Shown here: piece by piece, positions 1-64,000 of the stretch | Position numbering within the stretch: position 1 is the first letter of the stretch | Layout: each line of letters opens with the position of its first letter | Origin: Limnohabitans sp. INBF002 | GTDB lineage: Bacteria > Pseudomonadota > Gammaproteobacteria > Burkholderiales > Burkholderiaceae_C | DNA: 64,000 nt | Assembly (NCBI RefSeq): GCF_027924905.1 | Contig: NZ_AP027055.1 | Coordinates: forward strand, 868,001 to 932,000 | Reading direction: 5' to 3' | The notes under the pieces: generated by a model | The model's database searches: none | What the model saw: only the letters and a program-made list of their open reading frames with translations | Told to the model about the DNA's origin: nothing | Program-made: the position numbers and the translations under genes

Positions 1-94
1 TGCGGCCCGCGCGCAGCACATAGGTTTTGATGACGCGCATGAAAGGCGCGTCGGTTTGTGGGGTGTCGGGGGTGGTGGGCGTGTCAGCGGTCAT
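1..94 (-). CDS. trmB: tRNA (guanine-N7-)-methyltransferase, N-terminal fragment
   Basis: An ATG at 94 opens a frame that runs off the left edge of the window, leaving about 31 residues. The first 17 are rich in Thr, Pro and Asp. They are followed by RVIKTYVLRAGR, which resembles the conserved N-terminal motif of TrmB, the SAM-dependent enzyme that methylates G46 of tRNAs. The frame starts 28 nt after the gluQ stop codon on the same strand, so the two tRNA-modification genes are probably cotranscribed. The call rests on one short motif and is tentative. Confidence 0.5.
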   Translation of the reverse strand, partial: MTADTPTTPDTPQTDAPFMRVIKTYVLRAGR

Positions 95-122
95 GGCAGG
101 CGAGTCTTTGAATAACCCGTGA

Positions 123-1031
123 TTATCGCGGGACTGGACTGCTGATCTCTTGCCACGCTTTTGTCCACTCGGCTAACGCTTGCTCTATCGATGCGCCATC
201 GTTTGGCTTTGGCAGGCCTAAGGCGTGCGCAGCAGTTTGTAGAGCCAGCAGTGGTTGGTTCGCATCTAAAGCGGTTGCGCCGTTTTGCTTGCTGAGTTTT
301 TCACCGTTCTCACCCAACACCAGCGGCGTGTGCATGTAGCTCGGCGTGGGTAAACCCAGTGCACGTTGCAACACGATTTGTCGTGCGGTGTTGTCGGTCA
401 AGTCCGCACCGCGCACGATGTGGGTGATGCCTTGTGCGGCGTCGTCCACCACCACGGCAAGTTGGTAGGCCCACAGGCCGTCGGCGCGAAGCAACACAAA
501 GTCGCCCACTTCCTTGGCAACGTCTTGTTGCTGAACCCCAAGCAAACGGTCTTGCCATGTCAGCGGCGTGGCCAGTTGTAAATCGTCGATGACGCGTTGC
601 ACATTCAAGCGCCAAGCACGTGCGGCTTTGCCATTCAAGCCGTTGCGACAGGTGCCGGGGTAGACGGCTGCGGTGTGACGTTCGCGTGCATGGCCCATCA
701 AAGCTTGTGCGTCTTCAATCTCTTTGCGCGAGCAGCCGCAGGGGTAGGCCCAGCCTTTGGCGATCAAGGTGTCGAGCGCAGCTTGATAGGCCTCGCCGCG
801 TTGCGATTGCCACATCACAGGTGCATCAGGGACAAGACCGCACGTGGCGAGCTGTTGGAGGATGCGTTGGTCTGCGCCGGGGATGCAGCGTGGTGTGTCC
901 ACGTCTTCGATGCGCACCAGCCATTGGCCACCGTGCGCGCGTGCGTCTAACCAACTGGCGAGGGCAGCAACGAGCGAGCCCGCATGCAGCGGGCCCGTGG
1001 GTGAGGGAGCGAATCGACCGACGTACGGCAA
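123..1031 (-). CDS. gluQ: glutamyl-Q tRNA(Asp) synthetase
   Basis: This 302-residue protein is a truncated glutamyl-tRNA synthetase paralogue that attaches glutamate to queuosine at position 34 of tRNA-Asp. The class I signature is seen as [13 protein letters not shown] near residue 8 and the KMSKS-like KLSKQ near residues 245-249. The zinc-site cysteines CGC and a later TC lie near residues 98-130. It ends soon after KLSKQ, so the anticodon-binding domain of GluRS is missing, as expected for GluQ. The start is a TTG directly next to the stop codon of the upstream flavoprotein gene, which suggests translational coupling. Confidence 0.93.
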
Positions 1032-2099
1032 TTACAAACGCTTGGCAGATTGGCAAACAGCCAAAGCGAGTTCAAGGCCAGACACAAACGCGTCTTCTAC
1101 GCGGTGGCCCAAGTGCCAGTCGCCACAGGTGCCCAAGCCATTGGCTGGGTTGTACTGGTGCGAGGCACCCAGTGGTGTGATGGTTTTGGCATAGAGCCAG
1201 CGGTGCATTTCGGTGTGGGCTGGCTCGGCGCGGATGCCTGTGAGCTCAGCAAACGCGCGTAAGAGTTTGGCCTTCACGCGTGCTTCGGTGTCGGTGATGT
1301 GTTCGGCAGACCAAGCGGCGCTGGCTTGCACCGTCCAACGTTCCACCTTGCCGCGTCCTGGCTTGGACGACTCGCGAGCCAACCATGCAATGCGGTGGTG
1401 AATGCTGCGTGCTGCGTTCCACTGTGGGCCGATATGCAGGTTGGGTTGCGTGGCGTTGGGGAAGGCCAGCATCAGTGTCCAGCAAGGGGCCACGTCCACC
1501 GCGTCCATGGCTTTGAGCCACTTGGCGTCCGCGGCTTCTTTCCCCGACGCTTTGAGCAAATTTTCTGCTTGGCTGGAGGGAATGGCGAGCAACACGTGGT
1601 CAAAGCCGGCGTGCGTTTGTGCCACTTCTTTGCCCGAGGTGCTGTTGATGGCATGCACCGTCCACAAGCCTTTGGCGCCGCGCTCTAGGCGGTTGACTTG
1701 GGTGTTGTAAGTCACGGCTTTGCCCAAAGGTTGCGCCCAGTGGCGCACCAAGGCATTCATGCCGGGCTTGGCTACGAAATGCGCGTCTTTGGTGGCGCGG
1801 GCGGCCTCAAACACGTGGCCCAGTGGGTCGAGCACGCGTACGGCGTTGGCGCTCCAAGGGCGGCAAATGTCGGCAGTGCCAGGCACGGTTTGCAAGGCCA
1901 GCGAAAAGCGCGGATCGCGCACGGTGAAATATTGGGTGCCGTGGTCAAAGGTGCCGAAGTTGGTGTCGCGGGTGGACATGCGGCCCCCTGCGCCTCGGCT
2001 TTTTTCAAACACATGCACATGGTGGCCAGCGTTGGCCAAAGTGCGTGCGGCAGTGATGCCGGCGATGCCGGCTCCGATGATGGCGATGTTTAAAGTCAT
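1032..2099 (-). CDS. NAD(P)/FAD-dependent oxidoreductase, renalase-like
   Basis: The 355-residue protein opens with a Rossmann dinucleotide-binding motif, IGAGIAGITAARTL, followed by an acidic residue and the FEKSRGAGGRMSTR segment typical of renalase-like amine-oxidase-fold flavoproteins. A C-terminal FAD-contact segment, GDWHLGHRVEDAFVSG, is also visible. The bacterial family is poorly characterised; some members oxidise off-pathway dihydronicotinamide isomers. It sits 9 nt downstream of the LysR gene on the same strand and abuts gluQ. The substrate cannot be told from the sequence. Confidence 0.8.
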   Translation of the reverse strand: MTLNIAIIGAGIAGITAARTLANAGHHVHVFEKSRGAGGRMSTRDTNFGTFDHGTQYFTVRDPRFSLALQTVPGTADICRPWSANAVRVLDPLGHVFEAARATKDAHFVAKPGMNALVRHWAQPLGKAVTYNTQVNRLERGAKGLWTVHAINSTSGKEVAQTHAGFDHVLLAIPSSQAENLLKASGKEAADAKWLKAMDAVDVAPCWTLMLAFPNATQPNLHIGPQWNAARSIHHRIAWLARESSKPGRGKVERWTVQASAAWSAEHITDTEARVKAKLLRAFAELTGIRAEPAHTEMHRWLYAKTITPLGASHQYNPANGLGTCGDWHLGHRVEDAFVSGLELALAVCQSAKRL

Positions 2100-2108
2100 G
2101 GTTGCACT

Positions 2109-3086
2109 CTACACCTTCCGTGTGGGTGAATTGGGTCGGGGGTTCACCAATAGCGCAGAACGTGTGGTGGTGCTTTTGAGTTGTTTGAGCCACCACTGCA
2201 AAGCGCGACCGCCGCGCTCGCCCTCGCTGCCATCGGGGATGCGCCAAGCGTAACTGAGTTGAGCGACGCGTTGTGGTCGGTCCACTTCGCGCACCACCAA
2301 CACGCCTTGGTCAATCAAGGGCTGCACCATCAACTCGGGGACAAAGCCTACGCCGAGGCCGCGTACCTGCGCTTCAATTTTGCAATGCATGGTGGACACG
2401 GTGAACACGTCTTGACCGGGCAGCAAGCCAATGGTCACCCCCGCGCCGCGCTGCACCGAATCGGCCACCGCCACGGCTCGGTGTTGGCCAATGAGTGCAT
2501 CGGTCAATGGTTCGGGTGCTTGTGCCAACGGGTGGTGCGGTGCCATCGCAAACACGAAGCGCATAGGGCCAAGCACATGGCTGTGAATTCCTGAGGCGTT
2601 CCCGCTGTCGCTAAAAGAGCCGGGAATGCCTAATGCCAAGTCGGCTTGGCCGCTGGTGAGGGCTTCAAGTGTGCCCGTGAGTGTTTCGTCGCGCAGCTTG
2701 AGCCGTGTGGGGGCATTCAGGGCCATAAATGCCTCGCACAGTTCCATCACGGTGGTGCGGTCGATGATGCCGTCCACCGCAATGGTGAACTGGCTTTCCC
2801 AGCCCGTGGCCACGCGCTTGACACGGTTGGCAATGGCGTCCATGTCGGCCAGCAGGCGCTCGCCTTCGCGCAGCAGTTCATGGCCAGCAGCGGTGAGCTT
2901 GGCTTGCCTTGAGCTGCGGTCAAAAAGCAGCACGTCGAGGGCGTCTTCCATCTGGCGCACGCGGTAGGTGAGGGCGCTGGGCACCAGCCCGAGCGCGCGG
3001 GCGGCAGCCGCAAAGCTGCCAGCTTTTTCAATCGCGTGCAGCATGGACAGCGAATCGGGGGTGAGGACGTCACGGGGAGAAGTCAT
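2109..3086 (-). CDS. LysR-family transcriptional regulator
   Basis: The N-terminus carries a LysR winged helix-turn-helix (AIEKAGSFAAAARALGLVPSA) followed by the usual linker helix and an effector-binding domain. The ATG at 3086 is preferred because it places the helix-turn-helix about 15 residues in, as normal for LysR proteins. A longer frame back to 3158 would run through the palindrome at 3101-3123. The gene is divergent from the pirin/DoxX/flavodoxin set, so those genes are the likely targets. It may also be cotranscribed with the renalase-like gene downstream. Confidence 0.88.
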   Translation of the reverse strand: MTSPRDVLTPDSLSMLHAIEKAGSFAAAARALGLVPSALTYRVRQMEDALDVLLFDRSSRQAKLTAAGHELLREGERLLADMDAIANRVKRVATGWESQFTIAVDGIIDRTTVMELCEAFMALNAPTRLKLRDETLTGTLEALTSGQADLALGIPGSFSDSGNASGIHSHVLGPMRFVFAMAPHHPLAQAPEPLTDALIGQHRAVAVADSVQRGAGVTIGLLPGQDVFTVSTMHCKIEAQVRGLGVGFVPELMVQPLIDQGVLVVREVDRPQRVAQLSYAWRIPDGSEGERGGRALQWWLKQLKSTTTRSALLVNPRPNSPTRKV

Positions 3087-3100
3087 GCAATGAGGCTTTA

Positions 3101-3123
3101 ATCGTTCAAATAATTTGAATGAT
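3101..3123. promoter_or_regulatory. palindromic operator between LysR gene and pirin
   Basis: The divergent intergenic region contains a near-perfect 23-bp palindrome with arms ATC.TTCAAAT and ATTTGAA.GAT around a central A. It starts 14 bp upstream of the LysR ATG and ends about 77 bp before the pirin ATG. An inverted repeat between a LysR gene and its divergent target is the classical arrangement for an autoregulatory and activating site. Assignment to this LysR is an inference from position. Confidence 0.6.
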
Positions 3124-3199
3124 GCCATCAAATGCGATGCATGGCAAAAGCGGGGCAAAGACCTAAAGTTCAGGTCAAGACAAAACAGGAGAACAAGTG

Positions 3200-3895
3200 A
3201 TGTTGACCATTCGCAAATCCCAAGACCGAGGCTATGCCGATCACGGCTGGCTCAAGTCGTTCCATAGCTTTTCGTTTGCCAATTACTACAACCCCGAGTT
3301 CATGGGTTGGGGCAATTTGCGCGTCATCAACGAAGACCGTATCGCGCCGGGCACAGGTTTTGGCACGCACGGTCACCGTGACATGGAAATCATCAGTTAC
3401 GTACTCAACGGTAATTTGGCCCACAAAGACGATATGGGCAACATCAAAGGCATCCCGCCTGGCGATGTGCAGCGCATGAGTGCGGGCAGTGGCGTACAGC
3501 ACAGCGAGTTCAACCATGCGCCTGCTGAGACCACGCATTTCTTCCAGATTTGGATTGAACCCAATGTGCGCGGTATTCCAGCCAGCTACGAGCAAAAGCA
3601 AGTGCCGCCCGCATCGAAGCGTGGAGCTTTGAGTCGCATTGCTGCGCCCGATGGTGCAGTGGTGAAGATTCACGCCGACGCGGCGCTGTACGCGGGCTTG
3701 TTTGACGGCAACGAGGCCGCCACCTTGACCATCGCCCCCGGACGTAAAGCCTATGTGCACTTGATTCGTGGCGCACTACAAGTCAACGGTTTGGCATTGG
3801 CCACGGGTGACGCCGCACTGTTAGATAACGAACCAACCATTCACCTGACTCACGGCCAAGATGCCGAGGTTCTGGTGTTTGATTTGGCGCCCTGA
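3200..3895 (+). CDS. pirin family protein
   Basis: This is a bicupin pirin, a non-haem metal protein; several bacterial members act as quercetin dioxygenases or redox-linked regulators. The metal-site motif GTHGHRDMEIISYVLNG is visible near residue 55, followed by HSEFNHAPAETTHFFQIW near residue 105. The length of about 231 residues is standard. ATG 3200 is chosen over the adjacent GTG at 3197; AGGAGA lies upstream. It heads a plus-strand set with DoxX and a flavodoxin-like protein, a combination often seen in electrophile or quinone stress loci. Confidence 0.92.
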   Translation: MLTIRKSQDRGYADHGWLKSFHSFSFANYYNPEFMGWGNLRVINEDRIAPGTGFGTHGHRDMEIISYVLNGNLAHKDDMGNIKGIPPGDVQRMSAGSGVQHSEFNHAPAETTHFFQIWIEPNVRGIPASYEQKQVPPASKRGALSRIAAPDGAVVKIHADAALYAGLFDGNEAATLTIAPGRKAYVHLIRGALQVNGLALATGDAALLDNEPTIHLTHGQDAEVLVFDLAP

Positions 3896-3943
3896 TTTTT
3901 ATTTCATTTTTTAATTCATCAACTCAATCAAAGGAAACTTTTT

Positions 3944-4345
3944 ATGAACAACGCAATCAACCTCATCGGCCGTCTTTTGCTGGCTGCTCTTTTCTTGCCA
4001 GCAGGCTTGTCAAAGCTGTCTGGTTTTGAAGGCACTGTGGGCTATATCTCATCGGTCGGTTTGCCATTGCCCACTGTGGCTGCGGCTGCAGCGCTGGCTG
4101 TCGAAATTTTGGGCTCTGTTGCTTTGATCGTGGGCTTCCAAACCCGCATCGCAGCTGCCGTGCTGGCGGTGTTCACGTTGGTGGCATCTGTCTTCTTCCA
4201 CGCTTTCTGGGCGGCTGCGCCTGAGCAAGCGTTTGTGCAACAGCTCTTGTTCTTCAAGAACATCGGCGTGATTGGTGGCTTGTTGGTGTTGGTGTCTTCT
4301 GGTGCCGCAGGCTTCAGCCTTGATGCCAAAAAAGAAGCTCAATAA
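3944..4345 (+). CDS. DoxX family membrane protein
   Basis: The 133-residue protein has four hydrophobic helices and the DoxX-family N-terminus (NLIGRLLLAALFLPAGLSKLSGF). DoxX-like proteins are small inner-membrane proteins associated with quinone or thiol redox stress. AAAGGAAA precedes the ATG. It lies 48 nt after pirin and 47 nt before the flavodoxin-like gene, consistent with one transcript. Its specific partner is not known. Confidence 0.88.
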   Translation: MNNAINLIGRLLLAALFLPAGLSKLSGFEGTVGYISSVGLPLPTVAAAAALAVEILGSVALIVGFQTRIAAAVLAVFTLVASVFFHAFWAAAPEQAFVQQLLFFKNIGVIGGLLVLVSSGAAGFSLDAKKEAQ

Positions 4346-4392
4346 TTAACAACATTTCTTGCTCGTATTTTTTAACCTCTTAGGAACACACC

Positions 4393-4926
4393 ATGACTAA
4401 AACTGTCGTCGTTTATCACTCAGGCTACGGCCACACACAACGCGTGGCACAGTTCGTGGCCGAAGGCGCAAAAGCCACTGTCATCGCCATCGATGCAGAC
4501 GGCAACATCACCGATGCCGATTGGGAAGCTTTGGATGCGGCTGACGCCATCATCTTTGGCTCGCCTACCTACATGGGCATGGCCTCATGGCAGTTCAAGA
4601 AGTTTGCAGACGCCACGTCTAAGCGTTGGTTCAGCAGCGCTTGGAAAGACAAAGTCGCAGGCGGCTTCACCATTTCTGCCAGCCCCAGCGGCGACAAGCT
4701 GTCGACCGTTCAGTACTTCATCACTTTGGCCATGCAACAAGGCATGGTGTGGGTGGGCCAACCTGCCATGAACGACGGCACCATCAACCGCATTGGTTCT
4801 AACTCGGGTGTGATGGCGCAAGTCGGCCCCACCAGCCCAGCGGCTGACATTCCTCAAGGTGACTTGGACACCGCCAAAGCCTACGGCGAGCGCGTGGCCG
4901 CTGTGGCTGCCAAGTTGCGCGGTTAA
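4393..4926 (+). CDS. flavodoxin family protein, NAD(P)H:quinone oxidoreductase-like
   Basis: The 177-residue protein has an FMN phosphate-binding loop, YHSGYGHTQRVA, at residues 9-20 and the flavodoxin/WrbA segment IIFGSPTYMGMASWQFKKF around residue 54. These features point to an FMN-binding quinone or nitro-compound reductase of the flavodoxin_2/WrbA type. It closes the pirin-DoxX-flavodoxin unit and is followed by a hairpin terminator. Two-electron quinone reduction would fit the neighbourhood but is inferred. Confidence 0.85.
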   Translation: MTKTVVVYHSGYGHTQRVAQFVAEGAKATVIAIDADGNITDADWEALDAADAIIFGSPTYMGMASWQFKKFADATSKRWFSSAWKDKVAGGFTISASPSGDKLSTVQYFITLAMQQGMVWVGQPAMNDGTINRIGSNSGVMAQVGPTSPAADIPQGDLDTAKAYGERVAAVAAKLRG

Positions 4927-4940
4927 TTCGCGGTCAACCT

Positions 4941-4997
4941 ACCCCGTCATCTACGGGGTGTGAAATAAAAGGGCAGTTCGTGAGAGCGGCCCTTTTT
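4941..4997 (+). terminator. tandem hairpins ending the pirin operon
   Basis: Two stem-loops follow the flavodoxin-like gene. The first pairs ACCCCGT (4941-4947) with ACGGGGT (4953-4959). The second pairs AAAAGGGC with GCCCTTTTT (4967-4997) and ends in a T tract, as in a Rho-independent terminator. It sits about 20 bp ahead of the next start codon. Confidence 0.75.
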
Positions 4998-5017
4998 CTT
5001 TGGTTAGTATTCAAGCC

Positions 5018-5716
5018 ATGAAGATCATTCAACTGTTGCCTTGGGCCGATTGGTTCGCACTCGGATTTTTTGTCTTGGTGTGGATGGGCTACGCCGCGTT
5101 TGCGAAGTACAGCAGCGAGCACCACCACTCCATCTTGGCCATGACCAACCGCTACCGCCACTTGTGGATGTTGCAAACCACTGCACGCGACCCGCGCATG
5201 TTGGACGGCATCATCACGCAAACTTTGTCGGCCACACCTGCATTTTTTTGCTCCACCACCATTTTGATTTTGGGTGGCTTGTTTGCTTTGCTCGGCACCA
5301 CCGACAAAGCGGCTGAGCTGGTGCGCGAAATTCCGTTTGCTGTGCAAACCCCCATCTTGGTGTTTGAATTCAAGATCTTGGTGCTGGTGGTGATTTTTGT
5401 GTACTCGTTCTTTCGCTTCTCATGGTCGATGCGTCAGTACACCTTTGTGGCGCTGCTCATTGGCGCCATGCCTCCCGCTGAGAGCTTTCAAAGTGGTGAA
5501 GTGACAGACCGTCAGCACTATGCCGATCGTGCTGCCGCCATGACAGGCTTGGCTGCTGAAACCTTCAACGGGGGCTTGCGCGCCTACTATTTTTCGTTTG
5601 CGGCACTGGGTTGGTTTTTTTCGCCCGCCATGTTTTTGCTGACCACGCTGCTGGTGACGGGTGTTTTGTACACCCGTGAATTCAAGTCTGAGGTGTTGAC
5701 GTTGCTGGAGCAGTGA
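5018..5716 (+). CDS. DUF599 family membrane protein
   Basis: This is a 232-residue integral membrane protein with about four hydrophobic segments (near residues 10-25, 75-95, 110-130 and 195-220) and the DUF599 pattern in which a long first loop carries NRYRHLWMLQT. The function of the family is unknown. ATG 5018 (MKIIQLLPWADW) is preferred over an in-frame TTG at 5000 that sits in the terminator region. Its last 35 nt overlap the 3' end of the convergent trhO gene. Confidence 0.85.
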   Translation: MKIIQLLPWADWFALGFFVLVWMGYAAFAKYSSEHHHSILAMTNRYRHLWMLQTTARDPRMLDGIITQTLSATPAFFCSTTILILGGLFALLGTTDKAAELVREIPFAVQTPILVFEFKILVLVVIFVYSFFRFSWSMRQYTFVALLIGAMPPAESFQSGEVTDRQHYADRAAAMTGLAAETFNGGLRAYYFSFAALGWFFSPAMFLLTTLLVTGVLYTREFKSEVLTLLEQ

Positions 5717-6473
5717 CAGGGAAGGTGCCTTCTGGCGTCAAGCCCGTGGCACTCAAATCGGCGCCCACGGCACGGCGCTCGTCAAACACAAAGCAGCCAC
5801 CGTCGTAGTGGTCGTTGCCCACTTCTTCAAAGTATTTGAGGATGCCGCCTTCGAGCTGGTACACATGCGGCAAGCCCGCATTGCGCATGTAAATGGCTGC
5901 TTTCTCGCAGCGAATGCCGCCGGTGCAAAAACTGATGACGGTTTTGTCTTGCAGCTCATCTAAGTGCGCTTGCACCGCATCAGGAAATTCGGTGAACTTG
6001 GTGATGCCCCAGTTGATGGTGTTTTTGAACGTGCCTGCATCCACCTCAAACTGGTTGCGTGTGTCCAGCGTGACCACGGGACGGCCTTCGTCGTCATGGC
6101 CTTGGTCCAGCCAACGTTTCGCGGTTTCGGGCGTCACCGCGGGTGCACGGCCTTCGGCAGGGCGAATGCTGGGGTGGTTCATGCGGATGATTTCGTGCTT
6201 CACCTTCACCAGCATCTTGCGAAACGGCTGTGTGTCAGACCAGCTTTCTTTGGGTGCCAGGTCGGCCAAGCGTGCATCGGTGCGCAGCCAGTCGACGAAG
6301 CTGCGCACATCTTCGGCGCTACCGGCCAAGAAGAAATTAATGCCTTCTTCTGCTATCAGGATGGTGCCTTTGAGCTGGCGCGCCAAAGCGTTGTCCAAGC
6401 AAGGCTGGCGCAGGTCTTGGGCGTCGGGCAGGGCGACGAATTTGTAGCAAGAAATATTCAGAATTTGGTTCAC
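5682..6473 (-). CDS. trhO: tRNA uridine(34) 5-hydroxylase, rhodanese family
   Basis: The 263-residue protein matches TrhO (YceA family), which performs prephenate-independent hydroxylation of U34 in tRNAs. An N-terminal acylphosphatase-like part (TILIAEEGINFFLAGS) is followed by a rhodanese domain with active-site loop CTGGIRCEKA near residue 185 and the family segment FVFDERRAV near residue 233. The start is a GTG at 6473 with no obvious strong ribosome-binding site. The C-terminal tail is Thr/Pro-rich and overlaps the end of the convergent DUF599 gene. Confidence 0.92.
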   Translation of the reverse strand: MNQILNISCYKFVALPDAQDLRQPCLDNALARQLKGTILIAEEGINFFLAGSAEDVRSFVDWLRTDARLADLAPKESWSDTQPFRKMLVKVKHEIIRMNHPSIRPAEGRAPAVTPETAKRWLDQGHDDEGRPVVTLDTRNQFEVDAGTFKNTINWGITKFTEFPDAVQAHLDELQDKTVISFCTGGIRCEKAAIYMRNAGLPHVYQLEGGILKYFEEVGNDHYDGGCFVFDERRAVGADLSATGLTPEGTFPVTAPATSTPQT

Positions 6474-6501
6474 CCAGCGATTCTATGTAACGGCGTGTCC
6501 C

Positions 6502-6507
6502 TACAAT
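6502..6507 (+). promoter_or_regulatory. candidate -10 box for dnaE, possibly leaderless
   Basis: TACAAT sits only 7 nt upstream of the dnaE ATG at 6515. With normal spacing, transcription would begin at or next to the start codon, and no Shine-Dalgarno sequence separates the two. A clear -35 box is not visible, so this is a weak prediction. Confidence 0.35.
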
Positions 6508-6514
6508 CTGGCAC

Positions 6515-9500
6515 ATGTTTGTTCACCTGCGCCTCCATTCTGAATTTTCTGTCGTTGACGGGACCAACCGCATCGACGAGGTGGTGAAAGCAGCCGCAAC
6601 CGACCAGCAACCCGCACTGGCCATCACAGACATCAACAACCTGTATGGCGCGATCAAGTTTTACAAAGAAACCCGTGGCAAGGGCGTCAAGCCAGTCATC
6701 GGCGCCGAGATTTACCTAGAGAGCCTCACCCAAGACGCCGCGCAGACCTCGCGCATGGTGCTCTTGGTGCAAAACCATCAGGGTTACTTGAACCTGTGCG
6801 AACTCATCAGCCGTGGCTGGACACAAAACGTGCACAGAGCCGTGGCTGTGATCAAGCTGGAATGGCTGCAAGAGTTGTCGCAAGGCCTGATTGCTTTGTC
6901 GGGCGCGCAAGCCGGTGCAGTGGGCCAAGCCTTGGTGCAGGGCGACACCACACGTGCAGGCGAGGTGGCGTTACAGCTGGCGGGCATCTTTCCACATCGT
7001 TTCTACATTGAGCTGCAGCGCGCAGGTCGTGCGGATGACGACACCCATGTGTCAGGCGCGGTGCAATTGGCCGCGCGTCTGAGCCTACCCGTGGTGGCCA
7101 CACACCCTGTGCAGTTCACCCAGCCCGATGACTACGAGGCGCACGAAGCGCGTGTGTGTATTGCCGAAGGCGAAATCTTGGGCAACCAACGCCGTGTGCG
7201 CAAGTTCACACGTGAGCAGTATTTCAAATCATCCGCACAAATGTGCGAGCTGTTTGCCGATGTGCCCAGTGCCATTGCCAACACGGTGGAGATTGCCAAG
7301 CGTTGCAACTTGACCTTGGTGCTCGGCAAGCCGCAGCTGCCCAACTTCCCCATCCCGCCTGTGAACGGTGTGGTGATGTCTGTGGAAGCGTATTTCCGCC
7401 ACGTGTCGCACGAAGGCCTCGAAGCACGCTTGTTGCACCTGTATCCGGTGGAGGCCAAACGCAACGAGGAGCGTCCACGCTATGTGGAACGCTTGGAGTT
7501 TGAGCTGAACACGATTTTGAACATGGGCTTTCCCGGCTACTTCTTGATCGTGGGTGACTTCATTCAATGGGCCAAAGCCAATGGCTGCCCTGTGGGCCCA
7601 GGCCGTGGCTCGGGTGCGGGCTCACTCGTGGCGTACGCCCTGAAGATCACCGACCTCGACCCGCTGCAATACAACTTGCTGTTCGAGCGTTTCTTGAACC
7701 CAGAGCGGGTCTCCATGCCCGACTTTGACATTGACTTTTGCCAAACCAACCGCGACCGCGTGATTGACTACGTGAAAGACAAATACGGCCGTGATGCCGT
7801 GTCGCAAATTGCCACCTTCGGCACCATGGCCGCGCGCGCCGCCATCGGTGACGTGGGCCGTGTGCTCGACATGAGCTACACCTTCTGCAAGGGCATCAGC
7901 GGCTTGATTCCCAACAAGCCGGGACAGCACATCACCATCGCGGGTGCGATTGAGGTCGAGCCCATCTTGGCCGAGCGTTTGGCCAAAGAGGATGAAGTCA
8001 AAACATTGTTGGAGCTCGCGCAAAAGCTCGAAGGCATGACGCGTAACGTGGGCATGCACGCCGGTGGTGTGTTGATTGCGCCGGGCAAGTTGACCGACTT
8101 TTGTCCGCTGTATCAACAGCCGGGCAGCGAATCGGCGGTGAGCCAGTTTGACAAAGACGACGTCGAAGCCGCGGGCTTGGTGAAGTTCGACTTTTTGGGC
8201 TTGGCCACGCTGACCATTTTGGAGATCGCGCGCGAGTTCATCATGGCTCGCCACAAGGGCCAAGAGAACTTCGCGTTTGAAAACATCCCGCTCGACGACA
8301 AGCGCACGTACGAACTTTTCCAAGACGGCAAAACCGAAGCGGTGTTCCAGTTTGAAAGTCGCGGCATGCAGGGCATGTTGCGCGATGCGCGTCCCACGCG
8401 TTTGGAAGACTTGATTGCGTTGAACGCCTTGTATCGGCCCGGCCCGATGGACTTGATTCCCAGCTTCGTGGCGCGTAAGCACGGACGCGAAACCATCGAG
8501 TACCCACACCCCATGGTGGCCGAGATGCTGTCTGAGACCTACGGCATCATGGTGTACCAAGAGCAGGTGATGCAGACCGCGCAGATTTTGGGCGGCTACT
8601 CACTCGGTGGCGCCGACATGTTGCGCCGCGCCATGGGTAAAAAGAAGCCCGAGGAAATGGCAGAGCACCGCGAAATCTTCCGCGCGGGTGCTGCCAAAAA
8701 CAACATCACCCAAGACAAAGCCGACGAAATCTTTGACTTGATGGAGAAGTTCGCGGGCTATGGCTTTAACAAGTCGCACGCGGCTGCTTATTCGTTGCTG
8801 GCCTATCACACCGGTTGGTTGAAGGTGCATTACACGGCTGAGTTCTTCTGCGCCAACATGACGGTGGAGATGGACAACACCGACAAGCTCAAGGTGTTGT
8901 TCGAAGATGCCCACAAGATGGGCCTGACGTTTGAAGCGCCCGATGTGAACCGAGGCTTCTACCGCTTCGAACCTATTTCAGACAAAGTCATCCGCTACGG
9001 TCTGGGCGCCATCAAAGGCTCAGGCCAACAAGCGATTGAAGCCATCGTGGCTGCGCGCGAAGAGGGGCCATTCACCAGCTTGTTTGATTTCTGCCGCCGT
9101 GTGGACCGCAGCCGTTTGAACAAACGCACAGTCGAAGCCCTCATCAAAGCCGGTGCGTTTGACAACTTGCACCTCAACCGTGCCGAGCTGTTGGCCAGCG
9201 TGGAACGTGCGTTTGACTTTGCCTCTGCCAGCGAAGCCAACGCCAATCAGGGCGGCCTGTTTGACATGATGGGCGAAGACGCCCACGGCTCCAGCACGCA
9301 AGAACCCGAGTACGTAGAGATGCTGCCTTGGGGCGTGAAAGAACGCCTCACGCACGAAAAAGTGGCACTGGGCTTTTACTTGTCTGGCCACTTGTTTGAC
9401 GAAGTCGAGCGCGAGGTGCGTCGCTTTGCCCGCACCCGCATTGAAGACTTAATGGACTCGCGCGAGCCACAGTTGTTGTCGGGCATCGTCAGCGACATGC

Positions 9501-9985
9501 GTGTCATCAACGGGCAACGCGGCAAGCTCGCCATCTTCAAGCTGGACGACAAATCAGCAGTGATTGAAGCCACGGCTGACGAGGCCACCATCAACACCTA
9601 CCGCAACACCTTGAAAGATGACGAGCTGGTCATCATCATGGGCAAGGCGCAGCCCGATCGTTTTTCGGGCGGCTTGCGTTTGTCCATCCAGCAAGTGTGG
9701 AGCTTGGAGCAAGCGCGTTGCCGCTTTGGCAAATACCTCAGCGTTACTGTCAACGGCACATCGCCCGACATTGCCCGCATGCTGCGTGACCACCCCGCGA
9801 AAGTGGAGCAATCCGAGCAGGGCGAATTGGTGCGCGGCATGGGCGTACGATTGAAGTTGCTGCGCGACGGCGCCACGGCTGATGTACAGCTGGGCGATAG
9901 CGCCAAATTTTTCCCCAGCGATGCGGCCTTAGCCAGTTGGATGGCACAGGCCCATGATGGGCAATCTCACATCATTTACGAGTAA
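6515..9985 (+). CDS. dnaE: DNA polymerase III subunit alpha
   Basis: This is the replicative polymerase catalytic subunit, 1156 residues, normal for DnaE1. The PHP domain begins at once (FVHLRLHSEFSVVDG). The palm catalytic aspartates are in MPDFDIDF at residues 401-408, preceded by GPGRGSGAGSL. The fingers and helix-hairpin-helix regions follow (YGFNKSHAAAYS), and an OB-fold segment (LLSGIVSDMRVINGQRGK) lies near residue 990. It works at the replication fork with DnaQ and the beta clamp. The stop codon is 6 nt before pgsA. Confidence 0.97.
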   Translation: MFVHLRLHSEFSVVDGTNRIDEVVKAAATDQQPALAITDINNLYGAIKFYKETRGKGVKPVIGAEIYLESLTQDAAQTSRMVLLVQNHQGYLNLCELISRGWTQNVHRAVAVIKLEWLQELSQGLIALSGAQAGAVGQALVQGDTTRAGEVALQLAGIFPHRFYIELQRAGRADDDTHVSGAVQLAARLSLPVVATHPVQFTQPDDYEAHEARVCIAEGEILGNQRRVRKFTREQYFKSSAQMCELFADVPSAIANTVEIAKRCNLTLVLGKPQLPNFPIPPVNGVVMSVEAYFRHVSHEGLEARLLHLYPVEAKRNEERPRYVERLEFELNTILNMGFPGYFLIVGDFIQWAKANGCPVGPGRGSGAGSLVAYALKITDLDPLQYNLLFERFLNPERVSMPDFDIDFCQTNRDRVIDYVKDKYGRDAVSQIATFGTMAARAAIGDVGRVLDMSYTFCKGISGLIPNKPGQHITIAGAIEVEPILAERLAKEDEVKTLLELAQKLEGMTRNVGMHAGGVLIAPGKLTDFCPLYQQPGSESAVSQFDKDDVEAAGLVKFDFLGLATLTILEIAREFIMARHKGQENFAFENIPLDDKRTYELFQDGKTEAVFQFESRGMQGMLRDARPTRLEDLIALNALYRPGPMDLIPSFVARKHGRETIEYPHPMVAEMLSETYGIMVYQEQVMQTAQILGGYSLGGADMLRRAMGKKKPEEMAEHREIFRAGAAKNNITQDKADEIFDLMEKFAGYGFNKSHAAAYSLLAYHTGWLKVHYTAEFFCANMTVEMDNTDKLKVLFEDAHKMGLTFEAPDVNRGFYRFEPISDKVIRYGLGAIKGSGQQAIEAIVAAREEGPFTSLFDFCRRVDRSRLNKRTVEALIKAGAFDNLHLNRAELLASVERAFDFASASEANANQGGLFDMMGEDAHGSSTQEPEYVEMLPWGVKERLTHEKVALGFYLSGHLFDEVEREVRRFARTRIEDLMDSREPQLLSGIVSDMRVINGQRGKLAIFKLDDKSAVIEATADEATINTYRNTLKDDELVIIMGKAQPDRFSGGLRLSIQQVWSLEQARCRFGKYLSVTVNGTSPDIARMLRDHPAKVEQSEQGELVRGMGVRLKLLRDGATADVQLGDSAKFFPSDAALASWMAQAHDGQSHIIYE

Positions 9986-9991
9986 CCATTT

Positions 9992-10555
9992 ATGTGGACC
10001 ATCCCTACGCTCATGACATTGGCGCGCATTGCAGCCATTCCTTTGATCGTGGGGCTGTTTTACTTGCCCATTGAAACCGCGGAGCGCAACCTCTGGGCCA
10101 CCGTGATGTTTGTTGTGTTTGCTTTGACCGATTGGCTCGACGGGTACTTGGCCCGCAAACTCAACCAAACCTCTGCGTTTGGTGCTTTTCTCGACCCTGT
10201 GGCCGACAAGTTTTTGGTGTGTGCAAGTCTGCTGATCTTGGTGCACCTTGGGCGCGCCGATGTGTTGGTGGCGCTCATCATCATTGGGCGCGAAATTGCC
10301 ATCTCTGCTTTGCGCGAGTGGATGGCGCAAATCGGCGCGTCGCGCAGTGTGGCCGTGCATGTGCTGGGCAAGCTCAAGACCATGGTGCAAATGGTGGCGA
10401 TCCCGTTCTTGTTGTTTGATGGTCAGTTGTTTGGCTTGATTGACACCGCCCTGTGGGGCACGGTACTCATTTGGATTGCAGGCGTGTTGACCGTTTGGTC
10501 GATGGTGTACTACCTGCAAAAGGCTTGGCCTGATATCTTGGATCACGCCAAGTAA
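9992..10555 (+). CDS. pgsA: CDP-diacylglycerol-glycerol-3-phosphate 3-phosphatidyltransferase
   Basis: This 187-residue inner-membrane enzyme makes phosphatidylglycerol phosphate. It carries the CDP-alcohol phosphotransferase signature D-G-x2-A-R-x8-G-x3-D-x3-D from D50-G51 to D72 (DGYLAR ... FGAFLDPVADK). About five hydrophobic helices are present. Its TAA stop shares an A with the ATG of the next gene (TAATG), indicating translational coupling to the EamA exporter. Confidence 0.94.
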   Translation: MWTIPTLMTLARIAAIPLIVGLFYLPIETAERNLWATVMFVVFALTDWLDGYLARKLNQTSAFGAFLDPVADKFLVCASLLILVHLGRADVLVALIIIGREIAISALREWMAQIGASRSVAVHVLGKLKTMVQMVAIPFLLFDGQLFGLIDTALWGTVLIWIAGVLTVWSMVYYLQKAWPDILDHAK

Positions 10556-11442
10556 TGGAGAACCAGCACAGCCAAGCATGGCTGCGCGCCATGCCTGTGG
10601 TGTTTGTGTTGATCTGGAGCACAGGTTTCATCGTGGCGCGCTACGGCATGCCCAATTCGCCACCGTTTACTTTCTTGCTGTGGCGCTACATTTTTTCCAT
10701 TCTGTGTTTTGTGTTGTGGGTCAAATGGGCGCGTGTGCCTTGGCCGCAGGGCAGGGCACAGTGGCTGCATTTGGCGGTCACGGGTGTGTTGATGCACGCC
10801 GGTTATTTGGGCGGTGTGTGGGCCGCCGTCAAGGTGGGTATGGGCGCTGGGTTGACCGCTTTGATTGTGGGATTGCAACCCGTCCTGACGGCCATTTGGT
10901 TGTCGGCACGCGGCGGCCATGTGTCGCGCCGCCAGTGGCAAGGCTTGGCTTTGGGGTTTGTGGGCTTGGCCATGGTGGTGTCGCGCAAACTCGAAGGCGG
11001 CATTGAAGTCACGCCGTGGAGCCTGACCATGATCACCATGGCCTTGGTGTCCATCACCACCGGCACGCTGTATCAAAAACGTTTTGTGAAGCCATGCGAT
11101 GTGCGCAGCGCCAATGCCGTGCAGCTCATGGCCGCGTACGTTGTGACCTTGCCAATCGCGCTGATGGAAACTGAACCCGCCTTGTGGAATGCTGAGATGA
11201 CTTGGGCGCTTGCATGGTCTGTGCTGGCATTGACCTTGGGCGGCAGCTCGCTGTTTTACATCCTCATCCAACGTGGCGCTGCTGCGGCAGTGACCAGTCT
11301 CATGTATTTGGTACCGCCCACCACGGCCGTGATGGCGTGGGTTTTGTTCAACGAGCCCATCACCTTGGTGACACTGGCAGGCATTGCAGTGACTGCTGTT
11401 GGGGTCAGTTTGGTGGTGCGGCCACCTAGAATCGCCGCATAA
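10555..11442 (+). CDS. EamA/DMT family transporter
   Basis: The 295-residue protein has ten hydrophobic segments arranged as two EamA repeats. The first starts MPVVFVLIWSTGFIVARYG and the second contains LAWSVLALTLGGSSLFYILI. Family members export metabolites or amino acids at the inner membrane, but no substrate can be assigned. The ATG overlaps the pgsA stop by one base. Confidence 0.88.
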   Translation: MENQHSQAWLRAMPVVFVLIWSTGFIVARYGMPNSPPFTFLLWRYIFSILCFVLWVKWARVPWPQGRAQWLHLAVTGVLMHAGYLGGVWAAVKVGMGAGLTALIVGLQPVLTAIWLSARGGHVSRRQWQGLALGFVGLAMVVSRKLEGGIEVTPWSLTMITMALVSITTGTLYQKRFVKPCDVRSANAVQLMAAYVVTLPIALMETEPALWNAEMTWALAWSVLALTLGGSSLFYILIQRGAAAAVTSLMYLVPPTTAVMAWVLFNEPITLVTLAGIAVTAVGVSLVVRPPRIAA

Positions 11443-11476
11443 ATTTTTTGCAATATTTTGGTTTTAAAGGTTGAAG

Positions 11477-12562
11477 ATGAGTCAAAAACGCATTGCAGTG
11501 ATCGCCGGCGACGGCATTGGCAAAGAAGTCATGCCCGAGGGCATTCGCGTCATGGACGCCGTGGCCCGCAAATTTGGCATCGATTTGAAGTTTGACCACT
11601 TCGACTTTTCCAGCTGGGACTATTACGAAAAGCACGGCCAGATGCTGCCCGACGATTGGAAAGATCAAATCGGCGGCCACGACGCCATCTACTTTGGTGC
11701 CGTTGGTTGGCCAGACAAAATTGCAGACCACGTGTCGCTGTGGGGTTCGTTGTTGATGTTCCGTCGCGAGTTTGACCAGTACATCAACCTGCGTCCTGCG
11801 CGTTTGATGCCCGGCATCATTGCCCCCGTGGTGCGCCGTGACGGCTCGCCACGTCAGCCCGGTGAGATTGACATGTACATCGTGCGCGAAAACACCGAGG
11901 GCGAATACTCCAGCATCGGTGGGCGCATGTACCCCGGCACTGAGCGCGAAATCGTGATGCAAGAAACCGTGATGTCACGCATTGGCGTGGACCGCGTGTT
12001 GAAGTTTGCGTTTGAGTTGGCACAGACGCGTCCTAAAAAGCATTTAACCAGCGCCACCAAATCCAACGGCATTGCCATCACCATGCCGTATTGGGATGAG
12101 CGCGTGGTTGAGATGGCCAAGAACTATCCAGGCATCAACGTGGACAAGTTCCACATCGACATCTTGACAGCCCACTTTGTGCAACGCCCTGACTTCTTCG
12201 ATGTCGTGGTGGCCAGCAATTTGTTTGGCGACATCTTGAGCGACTTAGGCCCCGCATGCACTGGCACGATTGGCATTGCGCCCAGTGCCAACTTGAACCC
12301 CGACCGCAAGTTCCCGTCGTTGTTTGAACCCGTGCACGGTTCGGCACCGGACATTGCAGGCAAGGGCATTGCGAATCCGATTGGCCAAATTTGGTGTGGC
12401 GCGATGATGCTTGAATTTTTGGGCCACAAAGATGCACACGATGCGGTAATGGCAGCCATTGAAAAGGTGTTGGACCCCAAGAGTGGTGCACCCAAAACAC
12501 CTGACATTGGTGGTAACGCTAGTACTTCAGATGTCGGTCGTGCGATTGCTGAAGCCTTGTGA
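11477..12562 (+). CDS. tartrate dehydrogenase / beta-decarboxylating NAD-dependent dehydrogenase
   Basis: The 361-residue protein belongs to the isocitrate/isopropylmalate dehydrogenase superfamily. It begins RIAVIAGDGIGKEV and carries the metal-binding NLFGDILSDLGP and the cofactor loop EPVHGSAPDIAGKGIANPIG. The segment HVSLWGSLLMFRREFDQYINLRP matches the tartrate/D-malate dehydrogenase subgroup rather than LeuB. It would oxidise tartrate, D-malate or a related 2-hydroxy acid using NAD. ATG 11477 follows AAAGG. No other tartrate genes are nearby, so the substrate is uncertain. Confidence 0.82.
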   Translation: MSQKRIAVIAGDGIGKEVMPEGIRVMDAVARKFGIDLKFDHFDFSSWDYYEKHGQMLPDDWKDQIGGHDAIYFGAVGWPDKIADHVSLWGSLLMFRREFDQYINLRPARLMPGIIAPVVRRDGSPRQPGEIDMYIVRENTEGEYSSIGGRMYPGTEREIVMQETVMSRIGVDRVLKFAFELAQTRPKKHLTSATKSNGIAITMPYWDERVVEMAKNYPGINVDKFHIDILTAHFVQRPDFFDVVVASNLFGDILSDLGPACTGTIGIAPSANLNPDRKFPSLFEPVHGSAPDIAGKGIANPIGQIWCGAMMLEFLGHKDAHDAVMAAIEKVLDPKSGAPKTPDIGGNASTSDVGRAIAEAL

Positions 12563-12740
12563 TTTTTAGCTTCAAAAAACGACTAGAATTCGCTCCCATG
12601 CTGTCTTGCGCGTCGCTTCTCTTTCCGTGAAGTTCGTTGTAAGAAGGGCCGAGACTCCCATAGCAGCGTTACACCTCGTGTGGCTTGTAAACTAGCCATA
12701 CCCATTGATCAACATCACATCTCATTGAGAGGGGATTTTT

Positions 12741-13013
12741 GTGAATAAAACAGAACTGATTGAGCACATTGCTAAGCACGCCGATATTTCCAAGGCTGCA
12801 GCCACTCGCGCACTCGAGTCCACCATCGGCGCGGTGAAGACCACCTTGAAAAAGGGCGGCACAGTTTCTTTGGTTGGTTTCGGTACTTTTGCAGTTGGCA
12901 AACGTGCTGCACGCACAGGCCGTAATCCTCGCACTGGCGAAGCCATCAAGATCAAAGCAGCTAAAGTGCCTAAGTTCCGTCCAGGCAAAGGTCTGAAAGA
13001 CGCCTTGAACTAA
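12741..13013 (+). CDS. hupB: HU family DNA-binding protein
   Basis: The 90-residue nucleoid protein carries the bacterial HU signature [22 protein letters not shown] and the DNA-minor-groove arm. The N-terminal dimerisation helices are seen as [31 protein letters not shown] at 12741 is the start, preceded by a strong GAGAGGGG ribosome site. The 178-bp leader contains a TAGAAT element at 12584-12589 that may be a -10 box. The HU gene followed by tRNA-Val and ppiD is a familiar betaproteobacterial order. Confidence 0.95.
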
Positions 13014-13028
13014 TTAAAGGTTCAGGAT

Positions 13029-13104
13029 GGGTGCTTAGCTCAGTTGGCAGAGCGGCTGCCTTACACGCAGTAGGTCGGCGGTTCGACCCCGTCAGCACCC
13101 ACCA
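13029..13104 (+). tRNA. tRNA-Val (anticodon TAC)
   Basis: A full cloverleaf is present. The acceptor stem GGGTGCT pairs with AGCACCC. The D arm is TAGCTCAGTTGGCAGAGC, the anticodon loop is CTTACAC with TAC at the anticodon, and the T arm contains GGTTCGACCCC. The 3' CCA is encoded. It lies 15 nt downstream of HU and is followed by a strong terminator. Confidence 0.97.
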
Positions 13105-13110
13105 CCCATT

Positions 13111-13140
13111 AAAAAGGCGAACTCCGATGTTCGCCTTTTT
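13111..13140 (+). terminator. Rho-independent terminator after tRNA-Val
   Basis: A 12-bp perfect stem pairs AAAAAGGCGAAC with GTTCGCCTTTTT around a 6-nt loop and ends in a T run. It terminates the HU/tRNA-Val transcript before ppiD. Confidence 0.93.
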
Positions 13141-13175
13141 TCTTGGCTTCACACACATCACGATGAGTCCACTTC

Positions 13176-15071
13176 ATGTTTGATTTTGTTCGCAAGCACA
13201 CACGGGTCATGCAATTTTTGCTGTTCCTGTTGATCTTCCCGTCTTTCGTTTTGTTCGGCCTTGAGGGCTACAACCGTTTCCGCGAAGGCGGTGCAACGGT
13301 TGCCACCGTCGATGGTCACGACATCACGCAAGCGGATTGGGATGCGGCACATCGCAGCCAAGTCGAGCGTTTGCGCAGCAGCATGCCCAATGTGGACGTG
13401 AAGTTGTTTGACACACCCGAAGCCAAATACAGCACCTTAGAACGCATGGTGCGTGACCGCTTGTTGCAAGTGGCCGCGAGCAAGTTGCGTTTAGGTGCCA
13501 GCGATGCACGCTTGGCCGCTGAGTTGCAGCAAAACCCAACCATTGCAGCTTTGCGCCGCGCCGATGGCACGTTGGACATGGAGCGCTATCGCCAGTTGTT
13601 GGCCACGCAAGGCATGTCGCCGGAGTCGTTTGAAGCGCAAGTGCGTGGCGACTTGGCCTCGCGTCAAGTGATGTCAGGTGTGGGTGTGACCAGCTTTAGC
13701 GCTAACGCCTTGGCCGATGTGACCTTGAATGCTTTTTATGAGCAACGCCAAGTGCAGGTGGCCAAGTTTGCGCCAGCTGACTTTGTGTCTCAAATCAAAC
13801 CCAGTGATGAAGAACTGGAGACCTACTACAAAGCCAATGCCGACAAGTTTCAGTCCGCTGAACGTGCAGACATTGAATATGTGGTTTTAGATTTGGCTGC
13901 GGTGCAAAAAGGCATTGTGGTGCCAGAGGCTGAACTCAAGTCGTACTACGAACAAAACGCAGCCCGCTTGGCTGGCTTGGAAGAGCGTCGTGCCAGCCAC
14001 ATCTTGATCAATGCCGACAAAGGCGCCTCCGCCGCTGAGCGTGATGCCGCCCGTGCCAAGGCCCAGGCCTTGTTGGCTGAGGTGCAAAAGTCGCCCAATC
14101 AGTTTGCTGAGTTTGCGCGCAAAAACTCACAAGACACAGGTTCTGCTGCCAAAGGCGGCGACCTTGATTTCTTTGGCCGCGGTGCCATGGTCAAACCTTT
14201 TGAAGAGGCGGCTTTCGCCCTGAAAAAGGGCGAGACCAGTGGTGTGGTGGAAACCGAATTTGGTTTTCACATCATCCGTCTGACTGACATCAAACTGCCT
14301 GAGCAAAAAAGCTTTGAGTCGCAACGCGCCAAGCTGGAGCAAGAAGTGCGTGGCCAACTGGCGCAGCGCAAATTTGCCGAAGCGGCAGAGCAATTCACCA
14401 ACATCGTGTACGAGCAGTCTGATAGTTTGAAGCCCGTGGCTGAGCGTTTGAAGTTGGACGTGCAACACGCCAGCAACTTGGGTCGCGAACCCGTGGCGGG
14501 CATCACCGCCGCGAACAGCCCCAAGCTGTTGGCTGCCGTGTTCTCACAAGATTCGATTGAGAAAAAGCGCAACACCGAAGCCGTCGAGTTGGCGCCCAAT
14601 GTCTTGGCTGCAGCACGCATCACCAGCTACAGCCCCGCGCGCACCTTGCCTTTGGATGAAGTCAAAGCCCGCGTGCGCGACCAAGTGGTGGCGCAACTTG
14701 CCGGTGAACGCGCACGCTCAGAAGGTGCAGCCAAGTTGGCCGAGTGGAAGGCCAGCCCAGACGCTGCCAAATTGCCAGCTGCCATCGTGGTGTCGCGCGA
14801 ATCCAAGCAAGCACAACCTTCGGCTCTGGTCGAAGCCGCTTTGCGTGCCAGTACCCAAACGCTGCCAGCGTGGGTCGGCGTTGATTTAGGCGTCAGTGGT
14901 TATGCCGTGGTAAAGGTTGAAAAAGTGTTGCCACGCGATGCAGCTAATTCACAAAGTTCGGCTCGTGAGCGTGAGCAGTACGCGCAGTGGTGGGCTTCGG
15001 CCGAAGGCTTGGCGTATTACAAGCTATTAAAAGAAAAATTCAAGGCAGAAATCAAAATAGCTAGGTTATAA
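13176..15071 (+). CDS. ppiD: periplasmic folding chaperone / peptidyl-prolyl isomerase PpiD
   Basis: The 631-residue protein has a short cytoplasmic N-terminus, one membrane anchor at about residues 11-29, a SurA_N-like chaperone region and one parvulin PPIase domain at about residues 273-372 (RASHILINAD ... EFGFHIIRL). This is the architecture of PpiD, which is anchored in the inner membrane and assists proteins leaving the Sec translocon. It lies between two tRNA genes. The region near 15030-15071 is AT-rich, and the gene ends 12 nt before tRNA-His. Confidence 0.93.
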   Translation: MFDFVRKHTRVMQFLLFLLIFPSFVLFGLEGYNRFREGGATVATVDGHDITQADWDAAHRSQVERLRSSMPNVDVKLFDTPEAKYSTLERMVRDRLLQVAASKLRLGASDARLAAELQQNPTIAALRRADGTLDMERYRQLLATQGMSPESFEAQVRGDLASRQVMSGVGVTSFSANALADVTLNAFYEQRQVQVAKFAPADFVSQIKPSDEELETYYKANADKFQSAERADIEYVVLDLAAVQKGIVVPEAELKSYYEQNAARLAGLEERRASHILINADKGASAAERDAARAKAQALLAEVQKSPNQFAEFARKNSQDTGSAAKGGDLDFFGRGAMVKPFEEAAFALKKGETSGVVETEFGFHIIRLTDIKLPEQKSFESQRAKLEQEVRGQLAQRKFAEAAEQFTNIVYEQSDSLKPVAERLKLDVQHASNLGREPVAGITAANSPKLLAAVFSQDSIEKKRNTEAVELAPNVLAAARITSYSPARTLPLDEVKARVRDQVVAQLAGERARSEGAAKLAEWKASPDAAKLPAAIVVSRESKQAQPSALVEAALRASTQTLPAWVGVDLGVSGYAVVKVEKVLPRDAANSQSSAREREQYAQWWASAEGLAYYKLLKEKFKAEIKIARL

Positions 15072-15083
15072 TTTTTGCTCTAC

Positions 15084-15160
15084 GGTGGCTGTAGCTCAGT
15101 TGGTAGAGTCCAGGATTGTGATTCCTGTTGTCGTGGGTTCGAGCCCCATCAGCCACCCCA
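15084..15160 (+). tRNA. tRNA-His (anticodon GTG)
   Basis: The cloverleaf has acceptor stem GTGGCTG/CAGCCAC, an extra G at -1 (15084) facing C73 as typical of tRNA-His, GTG in the anticodon loop, the T arm GGGTTCGAGCCCC, and an encoded CCA. The accessory stretch begins directly downstream, so this gene is a plausible historical integration site. No second copy of its 3' end was seen further along the window. Confidence 0.96.
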
Positions 15161-15168
15161 AATAAAAC

Positions 15169-15206
15169 AAGCACTTAGCGCGGAAACGCCTAAGTGCTTT
15201 TCTTTT
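15169..15206 (+). terminator. terminator after tRNA-His
   Basis: The arms AAGCACTTAG (15169-15178) and CTAAGTGCTT (15190-15199) pair, with an inner GCG/CGC pairing, and TTTTCTTTT follows. This is a Rho-independent terminator for tRNA-His. Confidence 0.9.
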
Positions 15207-15453
15207 GGCTGCTCTCGATGTAACTATGGATGTAACTGAATTTTTAGGATGTGTTCAGTTGTTAGGAAATAAATTCTTTAAATCCGCTTAAGATCTTCGC
15301 GCGCGCGATGCGTATGGAAATTCAAGTTACACATTTGCCGATTTTTAGATTGCCTCAACATTTGTTCGTTTTAGGCTGGTTGAGGTCGCTCATCGCCGAT
15401 CCGCCAACCAGCCGCTATTGGGTCATCAGCCGTCTTTGACGGCGAACGACTTA
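15207..15453. other. non-coding junction downstream of tRNA-His
   Basis: No gene is supported here. The octamer ATGTAACT occurs twice near 15219-15238. A 9-bp inverted repeat joins GGCTGGTTG (15374-15382) to CAACCAGCC (15405-15413). A tight hairpin, GCCGTC-ttt-GACGGC, lies at 15429-15443, just past the stop codon of the minus-strand gene. The hairpins may end that gene's transcript, although no T tract follows on that strand. No integrase remnant was recognised. Confidence 0.45.
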
Positions 15454-17217
15454 TCACTTGCTTTTCTCTTGGTCGCCGAAGAGTAGACTTCTGGCGCGCC
15501 AAATTGAGTGGCCGAAGTTTCCTATCAACTGCTCGCCCTGCCGCAGATACGATGCCGCGGTGTCGATGCCCGCAAGCTCGAGGGCTTCACCGATCTTCGA
15601 GCTCGTCGGGTGCGCGTCGCCAACGCGCATGTCGTAGGCTCCGACGATGGCAGCAAAGACCTCACGAGCGCGCGCCTCCCCGACCTTCTGGGCTAGTATG
15701 TTCTGTAGCAACTTGTTAGAGGCTAGTTTTTCCTTGCCGGGGTGGTTGGACAGCTTTCGAAGAGCGCGCACGTCGAGTCGGTCGGTAAAAATGCGAACGA
15801 GCTCCTTGGCCAGCCGCAAGAGCGACGCCTGATCCTTGCTTGAAAAGCGAGAGACGTGCTGCATCGACGCCGCATCGTCAATATCATGTGAAAACAGCGG
15901 TTCACCGAATGACTTGCGGAAGTCCGCTTCCATCAACCGCATGCACCCAAACAGCATCTCCTCCATGGCAGTGGTATCCGCTGGTTGCGCCTTGACCTGC
16001 GAGGAGAGTAGCTCCGTACTAACCTTACCCTCCGGCGCGACGTTGCTCGCGGCCCAGAGGAACTGCTCCCAAGCGGGCAGTTTGGCGATGTCGTAGGCGT
16101 AGACGGTTATGAGCTCCGAGGAGTTGATACCAAAATGGGTTGAATATCCCGAAGTGGATTTGATTGCGCCAGTCTCTGCCGAGTACCACTCCAGGGAGAA
16201 ACCTCGATGGCTCAGGAGCTCGTTGACCACGGACGGGCGGAACCACAGCCACCGTCCTATGTCCTCGTTGTTTAGCTCAGCCGAAAACTTGCGCGAGCCA
16301 TCAGTGTCAACGATGAAGTGCGGCAGATTCTGATCCTTGTCCCCGCGCACACGTATGCTTTTTCCCTGATGTTCGATCCACTCGTCTCGCCAGAACTCGC
16401 CTTCGACGCGCACGCCAGGATAGCCGCTGAGATGACCTCTGGCACTCTCTGAGGCGGTGTTGTCGTTCGTTTCAGGCCCCATGACCGGTGCGTCTTCCTC
16501 CCCGTCGACATCGGTGCGCCACACACGCATCGACGCCCAGCTCCCGCCGAATACGGCGTTCAACTTCCGGATTCGCAATTCGTACCTTCCACCTTCACGC
16601 TGCTCCTGAATCTCATCCAGGCCGTTATAGAGGCTATCTTTAAGGTCGGCCACGTTTTCGATGCGCTTGCGGTAATAGGACAGACGAAGAGACAGGCCGC
16701 GCGCGGCAAGATAGTCCATCAGGAACTCGCGCTTGATCTCAATCAGGAGAGGGTGGCCATCGCTATCCATCTTCTCCCGGGCGACCACGACAAAGTCCTC
16801 TTCCGGTCTGACCCAGTTCGAACCATCCTTGATCAGTCGAAGCGCGACAACCAGATCGGGATTTAGGATCCACTGCCGGCCGCCGACCACAGGCTGCGGA
16901 TGCTCGAAAACGAGGTTGATCCCGATGGGTTCCTTATCGTTGTACTGATACTCATCGATTGGCGAATAATGGCCATCCATGTATGCATATGGTGCAATGG
17001 TGTGCCCAATCCCTATGTCGCTCCAACTTAAGCGCTCGGCCAACTCGCGATGCTGTTTGGGAAAGGCGACGTAACCACAAGCGAATACGTCGCCTGTATA
17101 CCCAATTTCCTTCACGTTACCCATCTCGTCGTTTAGCGACGCACGAAGAGGGACCCAGGTCGCCCGCGAAAACAGCCGCCGAATTTCAGATGCTTGAAGA
17201 ATCCAGGCTTCGTTCAT
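15454..17217 (-). CDS. uncharacterised 587-residue protein with HEPN-like C-terminus
   Basis: I do not recognise this protein as a named family. It has no signal peptide or membrane segment and looks soluble and acidic. The N-terminal 250 residues are mixed alpha/beta with many Trp, Tyr and Glu (for example LLIEIKREFLMDYLAARG near residue 170). A variable acidic linker follows at about 245-265, then a second mixed domain. The last 150 residues appear all-helical and end with YDMRVGDAH, which places R531 and H536 in an R-x4-H pattern like the RNase motif of HEPN domains. It stands alone, transcribed toward tRNA-His, at the start of the accessory region. A role in phage defence or RNA cleavage is an inference from that motif and position. 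Confidence 0.6.
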   Translation of the reverse strand: MNEAWILQASEIRRLFSRATWVPLRASLNDEMGNVKEIGYTGDVFACGYVAFPKQHRELAERLSWSDIGIGHTIAPYAYMDGHYSPIDEYQYNDKEPIGINLVFEHPQPVVGGRQWILNPDLVVALRLIKDGSNWVRPEEDFVVVAREKMDSDGHPLLIEIKREFLMDYLAARGLSLRLSYYRKRIENVADLKDSLYNGLDEIQEQREGGRYELRIRKLNAVFGGSWASMRVWRTDVDGEEDAPVMGPETNDNTASESARGHLSGYPGVRVEGEFWRDEWIEHQGKSIRVRGDKDQNLPHFIVDTDGSRKFSAELNNEDIGRWLWFRPSVVNELLSHRGFSLEWYSAETGAIKSTSGYSTHFGINSSELITVYAYDIAKLPAWEQFLWAASNVAPEGKVSTELLSSQVKAQPADTTAMEEMLFGCMRLMEADFRKSFGEPLFSHDIDDAASMQHVSRFSSKDQASLLRLAKELVRIFTDRLDVRALRKLSNHPGKEKLASNKLLQNILAQKVGEARAREVFAAIVGAYDMRVGDAHPTSSKIGEALELAGIDTAASYLRQGEQLIGNFGHSIWRARSLLFGDQEKSK

Positions 17218-17630
17218 GGATCGACTATTTCAGAGTGATGTCAACAGATCCTATTCTGCCCCAGCATTCCGCACCAGAACTATGTGTGTGCTGTTCGCTG
17301 ATCGGAGGCAAGGGAGCCACAGCGGTGCATCGCTAAAAGTTGAGCAAGGATCGATTTCCCAAAACTGATCTCCACAGAGTACTGACTTAGGCTGATTGCG
17401 GTCATTGATGCGATCAAGTCTTATCGACAGCTATCGACCCATTGCGGTCATAAGCCGTTAGTTGGGTACTTCATGACTCAACCGTACATATAAGATCTGT
17501 TCCTAGTTCAAAATCTAACGTATTTTGTAGGGTAAATTGGGTTACTCTTCTCAAACTTTCATGAGCAGCTTTTAGCAGCCACCATATTGCCTAATTGACG
17601 GCAGGATAACTTTGAGTTCAGGGATTCGCT
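17218..17630. other. 413-bp intergenic region with repeated ATTGCGGTCAT
   Basis: No open frame with coding character was found. The 11-mer ATTGCGGTCAT occurs at 17395-17405 and again at 17441-17451. It also contains the divergent promoters for the HEPN-like gene (minus) and nhaD (plus), but no convincing -35/-10 pair stands out. The sequence is more AT-rich than the core genome. Confidence 0.4.
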
Positions 17631-18908
17631 GTGAACACACTATTGGTCGTTGTCTTTGTTTTGACGTATTTGGCGATTGCCCTCGAACATCCTTTCAAGG
17701 TGAACAAGTCGGCTTCAGCTTTGATCGGAGCGGGTTTATTGTGGACCATCTATGCCGTATCGGGAATTCAGCCAGAGACCCTTAGTGAACACTTAGGTGA
17801 GTCACTTATGAGTACTGCCCAGATCGTATTTTTCCTGATGGGTGCAATGGCCATTGTTGAAGTGGTGGATGCTCACGACGGATTCGACGTTATTACTTCA
17901 CATATCAAGACTGTAAAGCTGGCGTCTTTGATGTGGATGGTGGGCTTCACGACTTTTTTCTTGAGTGCAATTTTGGATAACTTGACGACCACCATCGTCA
18001 TGGTGTCTCTCATGAAAAAATTACTCGACAAAAGAGAAGATCGCATCTTTTTTGCGGGCATCATCATCATTGCCGCGAACGCGGGCGGTGCATGGACTCC
18101 TATTGGTGACGTAACGACTACGATGCTCTGGATTGGAGGTCAGATTACGACCGTTGAAATCATGAAAGGGTTGTTCTTGCCTTCACTGGTCAATCTCGTA
18201 ATTCCACTGTTGATCGTGAGTCGGATGCTGGGCACTCGGCCCGTGATCGCGCCGCCCAGAATTGGGCAAGACAATAGAAGAACCGACCTTGTTGAACGTA
18301 ACTTGATGTTTCTCTTGGGATTAGGAGTCTTGGTGTTGGTGCCAGTGTTTAAAACGGTGACACACCTCCCCCCATTCATGGGAATTTTGTTTGGATTAGG
18401 AATTTTGTGGCTCTTTGGAGAAATGGTTCATCGAGAAAAATCAGATGACACTAAAGAGCATCTAACTCTGGTCAGCGCTTTGAGCCGCATTGATATGGGC
18501 TCGATCATGTTTTTTATTGGGATTTTGTTATCGGTAGCAATACTGGAACACACCCAAATTCTGTCGTCTTTGGCCGCTTGGCTTGATCAGGCGGTGGGGC
18601 GGCAAGACGTCATCGTGCTACTCATAGGTTTAGCCAGTGCAGTGGTCGATAACGTGCCCTTGGTAGCTGCTTCCATGGGGATGTACAGCCTGGCTCAATA
18701 TCCAACCGACAGTTTTCTGTGGGAATTCATGGCTTACTGCGCGGGCACTGGGGGTTCAATTTTGATCATTGGCTCCGCTGCTGGAGTCGCAGCTATGGGG
18801 TTAGAGCGAATTGATTTTGTATGGTATGCCAAAAAATTCAGCTTGCTTGCGTTGACCGGTTACGCGGCGGGAGCCGGGGTTTATATGTTGGAGCACTTGA
18901 TATTTTGA
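17631..18908 (+). CDS. nhaD: NhaD family sodium:proton antiporter
   Basis: The 425-residue protein has about 12 membrane helices. Family features include the N-terminal TYLAIALEHPFKVNKSASAL, the middle GFTTFFLSAILDNLTTTIVM and IIAANAGGAWTPIGDVTTTM, and a second repeat with SAVVDNVPLVAASMGMY. The paired D-N-x-T/P motifs are the conserved ion-handling segments of NhaD in the IT superfamily. It exchanges internal Na+ (and possibly Li+) for protons. The start is a GTG after AGGGA. Its codons are visibly AT-richer than those of the flanking core genes, in line with acquisition. Confidence 0.9.
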   Translation: MNTLLVVVFVLTYLAIALEHPFKVNKSASALIGAGLLWTIYAVSGIQPETLSEHLGESLMSTAQIVFFLMGAMAIVEVVDAHDGFDVITSHIKTVKLASLMWMVGFTTFFLSAILDNLTTTIVMVSLMKKLLDKREDRIFFAGIIIIAANAGGAWTPIGDVTTTMLWIGGQITTVEIMKGLFLPSLVNLVIPLLIVSRMLGTRPVIAPPRIGQDNRRTDLVERNLMFLLGLGVLVLVPVFKTVTHLPPFMGILFGLGILWLFGEMVHREKSDDTKEHLTLVSALSRIDMGSIMFFIGILLSVAILEHTQILSSLAAWLDQAVGRQDVIVLLIGLASAVVDNVPLVAASMGMYSLAQYPTDSFLWEFMAYCAGTGGSILIIGSAAGVAAMGLERIDFVWYAKKFSLLALTGYAAGAGVYMLEHLIF

Positions 18909-18936
18909 CAACCCAAATCGTTCATAGCCCGAGCGT

Positions 18937-19260
18937 TTAACGGACGGCGCTGTTGCGACGAGCCAATTCAATAAAAATGTGTCGTTTGATTTTTTTTCGG
19001 TAGATTGGGAAAAAGATCAATGCCATGAAGGGTGACATGACTAACATTTCGACCAGACTGGTGAACGAAATTCCCTCTGACAGCAACTGCGGACCGTACA
19101 TGCGCTGCGCCAGTATAAATACGACCTGAAACCAAACGGCAACCACTAACAGTTCATTCAATGAGAATTTACCTCGCTTGGCTGCGGCAATGATGTCGTG
19201 TTGCTCCGCCTCGGTCAGCGGTTGTAACTCAGGGACTTGATTGACCCAGTAGTTGCTCAT
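18937..19260 (-). CDS. small membrane protein of unknown function
   Basis: This 107-residue protein has a charged N-terminal 35 residues followed by two hydrophobic helices at about 37-56 and 72-92, and a basic tail (YRKKIKRH...). I do not recognise the family. It is transcribed in the same direction as the Na_H_antiport_2 gene, 67 nt downstream of it, and converges with nhaD. An accessory role to the antiporters is possible but unsupported. Confidence 0.6.
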   Translation of the reverse strand: MSNYWVNQVPELQPLTEAEQHDIIAAAKRGKFSLNELLVVAVWFQVVFILAQRMYGPQLLSEGISFTSLVEMLVMSPFMALIFFPIYRKKIKRHIFIELARRNSAVR

Positions 19261-19327
19261 GGTGAAGTCTCGTGTCTCGTGCGATGGCCTTGGTGGGGAG
19301 CCGTGCCCTGCACATCTTGGTTAAGGA

Positions 19328-20596
19328 TCAACGTGTAATCTGGAATATTAACGCAGCAATGGCCGTTGGTGGCAGGGCGGCCAAGAGCAATCCCAGCGGA
19401 TGGATCACCCCCTCGGGAAATTTGTTGCGCAGGATGGCCACACCAGCCGGGTTGGGTGCGTTGGCTATCACGGTCAGGCCCCCGCCGGTAACTGCTCCAG
19501 CCACCAACGAGACTTTGAAGTCTTCGCTCAGGCCATTGACTAAGGAGCCGAGGTAAGTCAATGCAGCATTGTCAGTAATGGCCGTGAGCGCTGTGGCGCC
19601 AAAGAAGACTGCTTGGCTATCCAGTCGCATCAGTAAAGGCTCAAGCCACCATTGTTGCAACCCACCCAACACGACCAACCCAGCAAGAAAAAATGCCACC
19701 ATTAGTGCTTCTCGAAGAATTAGCCGATCTTGATGATGACGATACGCGGTCACAAACCCTAAGAAAAAGAGAAATACGCCCATGAACATTGGCGGGTGGT
19801 GTGCAAACATCACCACCAATGCGATGAAGGTGACATGTACCAACGCGATACTCCTTGAGCACCTAGGGTGCGGGGTTTCGAGCTTGCTCAGGTGTGTTAA
19901 TTGGTGCCTAAAAAGCAGAGTAACTCCCGCTGCGTTTATCAGGACTGCCAATGCGGCTTTCCAGCCAAAAGTGGAGAGCATGAACATGGTGTCCCATTCC
20001 CACTTGCCTGCTACCATCAAAACGGGCGGCGCAGCAAAAGGCGTCAACGTGCCCCCGATGGAGATATTCACAAATAAAACACCCACTGTGGCGTATTTTA
20101 GTTGTACCGGTATTTCGTTACAGAAAAGCGTTGAACGCAGCAACAGCGCGGCCAGTGTCATGGCTGCAGGCTCAGTAATGAACGATCCCGCTAAGGGCAC
20201 CAGTGTAAGGATCAAAAAATACAGGGCTATATTTGGCGTCAGGGGCATGAACTTAACCATGGCCCATACCGTAGCATCGGCCAATTGCAAGATTGGACGA
20301 GTTCCGGCCATAACCATGATGACGAATACAAACATTGGCTCTGTGAAATTCCGGGTGTTGATGTAATCCAACGCACTGTGGTGGCCTAGCAGGAGAAACA
20401 TGCACAACATAAGAACCATGGCCCACCAACCGAATACGACTTCTACCTCGCCCAGTAAGTGCCAAAAACCTGAGTGTTTGGTCTGGCAGTGGGCTAGGTG
20501 CTGGAAGTACTGGGTAGAAAATGTGTGGACAAGCGCCACGCCGAATAGGGTTGCACCGATAAGTTGTATTAGCGTGGGCGAGTTCATCATGGGCAT
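19328..20596 (-). CDS. putative Na+/H+ antiporter (Na_H_antiport_2 type)
   Basis: The 422-residue protein has about 11 hydrophobic helices. It matches the DUF1504-derived putative Na+/H+ antiporter group, with segments such as PLAGSFITEPAAMTLAALLL, GGTLTPFAAPPVLMVA and ALTAITDNAALTYLGSLV. Acidic residues inside helices and the TDNAALTYLGS motif echo the D-N motif of the IT superfamily. Two ATG codons (20596 and 20590) are possible starts. It is unrelated at motif level to the neighbouring NhaD, so this locus carries two different sodium exporters. Confidence 0.8.
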   Translation of the reverse strand: MPMMNSPTLIQLIGATLFGVALVHTFSTQYFQHLAHCQTKHSGFWHLLGEVEVVFGWWAMVLMLCMFLLLGHHSALDYINTRNFTEPMFVFVIMVMAGTRPILQLADATVWAMVKFMPLTPNIALYFLILTLVPLAGSFITEPAAMTLAALLLRSTLFCNEIPVQLKYATVGVLFVNISIGGTLTPFAAPPVLMVAGKWEWDTMFMLSTFGWKAALAVLINAAGVTLLFRHQLTHLSKLETPHPRCSRSIALVHVTFIALVVMFAHHPPMFMGVFLFFLGFVTAYRHHQDRLILREALMVAFFLAGLVVLGGLQQWWLEPLLMRLDSQAVFFGATALTAITDNAALTYLGSLVNGLSEDFKVSLVAGAVTGGGLTVIANAPNPAGVAILRNKFPEGVIHPLGLLLAALPPTAIAALIFQITR

Positions 20597-20878
20597 TCAC
20601 GCGAGGCGGCCCGACCTTCGCAAAACCTGCTGCGCATTTTAGGCAGCACCCATTTCTTGTAGATTATATTCTGTGAACGCCCAGCCATGTTCGCGGCCTA
20701 TTAGCTCAACTGACTGTCAGAAATTATTGAGAGTTGCGACTGCGGTCTGTTGGAAGTCACTATGGCGGACCGCTTATGGCCGAATGCGGCCGTGCAAGAC
20801 CATGGCATGAAGGGCAGCTCCCGCTGCGAAGCAGTCGTCAATTTTCGCCAACGTTTGTTGCTGACATTTGCTAATTTA
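20597..20878. other. intergenic region with GCGGTC/GACCGC inverted words
   Basis: No gene is supported. GCGGTC at 20742-20747 and GACCGC at 20768-20773 form an inverted pair, and related words (TATGGCCGAATGCGGCCG) continue to about 20793. The same GCGGTC word appears twice in the 17.4 kb intergenic region, so these may be degenerate copies of a dispersed intergenic repeat. A short antisense frame at 20701-20922 has no coding character. Confidence 0.35.
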
Positions 20879-21166
20879 TTAGGCTGCTTCAACTGCAACC
20901 AAACGAGCAGAGCTGCACTCATCGCGTATTGCTTTTAGACCTTGATAAATGGGGCCTTTGTAAAAAGTCTCCCATGCCTCTATGGACGGAAACTCCAAGA
21001 TGACGATTCGTCTTGGCTGCCAGTTTCCTTCGTAGACGCGATGTTCGCCACCACGTGTCAGATACCTAGCCCCTGCGTTCGCCAACGCAGGCTTCACTTG
21101 ATTCATGAAGTCCTGATACCGAAGGGGATCTCGGATTTCAACGTCAAATATCACATAAGCAGTCAT
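20879..21166 (-). CDS. DUF1330 domain protein
   Basis: This 95-residue protein starts at ATG 21166 (MTAYVIFDVEIRDP) and has the ferredoxin-like alpha+beta pattern of DUF1330, including GGEHRVYEGNWQPRRIVILEFPS and the WETFYKGPIYQ segment. The family belongs to the dimeric alpha-beta barrel group and has no settled function. A longer frame to 21223 is possible but adds a non-conserved basic leader. It is divergent from umuD, with the LexA box between them. Confidence 0.82.
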   Translation of the reverse strand: MTAYVIFDVEIRDPLRYQDFMNQVKPALANAGARYLTRGGEHRVYEGNWQPRRIVILEFPSIEAWETFYKGPIYQGLKAIRDECSSARLVAVEAA

Positions 21167-21246
21167 ATAAGCCTCACCACGGTAATAACGCTTATCTTGC
21201 ATCCTGATTGGCGCTGATGCCATGAAAAATACTTAAATTAAAAATA

Positions 21247-21262
21247 CTGTTATTTTGTACAG
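21247..21262 (+). promoter_or_regulatory. LexA (SOS) box upstream of umuD
   Basis: CTGTTATTTTGTACAG is a full match to the CTGT-N8-ACAG LexA operator of E. coli type. It lies 7 bp before the umuD ATG at 21270, where bound LexA would block transcription start or elongation. DNA damage should therefore induce the umuD-cho-umuC' operon. Confidence 0.88.
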
Positions 21263-21269
21263 TATAGTC

Positions 21270-21716
21270 ATGACTATGTCAGTTTTTTTCATTTCATCAA
21301 ATCAGCCAATTCAGATAAGTCCCAGTCAAATGTGGCTTGACATCTGTGCTTGGTCAGTGCCAGCGGGATTTCCAAGCCCTGCCGCTGACCACGCACAAAA
21401 GCGCATCGATCTCAACAAACACCTGATCCGCAACGGGGACGCCACACATGTGTTCCGTGTTGCTGGTGACAGCATGACGGGCATTGGCATCTATGAAGGC
21501 GATCGACTGTTGATTGATCGCAGCATTGAGCCCAAACACAACCACATCGTGCTGGCAGTGCTCAATAACGAGTTCACAGTCAAGCGTTTGTACAAGCGTG
21601 GCGGCGTTGTGAAGCTCGTCGCTGAAAACCCCCTCTACCCTGCCATCGTGATCAAGGAAGCCGATGACTTCACGGTTTGGGGCGTGGTGACTTTCAATTT
21701 ACACAAGCTCATATGA
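21270..21716 (+). CDS. umuD: UmuD-type autoproteolytic subunit of DNA polymerase V
   Basis: The 148-residue protein is UmuD. The cleavage site lies at A32-G33 within VPAGFPSPAAD (Cys-Gly in E. coli). The catalytic serine is S68 in GDSM and the lysine is K105 in EFTVKRL. In the SOS response, RecA-stimulated self-cleavage yields UmuD', the accessory subunit of translesion polymerase V. ATG 21270 is chosen over 21255, which would lie inside the LexA box. Its TGA overlaps the cho ATG (ATGA). Its polymerase partner umuC is truncated downstream. Confidence 0.93.
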   Translation: MTMSVFFISSNQPIQISPSQMWLDICAWSVPAGFPSPAADHAQKRIDLNKHLIRNGDATHVFRVAGDSMTGIGIYEGDRLLIDRSIEPKHNHIVLAVLNNEFTVKRLYKRGGVVKLVAENPLYPAIVIKEADDFTVWGVVTFNLHKLI

Positions 21717-22561
21717 GTCAGTCCGAGCGGGCCATCTCAAACCACAAGATTGATCCAACCAGTCTTGCGGAATTGCCGCGTTCAAGTGGTGTGTACATCT
21801 TCAGAGGTGAAGGCAAATTACCGCTCTACATCGGCAAAAGCGTAGATATCCGCAACCGTGTGATGAGTCATCTGAGAGCGCCAGATGAGGCAAACATGAT
21901 TGCCCAGACACGGCGAATCGACTTCATCGAAACCGCTGGTGAGATCGGCGCTTTGCTTTTGGAGTCTCGCATGATCAAAGAACAAAGCCCGCTCTTCAAT
22001 CAGCGACTGCGTCGTATACGAACTCTGTGCTCTATTCAACTCAAACAAGATGTAGACGGTGTTGTACCAACTGTGGTTGACAGCAAGACCGTTAACTTAG
22101 GCGCCACACAAGGGCTCTATGGCCTTTATTCATCGGCTCATGCAGCCCAGAGCAAACTGCGTGAGTTAGCCAATCAGCACAGGCTGTGTTTAGCCGTACT
22201 GGGTTTGGAGAAAACCTCTAAGCGCGGTTGTTTTGGCCTGCAAATCAAAACTTGTCTGGGTGTCTGTGTAGGAGCAGAAGATCGTCAAGAGCATGACCAT
22301 CGACTGTTCACAGCACTGATCGACACACAAGTGGAGGTGTGGCCATTCAAAGGCCCAGTGGATGTGATTGAAGAGTCTGAGGAATGGGTACAACGCCATC
22401 GCGTCAACAACTGGTGCTACTTGGGTACGCATTGCTCCAAATCAGAAAAGATCAACCCATTCACAGAGTTCAAAGCACATGACTTTGACCTTGATAGCTA
22501 CAAAATTCTGGTCAAGCCCATCATGCTCAAGACTCTGAAAGTGCAAGAGATTGAGTCATGA
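21713..22561 (+). CDS. cho: Cho, UvrC-like excinuclease (GIY-YIG)
   Basis: The 282-residue protein aligns along its whole visible length with E. coli Cho, the SOS-induced homologue of the UvrC N-terminal half that makes the 3' incision in nucleotide excision repair. The GIY-YIG domain shows GVY at 26-28, YIG at 39-41, R47 and metal-site E84 ([23 protein letters not shown]). A cysteine-rich C-terminal part ([15 protein letters not shown]) follows. The ATG overlaps the umuD stop and its own stop overlaps the umuC ATG, so all three are translationally coupled under one LexA box. Confidence 0.94.
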
Positions 22562-22728
22562 AACGGCAAATTGCCCTTGTGGACTGCAACAACTTCTACG
22601 TGAGTTGTGAGCGTGTTTTCAGACCAGACTTAAAAACCACCCCCGTCGTAGTGCTGTCTAACAACGACGGCTGTGTAGTGTCACGCACCCCAGATTTATC
22701 CCCGCAGTTTATGTGCCGTCCAAGTTAG
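22558..22728 (+). pseudogene. umuC: truncated umuC (first ~43 codons only)
   Basis: The ATG overlaps the cho stop. The first 43 residues match Y-family polymerase UmuC ([30 protein letters not shown]), including the first catalytic Asp of the palm. Homology stops after VVSR; 13 unrelated residues follow to a TAG at 22726-22728. Full-length UmuC is about 420 residues, so roughly 90 percent of the gene has been deleted and no polymerase can be made. The remaining peptide of 56 residues is probably non-functional. Confidence 0.9.
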
Positions 22729-22756
22729 TTTGGGTGCATGTTGAGGGTTCAGATTC

Positions 22757-22789
22757 AAGCCTCTAAGTGTCATGCTTAGAGGCTTTTTT
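22757..22789 (+). terminator. Rho-independent terminator after umuC fragment
   Basis: AAGCCTCTAAG pairs with CTTAGAGGCTT around a 7-nt loop, followed by TTTTC. It would end the umuD-cho transcript. Confidence 0.88.
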
Positions 22790-22799
22790 CTTGCCTGAG

Positions 22800-22950
22800 T
22801 TGAACGGATGTCTTAAAGCTTGTAACGCATCCCATACGGATCAATGACGACTGGGGCTGCTCTGAAGAGATTCGTTGGGCTCTTGTGTAATCTGCGCCAA
22901 CGCTCCATTGCGCATCTATGTTGTAGGAAATACCCAATCCATAAATCGTG
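22800..22950 (-). pseudogene. relic of an outer-membrane beta-barrel protein C-terminus
   Basis: On the minus strand, a stretch of about 50 codons reads YGLGISYNIDAQWSVGADYTR and then ends near SLIRMGCVTSF. The alternation of hydrophobic and polar residues, the W-S-V-G-A-D-Y pattern and the position next to a stop resemble the last beta-strands of OmpA-like or porin proteins. No signal peptide or upstream barrel is present, so at most a 3' fragment remains. The assignment is from pattern alone. Confidence 0.35.
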
Positions 22951-23000
22951 TGTGTACAGCTTTTCGTGGTTGTCGTTTGCAACACGCTTCGTCGAGCTGT

Positions 23001-23025
23001 TGTTACATCAGTTAAATATGTAACA
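23001..23025. promoter_or_regulatory. palindromic operator before winged-helix gene
   Basis: TGTTACAT (23001-23008) and ATGTAACA (23018-23025) form a perfect 8-bp inverted repeat with a 9-bp spacer. It ends 8 bp before the ATG at 23034. Such a site immediately before a winged-helix gene suggests autorepression. It may overlap the promoter itself (TAAATATG). Confidence 0.6.
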
Positions 23026-23033
23026 TTGCCGAG

Positions 23034-23378
23034 ATGAAATCTACCTACCTTCGCTTCTTGCAACTCCTCCATGTTGTGGATGGCAATTCAACACAGCTTG
23101 TGGATATTGATGAAGTGGCTAAACAGTTGCTGAATGTGATAGCGCTGCATCATGCACAAGGCAAGACACTGACGGTGACTGAAGCCATGGCGTTGGGTTC
23201 AGTTGCAAGCCCTGCGACCATCCATCGCAAGCTGGATGATTTGCGTGAAGTTGGGTTGATTGAACAAATCTTTGAAGGTAAAAATCGCAGAACCAAGTAT
23301 CTGGTACCAACACAAGCTGCGGACACCTACTTCTCAAGCCTTGGTGATGTGATCAAGCAGACATTCGCGTCTGAGTAA
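23034..23378 (+). CDS. winged-helix (MarR-like) DNA-binding protein
   Basis: This 114-residue protein has a helix-turn-helix/wing pattern in TVTEAMALGSVASPATIHRKLDDLREVGLIEQIFEGKNRRTKYLVPT, about residues 44-92, which is the core of a MarR/IclR-type winged helix. No effector domain is present. The N-terminal helix may serve in dimerisation. It stands alone after the umuC scar, preceded by its own palindrome and converging with a LysR gene. Its target is unknown. Confidence 0.7.
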   Translation: MKSTYLRFLQLLHVVDGNSTQLVDIDEVAKQLLNVIALHHAQGKTLTVTEAMALGSVASPATIHRKLDDLREVGLIEQIFEGKNRRTKYLVPTQAADTYFSSLGDVIKQTFASE

Positions 23379-23413
23379 ATTTTTCCGCATGACGCCACCT
23401 ATCGAGGGTGCCA

Positions 23414-24316
23414 TCAAATGTTTCTCCAAGTTGGCTCAGAAAATTCGTTGACTAAGAAGTCTAAGAACACGCGTACTTTTGGCATTCTGTGTCTGCCAGG
23501 AGGGTAAACCGCAGAGAGTGGGACAGGTTTGGGGACATGGAACTTCGAGAGGATGGGTACCACCCATCCACGGCGAACGGCATGCTCGACTTGCATGTTG
23601 GCTACCCGTGCAATGCCTCCGCCAGCCATGATGATGCGCAAGGCCGTTTCCGCGTTGTCTGCCGTGATTCGACCATTCACCTCGACCTCCGTTTGATGGC
23701 CGTTGACAAGAAATGGCCACTTTGAAGGTTGCTGCTGCTTGTTGCCCAAGACGATGCAGTCATGGACGGCAAGGTCTGATGGCGTTTGAGGAACTCCGCG
23801 GCGTTCCAGATATGCGGTGGAGGAATAGATCATCCTTTCGAACTCTGAAAACTTGCGCGTGATGATCCCTTGGTCACCAATAACTCCGGAGCGAATTCCC
23901 ACATCCGCGTTCTCTGCCAGCAAATCAACGACTTTGTCGGTCACGGCCAATTCCACCTGAACGTCTGGGTACATCGCCATGAATTTTGGCAAGTGCAATG
24001 CCAACACGTTGTACGCAAATCCTGTGACGCAGTTCACGCGTAGCTTGCCTCTGGGATTGCTGCCGGCTTGAGAGACTTCGGATTCCGCATCTTCAATGAT
24101 TTGAAGAATGTCTCTGGCACGCAAATAGAAGGTTTCGCCCTCGGCTGTCATGGATAGGCGACGCGTTGTTCGGTGAAGAAGTCGAACGCCCAATCTGTCC
24201 TCTAGCCGCGTGATGAGCTTGGACATCGCCGAAGGGGTGAGTCCTAAATCGACAGCGGAGGCAGAGAAGTTGCCCCTTTCCACAACTTTGACAAACGCAA
24301 GAAACTCATGGCTCAT
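23414..24316 (-). CDS. LysR-family transcriptional regulator
   Basis: The 300-residue protein has a LysR helix-turn-helix at residues 15-40 (GNFSASAVDLGLTPSAMSKLITRLEDRLG) and a CrgA/DmlR-like effector domain beginning GKLRVNCVTGFAYNVLALHLPKF. It is divergent from the TRAP binding protein/aroQ/yciI unit, so it is the likely regulator of that unit. An AT-rich palindrome lies just upstream of its start codon. Confidence 0.9.
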   Translation of the reverse strand: MSHEFLAFVKVVERGNFSASAVDLGLTPSAMSKLITRLEDRLGVRLLHRTTRRLSMTAEGETFYLRARDILQIIEDAESEVSQAGSNPRGKLRVNCVTGFAYNVLALHLPKFMAMYPDVQVELAVTDKVVDLLAENADVGIRSGVIGDQGIITRKFSEFERMIYSSTAYLERRGVPQTPSDLAVHDCIVLGNKQQQPSKWPFLVNGHQTEVEVNGRITADNAETALRIIMAGGGIARVANMQVEHAVRRGWVVPILSKFHVPKPVPLSAVYPPGRHRMPKVRVFLDFLVNEFSEPTWRNI

Positions 24317-24321
24317 ATGTG

Positions 24322-24340
24322 AATATTTTTCATAAATATT
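24322..24340. promoter_or_regulatory. palindrome between LysR gene and TRAP/aroQ unit
   Basis: AATATTT (24322-24328) and AAATATT (24334-24340) form an inverted repeat around TTCAT, 6 bp from the LysR start codon and about 130 bp before the TRAP gene. It is a candidate LysR binding site. Confidence 0.45.
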
Positions 24341-24469
24341 GTTAAGGATAAGGTATTTATCTCATTTTTTTCGAGTGATACGATGAATTCAATCGCTGGT
24401 GATCGCTAGTCCATCGCCGTGATGAGAAAGCGTAAAAACCGCTGTTTAACTAAAAACTGGAGACAAAAA

Positions 24470-25483
24470 ATGAAACGATTGGTTCTCAAAACCCTCATTA
24501 CTGCAATGGCTGTGACGGCCTGGGGCATAAGTTTTGCTCAAGATGTGAAAGAGCGAACCATCAAGATTGCCTTTAGTCAAAGTGACAGCCACCCCCAAGG
24601 TTTGGGTGCCCAAAAGTTTGCCGATTTGGTGGCAAGCAAAAGTGGCGGCAAGTTAAAGGTGAACTTGTTCAGCAGCGGCAAGCTAGGAGGGGACCTGCAG
24701 GTGATCTCGTCACTGCAAGGCGGCACAGTTGAAATGTTGATCACCACACCAGGTTTGTTGGCGGGCATGGTGAAAGACTTCGAGTCGGTTGATTTGCCAT
24801 TCATGTTCCAAAGTCCAGAAGAGGCGTTGGCTGTGTTGGACGGACCTTTTGGCAAAAAGCTGTACAGCAAGATCCCTGAAAAGGGGCTGATTGGCATGGC
24901 GTATTGGGACTTCGGTTTTCGCAACGTGACCAACAGCAAACGGCCCATCACAAAAATGGAAGACCTGAGCGGTCTGAAGTTGCGCGTTGTGCCCGCTGCA
25001 ATGTATGTGGATCTATTCAAAGGCTTGGGTGCAAACGCTTCGCCATTGCCATGGCCAGAGCTGTACGGTGCGTTGGAGCAAAAGGCGTTTGATGGTCAAG
25101 AAAACCCAGCTTCCGCCATTGCAGCTGCGAAGTTTTTCGAAGTCCAAAGTTATTTATCTTTGACCAAGCACACCTACAACGCGCAAGCTGTTTTGGCTAG
25201 TAAGCGGTTCTGGGATCAGTTGTCATCTGCTGAGCAGAAAATTTTGCAAGATGCCATGAGCGAAGCCACACCATATCAGCGCCAAGTTTCTAGGGCATAT
25301 GACGAGTCATCCTTAGATGTGCTGAGAAAAGAAGGCATGAAGGTCAATGACATCAGCCCAAGTGAGCGCAACCGCATGCGTGTAGCTTTGAAAGATGTCA
25401 TTGAAAAGCACAGCGCACCTATTCGTGGAACCGTCGATGAGTTGAATCTGGAGCTCGCTAAGTACCGTGCTGCCGCCAAATAA
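24470..25483 (+). CDS. TRAP transporter substrate-binding protein, DctP family
   Basis: The 337-residue protein begins with a Sec signal peptide (MKRLVLKTLITAMAVTAWGISFAQ). The mature DctP fold shows IKIAFSQSDSHPQG, an internal FGFRNVTNSKRPI with the ligand-binding arginine region (LKLRVVPAAMYVD), and DGQENPASAI. It would bind an organic acid in the periplasm. ATG 24470 follows TGGAGAC and removes an unlikely 17-residue basic leader. No DctQ or DctM gene follows, so its permease must be encoded elsewhere. The adjoining dehydroquinase suggests quinate, shikimate or dehydroquinate as ligand, by inference only. Confidence 0.88.
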   Translation: MKRLVLKTLITAMAVTAWGISFAQDVKERTIKIAFSQSDSHPQGLGAQKFADLVASKSGGKLKVNLFSSGKLGGDLQVISSLQGGTVEMLITTPGLLAGMVKDFESVDLPFMFQSPEEALAVLDGPFGKKLYSKIPEKGLIGMAYWDFGFRNVTNSKRPITKMEDLSGLKLRVVPAAMYVDLFKGLGANASPLPWPELYGALEQKAFDGQENPASAIAAAKFFEVQSYLSLTKHTYNAQAVLASKRFWDQLSSAEQKILQDAMSEATPYQRQVSRAYDESSLDVLRKEGMKVNDISPSERNRMRVALKDVIEKHSAPIRGTVDELNLELAKYRAAAK

Positions 25484-25519
25484 GCTGGAATCGTTTAACT
25501 GAAAGAGACAGAGATAGCC

Positions 25520-25969
25520 ATGACTGCAAAAAAGATCTTTATCCTCAACGGCCCCAACCTGAATAGGTTGGGCACACGTGAGCCCCACATCTACGGAAAA
25601 GAAACGCTTGTAGATCTAGAAAAACGGTGCCGGGTGAAAGCAAAAACCTTAGGGCTTGAACTCGAATTCAGGCAAACCAACTTTGAGGGCGTCTTGGTCG
25701 AGAGTGTTCATGATGCGATTGACCATGCCCACGGCATCATCATCAATCCTGCAGGCTTGACGTTCACATCTGTGCCGATCATGGATTCTTTGAAAATGTT
25801 TGATGGCCCCAAGGTTGAGTTGCACATCAGCAATGTGCATACCCGCGAGGCGGTCTATCACAACTCTTTGATGTCTAAGGTGGTGACGGCGGTCATGGCT
25901 GGGTTTGGCACTTCAGGGTATCTGCTGGCATTGGACTGGATGGCCGAGCGTCTGTCCGCCGAGAAGTAA
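25520..25969 (+). CDS. aroQ: type II 3-dehydroquinate dehydratase
   Basis: The 149-residue protein has the type II dehydroquinase fold. It has LNGPNLNRLGTREPHIYG with R20 and the catalytic Y25, INPAGLTFTSVPIMDSL, and ELHISNVHTRE with H102. It interconverts 3-dehydroquinate and 3-dehydroshikimate and normally assembles as a dodecamer in the cytosol. It lies 36 nt after the TRAP binding protein, under a LysR regulator, so it is probably a catabolic copy for quinate or shikimate use rather than the housekeeping one. Confidence 0.92.
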   Translation: MTAKKIFILNGPNLNRLGTREPHIYGKETLVDLEKRCRVKAKTLGLELEFRQTNFEGVLVESVHDAIDHAHGIIINPAGLTFTSVPIMDSLKMFDGPKVELHISNVHTREAVYHNSLMSKVVTAVMAGFGTSGYLLALDWMAERLSAEK

Positions 25970-25984
25970 GCGAAAGACCAAACC

Positions 25985-26269
25985 ATGCACTTTGTTATGT
26001 ATTGCCTTGACGTGCCCGGTAGTGCTGAAATTCGCGCCAAGCACGTGGAGGCACATAAGGCTTATTTATCTGCAGCCCCATTCAAAATTCTTGTGTCTGG
26101 ACCTTTGCTTGAGGACGACAACGAAACCATCAACGGCAGTTGTTTTTTGATTGAGGCTGTAGACAAAGCGCAGTTGGTGAACTTCAATGAAAACGACCCT
26201 TTCACCAAGGCAGGTGTTTGGCAACACGTTGAGATTCGTCACTTTGCCAAATGGCGGGACAACAGATAA
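25985..26269 (+). CDS. YciI family protein
   Basis: This 94-residue protein has the YciI-like dimeric alpha/beta fold, with FVMYCLDVPGSAEIRAKHVEAHKAYL and the conserved ENDPFTKAGVW motif carrying the Asp of the putative active site near residue 75. The family includes proteins that act on small chlorinated or muconolactone-like compounds. It is 15 nt after aroQ and may handle an intermediate of the same aromatic-acid route. Function unknown. Confidence 0.85.
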   Translation: MHFVMYCLDVPGSAEIRAKHVEAHKAYLSAAPFKILVSGPLLEDDNETINGSCFLIEAVDKAQLVNFNENDPFTKAGVWQHVEIRHFAKWRDNR

Positions 26270-26295
26270 ATCACCCAAGGCGAATCAATGGACTT

Positions 26296-26880
26296 TCAGT
26301 CAAGTACAGACACAAAGGCCGTTGGTTCAGATCGTTTTCTTTGGGGTTTGTGTCTCGAAACATGGCCAAAGGCCACATAACAAATACATGTTTCGTCTGC
26401 GTCTAGTTTGAACAAATCCCGGATGCTTGACGCATTCATGGATTGCCCACTGGTGATGCCGCTGCCGATTGCGAGTGTTTGCGCCATCAGCACCATGTTT
26501 TGAATTGCAGCCCCCAAAGAAATCAGGCGTTCATGTGCAGGCACTTGGGGCTCAGAGGGCGCATGGCTAAGTACGGCCAGCACCAAGCACGGCGCACGAA
26601 ACGCTTTTTCATACGCAATATTCATTTCAGCAGGGCTGGCATGTGCGTCGCGCGTTTGCAGTGCTTGCACAAACGCATGGCCCAGTGCTTCACGTTTGTC
26701 TTGCGGCACCACGATGAAGCGCCAGGGACGGATGCGGCCATGGTCAGGCGCTTGCGCGGCGGCACTGAAAATCAAATTCAGTGCATCGGCGTTCGGCCCT
26801 GGGGCTTCAAGCCGTTTGGGCGCGACATGACTTCTGGCACGCATGTGCGCCAGAAGCACCTCAGCCGCGTCTGTGGGCAT
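26296..26880 (-). CDS. nitroreductase family protein
   Basis: The 194-residue protein is an FMN-dependent nitroreductase of the YdjA/RutE-like group, with AAAQAPDHGRIRPWRFIVV near residue 40 and SLGAAIQNMVLMAQTLAIGSGITSG near residue 122. It lies only 2 nt after cynS on the same strand, which makes it the last gene of the nitrate/cyanate operon. Its natural substrate is unknown. Confidence 0.85.
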   Translation of the reverse strand: MPTDAAEVLLAHMRARSHVAPKRLEAPGPNADALNLIFSAAAQAPDHGRIRPWRFIVVPQDKREALGHAFVQALQTRDAHASPAEMNIAYEKAFRAPCLVLAVLSHAPSEPQVPAHERLISLGAAIQNMVLMAQTLAIGSGITSGQSMNASSIRDLFKLDADETCICYVAFGHVSRHKPQRKRSEPTAFVSVLD

Positions 26881-26882
26881 GG

Positions 26883-27332
26883 TCAGTATTGTTTGTAGGG
26901 CAAGAACTTGCCCGACAGCACCACATTCACACGGTCACCTTTGGGGTCGGGTTGACGCACGATGTCCATGGAGAAATCAATCGCGCTCATGATGCCGTCG
27001 CCAAACTCTTCGTGAATCAGTTCTTTGATGGTGGTGCCATACACGCTGACGATTTCGTACCAGCGGTAAATCAAGGGGTCGGTTGGCACAGGCGTGGGCA
27101 ACGAACCTTTGTAGGGCACCACTTGCAGCCACTTTTGTTCTTCGGCATCGAGTCCAAAAATCTTGCCAACAATTTTGGCTTGTTTGGCATCCAAGATCAT
27201 TTGGCCCAAGCAGGCGGCCGTGGTCCATTCTTTGGAGAGGCCTACTTTTTTGGCCACGTCGTCCCACTTGATGCCTTTGGACACTTTGGTGCTGATGATT
27301 TTTTCGGTCACATCGAGACGGTTCATGTGCAT
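26883..27332 (-). CDS. cynS: cyanate hydratase (cyanase)
   Basis: The 149-residue protein matches CynS along its length. The catalytic triad is R90, E93 and S116 (YRWYEIVSVYGTT, DGIMSAIDF), offset by six from the E. coli numbering. It converts cyanate and bicarbonate to ammonia and carbon dioxide. An N-terminal helix-turn-helix-like domain (WDDVAKKVGLSKEWTTAACLG) is normal for the family. No cynT carbonic anhydrase or cynR is near. It sits 21 nt after cobA, so it is expressed with nitrate assimilation. Confidence 0.96.
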   Translation of the reverse strand: MHMNRLDVTEKIISTKVSKGIKWDDVAKKVGLSKEWTTAACLGQMILDAKQAKIVGKIFGLDAEEQKWLQVVPYKGSLPTPVPTDPLIYRWYEIVSVYGTTIKELIHEEFGDGIMSAIDFSMDIVRQPDPKGDRVNVVLSGKFLPYKQY

Positions 27333-27353
27333 TCCTAGGTTGGTTGAAAAGAT

Positions 27354-28145
27354 TTAGCCCGCAGCGACGAGGCGCTGGTTGTTCTGTTCGATGTGCAGCA
27401 AGCCTTGCAGCACATCGCCCACCACGATGACGGAAGGGCTGGCCATTTGGTCGCGCACCACGGTGTGGTGCAGATCATTCAGGGTGCACACCACATGGCG
27501 TTGCGTGGGCAGGCTCACGTGTTGAATCACCGCCACAGGTGTGTGGGGGTCTAGTCCGTGCAGCAATGCGGCTTGCAGTTGCGCCGCACCGCGCATGCCC
27601 ATGTAAATGACCAAGGTGAGCTTGGCCTGTGCCGCGGTGTGCGACAGGGCTGCCCAATCCACGGCATCGGTGGCATCTTGTTTCGCGTGGCCGGTGATGA
27701 ACAACACGCCATGCGCATGTGCGCGGTGCGTCAGCGGCACGCCCAATGAGGTGACGCCTGCCAAGCCTGCGGTGATGCCGTTGATGACGGTGACCTTCAC
27801 ACCTTGCGCGCGCAAGTGTTCGACTTCTTCACCGCCACGTCCAAAGATGAAAGGGTCGCCGCCTTTGAGGCGCACCACGTTTTCGCCGCCCAAGGCTTCT
27901 TGCAGCATCAGCTTTTCGATGAACGCTTGGGGTGTGGATTGACAGCCGCCACGTTTGCCCACATGGATGATGCGTGCGGACGGCGAGGCGTAAGTGACGA
28001 TGGCGTCGCTGACCAAATCGTCGACCAACAAAACGGTGGCCGCTGCAATGGCTTTGACCGCTTTGAGGGTCAACAGTTCAGGGTCGCCCGGGCCTGCGCC
28101 CACGAGCGTGACGTGTGGCTGTGCGTGTGTCTTGCTGTGTGTCAT
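27354..28145 (-). CDS. cobA: uroporphyrinogen-III C-methyltransferase
   Basis: The 263-residue SUMT enzyme makes precorrin-2, the precursor of siroheme used by NirB. Seen motifs are VTLVGAGPGDPELLTLKAVKAI, VVRLKGGDPFIFGRGGEE, and GVPLTHRAHAHGVLFITGH. ATG 28145 is the start because it overlaps the nasA stop (ATGA) and places the SAM-binding motif at residue 12. An in-frame extension to 28427 runs antiparallel through nasA coding sequence and is not conserved. It is a stand-alone SUMT; the oxidase/chelatase step must come from another gene. Confidence 0.94.
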   Translation of the reverse strand: MTHSKTHAQPHVTLVGAGPGDPELLTLKAVKAIAAATVLLVDDLVSDAIVTYASPSARIIHVGKRGGCQSTPQAFIEKLMLQEALGGENVVRLKGGDPFIFGRGGEEVEHLRAQGVKVTVINGITAGLAGVTSLGVPLTHRAHAHGVLFITGHAKQDATDAVDWAALSHTAAQAKLTLVIYMGMRGAAQLQAALLHGLDPHTPVAVIQHVSLPTQRHVVCTLNDLHHTVVRDQMASPSVIVVGDVLQGLLHIEQNNQRLVAAG

Positions 28146-31024
28146 GTCGTGTGCTCGGTGAGTTGAATCATGCGGCGCAGTTCGGGCACGCACGAGCCGC
28201 ATTGGGTGCCGCACTTGAGCGTGCCTTGCAACGATGCCAAGCGTTGTGCGCTGTCGCCTTTGTAAATCTTCAGGTGGTTGCGAATGGCCACATCTTTCAC
28301 GCCCACGCAGCTGCACACGGTGGTGCCTGCATCGACCAAGGCCACCGGTGGTTTGCTGCCGGTCATCAACAAGCGGCGTCCATATGCGTGGGTCGATGCT
28401 TGTGTTTGCAACAAAGCTTTGAGCCACGTTTCAGCTGAGGTGTCGCCCGCGATGATGAAGGCCTGTAGCTGTGTGTCGTTGACTTTGTTTGCCTCGCTGT
28501 GTTGCAAACGCATGCTGCGCAATTGGCTGCGCTTGGCGTCGACGTAGCGCAAGCTGTCGCTGCCGCTCAAGCCCAAGAGCTGCTCCATGTCGTGCACCCA
28601 AGCCATGTCGGGCGCTTCGCTGCACGCCGCACGCATCAACACGCCTTGACGGGCGGGGCCCTCAGTGGGGGTATCGCTGAACGGCACGCAGCTGGCAAAT
28701 TCAAACTGCACCATGCGCGCGCGCAGGGCTTGCAAGGTGGTTTGCGCTTTGTCTTCGGGCAACCACGCCACGGCGAGCAAGGTCCAAGGCAGTTCGGCTT
28801 TGAGCACTTTGACCGCGGCATGCTTGAGCTCGGGCTGCTTGGAGCTGGGGCAATACGCCGAGGTGGTGATGGCGTTGACGCCTGCGAGCGGTTTGTTTTG
28901 GTGGTCGCGACCGCTCAAAAACGCAGGGCCCCAGTGCATGGCGATGAAGGCTTGGTGGGTGCCGAGGTCGCTGGTGGCCTGGGCGGGCACCACGATGGAG
29001 CCGCGCTTGCTGGTGACGTGCACCAAGCCGCCTTCGGTCAAGCCGAGTCGCGCCATGTCGTCGGGGTGCAACTGCACCGCAGGCTCCGACACATGGCCAA
29101 ACAGTTTGCCGACCAAGCCGGTGCGCGTCATGCCGTGCCACTGGTCGCGCAAGCGGCCGGTGTTGAGCGAGAACGGAAAACGTGACTCGCGGGCTTCCGC
29201 CGTGGGCACATAAGGCAAGGCTGCAAATTTGGCGCGCCCGCTGGCGGTGGCAAACACGCCGTCTTCGTACAAGCGCGCTTGGCCGTGGGCGGCGCCTTCG
29301 CGCATGGGCCATTGCTCGGGCGTGGTTTCTAAGTGTGCGTAGCTCAAGCCCGTGATGTCGAGGTCACGGCCGCGGGTGGATTCGCGGTGCTCCACCCAAA
29401 TTTCTTCGGGCGAGGTGTAGGCCATGTGCAGGCCGCGGGCGGCGTTGTTTGGGTGTCCCAACGAGGATGCGTTATCGGGTGTGGCGTGTGGCGTGACACC
29501 CGGCTCTTCACGCAAACGCGCAGCCAAGTCCACCACGATTTGCCAGTCGTGCCGCGCTTGACCGGGCGCAGGCACAGCCGCACGCACGCGGGTGATGCGG
29601 CGTTCGCTGTTGGTGACGGTGCCTTCTTTTTCACCCCAGGTGGTGGCGGGCAACAACAGGTCGGCGAAGGCGCAGGTTTCGGCTGTGGCAAAGGCTTCTT
29701 GCACCACCACAAACTCCGCGCGTTCTAAGGCGCGGCGCACGGTGGCTTGGTCGGGCATGGATTGCGCCGGGTTGGTGCAGGCAATCCACAGCGCTTTGAT
29801 TTCGCCGTCGGCGGCGGCTTCAAACATCTCGACGGCAGTCTTGCCGGGCTTGGATGGCACATCGTCAATGCCCCACAAGGCAGCCACTTCGGCGCGGTGT
29901 TCGGGTTTGCTCATGTCGCGGTGCGCGCTGATGAGGTTGGCCAAACCACCCACTTCGCGTCCGCCCATGGCGTTGGGTTGGCCGGTGAGTGAGAAGGGGC
30001 CTGCACCGGCTTTGCCAATTTGTGCGGTCGCCAAATGCAAGTTGATGAGCGAGGCGTTTTTGGCGGTGCCGCTGCTGGATTGGTTCAAGCCTTGGCAGTA
30101 CAGGCTGAGCGTGCGCCATGCGGGGTCAGGTGCGTTGTTGGCGCTGTGCGGCGGCACGCCCGCAAACCAGCGGGTGGCTTGCAGCAGTTGTTCAGGGGTG
30201 ATGCCGCAGACCTCTTGCACGCGTGCCGGCGTGTAGTCGGCCACCAAGGTTTGCAAGGCTTCAAAGCCCTCGGTGTGTGCGGCAATGTAAGCCGTGTCGA
30301 CCCAGCTCTCGGCCAGCATCACATGCAACATGCCGTGAAACAAGGTCACATCGGTGCCGGGTTGCAGCTGCAAATGCAGGTCGGCGCTGCTGGCGGTGTC
30401 GGTGCGACGCGGGTCGGCCACGATGATTTTGAGGTTGGGGTTTTTCGCCCGCGCGTCTTCGATGCGCCTGAACAAAATCGGGTGCGCATAGGCCGCGTTG
30501 CTGCCCGCAATAAACAGGCAGTTGGCGTGCATCACGTCGTCGTAGCAAGCGGGCGGGGCATCAGCGCCGAGGGTGAGCTTGTAGCCCGCCACGGCGCTGC
30601 TCATGCACAGGCGCGAGTTGGTGTCGATGTTGTTGGTGCCCAGCAAGCCTTTGGCCAACTTGTTGAACACGTAATAGTCTTCGGTCAGCAACTGGCCCGA
30701 CACATAAAAACCCAAAGCATCAGGCCCGTGCGCGCGCACGATGCTGGCCAGTGTTTGGCTGGCCAGTTGCATGGCGTTGTCCCACGCCATGGGTTGCAAA
30801 CTGCCGCCACGTACCAAGCGACGCATGGGTTGCAGCAAACGCGTTTGTTCTGCCATCACGGGGCTGGCCGTGAGGTGCAAGTTCGAGCCTTTGCTGCACA
30901 AGCGGCCAAAGTTGGCAGGGTGCGTAGGGTCGCCACGCACGCCTGTGATGTGGCCCGCATTCGATTCGATGATGACGCCGCAGCCCACGCCGCAGTAGGG
31001 GCAGGTTGAACGCGTTTCTTTCAT
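28142..31024 (-). CDS. nasA: assimilatory nitrate reductase catalytic subunit
   Basis: The 960-residue molybdopterin oxidoreductase has an N-terminal [4Fe-4S] motif CPYCGVGC (C8, C11, C15, with C42 in GRLCSKGSN), the Mo-bis-MGD domains and the dinucleotide-binding C-terminal domain (FSLNTGRLRDQWHGMTRTG). An added C-terminal BFD-like [2Fe-2S] domain follows with C-x-C and C-x4-C-x2-C (VCSCVGVKD, LKCGTQCGSC). This is the cytosolic NasA/NarB type that reduces nitrate to nitrite. It lies 50 nt after nirD and overlaps cobA. Confidence 0.95.
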   Translation of the reverse strand: MKETRSTCPYCGVGCGVIIESNAGHITGVRGDPTHPANFGRLCSKGSNLHLTASPVMAEQTRLLQPMRRLVRGGSLQPMAWDNAMQLASQTLASIVRAHGPDALGFYVSGQLLTEDYYVFNKLAKGLLGTNNIDTNSRLCMSSAVAGYKLTLGADAPPACYDDVMHANCLFIAGSNAAYAHPILFRRIEDARAKNPNLKIIVADPRRTDTASSADLHLQLQPGTDVTLFHGMLHVMLAESWVDTAYIAAHTEGFEALQTLVADYTPARVQEVCGITPEQLLQATRWFAGVPPHSANNAPDPAWRTLSLYCQGLNQSSSGTAKNASLINLHLATAQIGKAGAGPFSLTGQPNAMGGREVGGLANLISAHRDMSKPEHRAEVAALWGIDDVPSKPGKTAVEMFEAAADGEIKALWIACTNPAQSMPDQATVRRALERAEFVVVQEAFATAETCAFADLLLPATTWGEKEGTVTNSERRITRVRAAVPAPGQARHDWQIVVDLAARLREEPGVTPHATPDNASSLGHPNNAARGLHMAYTSPEEIWVEHRESTRGRDLDITGLSYAHLETTPEQWPMREGAAHGQARLYEDGVFATASGRAKFAALPYVPTAEARESRFPFSLNTGRLRDQWHGMTRTGLVGKLFGHVSEPAVQLHPDDMARLGLTEGGLVHVTSKRGSIVVPAQATSDLGTHQAFIAMHWGPAFLSGRDHQNKPLAGVNAITTSAYCPSSKQPELKHAAVKVLKAELPWTLLAVAWLPEDKAQTTLQALRARMVQFEFASCVPFSDTPTEGPARQGVLMRAACSEAPDMAWVHDMEQLLGLSGSDSLRYVDAKRSQLRSMRLQHSEANKVNDTQLQAFIIAGDTSAETWLKALLQTQASTHAYGRRLLMTGSKPPVALVDAGTTVCSCVGVKDVAIRNHLKIYKGDSAQRLASLQGTLKCGTQCGSCVPELRRMIQLTEHTT

Positions 31025-31074
31025 GGCTTCTTTCGGGCAGTGGGTGACGGGGTGTGAGTCGAAGTGCGTGTGTT

Positions 31075-31425
31075 TCAGTGCGCGGCGTCGTCAATGGCGA
31101 GCGTGTTGAGCTCGTTCACATCCAAGGCCACATCGCCGTTTTCTACACGCACCGCAAAGCGGGTGGTGCAGCCCTCGTCGGGGGCATGGGCGCAGCCATC
31201 AACCAAACCGATGTGCCAGTTGTGCAACGGGCACACCACGGTTTCGCCAAACACCAAGCCTTGGCTCAAGGGGCCGCGCTTGTGCGGGCATTGGTCGAGC
31301 AAGGCAAACACTTTGTCTTCGGCGTTGCGAAACACCGCCACTTCGACGCCCTTGGCGCGCTGCACGCGGCGTGCGCCCAGCACGGGGATGTCGTCAACTT
31401 TGCAAATGACTTTCCATTCGGTCAT
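31075..31425 (-). CDS. nirD: nitrite reductase small subunit, Rieske type
   Basis: The 116-residue protein is NirD. Unlike the E. coli NirD, which lacks cluster ligands, it keeps a complete Rieske set: C46-x-H48 (CPHKRG) and C65-x2-H68 (CPLHNW). It should carry a [2Fe-2S] cluster and pass electrons to the siroheme subunit NirB. It lies 11 nt after nirB and 50 nt before nasA. Confidence 0.93.
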   Translation of the reverse strand: MTEWKVICKVDDIPVLGARRVQRAKGVEVAVFRNAEDKVFALLDQCPHKRGPLSQGLVFGETVVCPLHNWHIGLVDGCAHAPDEGCTTRFAVRVENGDVALDVNELNTLAIDDAAH

Positions 31426-31436
31426 GGTGTGTTTCC

Positions 31437-33908
31437 TTAAACGGTGAGGGCTTCAAACTGGCGCGTGTCGACTTGTGCTTTGTCGAACTCAAACCATGGG
31501 TCGGGTTCGCCGTCGAGCGCAAATTGCAAACGTGCCCACAAGGCTTTGCGGCCTGCTTCGTCGTCCAAGATTTTTTTCTTCACATAGTCCATGCCCACGC
31601 GGTTCACGTAGTGCACGGTGCGCTCCAAGTACCAGCCTTCTTCGCGGTAGAGCTGCATGAAGGCACCGGTGTACTCCATCACTTCTTCTGAGGTTTTGAC
31701 CTTCACAAAGAACTCGGCCACTTCGGTTTTGATACCGCCGTTGCCTGCGATGTACATCTCCCAGCCGCTGTCCACGCCGATGATGCCCACGTCTTTGATG
31801 CCGGCCTCTGCGCAGTTGCGCGGACAGCCTGACACCGCAAACTTCACTTTGTGCGGCGCGTACATGCGCCACATGGCTTTCTCAAGGTCCTTGCCCATTT
31901 GTGTGCTGTCTTGCGTACCCATGCGGCACCACTCGCTGCCCACGCAGGTCTTGACGGTACGCAAAGCTTTGGCGTAGGCGTGGCCGCAAGGCATGCCAAT
32001 GTCTTTCCACACATTGACCAAGTCTTCTTTCTTCACACCGAGCAAGTCAATGCGTTGACCGCCCGTGACCTTGACGGTGGGAATGTTGTATTTGTCAACC
32101 ACATCGGCAATGCGGCGAAGCTCGTCGGCGGTGGTCTCGCCACCCCACATGCGTGGGATGACGCTGTAAGTGCCATCCTTTTGGATGTTGGCGTGGCTGC
32201 GCTCGTTGATGAGGCGGCTTTGCGGGTCGTCCAAGGCTTCTTTGGGCCAGCTGCTCATGCGGTAATAGTTGATGGCAGGGCGGCAGGTGGCGCAGCCCGT
32301 GGCTTTGACGTCTGCGCTTGGTTTTTTCCACTCTAAGAATTCAAACACCGCGTCGTTGGTCAACAGCTTGTGGTCACGAATCGCGTCGCGCACTTCTTGG
32401 TGGCTGTGGTCGGTACAAGCGCAGATGGCTTTTTTCTTTGGTGTGGCCGAGTAGTCGCCGCCTGCGGTGAACATCAAAATTTGTTCGACCAAGCCTGTGC
32501 AGGAGCCGCACGAGGCGCTGGCCTTGGTGTGCTTGCGCACCTCATCCAAAGTGAATAAACCTTTGTCTTTGATGGCTTTGCAAATCGCGCCTTTTTTCAC
32601 GCCGTTGCAACCACACACCTCGGCATCGTCGGGCATGCTGGCGGCTTTGCTGTGGCCTTCATGGCCCACGTCGCCAATGTTGGATTCGCCAAACATCAGT
32701 TTCTCGCGGATGTCGGCTACGCTGCGGCCATCGCGCAGGAGCTTGAAGTACCAGCTGCCGTCCACGGTGTCGCCATACAAACACGCGCCCACCAATTGGT
32801 CGTTGCGGATGACGAGTTTTTTGTACACGCCTTCGTGCGGATCGCTCAACACAATCTCTTCGGTGCTGCCGTCGTTACTGCCCATGAAGTCGCCCGCGCT
32901 GAACAAATCAATGCCGGTGACTTTGAGCTTGGTCGAGGTGAGCGAGCCGGTGTAACGGCCAATGCCGAACTCGGCCAAATGGTTGGCCAACACCTTGCCT
33001 TGTTCAAACAAAGGTGCCACCAAACCATAGGCAATGCCACGGTGGGCCGCACATTCGCCCACGGCATAAATGCGTGGGTCGGTCACGGTTTGCAGTGTGT
33101 CGCTGACCACAATGCCACGCTCGCAATGCAGGTGCATTTTTTCGGCCAGCGCTGTGTTGGGTCGAATGCCCACAGCCATCACCACCAACTCGGCGGGGAC
33201 GTGTGAACCGTCTTTGAACAACACCGATGCCACACGCCCGTTTTTGTCCGCTTGCAATTCTTGGGTGTGTGCGCCCATGCGGAATTGCATGCCGCGTTCT
33301 TCGAGCGAGCGTTGCAACAAACCGCCCGCGACTTTGTCGAGCTGACGCTCCATCAGCCATTCGCCGACGTGCACCACGGTCACGCTCATGCCGCGCTTCA
33401 TCAAACCGTTGGCGGCTTCGAGGCCGAGCAAGCCGCCGCCAATCACTACGGCGTGTTTGTATTGTGTGGCCGCGTCAATCATGGCCTGTGTGTCGGCGAT
33501 GTCGCGGTAGGCCAGCACGCCGTCCAACTCGCGGCCTGGCACGGGCAGCATGAAGGGGTTGGAGCCCGTGGCCAAAATCAAGCGGTCATACGGCGCGCTC
33601 TTGATTTCGCCTGCAGCGTTGGTGGCGTGCACCACGCGTTTGACGCGGTCCACCTCGGTCACCGTCCAGCTGGTGTGCAAGGTGATGTGGTTGTCGCTGT
33701 ACCAGTCGATTGGGTTGAGGATGATTTCATCCAAGGTTTGCTCACCCGCCAACACGGGCGACAACAAGATGCGGTTGTAGTTGGGGTGTGGCTCCGAGCC
33801 GAAGACGGTGATGTCGTACAGGTCTGGCGTGAGCTTGATGAGTTCTTCCAAGGTGCGCACACCGGCCATGCCGTTGCCCACCATCACGAGTTTGAGTTTG
33901 TTGGTCAT
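31437..33908 (-). CDS. nirB: NADH-dependent nitrite reductase large subunit
   Basis: The 823-residue cytosolic enzyme reduces nitrite to ammonium with NADH. The order of domains is an FAD/NAD(P) domain (VMVGNGMAGVRTLEEL; VVIGGGLLGLEAANGL), two BFD-like [2Fe-2S] domains (EVCGCNGVKKGAICK; ICACTDHSH with CATCRP), then the siroheme/[4Fe-4S] module with VGSEWCRMG and SGCPRNCAEAG. ATG 33908 (MTNKLKLVMVGNGM) follows AGGAGTTGG; an upstream in-frame extension to 33962 overlaps the nrtD end and is not conserved. Confidence 0.95.
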   Translation of the reverse strand: MTNKLKLVMVGNGMAGVRTLEELIKLTPDLYDITVFGSEPHPNYNRILLSPVLAGEQTLDEIILNPIDWYSDNHITLHTSWTVTEVDRVKRVVHATNAAGEIKSAPYDRLILATGSNPFMLPVPGRELDGVLAYRDIADTQAMIDAATQYKHAVVIGGGLLGLEAANGLMKRGMSVTVVHVGEWLMERQLDKVAGGLLQRSLEERGMQFRMGAHTQELQADKNGRVASVLFKDGSHVPAELVVMAVGIRPNTALAEKMHLHCERGIVVSDTLQTVTDPRIYAVGECAAHRGIAYGLVAPLFEQGKVLANHLAEFGIGRYTGSLTSTKLKVTGIDLFSAGDFMGSNDGSTEEIVLSDPHEGVYKKLVIRNDQLVGACLYGDTVDGSWYFKLLRDGRSVADIREKLMFGESNIGDVGHEGHSKAASMPDDAEVCGCNGVKKGAICKAIKDKGLFTLDEVRKHTKASASCGSCTGLVEQILMFTAGGDYSATPKKKAICACTDHSHQEVRDAIRDHKLLTNDAVFEFLEWKKPSADVKATGCATCRPAINYYRMSSWPKEALDDPQSRLINERSHANIQKDGTYSVIPRMWGGETTADELRRIADVVDKYNIPTVKVTGGQRIDLLGVKKEDLVNVWKDIGMPCGHAYAKALRTVKTCVGSEWCRMGTQDSTQMGKDLEKAMWRMYAPHKVKFAVSGCPRNCAEAGIKDVGIIGVDSGWEMYIAGNGGIKTEVAEFFVKVKTSEEVMEYTGAFMQLYREEGWYLERTVHYVNRVGMDYVKKKILDDEAGRKALWARLQFALDGEPDPWFEFDKAQVDTRQFEALTV

Positions 33909-33918
33909 GTCCAACTCC

Positions 33919-34752
33919 TTAGTGTTTTTCGACGTGCGCTTGGCGCGTGTACAAAAAGTCAATCACGGCTTTGCGGTAGTGCAAATAGGCAGGGTCGTCA
34001 GCCAGCGTCACGCGAGAGCGGGGGCGAGGCAGGTCCACGTGCAGCACTTCGCCGATGGTGGCAGCGGGGCCGTTGGTCATCATCACAATCTTGTCGGACA
34101 GCAACACGGCTTCGTCCACATCGTGCGTCACCATCACCACGGTGCTTTGCGTGTTGGCCACGATGGCCAGCAACTCGTCTTGCAGCTTGGCGCGTGTCAA
34201 TGCATCCAAGGCGCCAAAGGGCTCGTCCATCAACAGCACTTGCGGTTCCATGGCCAAGGCGCGGGCAATGCCCACACGTTGCTTCATGCCACCCGAAATC
34301 TCGCCAGGGCGCTTTTGTGCGGCGTGGCTCAAGCCCACCATGTCGAGTGCCGCGTGGGTGCGTGCGGTGAGTTGGGCTTTGTCTTCTTTGGGCTTGCCGT
34401 CCACGATGCCGCTTTGACCGAACACGCGTTCCACGCCGAGGTAAACGTTTTCAAAGCAAGTGAGCCAAGGCAAGAGTGAATGGTTTTGAAACACCACCGC
34501 ACGCTCGGGGCCGGGGCCTGCGATTTCGCGGTTGGCGCAAATCAAGGTGCCTTGTGTTGGCGTGGTCAAACCTGCAATGAGGTTGAGCAAGGTGGACTTG
34601 CCGCAACCCGAGTGGCCGATGAGGGCGACGAACTCGCCTTTGCCCACGGTCAGGTCGATGTCGCGCAGCGCAGGGAAGTCGCCTTTGGCGGTGCGAAAGG
34701 TTTGGGCCACGCCCTGAATTTGCAAATACTTGCTGGTCAACGATGCGTTCAT
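33919..34752 (-). CDS. nrtD: nitrate ABC transporter ATP-binding protein
   Basis: The 277-residue ATPase has Walker [10 protein letters not shown], the ABC signature EISGGMKQR (first S of the LSGGQ replaced by I), and Walker [15 protein letters not shown]. The sequence is of the NrtD/SsuB/TauB group. It couples ATP hydrolysis to nitrate import by NrtA/NrtB. It overlaps nrtB by 4 nt and is 10 nt before nirB. The NrtC fusion ATPase found in cyanobacteria is absent. Confidence 0.92.
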
Positions 34753-35534
34753 GACTGCACCTCCTCAAAGGTGAATGCGGTGGCGAGTTTGATGAGGGCG
34801 TACTCCAACACCAAGCCCACAATGCCAATCACGAAGATGGCGATGATGATGTTTTTCACATTCAGGTTGTTCCACTCGTCCCACACCCAAAAGCCAATGC
34901 CCACGCCGCCCGTCAGCATCTCAGCCGCAACGATGACCAACCAAGCGGTGCCCACGGCCAAGCGCACGCCGGTCAACATGTAGGGCAGCACAGCGGGGAA
35001 CAAAATCTTGCTGACAATCTTCCATTCCGAGAGGTTGAGCACACGCGCCACGTTCATGTAGTCTTGCGGCACACGTTGCACGCCCACGGCGGTGTTGATG
35101 ACCATGGGCCAAATCGAGCAAATGAAGATGGTCCAAATGGCCGCAGGGTTAGCGCCTTTGAACACCAACAAACCAATAGGCAACCAAGCCAAGGGCGACA
35201 CAGGGCGCAACAAGCTGATGAGCGGGTTGAACATGCGAGACAAGAACTCGAAGCGCCCAATCAAGAAGCCCAAAGGAATGCCCACCAGCGCGGCCAAGCC
35301 AAAGCCCAGTGCCACGCGTTTGAGAGAACTCCACACGTTCCAGCCCACGCCTTGGTCGTTGGGGCCGTTGCTGTAGAACGGGTTGCTGAACACATCCACG
35401 GCTTGCCAGAAGGTGTCGGTTGGGTTGGGAAAGTTGTTGGTGCTGGTGACAGACACCAGCGACCAAATGCCCACCAGCAGTGCCAAGCCCATGAAGGGCG
35501 GCACCACGCGTGACAACAGGTGTTTCAAATACAT
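34749..35534 (-). CDS. nrtB: nitrate ABC transporter permease
   Basis: The 261-residue protein has about six membrane helices and the binding-protein-dependent permease loop (EAA-like) around [39 protein letters not shown]. The sequence [19 protein letters not shown] matches NrtB/CmpB. It pairs with NrtA and NrtD to import nitrate and perhaps nitrite. It lies 39 nt after nrtA. Confidence 0.93.
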
Positions 35535-35573
35535 GTGATGTGTCCTTGTTCGAGAAGAGCGTTCGTCGGTGCT

Positions 35574-36818
35574 TTACGCATGGACCTTGAAGCTGTCGGC
35601 GTATTTCTTCGGGTCTTTGCCGTCCCACACCACGCCGTCCATCAATTTGCTGGTGCGCATCACGTCTTTAGGCACTGGCGTTTTGCTGGCCGCAGCGGCT
35701 TGTTTGAAGAGGTCGATTTGGTTGATCTCTTTGGCCACTTTCAAATAGTCAGGGTGGTCTTTGAGCAAACCCCAGCGCTTGTGTTGCGTGAGGAACCACA
35801 TGCCGTCTGAGAGGTAAGGGAAGTTGGCCGTGCCGTCGTTGAAGAACTTCATGTGGTTGGGGTCGTCCCAGGTTTTGCCCAAACCGTTTTGGTAGCGACC
35901 TAAGATGCGTTGGTTGATCACGTCCACGCTGGTGTTGACATACGATTTGTCGGCGATGGTTTCGGCCATCTTCATTTTGTTTTGCAAGCCCGCGTCAATC
36001 CACTTGCTGGCTTCCAAAATCGCGGCGGTCACAGCGCGTGCGGTGTTGGGGTATTTCTTGACGAAGTCGCCCGTGGTGCCCAACACTTTTTCAGGGTGGT
36101 CACGCCAGATGTCTTGCGTGGTGGCGGCGGTGATGCCAATGCCATCGGCAATCGCGCGGTGGCCCCAAGGCTCGCCCACGCAGTAGCCGTCCATGTTGCC
36201 CACGCGCATGTTGGCCACCATTTGAGGGGGCGGTACGGTGATGACCTTGGCGTCTTTGAGTGGGTTCACGCCCACGCTGGCCAACCAGTAATACAGCCAC
36301 ATGGCGTGTGTGCCCGTGGGGAAGGTTTGTGCGAAGGTGTATTCGCGTTTCTCGGAGGCCATCAGTTTGGCGAGGCTGGCCGCATCGACCGCGCCTTTGT
36401 CGGCGAGCTTTTTGGACAGCGTGATGGCTTGGCCGTTTTGGTTCAAATTCATCAACACGGCCATGTCTTTTTTAGGACCGGCCGTGCCCATGTGCACGCC
36501 GTAAATCAGGCCGTACAAAGCGTGGGCAAAGTCAAGCTCGCCGTTGACCAATTTGTCGCGCACACCGGCCCAGCTGGACTCTTTGGTGGGGATGATCTTG
36601 ACGCCATACTTTTTATCGATGCCCAACACCGACGCCATCACCACGCTCGCGCAGTCGGTGAGGGGAATGAAGCCAATGCGCACTTCTTCTTTTTCGGGCT
36701 TGTCTGAACCTTGGGCATACACCGCGGCACGCAACGCGGGGGCGATGGTCAGTGCGCCTGCGGTGGCAGCTTGCAAAATGTTGCGGCGGCTCATGGGGGT
36801 CTCCAAAAGTTTCGTCAT
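35574..36818 (-). CDS. nrtA: nitrate-binding periplasmic protein NrtA/CmpA family
   Basis: The 414-residue protein begins with a twin-arginine type signal (MSRRNILQAATAGALTIAPALRAAV, split here by the window rule only in this note's reading; the RR pair is at residues 10-11). The mature part follows the NrtA pattern: VRIGFIPLTDCASVVMA, ESSWAGVRDKLVNGELDFAHAL, GNMDGYCVGEPWG. It binds nitrate in the periplasm, or at the membrane, for NrtBD. It follows the regulated leader at 36855-36960. It is also homologous to the soluble sensor NasS, but the export signal marks it as the transporter component. Confidence 0.92.
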   Translation of the reverse strand: MTKLLETPMSRRNILQAATAGALTIAPALRAAVYAQGSDKPEKEEVRIGFIPLTDCASVVMASVLGIDKKYGVKIIPTKESSWAGVRDKLVNGELDFAHALYGLIYGVHMGTAGPKKDMAVLMNLNQNGQAITLSKKLADKGAVDAASLAKLMASEKREYTFAQTFPTGTHAMWLYYWLASVGVNPLKDAKVITVPPPQMVANMRVGNMDGYCVGEPWGHRAIADGIGITAATTQDIWRDHPEKVLGTTGDFVKKYPNTARAVTAAILEASKWIDAGLQNKMKMAETIADKSYVNTSVDVINQRILGRYQNGLGKTWDDPNHMKFFNDGTANFPYLSDGMWFLTQHKRWGLLKDHPDYLKVAKEINQIDLFKQAAAASKTPVPKDVMRTSKLMDGVVWDGKDPKKYADSFKVHA

Positions 36819-36854
36819 GACATCACTCCTAAATAAAAAACTGGGGCAGAAACG

Positions 36855-36908
36855 ACAAAGGCGTCCTCACCACAGGCACCTAGGGTGCATGGGTGGGGAC
36901 GCCTTTGT
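36855..36908 (-). terminator. leader terminator (attenuator) of the nrt operon
   Basis: On the minus strand, ACAAAGGCGTCC pairs perfectly with GGACGCCTTTGT over 12 bp, with a further inner stem (GCACC/GGTGC) in the loop. A T-rich stretch and then TTTTTT follow before the nrtA ribosome site AGGAGTG. The 5' arm is shared with the second ANTAR hairpin at 36897-36910, so the two structures exclude each other. Confidence 0.75.
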
Positions 36909-36928
36909 CCTTGAACCGTCATTGGTTC
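36897..36928 (-). promoter_or_regulatory. dual hexaloop ANTAR-binding RNA element
   Basis: Reading the minus strand, hairpin 1 (36928-36913) has stem GAACC/GGTTC and loop AATGAC. Hairpin 2 (36910-36897) has stem GGAC/GTCC and loop AAAGGC; only two nucleotides separate them. Both loops are six bases with A at position 1 and G at position 4, the published recognition rule for ANTAR-domain antiterminators. Hairpin 2 uses the 5' arm of the downstream terminator. Binding of the adjacent NasT-like protein should therefore stabilise hairpin 2 and let transcription proceed into nrtA. Confidence 0.8.
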
Positions 36929-36943
36929 TTACTGTGGACTGTT

Positions 36944-36959
36944 TGCAATAGCTGTGCCA
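36944..36959 (-). promoter_or_regulatory. sigma-54 (RpoN) promoter of the nrt operon
   Basis: The minus strand reads TGGCACAGCTATTGCA, an exact fit to TGGCAC-N5-TTGCA, the -24/-12 consensus. Transcription would begin about 12 nt beyond the GC, near 36933, just before the first ANTAR hairpin. NtrC-dependent nitrogen control is the expected activator input; no NtrC site was resolved by eye. Confidence 0.82.
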
Positions 36960-36982
36960 GCTGTTGAGGGTTCTCCCGTATG

Positions 36983-37008
36983 AAAAAACGCCCCATGGCG
37001 GGGCGTTT
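36983..37008 (-). terminator. terminator of the ANTAR regulator gene
   Basis: The minus strand reads AAACGCCCC, a 5-nt loop, GGGGCGTTTTTTC, a strong Rho-independent terminator. It separates the regulator gene from the sigma-54 promoter of nrtA. Confidence 0.92.
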
Positions 37009-37039
37009 GCATCAAAGCGCACCAAGAAGGCGCACCAAA

Positions 37040-37693
37040 CTAGGACAGCAGGTCTGCCATGTCCAAGGTGCGTTGCGCCACCTCGGCCATCTTTAGGCCT
37101 TTGTCCATTGCAATTTTGCGCAGCTTGCTGAAGGCGTCTTTCTCGCTCAAACCTTGGCGTTCCATCAGCAGCGCTTTGGCGCGGTCGACCACGGTGCGTT
37201 CTTGCAGCGCATGGCGCGCATCGTCGCGTTCATCGCGCAAGCGTTCTTCATATTCAAAGCGGGCCATGGCCACATCGAGGATGGGGCGAATGCGCGTGCT
37301 CGATAGCCCGTCGACGATGTAGGCCGACACGCCCACCGCCACAGCGTCGCGCACATGGGTGGTGTCGTTGTCGTCGGTGAACAGCACGATGGGGCGGCGC
37401 TCGTCACGGGTGGCGAACACCACGTGTTCTAAGGCATCGCGTGCTTCAGATTCAGCGTCCACGATGATGAGATCGGGTTGCAACTGGTGGATGCGGTCTG
37501 ACAAGAACACATCGGCAGGCAGCGTGGCAATCAGGTTGAAGCCGCTTTCTAGCAAACCAATTCGCAAGGCGCGAGAACGCTTGGCCTGAGAGACGGCGTG
37601 GTCGTCACCTGTGTCTTGCACATCCAAGTCTGGGGCGACCACGACGATCCTCAAGGCTTCGTGTTTTTTATTTTTTTGAGACTTGCTTTTCAT
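37040..37693 (-). CDS. nasT: ANTAR-domain antiterminator, NasT-like
   Basis: The 217-residue protein has a receiver-like N-terminal domain and a C-terminal ANTAR RNA-binding domain at about residues 155-213 (VDRAKALLMERQGLSEKDAFSKLRKIAMDKGLKMAEVAQ). In the receiver, LIIVD keeps an Asp, but the usual switch lysine is replaced (AYIVDGL), as in NasT, so phosphorylation is unlikely. NasT is normally held by the nitrate sensor NasS and, when released, prevents termination in nitrate operon leaders. No nasS is present in the window. The nrtA leader 80 nt downstream carries the matching RNA element. Confidence 0.9.
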   Translation of the reverse strand: MKSKSQKNKKHEALRIVVVAPDLDVQDTGDDHAVSQAKRSRALRIGLLESGFNLIATLPADVFLSDRIHQLQPDLIIVDAESEARDALEHVVFATRDERRPIVLFTDDNDTTHVRDAVAVGVSAYIVDGLSSTRIRPILDVAMARFEYEERLRDERDDARHALQERTVVDRAKALLMERQGLSEKDAFSKLRKIAMDKGLKMAEVAQRTLDMADLLS

Positions 37694-37751
37694 GAAGGTT
37701 CATCGTGTGGACCTTCATGGTGAGCAAGTATTGGGCCAAACGGCCGCTTGT

Positions 37752-38171
37752 TTACCAGCTGCCGATGTTGGGCATGTCCACCCACGGCGCAAGTGGTGCC
37801 AAGGCTTCACCTTTTTGCAACAACTCCACCGAGATGTCATCGGGCGAACGCACAAACGCCATGCGGCCATCGCGGGGCGGACGCAGAATCGTCACGCCAT
37901 GCGCTTGCAACTTTTCGCACGTGGCGTAAATGTTGTCGACGGCATAAGCCAAGTGACCAAAGTTGCGACCGCCGGTGTAGACCTCGGGGTCCCAGTTGTA
38001 GGTGAGCTCCACTTGTGCGTCTTCATCGCCAGGCGCAGCAAGGTAGACCAGGGTGAAGCGACCTTGCGGGTACTCGTTGGTGCGCAGCACCGTCAAGCCC
38101 AGCGCATCGCGGTAAAAGCGCAGCGACGCTTCTAGGTCGGTGACGCGCACCATGGTGTGTAGGTATTTCAT
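37752..38171 (-). CDS. gloA: lactoylglutathione lyase (glyoxalase I)
   Basis: The 139-residue VOC-fold protein matches GloA, with metal ligands seen as H5 (LHTMVRV), the Glu in QVELTYNW, His in FGHLAYAV and Glu in ISVELLQ. It isomerises the methylglyoxal-glutathione hemithioacetal to S-lactoylglutathione. It lies 13 nt downstream of the alkene reductase gene, both minus strand, so an electrophile-detoxification pair is likely. Confidence 0.93.
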
Positions 38172-38184
38172 GGTGGGCCTTTCT

Positions 38185-39261
38185 TTAGAGAGTGGGGTAG
38201 TCGGTGTAGCCGACGGGGCCGGGTGTGTAGAAGGTGTTGGGGTTGGGCTCGTTCAAAGCCGCATTCAACTTCAAACGCGCCACCAAGTCGGGGTTAGAGA
38301 TGAACAAGCGGCCAAACGCGATGGCATCGGCTTTGCCAGATTCAATCGCGTCCATGGCCATTTGGCGGTCGTAGCCGTTGTTGGCGATGTAAGTGCCTTT
38401 GAACGCTTGGCGCGCCCATGCGTAGTCAAAGCCAGGCACGTCACGTGGGCCACCGGTGGCGCCTTCGATGAAGTGGATGAACGCGATGCCACGCTTGTTG
38501 AGCTCTTCGACCAAATAGCCAAACACGGCTTGTGGGTTGCTGTCAGCCAAGTCGTTGAAGGGCGTGAGGGGCGACAAACGAATGCCCACATGGCCCGCGC
38601 CGATTTCGGCCACACAGGCATCCACCACTTCGAGCGCGAAGCGGCAGCGGTTTTCAATCGACCCACCGTACGCGTCGGTGCGTTGGTTGGCGCCGTCACG
38701 GATGAACTGGTCGACCAAATAACCGTTGGCACCGTGAATCTCCACGCCATCAAAACCCGCGCGAATGGCGTTGGCGGCGGCTTGGCGGAATTGCTGCACC
38801 ACCTCTTTCACTTCGGCAGTGGTCAACGCGTGTGGCACGGGCACATCGACTTTGCCGTTGGGGGTGTAGGCCACCACCTTGGGCTGAATGGCCGACGGAG
38901 CCACGGGCTGTGCACCACCCGTCAGGTCTGGGTGGGTGATGCGGCCCACGTGCCAAATTTGCGCAATGATTTTGGAGCCTGCGTCATGCACGGCTTGGGT
39001 GATGGGCTTCCAGCCTTCGACTTGGGCGTCTGAATAAATGCCGGGTGTGGCCATGTAGCCTTTGCCCACGGGCGAAATTTGTGTGCCTTCGCTGATGATG
39101 AGGCCTGCGCCACTGCGTTGGCGGTAATAGTCCACGTTCATCGCGCTGCCGGGGATGTCGCCATCATTCGCGCGGCTGCGCGTGAGGGGCGCCATGACGA
39201 TGCGGTTGGCTACTTCGATGTCGCCGATGCGTGTGGGTTGGAAAAGCTGAGGTGTCGTCAT
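38185..39261 (-). CDS. alkene reductase, old yellow enzyme family
   Basis: The 358-residue FMN protein is a NemA-like old yellow enzyme. Seen are the N-terminal [24 protein letters not shown], the substrate-site [15 protein letters not shown] (His/Asn pair), [14 protein letters not shown], and the FMN-binding [12 protein letters not shown]. It reduces activated alkenes, N-ethylmaleimide or nitro compounds with NAD(P)H. The coupling to gloA supports a detoxification role. The natural substrate is not known. Confidence 0.92.
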
Positions 39262-39411
39262 GTGTAATTTCTAAAGGTCGTGAAAGAGTAAAAAATCAGT
39301 CGTGGCAGCGATTGCCATGGATGTCTTGATGACATGGGGCGTATTGTTCTTTTTTCAAGTGACTTGTTTCATGGTTCCGCTAATATGACCAGATCAAGAG
39401 AGGGACATTCG

Positions 39412-39954
39412 ATGAAACAGCTGTGGTGTGCGTGGATCATGGTGTGCGCTTGCGCGGTGGCTGCTGATGATTACAAAATCAAAGTCGATGTGACGCAACA
39501 AGGCAACGTGTTTCTGACCCAAGCCAGTTTTTATTTGCCCTTGAGCCTTTGCCAGTCGTACCGCTATCTCACCGACTATGACGCTGCCACTCATATTCCT
39601 GGTGTGGTGGCTTCAGCCACCACGCGCCTTGATGCGCGCAAAGCGCGTGTGGAGCGTTTGCTGCAAGAGCGTATTTTGTTTTTCCCCATCAAGATGCGCA
39701 TGGTGTTGGAGATGACGGAGCTGCCCAATCTTGGCACAGACTTTGTGCAGATCAGTGGCGAGGCCAAGTCGTACAAAGGCGCATGGCGCTTAGAGCAAGA
39801 CGGCAATGGCACGCGGTTCAGGTACCGCACCGAATCTGAGCCAGATTCGATTCTCCCCATCGCGGTGATTGAGTATTTCATCAAGAACCGCTTGAACAGC
39901 AGTTTTGAAGCGATGGCCAAGGCAGGGGCTGAGCGCCTGAAACAGCCTTGCTGA
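39412..39954 (+). CDS. exported START/SRPBCC-like protein
   Basis: The 180-residue protein starts at ATG 39412, after AGAGGGA, with a short signal peptide (MKQLWCAWIMVCACAVAA). The mature part looks like a START/SRPBCC fold: a central segment ATTRLDARKARVERLLQERI and a C-terminal helix after SILPIAVIEYFIKNRLNSSFEAMAKAG. A lipid or hydrophobic ligand is expected for such folds. It converges with otnI and has no operon partner. Function unknown. Confidence 0.72.
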   Translation: MKQLWCAWIMVCACAVAADDYKIKVDVTQQGNVFLTQASFYLPLSLCQSYRYLTDYDAATHIPGVVASATTRLDARKARVERLLQERILFFPIKMRMVLEMTELPNLGTDFVQISGEAKSYKGAWRLEQDGNGTRFRYRTESEPDSILPIAVIEYFIKNRLNSSFEAMAKAGAERLKQPC

Positions 39955-39971
39955 GAATGTTTGGTCGCGTG

Positions 39972-40781
39972 TTAGGGCTGCGAATGCAACCAACCCAAGC
40001 CATCGTGCGTGCCATTGGCCACAGCACCTCGGGCAGGACGGTATTCGCAACCGATCCAACCTTCCCAGCCGCAAGCGGCGGCCACTTCGTCGATGACCTC
40101 AAAAAGGTAAGGGTGGTTCAACTCACCTAAATCGGGTTCATGGCGCATGGGCACGCCTGCAATTTGGAAATGGCCCACACGGCCAGTTGGCAGGTATTGG
40201 CGAATTTTGCTCGCCAAGTCACCTTCCATGATTTGGCAGTGGTAAAGATCCATTTGCACTTTGACGTTCGACGCGCCGATGTGTTGAACAATCTCGTGCG
40301 CTTGCGCTTGGTAGTTCAAGAAGAAGCCAGGAATGTCACGGGTGTTAATGGGTTCAATCAACACATCACAGCCAGATTTTTTAGCTTCAGTGGCGGCCCA
40401 CGCGATGTTCTGAATGTAGGTTTTTTCTAGCGCGGCAGCGTCTGCACCATGGGGCTTCAAGCCCGCCATGACGTGGATGCGTGGGCAGTTCAACACATCG
40501 GCGTAGGTCAGCGCTTTGAGAAAGCCCGTTTGAAATTCGTTTTCGCGCCCGGGCAAGCAGGCCAAGCCGCGTTCGCCTGCATCCCAATCACCGGGAGGTG
40601 CATTGAAGAGCACTTGTTGCAAGCCGTTGTCGCTCAAGCGTTGCTTCAAGTCATGGGCATCGAAGGCGTAAGGGAACAAGTATTCAACAGCCTGAAAGCC
40701 GTCTTGGGCGGCTGCAGCAAAGCGGTCTAAAAATTCATGCTCGTTGTAGAGCATGCTGAGGTTGGCGGCGAAGCGTGGCAT
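39972..40781 (-). CDS. otnI: 2-oxo-tetronate isomerase (hydroxypyruvate isomerase family)
   Basis: The 269-residue TIM-barrel protein belongs to the Hyi/OtnI group ([29 protein letters not shown] split: [14 protein letters not shown] then [33 protein letters not shown]). It isomerises 2-oxo-tetronate to 3-oxo-tetronate so that OtnK can phosphorylate it. Metal-binding Glu and His residues of the AP-endonuclease-2 fold are visible in LIEPIN and MDLYHCQ. It is the last gene of the acid-sugar operon. Confidence 0.88.
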
Positions 40782-40804
40782 AGATGTGTCTTGAAAATGA
40801 AGGG

Positions 40805-41464
40805 TTACCAGAGCGCGCCAAAGCGCTCACGGAGTTCGTTGATTTGGGCCTCGCTCAGGGCGCTGGCTTGACGCGCTGACATGAGCCAGAGTTTGGCTGT
40901 CTCTTCGAGTTCTTCGAGGACGGCACTGGCCTCGGCAGGCGTTTGGTGCCACACCACAGGGCCAAGGCGTTCGAGCATGACGCCGCGAAGGGGCATGTGC
41001 TGTGTGTTGCTTTTGCCAATAAGGGATGCAACCTCTGCGGCCACCTCTGGTGCGCCGGGGCGTTGGTACGGCACCAAGGGGACGTGTCCCACTTTCATCA
41101 CGTAGTAAGGCGTGATCGGTGGGACGATGTCTGAGGTGCGCCACACGCCTTGCAGGGTGAGGCTGACCAAATGCGTGGCATGGGTGTGAATGACGCAATG
41201 GGCTTGCGACGACGCATCGTAGATGCTGCGATGCAGGGTCAAAGTTTTCGAGGCGCGTGCGCCGCTGAGTTGTTCACCCTCAGCGCTGACGTGCGCCAAT
41301 TCACTGGCAACCAAATTGCCGAGGCAAGCATCGGTGGGTGTGATTAAAAAGCTACCGTCTGGCAGCTTGACACTGATGTTGCCAGCGCTGGCATGCACAT
41401 AGCCACGTGCATACAGCGAAGCGCCGACGCGGCAAATTTCTTGGCGAATTTCAAGTTCAGTCAT
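40805..41464 (-). CDS. otnC: 3-oxo-tetronate 4-phosphate decarboxylase (class II aldolase family)
   Basis: The 219-residue protein has the class II aldolase/adducin fold: [23 protein letters not shown], the zinc-binding [13 protein letters not shown] (HxH), and [18 protein letters not shown]. In the four-carbon acid-sugar pathway it decarboxylates 3-oxo-tetronate 4-phosphate to dihydroxyacetone phosphate. It lies between otnK and otnI with gaps of 7 and 23 nt. Confidence 0.92.
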
Positions 41465-41471
41465 GGGCGTG

Positions 41472-42776
41472 TCATTTCAGCAGCGAGAACGATTTTTCAA
41501 AAAAATCATGCGTGCCAAAGTTTCCAGATTTCAAAGTGACATGAACTGTATCGCCGTGGCAGACCTTGGATGTCACGGAGGTCCATGGCACGCCTGGGTC
41601 AATTTGTGGGCCAATGACCATGCGTTCGACGTCGAGGGCTTGCACCACGGCACCTGAGGTTTCGCCGCCCGCCACCACGAGTTGACGCACGCCGGCTTGC
41701 ACCAAACCTTTGGCGATGTTCGAGAGGGTGTGCTCCACCAGTTCACCGGCTTGGGCCACACCCAGTTGGTTTTGAATGGCTTGGACGGCCGCAGGTTCTG
41801 CGGTGGCGTAAATCAACACGGGGCCGTCTTTGAGTTGAGGTGCGGCCCAGTTCAGGGCTTGTTGCACCACGTCTGTGCCAGAGGCCACAGCCAAAGGGTC
41901 CACGGCAAATGCGGGCTTGCCCGCTTGGCGCCAGTGCAGCACTTGGGCATTGGTGGCGACCGAGCAGCTGCCAGACACCACGGCTTGGTAGCCTGTGGCG
42001 GCAGGCAGTGTGTCTGCCGCTGCGTTGGCGGCTAAAACGCCACGCGCTTTCCAGTTTTGAGGCAGGCCAATGGCCACGCCCGAGCCTGCGGTGATAAGGG
42101 GCATGTCGGCCAAGGCTTGGCCCATGTGCATCAAGTCTTGGTTGCTGATGGCGTCCACCACGGCCACGCCAACGCCCTCGGCTTGCAGCGCTTGAAAGCG
42201 CGCACGAATGGCGTCAGGTCCGGCAGACACGCACGATTGCTCAACCAAACCCACCTTGCGTTGGGTTTGTGATTGCATGACGCGTACCAAGTTGGCATCC
42301 GTCATGGGGGTGAGTGGGTGGTTGCGCATGCCGCTGTCTGACAACAGCACATCGCCCACAAACAAGTGGCCTTTGAAAATGGTGCGGTTGTTTTCAGGGA
42401 AGGCGGGGCAAACGATGGTGAAGCCTTTGCCCGGGCCATCCATGGCGTCCATCAGGGCTTCGGTGACGGGGCCAATGTTGCCCTGCGGGGTGGAGTCAAA
42501 GGTCGAGCAGTATTTGAAATAAATCTGTTCGACGCCTTGCGCTTTCAACCACGCATAGGCTTGCAGCGATTGGGCGATGGCGTCTTTGGCGGGAATGGTG
42601 CGTGACTTGAGCGCCACCACGATGGCGTCTGCGTCAATGGGCTGGTTGTCCGTGGGCACGCCAATGGTTTGCACGGTGCGCATGCCGGCGCGAACCAAGT
42701 TGTTGGCCAGGTCTGTGGCCCCCGTAAAGTCGTCGGCAATGCAGCCCAGCAAAGGCTTTGTCAAATGGTGAGTCAT
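41472..42776 (-). CDS. otnK: 3-oxo-tetronate kinase (DUF1537 family)
   Basis: The 434-residue kinase begins LLGCIADDFTGATDLANNLVRAGMRTVQTIG, the hallmark of the former DUF1537 family. The C-terminal ATP-binding half has VVAGGETSGAVVQAL and GVPWT. It phosphorylates 3-oxo-tetronate at O4. It is 8 nt after denD and 7 nt before otnC. The length is normal for the family. Confidence 0.94.
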   Translation of the reverse strand: MTHHLTKPLLGCIADDFTGATDLANNLVRAGMRTVQTIGVPTDNQPIDADAIVVALKSRTIPAKDAIAQSLQAYAWLKAQGVEQIYFKYCSTFDSTPQGNIGPVTEALMDAMDGPGKGFTIVCPAFPENNRTIFKGHLFVGDVLLSDSGMRNHPLTPMTDANLVRVMQSQTQRKVGLVEQSCVSAGPDAIRARFQALQAEGVGVAVVDAISNQDLMHMGQALADMPLITAGSGVAIGLPQNWKARGVLAANAAADTLPAATGYQAVVSGSCSVATNAQVLHWRQAGKPAFAVDPLAVASGTDVVQQALNWAAPQLKDGPVLIYATAEPAAVQAIQNQLGVAQAGELVEHTLSNIAKGLVQAGVRQLVVAGGETSGAVVQALDVERMVIGPQIDPGVPWTSVTSKVCHGDTVHVTLKSGNFGTHDFFEKSFSLLK

Positions 42777-42784
42777 GGGTGTGT

Positions 42785-43798
42785 TTAAAACTTCAGCGCA
42801 CAGGTGATGGCGTGTGGGTGGCGCGCGGCATACGATTGAATGAGGCTTTTGACCGAGCTGTCTGCCTCAAGGCCAAGGCGCTTGGCGCGGTCGTTGTCAA
42901 ACTGGCTGGGCCAGCCGCTGACGATGGCTTGTACTTTGGCGTCCACTTTCCAATCGAGCAAAGCAGCGCTTGCATCGCCTGCAATTTCTTTCAACGCTTG
43001 CGCCATCTCGCCCACCGTGGTGGTGAGTGCGGGCAGGTTCACGGCCGTGGGGGCGCCCCATGTCGCTGTGGGCGCGGTGAGGGCGCACATCAAGCCTTGC
43101 ATGGTTTTGTCTGTCGATGCAAGGGCCACACGGGTGTCAGCAGGCACGGGGACGGTGCATGCTTGGCCTGCCAAGGGTTCGCGGAACATGCCGCTCAAAA
43201 AGCTGGAGGCCGCACCGTTGGGTTTGCCTGGGCGAACCGACACGGTCATCAATCGCACATTGCGTCCGTGAATCAAACCTTTGCGTGAAAAGTCGGCGAC
43301 CAGCTGTTCGACCATGAATTTTTGAATGCCGTAGCTGCTTTGCGGCGTGGGTTGGTAGGTGTCGGAGATGCTGCTGGGTAGCTGTTGACCCGCCGACGCG
43401 CCAAACACAGCGACCGAGCTGGCAAACACAAACACGGGCTGCTTGGCTTGGTGACGCGCGGCTTGCAGCAAGTTCAAAGAGGTTTGCAAGTTACTTTGCA
43501 AACCCAAATCCAAATTGGCTTCGCATTCGCCGCTGACCGCCGCTGCCAAATGCACCACGGCATCGACACCGTCGAGCTTGAGGGTTTGTGTGTGGAGCAA
43601 GTCACTCAAATCGCCCACCACCGCGCGCACGCGGGTGTCTTGCTGCAAGTCAGCCGGTGGTGCGACGAGGTCGGTCAGCACCAATTCGGTGACAGGGCCT
43701 GAACCTTTGCCTTCGAGGTGAAGGGAGGGCTGCTGCAACAGTTCGCGCGCGAGGCTCGCGCCAAGAAAGCCGCTGCCGCCTGTGATGAGGATGCGCAT
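42785..43798 (-). CDS. denD: D-erythronate dehydrogenase
   Basis: The 337-residue extended short-chain dehydrogenase has the Rossmann motif ITGGSGFLGASLARELL and the Tyr-x3-Lys catalytic pair in SSYGIQKFMVEQL. The family member DenD oxidises D-erythronate to 2-oxo-tetronate with NAD. Its place between ltnD and otnK supports this over a nucleotide-sugar epimerase role, which the fold alone would allow. Confidence 0.9.
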   Translation of the reverse strand: MRILITGGSGFLGASLARELLQQPSLHLEGKGSGPVTELVLTDLVAPPADLQQDTRVRAVVGDLSDLLHTQTLKLDGVDAVVHLAAAVSGECEANLDLGLQSNLQTSLNLLQAARHQAKQPVFVFASSVAVFGASAGQQLPSSISDTYQPTPQSSYGIQKFMVEQLVADFSRKGLIHGRNVRLMTVSVRPGKPNGAASSFLSGMFREPLAGQACTVPVPADTRVALASTDKTMQGLMCALTAPTATWGAPTAVNLPALTTTVGEMAQALKEIAGDASAALLDWKVDAKVQAIVSGWPSQFDNDRAKRLGLEADSSVKSLIQSYAARHPHAITCALKF

Positions 43799-43813
43799 TG
43801 CTTGACCTTTGAC

Positions 43814-44722
43814 TCAGTGGGCTTGTGGCAACTCAATGCCAGGGAAAATTTTGATGACAGCCGAGTCGTCTTCGCGGCCATGTCCTGCCGTGGAGGCTTG
43901 CATGAACATTTGGTGGGCCGTGGCCGACAAGGGCAGAGGGAATTTGGTGGCGCGCGCGGTGTCGAGTACGAGTCCCAAATCTTTCACAAAAATGTCCACG
44001 GCTGACAGCGGGGTGTAGTCGCCCTTGAGCACGTGGGCCATGCGGTTTTCAAACATCCAGCTGTTGCCCGCGCTGTTGGTGATGACTTCGTACAAGGCGT
44101 CTGCCGCCACACCTTCGCGTAGACCTAAGGCCATGGCTTCGGCGGCTGCGGCAATGTGTACGCCGGCCAACAACTGGTTGATGATTTTGACTTTGCTGCC
44201 ATAGCCCGCGCGGTCGCCAAGTTTGTACACATTGGCGGCCATGCTCTCGAGCGCGTTGCCCGCTTTGGTGTACGCGGCAGCTTGGCCTGAGGTCATCATG
44301 GTCATTTGGCCAGATGCAGCTTTGGCGGCACCACCCGAAATGGGGGCATCTAGATACAAGAGGCCCATGTCGTTGAGGCGCTTTTCCAATGCCACGGACC
44401 AATTGGGGTCCACGGTCGAGCACATGATGAACAAGCTGCCCGCTTTCATGTGCGCAGCAGCGCCGTTGGCACCAAACAAGACTTGCTCGGTTTGGTCAGC
44501 ATTGACCACAACGCTGACGATGATGTCTGCCGCTTGCGCAAGCGCTGCGGGGGCCTTGTGGGCTGTGCCGCCTTCTTGTGCAAAGGCTTCGGCAGCTTCG
44601 TAGCGCACGTCGCACACGCTGACGTGGTGGCCCGCACGGCGCAGCGAGCTGGCCATGCCTTTGCCCATGGCTCCTAGGCCAATCACGCCAATCGACAGTG
44701 TGGTTTGGGTTTGAGTTGTCAT
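43814..44722 (-). CDS. ltnD: L-threonate dehydrogenase
   Basis: The 302-residue protein is a beta-hydroxyacid dehydrogenase: the N-terminal GVIGLGAMGKGMASSLRRAGH, the substrate loop DAPISGGAAKAASGQMTMM, and the catalytic Lys in GYGSKVKIINQLLAG. Its place with otnK, otnC and otnI supports L-threonate as substrate. With denD also present, the operon can take in both L-threonate and D-erythronate. It is 16 nt after dctM. Confidence 0.92.
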   Translation of the reverse strand: MTTQTQTTLSIGVIGLGAMGKGMASSLRRAGHHVSVCDVRYEAAEAFAQEGGTAHKAPAALAQAADIIVSVVVNADQTEQVLFGANGAAAHMKAGSLFIMCSTVDPNWSVALEKRLNDMGLLYLDAPISGGAAKAASGQMTMMTSGQAAAYTKAGNALESMAANVYKLGDRAGYGSKVKIINQLLAGVHIAAAAEAMALGLREGVAADALYEVITNSAGNSWMFENRMAHVLKGDYTPLSAVDIFVKDLGLVLDTARATKFPLPLSATAHQMFMQASTAGHGREDDSAVIKIFPGIELPQAH

Positions 44723-44738
44723 AAAGTCAGTTCAGTGT

Positions 44739-46031
44739 TTATTGAAAACCAAAGGCATGCGGTGCCCATGTGCTCAAGGCCGGGATGAAAGTCAGCATGA
44801 TCAAAATGATGGCGTGCGCAATCAAGAACGGTTTGAGCTCTCGTGTCAGCGCATCCAGAGGTACTTTGGCCACGTTGGAGGTGACGAACAGCAAGCCGCC
44901 AACAGGTGGCGTGATCATGCCCAGCGTCAAGTTGAAGATGACCACCATGGCAAAGTGAATCGGGTCAATGCCCAGCTTGGCAGCCACGGGGGCCAAGATT
45001 GGCACCAACACCATCACGCCTGGCAATGGCTCAATGAAGATGCCAAAGATCAGCAAGAAGATGTTCACAGCAATCAAGAACGTGAAGGCCGACATGTCTT
45101 GTCCGCCCATCCACTCAGCCAGTTTGATGGGCAAGCCATCGATGGTCAGAATCCAAGCAAAGGCGTTGGATGTGCCGATGATGATGAGCACCGAGGCTGT
45201 CATGAGGGCTGAGCGCGACAAGATGTCAGGCACCGCTTTCCATTCCAGCGTGCGGTAAATCCATTTGCCACACACCAAGGCGTAGAACACCGCCACCACC
45301 GAGGCTTCGGTGGGTGTGAACCAACCTGCGCGCATGCCGCCCAAAATGATCACGGGCAACATGAGTGCAGGAATGGCTTTCCAAGTGACCAGCATTTTTT
45401 CGGCAAATGTTTCGTTGCCGGGGATGCCTTTGTAGTTGCGCTGTTTAGAGATGTACCAGTTGACCGCGGCCATGCCGCCGGCAATCAAAATGCCGGGGAT
45501 AAAACCTGCGACGAACAGCGCCCCCACGGAGACACGTTCATCTTGCAGCGCATAGATGATCATGATGATGGAGGGCGGAATGATGGGGCCGACGATGGCC
45601 GTTGCCGCGGTCAATGCTGCGGCGTATGAACGGTCGTAACCGGCTTTGTCCATCATGCGAATCATCATGGAGCCAGGGCCTGCGGCATCTGCCAAGGCTG
45701 AGCCAGAAATGCCTGAGAAGAAGGTGAGTGACGCCACGTTGGTGTAGCCCAAGCCGCCGCGTTTGTGGCCCACAAACTGCGCCGCAAACTTCAGCAGCAC
45801 TTCGGTGAGTGAACCACCACTCATCAGTTCAGCCGCCAAGATGAAAAATGGCACCGCCATCAGCGGGAAACTGTCTACACCTTCGTAGGTTTGCTTGAGC
45901 AACACAAAGAGTGGGAAGTCCGCGCCAAACACCAAGGCGGTGAGTGTGGAAAAGCCGAGCGCAAACGCAACGGGCAAGCCAATTGCCAAATAGAAGCAAC
46001 AGCTGAGTAAAAGAATTAGGCTGAGACTCAT
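44739..46031 (-). CDS. dctM: TRAP transporter large permease
   Basis: The 430-residue protein has about 12 membrane helices with DctM family segments such as FPLMAVPFFILAAELMSGG, FFSGISGSALADAAGPG and GPIIPPSIIMIIYAL. It is the Na+-driven permease of the tripartite transporter. Its ATG overlaps the dctQ stop (ATGA). It serves the acid-sugar operon, so threonate/erythronate-type acids are the likely cargo. Confidence 0.94.
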   Translation of the reverse strand: MSLSLILLLSCCFYLAIGLPVAFALGFSTLTALVFGADFPLFVLLKQTYEGVDSFPLMAVPFFILAAELMSGGSLTEVLLKFAAQFVGHKRGGLGYTNVASLTFFSGISGSALADAAGPGSMMIRMMDKAGYDRSYAAALTAATAIVGPIIPPSIIMIIYALQDERVSVGALFVAGFIPGILIAGGMAAVNWYISKQRNYKGIPGNETFAEKMLVTWKAIPALMLPVIILGGMRAGWFTPTEASVVAVFYALVCGKWIYRTLEWKAVPDILSRSALMTASVLIIIGTSNAFAWILTIDGLPIKLAEWMGGQDMSAFTFLIAVNIFLLIFGIFIEPLPGVMVLVPILAPVAAKLGIDPIHFAMVVIFNLTLGMITPPVGGLLFVTSNVAKVPLDALTRELKPFLIAHAIILIMLTFIPALSTWAPHAFGFQ

Positions 46032-46540
46032 AGGGATGCGCTGGCGTTAGCGTCGAAGTGTGAATCGGAAGCGAAGGTGCGGGTGAGCACATAGTCGCGA
46101 ACAATGATGAGCCAATGTGCAAGCAGCAAAGCGCCGCCTACAGGCATGGATGCATAGACCCATGACATGGAAACTTGTGTGGTCGGTGTCATTTGGTACT
46201 GAACACGGTCCACATAAATGAGGCCATACCAAATGATGAAGATGAAAAAGCCAGTGAGCATCACGGCAATCAAGACGCGAATGGCGCGTGCCCAAGCGAT
46301 GGGCAAACTGTCTTGTAGGTTTTCGACGGCAATGTGGCCGCCGTAGCGCAGCACGGGGCCGGCACCCACGAAAGTGAGCCACACCATCATGTAGCGGGCC
46401 ACTTCTTCGGCCCATTCGATGGATTGGTTGGTGGCGTAGCGCAAGACCACGTTAGAGAAGATGATGATGGCCATGGCAGCAAGCAAAGCGATCAACACGC
46501 TTCGGTTGGCGATCATTAAATATTTTTCGAAAAATTTCAT
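46028..46540 (-). CDS. dctQ: TRAP transporter small permease
   Basis: The protein has four membrane helices and the DctQ pattern IEWAEEVARYMMVWLTFVGAGPVLRYGGHIAVE near residue 40. ATG 46540 (MKFFEKYLM) is chosen. It is preceded by GGGA at a good distance, whereas an upstream ATG at 46552 is closer to a hairpin and a TTG at 46558 lies inside it. It partners DctM and DctP. The hairpin ahead of it probably sets its level below that of DctP. Confidence 0.88.
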   Translation of the reverse strand: MKFFEKYLMIANRSVLIALLAAMAIIIFSNVVLRYATNQSIEWAEEVARYMMVWLTFVGAGPVLRYGGHIAVENLQDSLPIAWARAIRVLIAVMLTGFFIFIIWYGLIYVDRVQYQMTPTTQVSMSWVYASMPVGGALLLAHWLIIVRDYVLTRTFASDSHFDANASASL

Positions 46541-46555
46541 GGTGTGTCCCATGCT

Positions 46556-46581
46556 CAACGAGCCAGCAAGCTGGCTCGTTG
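46556..46581 (-). promoter_or_regulatory. intercistronic hairpin between dctP and dctQ
   Basis: CAACGAGCCAGC and GCTGGCTCGTTG form a perfect 12-bp inverted repeat with a 2-nt spacer in the dctP-dctQ gap. There is no T tract, so it is not a simple terminator. Such stem-loops after binding-protein genes commonly stabilise the upstream message and lower expression of the permease genes. Confidence 0.7.
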
Positions 46582-46600
46582 AAAGGTGAAGAAAACCCGA

Positions 46601-47587
46601 TTACTTCACAGCTTGGATCGCTGCGAGCTTGTCTGCGCCAAATTCTTTGGCGTAGTTGGCGTAAGGGCCTTTGAGTGCATCGCTGAAGCTGGTGCTGTTG
46701 ACCTTTTTCACCACTTGCATGCCTTCACGTTCGAGTTGGGCAATGCCATTGGCTTCGTCGTCATTGACTTTCTTACGTGTGGCGGCCACGCTCTTGGTCG
46801 CTGCGTCCATGAAAGCCTTTTTGTCAGCATCGCTGAGCTTGTTCATGATGCGTGGCGAGGTGATGATGAGCGCAGGTGAGTACACATGGCCTGTGAGTGA
46901 CAAGTGCTTTTGTACTTGTGAAAACTTGGAAGCCAAGATGACCGGGATGGGGTTTTCTTGACCATCCACAACGCCTTGTTGCAAAGCACCAAACACTTCA
47001 GGAAATGCCATGGGGGTGGGTTGGATGCCGAATGAGCGATAGCCTTCCATGTGCACCTTGTTTTCCATGGTGCGCATCTTCAAGCCGCTGGCGTCCGAAG
47101 CACTGACGATGGGACGCTTGTTGTTGGTCATGTGACGGAAGCCGTTTTCGCTCCAAGCCAAAGCCACCAAGCCGTGGTTGCTGAACTTGGCCAACATGTC
47201 TTGACCAATTTTCCCGTCCAACACTTTGCGTGCGTGGTCGTAGTCACGGAACAAGAAGGGCACGTCCACGATTTTCATTTCAGGAACGAAGTTGCCGACG
47301 GGCCCTGTGGAGGTGATGACCAAGTCTTGTGTGCCGATTTGTACAGCTTCAATTTCTTCGCGTTCACCACCCAAAGCGCTGGCAGGGTAGACCTGGCACT
47401 TGTAGCGGCCTTGGGTATTTTTGTCGAGCGTGTCGCAAAACACATTGGCGCCCACATCGTAGTGAGAGCCTTTGGCCAGCACGTGACCCATTTTCAAAAC
47501 GGTTTGGGCTTGTGTGGGAAATGCGGCAAATGCGGCAGTGGCGGCGAGTGCTGCCACCCATTTTTTGCTGAGAAAAGTCTTTGACAT
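46601..47587 (-). CDS. dctP: TRAP transporter substrate-binding protein
   Basis: The 328-residue protein has a Sec signal peptide ending near AAFPTQAQ at residue 27 and the DctP core: LKMGHVLAKGSHYDVGANVF, the SENGFRHMTNNKRPI segment, the ligand arginine region LKMRTMENKVHMEGY, and DGQENPIPVILA. It captures a sugar acid in the periplasm for DctQM. It is the first gene of the operon and lies under the GntR operator. Confidence 0.93.
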   Translation of the reverse strand: MSKTFLSKKWVAALAATAAFAAFPTQAQTVLKMGHVLAKGSHYDVGANVFCDTLDKNTQGRYKCQVYPASALGGEREEIEAVQIGTQDLVITSTGPVGNFVPEMKIVDVPFLFRDYDHARKVLDGKIGQDMLAKFSNHGLVALAWSENGFRHMTNNKRPIVSASDASGLKMRTMENKVHMEGYRSFGIQPTPMAFPEVFGALQQGVVDGQENPIPVILASKFSQVQKHLSLTGHVYSPALIITSPRIMNKLSDADKKAFMDAATKSVAATRKKVNDDEANGIAQLEREGMQVVKKVNSTSFSDALKGPYANYAKEFGADKLAAIQAVK

Positions 47588-47640
47588 CGTGTCTCCTGAT
47601 TGTTAAGAGCAGCAACCTGAATAGCAATCATGCTGTCAGG

Positions 47641-47651
47641 TTGTATGACAA
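47641..47651. promoter_or_regulatory. GntR/FadR-type operator
   Basis: TTGTATGACAA is a perfect TTGT-N3-ACAA palindrome, the form preferred by FadR-subfamily GntR regulators. It lies 53 bp upstream of the dctP ATG and 165 bp downstream of the regulator's own start codon region, between the two genes. It would let the neighbouring regulator block the acid-sugar operon until its ligand is present. Confidence 0.65.
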
Positions 47652-47705
47652 ATTATCTTGAACTAATCAGGCACTCAGCCTAGGGGGTAACCCGTGATGC
47701 AGGGG

Positions 47706-48476
47706 TTAGATTTTGGGTTTTGTCAGCTCGGTTCGCAGGGGTTTGGCCAGCGCGAGTCCTTGCGAGGTCCAAAAGACGGGGTCAGCCTTGCCAATGCGTT
47801 TGGCCGCGTTGAGCATGTGCTTGGTCCCTGCTTGGCGGGCGGCTTTGACGTCGCCAGCTTCAATGGCTTGCACGATGGCCTGGTGCTCGTCTCGCACCGC
47901 ATCTTCTAAGTCTGCGCGCGTGGCTTCGTTGGCACGGGTGACGCGCGTGGCGTTTTCTAAAAATTGATTGAGGTAAGACAGGGTGTCTAAGAGAAAAGGG
48001 TTGTTCGCCGCTTGCGCAATGGCCGCATGAAAGGCGACATCCTCGCTCACGCCATCACCGCCGCTTGCCACGGCCTTGTCGAGCGCGCGCATGGCTTGTT
48101 TGATTTTTTGCAGTGACTTGGTGGTTCGGCGTTCGGCGGCGAGGGCTGCCGATTCAGCTTCGAGGGCACGTCTGACTTCGACGACTTTCAAGACCGCATC
48201 GACCGAGCCGTCTGGGATGAGTTTGAGTTTTCCGGTGTCTGGCGTTGGAAGCGCTTTCACAAAGGCGCCTGAGCCTTGTCGCGTTTCAATGAGCCCCAAT
48301 GTTTTGAGCCGCGAAAACGCTTCACGTACCACGGTTCTGCTAACCCCATGCTTTTGCACCAACGCGTTTTCGGTGGGAAGTTTTTCACCCGTTTTGAGTT
48401 TGCCTTCTCGAATGCTTGTTTCCAAGGTCTGGGCTAGCTTTTCAGACAGCGAGGCACCTAATTGAATGCGGGGCAT
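47706..48476 (-). CDS. GntR-family regulator, FadR subfamily
   Basis: The 256-residue protein has an N-terminal GntR winged helix (LPTENALVQKHGVSRTVVREAFSRLKTLGLIETRQGSGAFV) and a C-terminal all-helical FCD domain with metal-binding His residues (DVAFHAAIAQAANN, DEHQAIVQAIEAGD). It is the presumed repressor of the downstream TRAP/acid-sugar operon, 118 bp away on the same strand. The inducer is probably a tetronate or its oxidised form. Confidence 0.92.
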   Translation of the reverse strand: MPRIQLGASLSEKLAQTLETSIREGKLKTGEKLPTENALVQKHGVSRTVVREAFSRLKTLGLIETRQGSGAFVKALPTPDTGKLKLIPDGSVDAVLKVVEVRRALEAESAALAAERRTTKSLQKIKQAMRALDKAVASGGDGVSEDVAFHAAIAQAANNPFLLDTLSYLNQFLENATRVTRANEATRADLEDAVRDEHQAIVQAIEAGDVKAARQAGTKHMLNAAKRIGKADPVFWTSQGLALAKPLRTELTKPKI

Positions 48477-48641
48477 GGTGAAAAATGTTACTGGTGTGGC
48501 AGAGGGTTGCTTGTTAATAAATCATATGCGACAAATGAATCATGCAGAGATGTCACGTGTTGATTGATCTAGCGCATAGCCACGAGCTGCTGCAAAGCAG
48601 TAAATTCAAGACGTACCAACATTTGAAAGAGTGAGCGCCGA

Positions 48642-48977
48642 ATGACGATGCAGTTTTTTAAATTTCGACATGCAATGGCCGTCGTTTTCTTTGTCGTCAG
48701 TGCATCTTCGGCTCCTGCCGCGAGTGCCAGTGCCGCTTTGGCGCTTGAACACGGTTGCTTCAGTTGTCATGGTGAACCGTCGCGCGGTGGCTCTCCAACA
48801 TTTGCCCAGTTGTCACGGCATCTTGCGAAATACAAAGGGCAAACTGGTGCAGCTGCACGCAAGGGCGAGAAGCTGAAAACGGATGATGAGAGCCAAGGCA
48901 TCACACCGCACCGCATGTTGAGTTCAGAAACAGCCACGCTGCTGTTGCAGTGGTTGATTGACGGTGCAGCACCTTGA
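48642..48977 (+). CDS. small c-type cytochrome
   Basis: The 111-residue protein has a signal peptide (cleavage near ASA, residue 31) and one haem site C39-F-S-C42-H43. A likely axial methionine is in HRMLSSETA. It is a periplasmic class I cytochrome of low homology to named groups. Its TGA overlaps the TTG start of the P-type ATPase, which is an unusual partner. Its electron donor and acceptor are unknown. Confidence 0.85.
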   Translation: MTMQFFKFRHAMAVVFFVVSASSAPAASASAALALEHGCFSCHGEPSRGGSPTFAQLSRHLAKYKGQTGAAARKGEKLKTDDESQGITPHRMLSSETATLLLQWLIDGAAP

Positions 48978-51508
48978 GCACGGCAACATCACCGCAGCTC
49001 ACAAGCCTTACATCTGAGCAGGCGCAGCAGCAGTTGGCCCGCGACGGCGCCAATGCGCTAGAGGCTGCACAGCGCCGAACCGTGTGGGGCAGGCTGTGGG
49101 CCATGTTGCGAGAGCCCATGTTTGCCTTGCTGGTGTTGGCCGCTTCGCTGTATCTGGTGTTGGGCGATTTGACCGAAGGCCTCACACTGTTTGTGTTTGT
49201 GTTGGCGGTGCTGGCTTTGACTTTTTACCAAGAGGGCAAGTCAGAGGCTGCCATTGATGCGTTGCGGCAATTGAGCCAACCTTTCGCGCAAGTGATGCGT
49301 GATGGCCAGCGCATCAACGTGCCTTCGAGTGATGTGGTGGTGGGAGACATGTTGTTCATCTCCGAGGGGGACCGCATTGCCGCCGACGCTTGGGTCTTGC
49401 AGGCCGATCAATTGCAAGTGGATGAGTCCTTGTTGACAGGCGAGTCATTGGCCGTGACCAAAGTGGGGGCAGCTTTCGATGAGGCCCTAGTGCATGGCCA
49501 GCAACCGGGGGGCGATGAGTTGGCGGCTGTGTTTGGCGGCACCTTTGTGGTTCGTGGTCAAGGGGTGGTGCGTGTCACAGCCACGGGCATGCGTGGTCAG
49601 ATGGGGCGCATTGGTGCGTCATTGAACCAAATCGAAACCGCGCTGACGCCATTGCAAAAACAAACCGCCCAGTTGGTAAAGGTGTTGGCGTGGATCACAT
49701 TTGGCTTGTGTGTGCTGATGATTCTCACCCTAGGGTTGCGCAATGGGGCGTGGTTGCCTGCGCTGTTGTCGGGCATTGCGTTGGCCATGGCGATCTTGCC
49801 CGAAGAGTACCCGGTGGTGATGGCCATTTTCCCGGCCTTGGGCGCACATCGCCTCGCGCAGGAGGGGGTGCTGACGCGACACATCAACGCGATTGAAACC
49901 TTGGGCGCCACCACGGTGTTGTGCACAGACAAAACGGGCACCTTGACTGAAAACCGCATGAAGGTGGCGGCCTTGGCGGTGGGGGAGGCGTCTACGCCAC
50001 GCCTGTTCAACATCAATGGCGAATCGCTGCCAGACGATTTTCATGGCTTGGTCGAACACGCCATCTTGGCGAGTGCGCCTGAGCCGTTTGACCCCATGGA
50101 AGTTGCTTTTCATGCGCTGGGTCAAACGTGGCTCCACGACGAACATTTACATCCCGATTGGGATTTGGTGCAAACCTATGCCTTGAGTCCCGCTTTGCGT
50201 GCCATGTCGCATGTATGGCGTGCCAGTGAAGATGCCGCGCACATCGTGTCTGCCAAAGGTGCGCCAGAGGCGGTGATGGATTTGTGTCATTTGTCGCCCG
50301 CGTTGCAAGCGCAATGGGGTGAGGTGGTGCATGCGATGGCCTCTGAGGGCTTGCGCGTGTTGGCCGTGGCGCAGGGGCGGTTTGTGGGCGACGCATGGCC
50401 TAGCTCTGCGCATGGGTTTGATTTTGAGTGGCTAGGACTGATTGGTTTGAGCGATCCCTTGCGCGCTGAGATTCCGCAAGCCATTGCCGATTGCCATTCG
50501 GCCAGCATCAAAGTCATCATGATCACGGGTGACTACCCGCAAACGGCACGTGTCATTGCCAATCAAGCAGGCTTGCAGGGCGGTGAGACTTTGACGGGTG
50601 ACACCATTGACGCCATGTCCGACGAGGCGCTGAGTGCTCACCTCAAAACCGTCAGCGTGTGCGCTCGCATTTCGCCGCATCAAAAGCTGCGCATCGTCCA
50701 AGCGCTCAAGCGCAGTGGCGAGGTGGTGGCGATGACGGGCGATGGCGTGAACGATGCACCTGCATTGCGCGCAGCCCATGTGGGGATTGCCATGGGGGCG
50801 CGGGGGACCGATGTGGCACGCGAAGCCTCGTCGCTGGTGTTGGTGGATGACAACTTTGCCTCCATCGTCAAAGGCATACGCTTAGGCCGTCGCATTTTTG
50901 GCAACCTCCAAAAATCAATGGCCTATATTTTTGCCATTCACATTCCTATTGCAGGTTTGGCGCTGGTGCCCATGTTGTTTGCCCTGCCACCTTTGTTGAT
51001 GCCTTTGCATATCGCGCTGTTGGAGCTGGTGGTGGACCCCTCGTGTTCTATCGCCTTTGAAAACGAACCCGCCGAGGCTGATGTGATGCAGCGTCCGCCG
51101 CGTGACACTTTGGCGCCTATTTTTGGATTTCAGCAAATGCTGGCCTCTTTCTTTCAGGGGGCGTGTGTGTTGGTCGCGACAGGCGCTGCCTATTGGGTCT
51201 CTTTGGATTTTTCTGCTGAAGCGCAGCGCGCGATGGTGCTCATTACCTTGGTGGCAGCCAACGCCATGCTGATTTTTGTGAACCGTGCGCGCAATTGGGT
51301 CGCTGTCTGGGTGATGGTGGCGGCGCTGACCTTGGTCTTGTTCGGCATTTACGTGCCGTGGCTTGCCGCACCGCTTAATTTGGCGCCGCTTGATGTGTCG
51401 CAGCTGGCGACAGCTTTGGGTTTGGGTGCCGCAAGTGTCTTGGCAGCGTGGTTTTGCTTGGGTTTGCTTAGGTATGATGGGCCATTCAAAGGAGCAGAGC
51501 ATGGCTGA
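48974..51508 (+). CDS. cation-translocating P-type ATPase
   Basis: The 844-residue membrane pump has an N-terminal cation-ATPase domain, the actuator TGES (LLTGESLAVTK), the phosphorylation site D319 in CTDKTGTLTEN, the nucleotide-binding KGAPEAV, and the hinge TGDGVNDAPALRAAHVGIAMG. The helix-4 motif is PEEYP, not the PEGLP of calcium pumps or CPC of heavy-metal pumps, and no heavy-metal domain is present, so the ion is uncertain. The start is a TTG within the cytochrome stop. The C-terminus overlaps the bactofilin gene by 8 nt. Confidence 0.92.
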   Translation: MSTATSPQLTSLTSEQAQQQLARDGANALEAAQRRTVWGRLWAMLREPMFALLVLAASLYLVLGDLTEGLTLFVFVLAVLALTFYQEGKSEAAIDALRQLSQPFAQVMRDGQRINVPSSDVVVGDMLFISEGDRIAADAWVLQADQLQVDESLLTGESLAVTKVGAAFDEALVHGQQPGGDELAAVFGGTFVVRGQGVVRVTATGMRGQMGRIGASLNQIETALTPLQKQTAQLVKVLAWITFGLCVLMILTLGLRNGAWLPALLSGIALAMAILPEEYPVVMAIFPALGAHRLAQEGVLTRHINAIETLGATTVLCTDKTGTLTENRMKVAALAVGEASTPRLFNINGESLPDDFHGLVEHAILASAPEPFDPMEVAFHALGQTWLHDEHLHPDWDLVQTYALSPALRAMSHVWRASEDAAHIVSAKGAPEAVMDLCHLSPALQAQWGEVVHAMASEGLRVLAVAQGRFVGDAWPSSAHGFDFEWLGLIGLSDPLRAEIPQAIADCHSASIKVIMITGDYPQTARVIANQAGLQGGETLTGDTIDAMSDEALSAHLKTVSVCARISPHQKLRIVQALKRSGEVVAMTGDGVNDAPALRAAHVGIAMGARGTDVAREASSLVLVDDNFASIVKGIRLGRRIFGNLQKSMAYIFAIHIPIAGLALVPMLFALPPLLMPLHIALLELVVDPSCSIAFENEPAEADVMQRPPRDTLAPIFGFQQMLASFFQGACVLVATGAAYWVSLDFSAEAQRAMVLITLVAANAMLIFVNRARNWVAVWVMVAALTLVLFGIYVPWLAAPLNLAPLDVSQLATALGLGAASVLAAWFCLGLLRYDGPFKGAEHG

Positions 51509-51830
51509 TATCAACCCAACCAACAACAACCTCGTGATCGGCGAGGGCGTCACTTTCAAAGGCTCTATCTCTGCGCCTGGCAAAGCCGTGATCAATGGCA
51601 ACGTCACTGGCGAGCTGACCGCCGACGATTTGTTGATTGGCACCAAAGGTCAAGTGACTGGCACTGTGCGTGCCCGTGAAATTGATGTGCATGGCGAACT
51701 CAACGAAGACATCGTCTGCAAAGAACATCTGTTGATTCACAGCACAGGTAAAGTGTCAGGGACCTTGGAGTATCACGAGTTGGAAATCCAACGCGGCGGT
51801 AAGTTCAAAGGCAATATGAACCAGAAATGA
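51501..51830 (+). CDS. bactofilin (polymer-forming cytoskeletal protein)
   Basis: The 109-residue protein has the bactofilin beta-helix repeats: LVIGEGVTFKGSISAPGKAVING, then GTVRAREIDVHGELNEDIVC. Bactofilins polymerise without nucleotide and help shape or polar organisation. ATG 51501 follows AGGAG and overlaps the end of the ATPase gene; the same short protein overlaps azlC by 4 nt. The core is standard, with little N- or C-terminal extension. Confidence 0.93.
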   Translation: MADINPTNNNLVIGEGVTFKGSISAPGKAVINGNVTGELTADDLLIGTKGQVTGTVRAREIDVHGELNEDIVCKEHLLIHSTGKVSGTLEYHELEIQRGGKFKGNMNQK

Positions 51831-52555
51831 ATCGGTTCGCCAATCGGCGCGAAGCCTTTTGGCAGGGCATCCGCGATGCCTTGGGCGCGCCAGTTTTAGT
51901 TTTATTCGCAGGCATGGTTGGTTTCGGAGCCATGGGACATTCCCACGGCTTCGATGCTTGGATGACTGGCCTCACCAGTTTGCTGATGTTTGCGTTGCCC
52001 GGCCAGGTGGTGATGCTGGAGATGTTTATCTCTGGCTCCTCTTTGTTGGCCATTGGCTTTGCTGTCACGCTGACCTCGACCCGTTTTGTCACCATGGTGG
52101 TGACGCTCTTTCCCCAGCTCCACCGACGCGACCGCAACCCACTGCTGTATCTGTGGGTGCACATGCTGGCCATGACCGCATGGGCAGTGTCGATGCGCGA
52201 GTTTCCCCGCATGTCTCCACAGCACCGCTTGAATTACTTCATCGGTTTGGCTTTGCCTTGCTGGTTGATCTCCCCGCTGGGCACCGTGTTGGGTTATTTC
52301 GTGGCAGGCTGGGTGCCAGCTGCCGTCACATTGGGGTTGGTGTTCATCAACCCCTTGTTTTTTTTGCTCACCTTCACCGATGTGAAGCCTTGGGCTAACC
52401 GCTTGGCCATTGGCTTGGGCTGCCTGTTTGGCCCCGCGTTTTATGTGCTGGACGCTGACAGCAGCTTGCTTTTGACAGGTTTGGTGGCAGGCTCTTTGGC
52501 TTATGTCATTGACCGCCGATGGTTACGCCCACGTCCCACCGAGGTGCAAGCATGA
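51827..52555 (+). CDS. azlC: AzlC family branched-chain amino acid exporter, large subunit
   Basis: The 242-residue membrane protein has the AzlC pattern: EAFWQGIRDALGAPVLVLFAGMVGFGAMG near the start and STRFVTMVVTLFPQL near residue 85. With AzlD it exports branched-chain amino acids or analogues. It overlaps bactofilin by 4 nt and azlD by 4 nt. Confidence 0.9.
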   Translation: MNRFANRREAFWQGIRDALGAPVLVLFAGMVGFGAMGHSHGFDAWMTGLTSLLMFALPGQVVMLEMFISGSSLLAIGFAVTLTSTRFVTMVVTLFPQLHRRDRNPLLYLWVHMLAMTAWAVSMREFPRMSPQHRLNYFIGLALPCWLISPLGTVLGYFVAGWVPAAVTLGLVFINPLFFLLTFTDVKPWANRLAIGLGCLFGPAFYVLDADSSLLLTGLVAGSLAYVIDRRWLRPRPTEVQA

Positions 52556-52902
52556 ATGCCGACATGCAAGGCTGGGGCGTTTGGCTAGCACTCAGTGCGG
52601 CCTGCGTGGGCACCTACGTTTGCCGTGCTGCGGGTGTCAAACTGTCGGGTCACATCCATCAAGACAGCGAAGTGTTTCGCTGGCTCTCCACGGTGACCTA
52701 TGCCATGGTGGCGGCACTGACGGTTCGTATGATTTTGATGCCGCTTGGCTTGTTGGCCACGGTCCCTGTGTTGTTGCGCGTGGTGATCTGTGCGCTCAGC
52801 CTTGCGGTCATGGTTTCTAGCCCACAACGTCGCTTGGTGCCTGCATTGCTGACGGGGACGTTGTTGATGCTGGCTTACGGTGTATTTCGCGCAACCCCAT
52901 AG
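52552..52902 (+). CDS. azlD: AzlD family exporter small subunit
   Basis: The 116-residue protein has about three to four membrane helices and the AzlD N-terminal CRAAGVKLSG segment with VTYAMVAALTVRMIL. ATG 52552 overlaps the azlC stop (ATGA), so translation is coupled. It is the partner of AzlC. Confidence 0.88.
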   Translation: MNADMQGWGVWLALSAACVGTYVCRAAGVKLSGHIHQDSEVFRWLSTVTYAMVAALTVRMILMPLGLLATVPVLLRVVICALSLAVMVSSPQRRLVPALLTGTLLMLAYGVFRATP

Positions 52903-52928
52903 CCGCTGAGGCCCAACCCTAAGGCATC

Positions 52929-53687
52929 ATGAATATTCTGATCTCCAACGACGACGGCTTTCAAGCCCCGGGCATTGTGGCTTTGTACGAAGCGCTCAAA
53001 GACTTGGGCCGCGTCGAAGTGGTCGCGCCCGAGCACAACAACAGCGCCAAGTCCAACGCGCTCACCTTGCATTCACCGCTGTATGTGAGCCAAGCGAGCA
53101 ATGGCTTTCGCTACGTGAACGGCACACCCGCCGATTGTGTGCACATCGCACTCACGGGCTTGTTGGACTACAAACCTGACCTCGTGGTGTCTGGCATTAA
53201 TAACGGCGCCAACATGGGCGATGACACGATTTACTCGGGCACGGTTGGTGCGGCGATGGAAGGCTATTTGTTTGGCATTCCCGCCATTGCCTTTTCGCAA
53301 GTCGAAAAAGGCTGGGGCCACATTGATGCCGCAGCGGCCAAAGCCCGCGAGCTGGTGCAGCAAATGATGGCGCAACCTCAAGTGGCGGGCTCGCCTTGGT
53401 TGTTGAATGTGAACATTCCCAACCAGCCCGTTGCACACATCAAACCCTTGCGTGTCACGCGTTTGGGGCGACGCCATTCGGCAGAGCGTGTCATCACGCA
53501 AACCAGCCCACGCGGCGAAACCATGTATTGGATTGGCAGCGCTGGCGCTGCCAAAGACGACAGCGATGGCACCGACTTTCATGCCACGTTTGAAGGCCAC
53601 ATGTCTGTCACGCCCTTGCACGTGGACTTGACGGAACATGCCAGCGTGCCAGCGTGGACCAAGCGTTTGAGCGGAGCGCACGCATGA
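52929..53687 (+). CDS. surE: 5'/3'-nucleotidase SurE
   Basis: The 252-residue phosphatase begins [14 protein letters not shown] with the metal-binding Asp pair D8-D9, then the N/S ligands in [15 protein letters not shown] and [25 protein letters not shown]. It dephosphorylates nucleoside monophosphates in stationary phase. It overlaps pcm by 4 nt, the usual surE-pcm-nlpD order. Confidence 0.96.
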
Positions 53688-54487
53688 AGCAACGCCCCAG
53701 TTTTCCGGCGCGTTTAGATTCAGGCAAACCGCAAGCCGCGCCCAAAACTTTGCTGGGGGCCACGCGTGTGGTGACGCCACAGTCCCCCGCCCGCGCCAAA
53801 CCTGTGGGCATGGCCAGCCCCACGGGCGTGGGTTTGGACTCGTCGGCGATTCGCGCGCGCATGGTGAAAAAACTGGCAGAGCAGGGCATTGACGATGCGG
53901 TGGTGCTCGAAGCCATGGGCCGCGTGGAGCGGCATCGTTTTGTTGACAGTGCTTTGGTCAACCAAGCCTACGAAGACACGAGTTTGCCGATTGGCCTTGG
54001 ACAAACCATTTCCAAGCCCAACGTGGTGGCCCGCATGATTGCCTTGTTGCGCGAAGCGCCGGGTTTGCAAGGTGCACCGCTGATGGGCCGCGTGTTAGAG
54101 ATTGGCACAGGCTGCGGCTACCAAGCGGCGGTGCTGGCTTGTGTGGCGCGTGAGGTCTACAGCATTGAGCGCTTGCGTGGCCTGCATGACAAAGCGCGTG
54201 AGAATCTACGCCCCATGCGTTTGCCCAATGTCCACATGATTTTTGGTGACGGCATGCTGGGCTACGCACAAGGCGCGCCCTACAGCGCCATCATCTCTGC
54301 TGCGGGCGGCGAAAACGTGCCGCAAGCTTGGATGGACCAGCTCGCCATGGGGGGGCGGTTGGTCGCGCCGACGCATACCCAAAGCGGTCAACAAGCTTTG
54401 GTTGTGATCGACAAAACGCCTCAAGGCTTTCAACAAATGCTTCTCGAACCCGTGAACTTTGTACCTCTAAAATCAGGCATTGCTTGA
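53684..54487 (+). CDS. pcm: protein-L-isoaspartate O-methyltransferase
   Basis: The 267-residue enzyme methylates isoaspartyl residues so that damaged proteins can be repaired. The SAM-binding motif is [16 protein letters not shown] near residue 138; the substrate segment is [19 protein letters not shown]. The first 50 residues are a basic, Pro/Ala-rich extension relative to E. coli Pcm. ATG 53684 overlaps the surE TGA. Confidence 0.94.
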
Positions 54488-54503
54488 ATACAGGGAATTC
54501 AGA

Positions 54504-55286
54504 ATGTTTCGTGTCGGAATGTGGGGACTTGCCGCCCTCGTGGCAGCTTTAGCGCTGTCGGGTTGCTCTAACAAAGGCCGCCTCGCCCCCGTGGATGACC
54601 ACTCGATTGGCGGTGTACGTGGCGCCACGCGTGTGTTGCCGGGGGCTGAAAACGCAGGCAAGCCCGGTTACTACACCGTCAAGCCCGGTGACACCTTGAT
54701 TCGCATTGGCATGGACAACGGCCAAAGCTGGCGCGACATCCTCCGTTGGAACAAGTTGGACAACCCCAACTTGATCGAAACAGGTCAAGTGTTGCGTGTG
54801 GCCCCGCCAGCACCTGACGTGGCTGTGGCACGTCCTGCCACATCGCCTGCCGCCGCGCCAGCGTCTGCCCCTGTTGCATCGGCGCCAGCCCCGTTGCCAG
54901 CGCCTTCGGCTGCAGAGGATGCGATCAGCTTTCAATGGCCCGCCCGCGGCAACCTCATTTCTGGTTTTGACGAGTCTAAAAACAAAGGCTTGGACATTGG
55001 TGGCAAAGTGGGCGACCCCGTGTTGGCCGCCGCAGATGGTCGTGTGGTGTACGCCGGCGCAGGTTTACGCGGCTACGGCAACCTCATCATCTTGAAACAC
55101 AACAACACGTATTTGACGGCTTACGCGCACAACCAAACTTTGTTGGTCAAAGAAGACCAAGCCATCAAACGTGGCCAAAAAATTGCCGAGATGGGCAACA
55201 GCGACGCCGACCAAGTAAAACTGCATTTTGAAATTCGCCGTCAAGGCAAGCCGGTTGATCCTGCTAAGTATTTGCAGGGCAACTGA
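54504..55286 (+). CDS. nlpD: LysM/M23 lipoprotein, NlpD-type amidase activator
   Basis: The 260-residue protein starts at ATG 54504 with a lipoprotein signal ending LALSGC. A LysM domain ([17 protein letters not shown]) follows at about residues 53-98, then an Ala/Pro linker and an M23 domain. The zinc-site His of active M23 enzymes is replaced (NKGLDIGG), as in NlpD, so it should activate an amidase (AmiC) during cell separation rather than cut peptidoglycan. An earlier in-frame TTG at 54480 is less likely. Its TGA overlaps the rlmD ATG, so the rpoS gene often found next is not here. Confidence 0.92.
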
Positions 55287-56680
55287 TGACCGAGATCACG
55301 ACAGAAAAACAATGGCCGGATAACGCGCTGCCCATCGAATCGATGGACATGGACGCGCAAGGCGTGGGCCACCGCGCCGATGGCAAAGTGGTGTTTGTGG
55401 ATGGCGCCTTGCCCTTTGAGGTGGTGCGCGCCAATGTGCATCGCAAAAAAGACAACTGGGAAAAAGCCTCCTTGCTGGAAGTGCTGCACGAATCGTCGCA
55501 GCGTGTCACCCCCGGTTGTCCGCACTTTGGCTTGCACGCCGGTGCGTGCGGCGGCTGCAAGATGCAGCACTTGGATGCGGCTGCGCAAATCGCGGTCAAG
55601 CAGCGCGCCTTAGAAGACAACCTGTGGCACTTGGGCAAGGTCAAGGCCGAAACTATTCTTCGTCCCATCCAAGGCCCAGCATGGGGCTACCGTTATCGCG
55701 CCCGTTTGTCGGTGCGCTATGTGGTGAAAAAGGGCGAAGTGCTGGTGGGCTTTCACGAGCGCAAGAGCCGCTATGTGGCCGACATGCGCCAATGTCCCAT
55801 CTTGCCGCCGCATGTCAACGCCATGCTCATGCCGCTGCGCAAGCTCATTGGCAGCATGGAAGCGCGCGAGACTTTGCCGCAAATCGAATTGGCCTGTGGC
55901 GATCACGTGACCGCGATGGTGTTGCGTCACATGGAACCTTTGAGCGCGCATGACATGGATGCTTTGCGCGCTTTTGCTGTTCAACACAAGGTCCAGTGGT
56001 GGTTGCAATCCAAAGGTCCAGACACGGTGTGTTTGATGGACGGCGCCTTGGGTGAGCCACTGTCTTACGCCTTGCCTGAGTTTGGCATCACCATGCCGTT
56101 CAAGCCCACCGACTTCACGCAGGTCAACCCGCACATCAACCGTGTGCTGGTCACGCGTGCCCTGCGTTTGCTGGATGTGCAGCCGACCGAGCGTGTCATT
56201 GACTGGTTCTGCGGTTTGGGTAACTTCACGCTGCCATTGGCCACACTCGCCCGCGAGGTGTTGGGCATTGAGGGCAGCGAGGCTTTGGTGGCCCGTTCGG
56301 GCGAGAACTATGTGTTCAATCAAGCCAACCGCGACAAGCCTTTGGCACCTACACGCTTTGTGGCGCGTAACTTGTTTGAAATGACACCTGAGTTGTTGTG
56401 CCAAGACGGTTCAGCAGATAAGTGGTTGGTCGATCCCCCTCGTGAGGGGGCGTTCTCGTTGGTGCAGGCCTTGGCTGAACTGCATCAGCAGCCTGAGCTT
56501 CGCCAGGGCTGGACACCTCCGAAGCGCATTGTGTATGTGAGCTGCAACCCTGCGACCTTGGCGCGTGACGCGGGCGTGTTGGTCAATTCAGCAGGCTATC
56601 GCATGTCGTTTGCTGGCGCGGTGAATATGTTCCCGCACACGGCGCACGTCGAGAGCATGGCTGTGTTCGATTTGATCTAA
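55286..56680 (+). CDS. rlmD: 23S rRNA (uracil-1939-C5)-methyltransferase
   Basis: The 464-residue enzyme has an N-terminal TRAM-like domain (about residues 10-70), an iron-sulfur cysteine set near residues 76-94 ([16 protein letters not shown]), the SAM domain motif [14 protein letters not shown], and the catalytic Cys in [12 protein letters not shown]. It methylates U1939 of 23S rRNA. It is coupled to nlpD by TGATG and followed by a bidirectional terminator. Confidence 0.94.
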
Positions 56681-56708
56681 ACATCAGAGCTCATAAAACT
56701 GCAGACGT

Positions 56709-56736
56709 AAAAAAGGGACCGTGAGGTCCCTTTTTT
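56709..56736. terminator. bidirectional terminator between rlmD and BI-1 gene
   Basis: AAAAAAGGGACC pairs with GGTCCCTTTTTT over 12 bp with a GTGA loop. A-runs and T-runs on both sides serve the convergent genes rlmD (plus) and the Bax inhibitor-1 gene (minus). Confidence 0.94.
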
Positions 56737-56753
56737 GTTGGCGCTTCAAACGC

Positions 56754-57440
56754 TTATTCGCGCTCGCCACCAAAGATGCCGAGCAAGGACAACAAGCTTT
56801 GGAACACGTTGATGATGTCCAAGTACAAGGTCAGCGTGGCGCTGATGTAGTTGGTTTCGCCGCCATCCATCACTTGTTTCAAGTCATACAGCATGAAGGC
56901 GCTGAAGATGGCCATGGACAACATGGAAATCACCATCATGCCTGCCGATGAACCGACGAACACGTTGATGATGCTGCCCACCATCAAAACGACAGCGCCC
57001 ACCATCAGCCATTTGCCCATCCCAGATAAGTCGCGTTTGATGACGGTGGCCAAGCTGGCCATCACAAAGAACACACCTGCGGTGCCTGCGAACGCAGTCA
57101 TCACCAGTTCAGATCCGTTCTTAAAGCCCAACACCATGGCGATCATGCGCGAGAGCATGAGGCCCATGAAGAAGGTGAAACCCAGCAGCACGTACACGCC
57201 GGTGGCACTTTCTTTGGTGCGCTCAATGGCGTAGATGAAGCCAAAGGCGCCAGCCACCATCAAAATCATGCCCATCACGCCAGAGATGGCGTAGCTGATG
57301 CCGGTGGCCACGCCAACCCACGCACCCAACACGGTGGGCAACATGCTCAGTGCAAGCAGCCAATAGGTATTGCGTACCACGCGGTTGCGTTCTTGCGTCG
57401 GCAAGACGTAGTAGTCAACGGTTTGAATGTGTTCATTCAT
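56754..57440 (-). CDS. Bax inhibitor-1/YccA family membrane protein
   Basis: The 228-residue protein has seven membrane helices with the BI-1 features GVMGMILMVAGAFGFIYAIER and the C-terminal D-L-K-Q segment FSAFMLYDLKQVMDGGETNYISATLTLYLDIINVF. Bacterial members (YccA, YbhL) modulate FtsH or act as pH-sensitive calcium leaks. The 172 bp upstream hold its promoter and that of the divergent GlcG-like gene. Confidence 0.92.
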   Translation of the reverse strand: MNEHIQTVDYYVLPTQERNRVVRNTYWLLALSMLPTVLGAWVGVATGISYAISGVMGMILMVAGAFGFIYAIERTKESATGVYVLLGFTFFMGLMLSRMIAMVLGFKNGSELVMTAFAGTAGVFFVMASLATVIKRDLSGMGKWLMVGAVVLMVGSIINVFVGSSAGMMVISMLSMAIFSAFMLYDLKQVMDGGETNYISATLTLYLDIINVFQSLLSLLGIFGGERE

Positions 57441-57612
57441 GTTTAGCTCTCCAGATAAAACCTGATCATTCAGATGAGGCGCATTCTAGAGGTTTCAAGT
57501 GTGGTGACTCTATCGCTTACTTTTATTGAGGTTTCTTTTGTCTTGGGCGAGGGTAGTGGGGCGTTCAGAGTCGGTATGCTTGGGGTTTTCTTACTTTTCA
57601 AACTCGCTTCAC

Positions 57613-58020
57613 ATGAAAACCAAACACTTTCTCGAATCCGCAGATGTCAAAGCCATTGCCGCAGCCGCTGAAGCGGAAGCTTTGAAAAACAACTGGCCCG
57701 TGACCATCGCCATCGTGGATGACGGCGGCCACTTGTTGAATCTGCAGCGTTTGGATGGTGCCGCGCCTATTTCTTCGCACATCGCCCCAGCCAAAGCCCA
57801 CACAGCAGCGTTGGGTCGTCGCGAAAGCAAGATTTACGAAGACGTCATCAACGGCGGCCGTACTTCTTTCTTGAGCGCGCCTGAAATCAAAGGCATGCTC
57901 GAAGGTGGTGTTCCCATCATGAAAGATGGCCAGTGCATTGGCGCTGTGGGCGTGAGCGGCGTCAAATCCAACGAAGACGCGCAAATTGCCAAGGCAGGCA
58001 TTGCGGCCATCGGTCTGTAA
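57613..58020 (+). CDS. GlcG/HbpS family heme-binding-like protein
   Basis: The 135-residue protein matches the GlcG/HbpS (DUF336) fold: VTIAIVDDGGHLLNLQRLDGA, APAKAHTAALGRRES, and GGVPIMKDGQCIGAVGVSG. Some members bind haem or act with glycolate use; here it stands alone. ATG 57613 fits the domain start; the frame extends to 57526 but the extra residues are not conserved. Strong terminator follows. Confidence 0.88.
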   Translation: MKTKHFLESADVKAIAAAAEAEALKNNWPVTIAIVDDGGHLLNLQRLDGAAPISSHIAPAKAHTAALGRRESKIYEDVINGGRTSFLSAPEIKGMLEGGVPIMKDGQCIGAVGVSGVKSNEDAQIAKAGIAAIGL

Positions 58021-58038
58021 ATCGGAGCGCTGTCAAAG

Positions 58039-58075
58039 AAAAGCCCCGCAGTTTTAGAAGCTGCGGGGCTTTTTT
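58039..58075 (+). terminator. terminator after GlcG-like gene
   Basis: AAAAGCCCCGCAG pairs with CTGCGGGGCTTTTTT around a 9-nt loop. It also lies just beyond the 3' end of the convergent ppsR gene and may serve both. Confidence 0.94.
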
Positions 58076-58090
58076 GTGGGCGTTTGAAAT

Positions 58091-58918
58091 TTAGTAAATC
58101 AGACGCTCAGGGTTGATTTCTTGAAGGATGGTGGTGGCAATTTCTTCAATGCTCTTGTGGGTGGTGGACAACCAGCGAATGCCCGCACGGCGCATCATGG
58201 CCTCTGCTTCGGCCACTTCGTGGCGGCAGTTGGCCAAGCTGGCGTATTTGGAGTCAGGGCGGCGTTCGTTGCGAATTTCGCTCAGGCGCTCGGGTTGAAT
58301 GGTCAGTCCAAAGATTTTCTTTTTGTGTGGCATCAGGGCAGGGGGCAACTGGCGGCGCTCAAAGTCTTCGGGGATGAGCGGGTAGTTGGAGGCTTTCAAG
58401 CCGTGTTGCATGGCCAAATACAAGCTGGTGGGGGTTTTGCCGCTGCGGCTCACGCCCACCAAGATCACGTCAGACAACTCCAAATCGCGGTTGAGTTGAC
58501 CATCGTCATGCGCCAAACTGAAGTTGATGGCCTCGATGCGATCCCGGTACTCCTGGCTCTTGCTCGCATCAGAGAAACGTCCCACACGGTGGTTTGACTT
58601 GATGCCCAGTTCTTTTTCGAGTGGGTTCACAAAGATGCTGAACATGTCCATCAGCATGGTTTTTTCTTTGCAGCCTTCCAAGATGACGCTCAACACCTCC
58701 ATGTTCACCAGTGTGGTGAACACAATCGGCTTACGGCCTTCGACTTCACCCGTGTGAAGGATTTGACGCACAGCCTGGTGGGCTTTGTCCACCGAGTCCA
58801 CAAACGGAATCCGGATGTGGCGAAACTTCACTTCGAACTGCGCCAAGATGGCGTTGCCAAAGGTTTCTGCGGTGATGCCGGTGCCGTCAGACACAAAGAA
58901 AACGCTGGGATTGGGCAT
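58091..58918 (-). CDS. ppsR: PEP synthetase regulatory protein (kinase/pyrophosphorylase)
   Basis: The 275-residue DUF299 protein begins [20 protein letters not shown] and has a P-loop-like [11 protein letters not shown] near residue 154. It phosphorylates PpsA at a threonine using ADP and reverses this by phosphorolysis, thereby tuning gluconeogenesis. It is divergent from ppsA, the usual arrangement in betaproteobacteria. Confidence 0.95.
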
Positions 58919-59097
58919 GAAAAACTTTCAAAGTGGGTAAAGCCAAAAAGACAGGTTTTGGCGGGCGAGGCGCCATATCGGCCACCTACAATGTTGCATT
59001 ATCCGAATTTCGCCACGCAGACTGTTCGACCCATTCAAAAAACTACAAAGTCGCCGCGCTGCATGGTCGCACCCGTTTTAACTTTTGGAGCTTGTCT

Positions 59098-61488
59098 ATG
59101 ACTGCACTTTTCAGCCCTACCGCTTTGGTGGTTCCTTTCGAAAAACTTCGAATGACTGACGTCGAATCCGTTGGCGGTAAAAACGCCAGCCTCGGCGAAA
59201 TGATTTCGCAATTGCCCACAGGCGTTCGCGTGCCCACCGGCTTTGCCACCACGGCCCATGCCTTCCGTGAGTTTTTGGCTTACGACGGCTTGGTCGACAA
59301 AATCAACGCCCGTTTGGACAAACTCGACACCGAAGACGTGCGAGCCTTGGCTGAGGCCGGTGCCGAAATTCGCGCCATGGTGGAAGCTCAGCCTTTCCCC
59401 GCTGACTTGCAAAAAGCGATTGCTGAAGCCTTTGCCACCTTGTCTGCTGGCAATGCAGCAGCCACATTTGCGGTGCGCTCATCGGCCACTGCCGAAGATT
59501 TGCCTGACGCATCGTTTGCTGGCCAGCAAGAAACCTTCCTCAACGTGCACGGCATTGACGAAGTGCTGCACAAGATGAAGGAAGTGTTTGCCTCGTTGTA
59601 CAACGACCGCGCCATCAGCTACCGCGTGCACAAGGGCTTTGCCCATGCCGATGTGGCTTTGTCTGCCGGCGTGCAACGCATGGTGCGCTCTGACTTGGGT
59701 GCTGCTGGTGTGATGTTCACCATCGACACCGAATCTGGTTTTGAAGACGTGGTGTTCATCACATCAAGCTATGGCCTCGGTGAAACCGTGGTGCAAGGCG
59801 CTGTGAACCCTGACGAGTTCTATGTGCACAAGCCAACCCTCAAAGCAGGCAAGCGCGCCGTGATTCGCCGCAACTTGGGCTCCAAGCTCTTGCAGATGGA
59901 GTTCTCGACGGCCGAAGAGAAAAAAGCCACTGGCAAATTGGTCAAGACCACCGATGTGCCCACAGAGCTGCGCAACCGTTATTCATTGACCGACGCTGAC
60001 GTCGAACAATTGGCCCACTACGCCATGGTGATTGAGGCCCATTACGGCCGCCCGATGGACATCGAATGGGGCAAAGACGGCACAGACGGTTTGCTGTACA
60101 TCTTGCAAGCACGCCCAGAAACTGTGAAGAGCCAAGCCAAAGGCCAATCTGAATTCCGCTACAAGCTCAAAGGCCACAGCACCGTGCTGGCCGAAGGCCG
60201 CGCGATTGGCCAAAAAATTGGTACCGGCCCTGTGCGCTTGGTGCACAACATCAGCGAGATGGACACCGTTCAGCCCGGCGATGTGTTGGTGACCGACATG
60301 ACAGACCCCAACTGGGAACCCGTGATGAAGCGTGCCAGCGCCATCGTGACCAACCGTGGTGGCCGTACGTGCCACGCCGCCATCATTGCGCGTGAGTTGG
60401 GCATTCCTGCGGTGGTGGGTTGCGGCGACGCGACCGAGCGCTTGAAAGACGGCACCTTGGTGACCGTGAGCTGCTCTGAAGGCGACACGGGTTTGATCTA
60501 TGACGGCTTGCTCGAAACCGAAGTGACCGAAGTGCAACGCGGCGAAATGCCCAAGATCAAAACCAAGATCATGATGAACGTGGGTAACCCACAGTTGGCG
60601 TTTGACTTCTGCCAATTGCCCAACGACGGCGTGGGTTTGGCCCGCTTGGAGTTCATCATCAACAACAACATTGGCGTGCACCCTAAGGCTATCTTGGACT
60701 ACCCCAATGTGGATGCCGACTTGAAAAAGGCGGTGGAGTCTGTGGCTCGTGGCCATGCATCACCTCGCGCGTTCTACGTGGACAAAGTGGCCGAAGGCAT
60801 TGCGACCATCGCGGCTGCGTTCTATCCAAAGCCAGTCATCGTGCGTATGTCGGACTTCAAGTCCAACGAGTACCGCAAACTCATTGGTGGCAGCCGCTAC
60901 GAGCCAGAGGAAGAAAACCCAATGCTCGGCTTCCGTGGTGCTGCGCGCTACATCAGCGAAGACTTCGGCGAAGCCTTTGCGATGGAATGCGAAGCCATGC
61001 GTCGCGTGCGCGAAGACATGGGCTTGACCAACGTGCAAGTCATGGTGCCTTTCGTGCGCACCTTGGGCCAAGCCGAGCGCGTGACCAACTTGTTGGCCGA
61101 GCACGGTTTGAAGCGCGGAGAGAACGACCTCAAGGTCATCATGATGTGCGAAGTGCCGAGCAACGCCATCCTCGCCGACGATTTCTTGAAGTTCTTCGAC
61201 GGTTTCTCCATCGGTTCCAACGATTTGACCCAACTCACCTTGGGTCTGGACCGTGATTCCGGTTTGGAGTTGTTGGCCGCTGACTTTGACGAGCGCGACC
61301 CTGCTGTGAAAGCTTTGCTCAGCAAAGCGATTGCCGCATGTTTGGCGCAAGGCAAGTACGTGGGCATCTGTGGCCAAGGCCCCAGCGACCACCCCGACTT
61401 TGCGCACTGGTTGGCAGACGAGGGCATCAGCTCCATCTCGCTCAACCCAGACAGCGTGATTGACACTTGGAAGTCATTGGCTAAATAA
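59098..61488 (+). CDS. ppsA: phosphoenolpyruvate synthase
   Basis: The 796-residue enzyme converts pyruvate and ATP to PEP, AMP and phosphate. It has the ATP-binding domain ([37 protein letters not shown]), the phospho-His in [17 protein letters not shown] and the C-terminal Cys in [16 protein letters not shown] 59098 follows GGAG; an upstream frame to 58933 crosses the promoter region. A small gap of 9 nt joins it to the symporter genes. Confidence 0.95.
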
Positions 61489-61497
61489 ACAGCCTTG

Positions 61498-61725
61498 ATG
61501 CAGCAACCTCCAGAACGCATCAGTTCAGCCAGCTTGCCCCTTCGCTCTCGGTGGGGCTTGCTGGCTTTGGTTGTGCTGACAATTGGATCGTTGGCGGTGG
61601 CTTGGCTGTTGCCAGACATGACGATGCTGCATTTTTTGTGGGTCGCGCAAGCCGTTCCCATTCTTTATTTCCTTTTGGCTTGGTGGGGCACGCAAGCGTC
61701 CGAGCGTGATGACCATGCGCCTTAA
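61498..61725 (+). CDS. sodium/substrate symporter small subunit (DUF4212)
   Basis: The 75-residue protein has two membrane helices (about residues 22-40 and 47-65) and the DUF4212 pattern RSRWGLLALVVLTIGSLAVA. Such proteins accompany an SSS-family symporter. ATG 61498 is preferred to the TTG at 61495. It overlaps the symporter gene by 17 nt. Confidence 0.86.
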   Translation: MQQPPERISSASLPLRSRWGLLALVVLTIGSLAVAWLLPDMTMLHFLWVAQAVPILYFLLAWWGTQASERDDHAP

Positions 61726-63709
61726 GTCCTGGCCGTGGCCTTTGCTGTTGGGTGGCTTTGCTGGCTTGGTTGTGCTCACGCTGCTGTTGCTGTTGGCCGA
61801 CTTTGCTGGCGTGCCTCGGGCCTTGGTGAATGGGTTTTTCTTGGTCTTGTCGATCATCGGTTATGCCGTGATCGGCATGTTCTGTCGAACGACCGTGCCT
61901 GAGGAGTACTTCGTTGCCGGGCGGCGCATCAGCGCACCACTGAATGGCATGGCAACGGCGGCAGACTGGATTTCTGCCGCCTCTTTTTTGGGTTTAACGG
62001 GGTTGTTGTTGTCCGACGGTTTTGTGGGCGATGGTCAGCACCCCGGTGGTTTGGCTTATTTGTTGGGTTGGACGGGCGGCTTTTGCATCTTGGGTTTTCT
62101 ATTCGCAGCCAAGCTCAACCGCTCGCAATCGATCACCATTCCTGAATTTCTAGGTCGCCGCTTCAACAGCGATGCTGTGCGCTGGTTGGCCGCTTGGGGG
62201 GCTATTTTGTGTTCCAGCATTTACCTGGTGGCACAAATTTACGGCATTGGCTTGGTAGCCTCGATGTTGTCTGGTTTGACGTTTGAGCTCGGCGTGTTCT
62301 TGGCTTTGGGGGGCGTGCTCTTGTGCTCGTTCTTAGGCGGCATGCGCGCCGTGACGTGGACCCAAGGTGTGCAGTGCGTGGTGATCGTTGTCTCGATGGT
62401 CGTGTTGAGCATGGCGGTGTCGTTCAAAACACAAGGCCATCCATTTGTCACGATTGCAGCGGCGCAGTCGCTGCCGCAAATTCAAGCGCGCGCTAAACAA
62501 ATTGAAGCGGATCCCGCCGAGCAATCCACACGTGAAGTGATCAGCCTGCGCATGAGTAACTTGGACGCGAAGATTGCCGATCCCGTCAACGCACGTGAAA
62601 TCGAACGTCAAACAGTGATGCGCCAAGTGGCGAGGGCGAAGGCTGACAATGCGCCGCTGCGTGAAATACAACGCTTAGAAGCGAACTCCGCATGGCGTGA
62701 ACCCACCGTGGACCGCTTGGTGGGGGCTTGGCAGGCCGAACGAGAGGTGTTTGAGCAAGCCATCAGTCGACCTGTAGGCTTTCAGGCGCCTTATTTGGCG
62801 GGATGGAACCAAGGGTGGTTCAACAGCCTCGCCTTGGTTTTTTGCTTGATGCTGGGGTCCGCTGCGTTGCCTCATGTGTTGGTGCGCTCCTTCACCACGG
62901 CAACGCCAGCAGAAGCGCAACGCTCCATCGTTTGGGCGTTGTTCTTCATCGTGATCGTGTACTTGTGCGCTTCTGCCTTGGCCGTCTTGCTGAAATCATT
63001 CGTGTTGAACGAGTTGGTCGGTGCGCATTTAGACCAGCTTCCCGATTGGGCGGACCGTTTGAAATTGCGAAAGCTGGCGCTTTTGAGCATTCAGGATCAC
63101 AACCAAGATGGCATCGTGCAGTTTGCAGACATTCGCTTGTTCAATGACTACTTGGTGCTGGGCGTGCCTGAGATGACGCACATTTCATCGGTGTTCACAG
63201 GCTTGCTCGCAGCAGGGGCCTTGGCCGCTGCCTTGTCGACAGCGGATGGGTTGCTGTTGACCATTTCGAACGCCTTGGCGCAAGACTTGTATTTTCAGAC
63301 GGCGGACCCACACGCGCCACCACTGCGACGTGTCATGTTGTCGAAAATTTTGCTGATGGTTGTGGCTTTGATAGCAGCCTGGTTTGCCACGAACCGTCCT
63401 GTGAGCATTTTGTTTTGGGTGACTTGTGCTTTTTCTTTGGCTGCTTCCACTTTTTTCCCTGTGCTGCTGCTGGGGCTTTACTGGCGTGGCATGACGCGTT
63501 TAGGCGCCATTGCTGCGATGGTGTCGGGTTTGGCGGTGAGTCTATACTACATCGCTTCTAACCACCCATGGGTGCAGATGCGTCTTCAATTGCAAGCGGT
63601 CAATACCTTGTGGTGGGATTTGGACCCAGTTTGCTCAGGCGTTTTTGGCGTTCCGGTGGGGCTGTGCTTTGGCATTTTGGTGAGCCAGTTTTGCCGCGAT
63701 AAAAATTGA
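61709..63709 (+). CDS. VC_2705-type sodium/solute symporter
   Basis: The 666-residue protein is an SSS-family symporter of about 13 helices with EEYFVAGRRISAPLNGMATAADWISAASFLG, GGMRAVTWTQGVQ and STADGLLLTISNALAQDLY. A non-membrane insertion rich in charged residues lies at about 253-350. A twelve-residue loop D463-H-N-Q-D-G-I-V-Q-F-A-D474 matches the EF-hand calcium pattern. With the DUF4212 subunit it should take up a small carboxylate such as acetate or lactate; adjacency to ppsA supports a gluconeogenic substrate. Confidence 0.9.
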   Translation: MTMRLKSWPWPLLLGGFAGLVVLTLLLLLADFAGVPRALVNGFFLVLSIIGYAVIGMFCRTTVPEEYFVAGRRISAPLNGMATAADWISAASFLGLTGLLLSDGFVGDGQHPGGLAYLLGWTGGFCILGFLFAAKLNRSQSITIPEFLGRRFNSDAVRWLAAWGAILCSSIYLVAQIYGIGLVASMLSGLTFELGVFLALGGVLLCSFLGGMRAVTWTQGVQCVVIVVSMVVLSMAVSFKTQGHPFVTIAAAQSLPQIQARAKQIEADPAEQSTREVISLRMSNLDAKIADPVNAREIERQTVMRQVARAKADNAPLREIQRLEANSAWREPTVDRLVGAWQAEREVFEQAISRPVGFQAPYLAGWNQGWFNSLALVFCLMLGSAALPHVLVRSFTTATPAEAQRSIVWALFFIVIVYLCASALAVLLKSFVLNELVGAHLDQLPDWADRLKLRKLALLSIQDHNQDGIVQFADIRLFNDYLVLGVPEMTHISSVFTGLLAAGALAAALSTADGLLLTISNALAQDLYFQTADPHAPPLRRVMLSKILLMVVALIAAWFATNRPVSILFWVTCAFSLAASTFFPVLLLGLYWRGMTRLGAIAAMVSGLAVSLYYIASNHPWVQMRLQLQAVNTLWWDLDPVCSGVFGVPVGLCFGILVSQFCRDKN

Positions 63710-63716
63710 CTATAAT
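63689..63716 (+). promoter_or_regulatory. promoter of the rpsF operon
   Basis: TATAAT is present at 63711-63716, with TTTTGC at 63689-63694 as a possible -35 box at 16-bp spacing. A GC-rich leader of about 60 nt leads to AAGGAG and the rpsF ATG. The -10 lies just past the symporter stop codon. Confidence 0.65.
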
Positions 63717-63782
63717 CGTGGGCTTTTCCCTTGCTGCCCGCGTCAGACGCCGTAGGCAGCTTCACATCCACAAGGAGTGTCC

Positions 63783-64000
63783 ATGCGTCATTACGAAATC
63801 ATTTTGTTGATCCATCCGGATCAAAGCGAACAAGTTCCAGCCATGCTGGAGCGTTACAAAGGCATGATCACCGCAGGTGGTGGTGCTATTCATCGTACGG
63901 AAGACTGGGGTCGCCGCCAGTTGGCCTACATGATCAACAAGCTTGCCAAAGCTCACTACATTTGCTTGAACATCGAAGCTAGCCAAGCTGTGATGTCTGA
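63783..64000 (+). CDS. rpsF: 30S ribosomal protein S6, N-terminal part
   Basis: The frame begins [21 protein letters not shown], continues [19 protein letters not shown], and runs off the right edge after 72 residues. This is the conserved start of bS6, which binds 16S rRNA with S18. A strong AAGGAGTG precedes the ATG. Confidence 0.96.

Follow-up and report, generated by a model that had tools for sequence, protein, structure and literature searches.

A compact leader of probable ANTAR type behind a sigma-54 promoter upstream of the nitrate uptake gene nrtA in Limnohabitans sp. INBF002

A short leader precedes nrtA, the gene of a nitrate-binding protein, in a 64,000-nt stretch of the Limnohabitans sp. 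INBF002 chromosome (the window), and it raises the question of whether it is a transcription attenuator under the control of an ANTAR protein and, if so, which signal such a switch would read. A preliminary description of the sequence had taken these 106 bp as a "fully readable" two-layer control by nitrate, consisting of a sigma-54 promoter and of an attenuator with two hairpins whose six-base loops carry A at position 1 and G at position 4 (A1/G4 hexaloops). The genome has a size of 2.59 Mb in a single contig and is 100% complete, and the closest nrtA loci among the best 80 matches of a longer list belong to a Comamonadaceae MAG and to Limnohabitans sp. B9-3. In short, the switch is of an established kind, and the variant at this locus is compact and clade-specific and has no expected sensor that could be found.

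The nitrate gene cluster, its promoter and its leader

In the direction of transcription, the minus strand carries an ANTAR gene (nasT-like), a terminator-like sequence, a sigma-54 site, hairpin P1, a linker of 2 nt, hairpin P3, a terminator, a ribosome-binding sequence and nrtA, followed on the same strand by nrtB, an ATPase gene, nirB, nirD and a nitrate reductase-like gene (Table 1). The first gene of the presumed operon is nrtA, and the terminator-like sequence in front of the promoter suggests that the ANTAR gene and nrtA are located on separate transcripts. A scan of the window for sigma-70 promoters and terminators reported neither this element nor the terminator of the leader, the probable cause being the limits of the scan on loop and tail. 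At gathering scores, Rfam gave three matches in the window and none at the nrtA leader. A match to the nhaA-I riboswitch is located at 20602-20651 (minus strand, 49.2 bits).

Table 1. Features of the nitrate assimilation locus in window coordinates.
Feature	Position	Strand	Basis
nasT-like gene, 217 aa, atypical receiver and ANTAR	37040-37693	-	Pfam ANTAR, 67.6 bits
NtrC-like palindrome TGCGCC-TTCTT-GGTGCG	37018-37034	-	sequence scoring, 10/12 of TGCACC-N5-GGTGCA
Terminator-like CGCCCC-GCCAT-GGGGCG-TTTTTT, 3' of the ANTAR gene	36983-37005	-	read from sequence
Sigma-54 promoter TGGCAC-AGCTA-TTGCA	36944-36959	-	exact match to TGGCAC-N5-TTGCA; conserved
Predicted transcription start	36933	-	sigma-54 geometry, ~12 nt past the -12 GC
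Hairpin P1 (hairpin 1), GAACC-AATGAC-GGTTC, 5 bp, A1/G4 loop, putative recruitment hairpin	36913-36928	-	fold; covariation in compact leaders
Linker AA, 2 nt	36911-36912	-	exactly 2 nt in 15/15 compact leaders with canonical P1 loop
Hairpin P3 (hairpin 2 of the preliminary description), GGAC-AAAGGC-GTCC, 4 bp, putative antitermination hairpin	36897-36910	-	three-way covariation with terminator
Terminator hairpin, 13-bp bottom helix, excludes P3	36854-36909	-	-42.5 kcal/mol; kept in relatives
Terminator tail TTTGTCGTTTCT	36848-36859	-	U-score 4.18
nrtA, nitrate-binding protein, twin-arginine motif	35574-36818	-	NMT1_2, 336.4-338 bits; matches NrtA 2g29
nrtB, permease	34749-35534	-	TIGR01183 above cut-off
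Nitrate ABC transporter ATPase gene	33919-34752	-	TIGR01184 above cut-off
nirB, from first inner ATG (listed ORF starts at TTG 33962)	31437-33908	-	TIGR02374 above cut-off
nirD	31075-31425	-	TIGR02378 above cut-off
Assimilatory nitrate reductase-like molybdoenzyme gene	28142-31024	-	460 bits on NasC, under its cut-off of 1100

Within the window, the sigma-54 pattern is matched perfectly at this site only. When up to two mismatches are allowed, sites are no more common than expected by chance (50 versus 52.4 in shuffled sequences), and the weight of the call therefore lies in its exactness and its conservation: the pattern was found 5' of nrtA in 79 of the 80 loci, and the remaining locus has just 16 nt of upstream sequence. 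Transcription from sigma-54 promoters starts about 12 nt after the GC of the -12 element. The consensus of NtrC binding sites is TGCACC-N5-GGTGCA, and a best score of at least 10/12 within 220 nt upstream was obtained for 36 of 117 leaders as opposed to about 1% of composition shuffles, with positions scattered between -220 and -50. The ntrC gene of the genome scores above its family cut-off, and rpoN is also present. Judged by sequence alone, a sigma-54/NtrC promoter as in nasF-type systems lies upstream, and this first layer would read nitrogen limitation through NtrC. A sigma-54-like sequence, TGGCCC-N5-TTGCT, is located about 30 nt before nasT (37723-37738, minus strand) and 7 of 50 loci, L007-L009 among them, have a similar one; transcription of nasT may itself be under nitrogen control.

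The folded leader reaches -51.9 kcal/mol and is thereby 5.9 s.d. more stable than 200 shuffles. Its bottom helix in the terminator form pairs 36909-36897 with 36866-36854, and the energy comparison that the preliminary description had suggested turns out clearly, with -42.5 kcal/mol for the terminator versus -4.0 kcal/mol for P3 alone (P1 alone, -4.9 kcal/mol). The tail TTTGTCGTTTCT is weaker than the mean of compact leaders (U-score 4.56) and of long leaders (5.68), two classes described below. In a scan of the genome, which scored 150 out of 2095 first candidates, the window leader obtained 57.1 bits and the runner-up, with 17.1 bits, was the opposite strand of the same terminator. All elements of the preliminary description are present at the positions it gave, both of its loops (AATGAC and AAAGGC) fit the A1/G4 pattern, and the ANTAR gene that it placed just upstream is the only ANTAR match of the genome and adjoins the leader. 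Its terminator exists as well, with an uninterrupted bottom helix of 13 pairs instead of a 12-bp stem, and does reuse hairpin 2, though not merely the 5' arm: the end of this arm, the loop and the 3' arm, nearly the whole hairpin, are included. The described stretch precedes nrtA but ends 36 bp before its ATG. With two short hairpins with A1/G4 six-base loops, the second of which overlaps an intrinsic terminator, the leader shares these two traits with dual-hexaloop RNAs.

Promoter, hairpins, terminator and gene neighbourhood, like the conservation and covariation treated below, are read directly from the sequences. We consider it highly probable that expression of the nrtABC-nirBD-nitrate reductase operon is controlled by an ANTAR attenuator similar to that of nasF behind an NtrC/sigma-54 promoter, with P3 held by NasT. 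Under nitrogen limitation, NtrC would activate the promoter, and a transcript that probably spans the entire operon would start a few bases before P1. Without active NasT-like protein, P3 would be taken up by the much more stable terminator, which would end transcription. Active NasT would dock on P1 and would then be handed over to P3, 2 nt downstream, holding it before the terminator's 3' arm has been transcribed, and the polymerase would pass. The view of the preliminary description that sigma-54 promoter and ANTAR antitermination leader belong together is supported by the conservation, the covariation, the NtrC-like site and the single adjoining ANTAR gene, which all point to such a switch. 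Several points speak against our explanation, among them the weak tail, the scattered NtrC-like sites, the broken P1 loops and the limited covariation of compact leaders described below, and the linker of 2 nt, which is below the 3 nt that drastically reduced the induction of eutP (PMC3369931, available in part).

The regulator and the search for its sensor

Sequence relatives of the nasT-like protein include Rv1626, EutV, NasR and AmiR. Its N-terminal region can be aligned to EutV and Rv1626, although it gives no Pfam receiver match; the acceptor Asp is kept and the receiver Lys is replaced. Thereby the NasT-like receiver-ANTAR protein of NasS-NasT systems is present, and the NIT-ANTAR architecture of NasR is not, ANTAR being the only match within the 217 residues. 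A search of the genome for NIT domains gave no match, though the controls were likewise unmatched, so that this outcome carries no weight. In 16 of the 80 nrtA loci, largely from Variovorax, the regulator matches over its last 81-116 residues only, and the one of these that was scanned, from locus L037, combines NIT and ANTAR domains as NasR does; upstream of nrtA in 12 of the 80 loci, no ANTAR match was found. One leader type thus appears to occur beside two regulator types.

As a query for NasS we used the protein encoded next to the ANTAR gene in Paracoccus ferrooxidans, which is annotated as "nitrate transporter" and matches NMT1_2 with 197.6 bits from residue 3 onwards, leaving no room for a signal. 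In the Limnohabitans genome this query matches NrtA only. The NMT1_2 family has five members there, the four besides NrtA with 33-46 bits, and no relatives of nrtA were found in the upstream sequence of the 80 nrtA loci, which covers at most 4 kb and is shorter for some. A cytoplasmic NasS, the partner in NasS-NasT systems, was accordingly found in neither the genome nor the upstream sequences. No conserved sensor gene was detected beside nasT in 50 loci either; the two commonest neighbour families, with 27 of the 50 loci each, lie on opposite strands and probably represent a single divergent gene read in both ways, which we take to be tsaD. The twin-arginine motif of NrtA was considered as a marker of NasT-type versus NasR-type loci and discarded: the pattern occurs in 79 of the 80 loci, and the last one, L083, has both arginines too. 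Since NasS was not found, the second layer is left without an identified nitrate sensor and, with a first layer that would read nitrogen limitation, the locus falls short of the fully readable nitrate control of the preliminary description.

For the same reason NasT might always be active. This leads to an alternative which we regard as doubtful, albeit the most serious one, in which NasT would be constitutively active without NasS, the leader would pass the polymerase at a fixed rate, the attenuator would be a relic or a gain setting, and the operon would respond to nitrogen limitation only. The RNA mechanism would be common to both explanations and the signal would differ. The outcome of the NasS searches is in favour of it, as is a Paracoccus nasS mutant which expresses nas genes without nitrate and still not with ammonium (PMC5424462, available in part). 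A useless terminator should decay, however, and P3 and terminator are conserved in sequence and pairing although only one strong NMT1_2 protein was counted in 39 of the 66 family-sample genomes with a NasT-type regulator (two or more in the other 27; a limited number of candidates was scored and some genomes are incomplete), which counts against a permanently active NasT. The absence of NasS raises the question of which signal NasT listens to in these bacteria.

Leader classes and covariation among relatives

Besides the window, 138 loci were analyzed, comprising the 80 nrtA loci and NasT loci from the family and the genus. Leaders with P3 and terminator were obtained from 126 of these 139 loci, 117 of them distinct; the finder demanded G4 and C6 in P3 and left 13 loci without leader, so that its counts of G4 in P3 are conditional. 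When no letter rule was applied and loops with pairable ends were omitted, A1 and G4 were present in P3 of all 109 distinct leaders. G1 was seen in the P3 loop of 8 of the 117. The distance between promoter and P3 splits the leaders into 23 compact (32-37 nt) and 94 long ones (54-106 nt), including one reassigned promoter (L138).

Many long leaders contain a further hairpin between P1 and P3, termed P2, with 10-21 pairs in the fold and a loop AACGGC, AATGGC or similar. An A1/G4 hexaloop is found at the place of P2 in 71 of 94 long leaders (mean of 3.6 in dinucleotide shuffles) and at the place of P1 in 47 (mean of 1.1); both are canonical in 33 leaders, one or both in 85 and neither in 9. For the compact class, 15 of 23 leaders have such a loop at the place of P1, compared to a mean of 0.2 in shuffles. 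With a slightly wider search range, P2 was detected in 73 long leaders; in the 69 with the hexaloop in the minimum-energy fold, it is separated from P3 by a median of 4 nt (range 0-11). In view of this gap and of the 2 nt in compact leaders, a putative recruitment hairpin lies directly before P3 in both classes, and the best explanation is that P1 of the window leader would have the role of the longer P2 in most long leaders of its relatives. The comparison points to P3 as the fixed, nearly invariant part, with upstream hairpins that are exchangeable.

The compact leaders with a non-canonical P1 loop (8 of 23) retain P3 and terminator; the change is G1 in L009 and others in L010, L128, L129, L130, L131, L134 and L136. 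L128, L129 and L131 carry the P1 loop CTCCAA with an unchanged P3 and represent natural variants in which the putative recruitment loop is altered. A design of two hexaloops, as assumed in the preliminary description, is therefore not the rule, given the A1/G4 hexaloop of P2 in most long leaders and these broken first loops. The compactness which it pointed out, two nucleotides between the hairpins, is real and fixed in one clade.

Covariation was analyzed in two alignments. Among the compact leaders (A1; 23 rows, 14 distinct), 4 of the 5 pairs of P1 changed on both sides, with a score of 0.223 versus 0.113 in shuffled alignments, matched by 1 of 500; the plain count of such pairs was reached by 69 of 500. 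P3 is invariant in this alignment, and its covariation therefore rests on other genera. The second alignment (A2) is made up of 71 long leaders out of 94 and leans to those with P2, as 12 of the 23 leaders omitted for odd length or layout lack an A1/G4 P2. Here both sides changed in 13 of 17 pairs, pairing is kept in 92.0% of cells, and the score of 0.396 (0.153 shuffled) was reached by 0 of 500 shuffles and fell to 0.047-0.133 when the pairing was slid. The third pair of P3 is G-C with a terminator G in 108 of 117 leaders, A-T with a terminator A in 7 and A-T with a terminator G in 2, a three-way change as is predicted for mutually exclusive structures. The terminator runs through the 5' arm of P3 in 13 of 23 compact leaders; in 93 of 94 long leaders this arm lies outside the terminator helix and its third base still changes with the P3 partner in 9, so that the covariation speaks for P3 itself. 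The leader alignment proposed in the preliminary description thus bears out covarying stems, and A1/G4 conserved for hairpin 2 and only in part for hairpin 1.

The broken P1 loops bear on a second alternative, in which P1 would be a dispensable leftover 5' hairpin and NasT would act on P3 as a single hexaloop. It could account for the compact leaders that keep P3 beside a non-canonical P1 and for the long leaders with neither canonical hairpin, and the minimal motif in the EutV structure paper was likewise reduced to one hexaloop (PMC8934654, available in part). We nevertheless judge it improbable in view of the exact linker beside every canonical P1 of the compact class, the covarying P1 stem, the canonical P1 or P2 in most long leaders and the lowered induction of eutP upon deletion of P1 (PMC3369931, in its available part). 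An ordinary intrinsic terminator with an unrelated 5' hairpin, the hexaloop letters being a by-product, is very improbable: terminator pairing does constrain the P3 loop, so that its conserved letters alone prove little, but P1 and P2 lie outside the terminator and exceed the shuffles in A1/G4 loops, the P3 arm covaries outside the terminator helix, and the same parts stand beside NasR in Klebsiella.

Regarding descent, a NasT tree (77 rows, NasT-type only; quick method with midpoint root) places the compact class on one side of a single branch with support 99, corresponding to one change. In EutV, Arg142, Lys149 and Glu160 are RNA-contact residues and Tyr164 stacks on G4 of the loop (PMC8934654, as far as available). 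The window protein keeps the residues aligned to the former three and has Phe at residue 188, the equivalent of Tyr164; across the 23 loci of the compact class this position is occupied by Phe (17), His (4) or Tyr (2), versus Tyr in 57 of 73 long-class loci with a match (21 without match), where the rows with Phe or His are NasR-type except L140 and L141. By these alignments, the change goes with the compact clade and is inseparable from common descent.

When 300 genomes of the order were searched with a model of the long leader, 84 gave a match at E <=0.01 (rough E-values), our compact leader included. Of 30 matched loci inspected, 12 have two A1/G4 hexaloops before P3 (L166, L167, L172, L176, L180, L182, L183, L185, L186, L188, L189 and L190), 3 yielded no P3 with terminator, and a few others look chance-like. 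From this spread of two-hexaloop leaders across the order we infer that the compact form lost P2. In other Burkholderiales, matches lie before a gene other than nrtA (L170, L171, L173, L176, L181, L183, L189 and L191), presumably that of an MFS nitrate transporter. Across the class, the compact model gave matches in 3 of 369 genomes, one of which is our own (strict filters, few candidates scored per genome). One further match, L154, looks like coding sequence. L153, from a distant genome of the class, has a single AAAGGC hexaloop within a terminator, followed by what we take to be a formate/nitrite transporter gene.

A bolder view, which we consider a long shot, unites modular Burkholderiales leaders, made of a nearly invariant P3 and one or two exchangeable hexaloops, with a NasT that works without NasS and, at its boldest, makes NrtA the missing sensor. 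The cytoplasmic precursor of NrtA would hold NasT until nitrate binds, and owing to its twin-arginine motif NrtA would fold before export. The same motif is, however, also present in the 16 loci whose regulator is NasR-like, which makes a special link between NrtA and NasT less likely. If true, the product of a transporter gene would control its own leader.

Comparison with known systems

Published work already covers the dual-hexaloop plan and its occurrence in nasF, as well as the joint control by Ntr and NasR in Klebsiella (PMC3369931 and PMC5424462, both available in part). In the literature searched, which included PMC3795266 and PMC7496416 in part and few subscription papers, no description of nitrate leaders with three hexaloops or of the 2-nt form was found.

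NasS-NasT systems, as in Paracoccus and Azotobacter, likewise have a NasT-like protein next to nitrate assimilation genes, and that of the window shares 42% identity with the ANTAR protein encoded next to the NasS-like gene in Paracoccus ferrooxidans. These systems have NasS, whereas none was found in the window genome. The closest likeness in the RNA is to nasF/NasR of Klebsiella (K. pneumoniae record), which shares the sigma-54 site, a P1 of GAACC-AATGGC-GGTTC, the P3 loop AAAGGC in the 5' arm of the terminator, an ANTAR gene directly upstream and an nrtA-like first gene. It differs in its linker of 10 nt (read from sequence) and in its NIT-ANTAR regulator, compared to 2 nt and an atypical receiver-ANTAR protein without NIT match in the window.

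More generally, the ANTAR dual-hexaloop RNAs of eut, amiE and nasF (Ramesh 2012, PMC3369931, available portion) agree with the leader in two A1/G4 hexaloop hairpins, the second inside the terminator. They have two hexaloops, whereas relatives of the window leader often have three, and the linkers of E. faecalis eut span 5-12 nt as opposed to 2 nt here. Linkers of 2-25 nt were accepted in actinobacterial predictions (PMC8164766, available in part), which puts the window leader at the edge of this range, and EutX has one extra hexaloop besides the dual motif (PMC8934654, same partial text). The 2-nt pair, the leaders with an extra hexaloop and those with a broken first loop, all with a common terminator hairpin, form a natural series which makes the model of ANTAR recruitment and hand-over testable. 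Altogether, the leader follows a known plan, and new are the longer leaders in 94 of 117 cases, 71 of them with a P2 hexaloop, together with the compact 2-nt clade.
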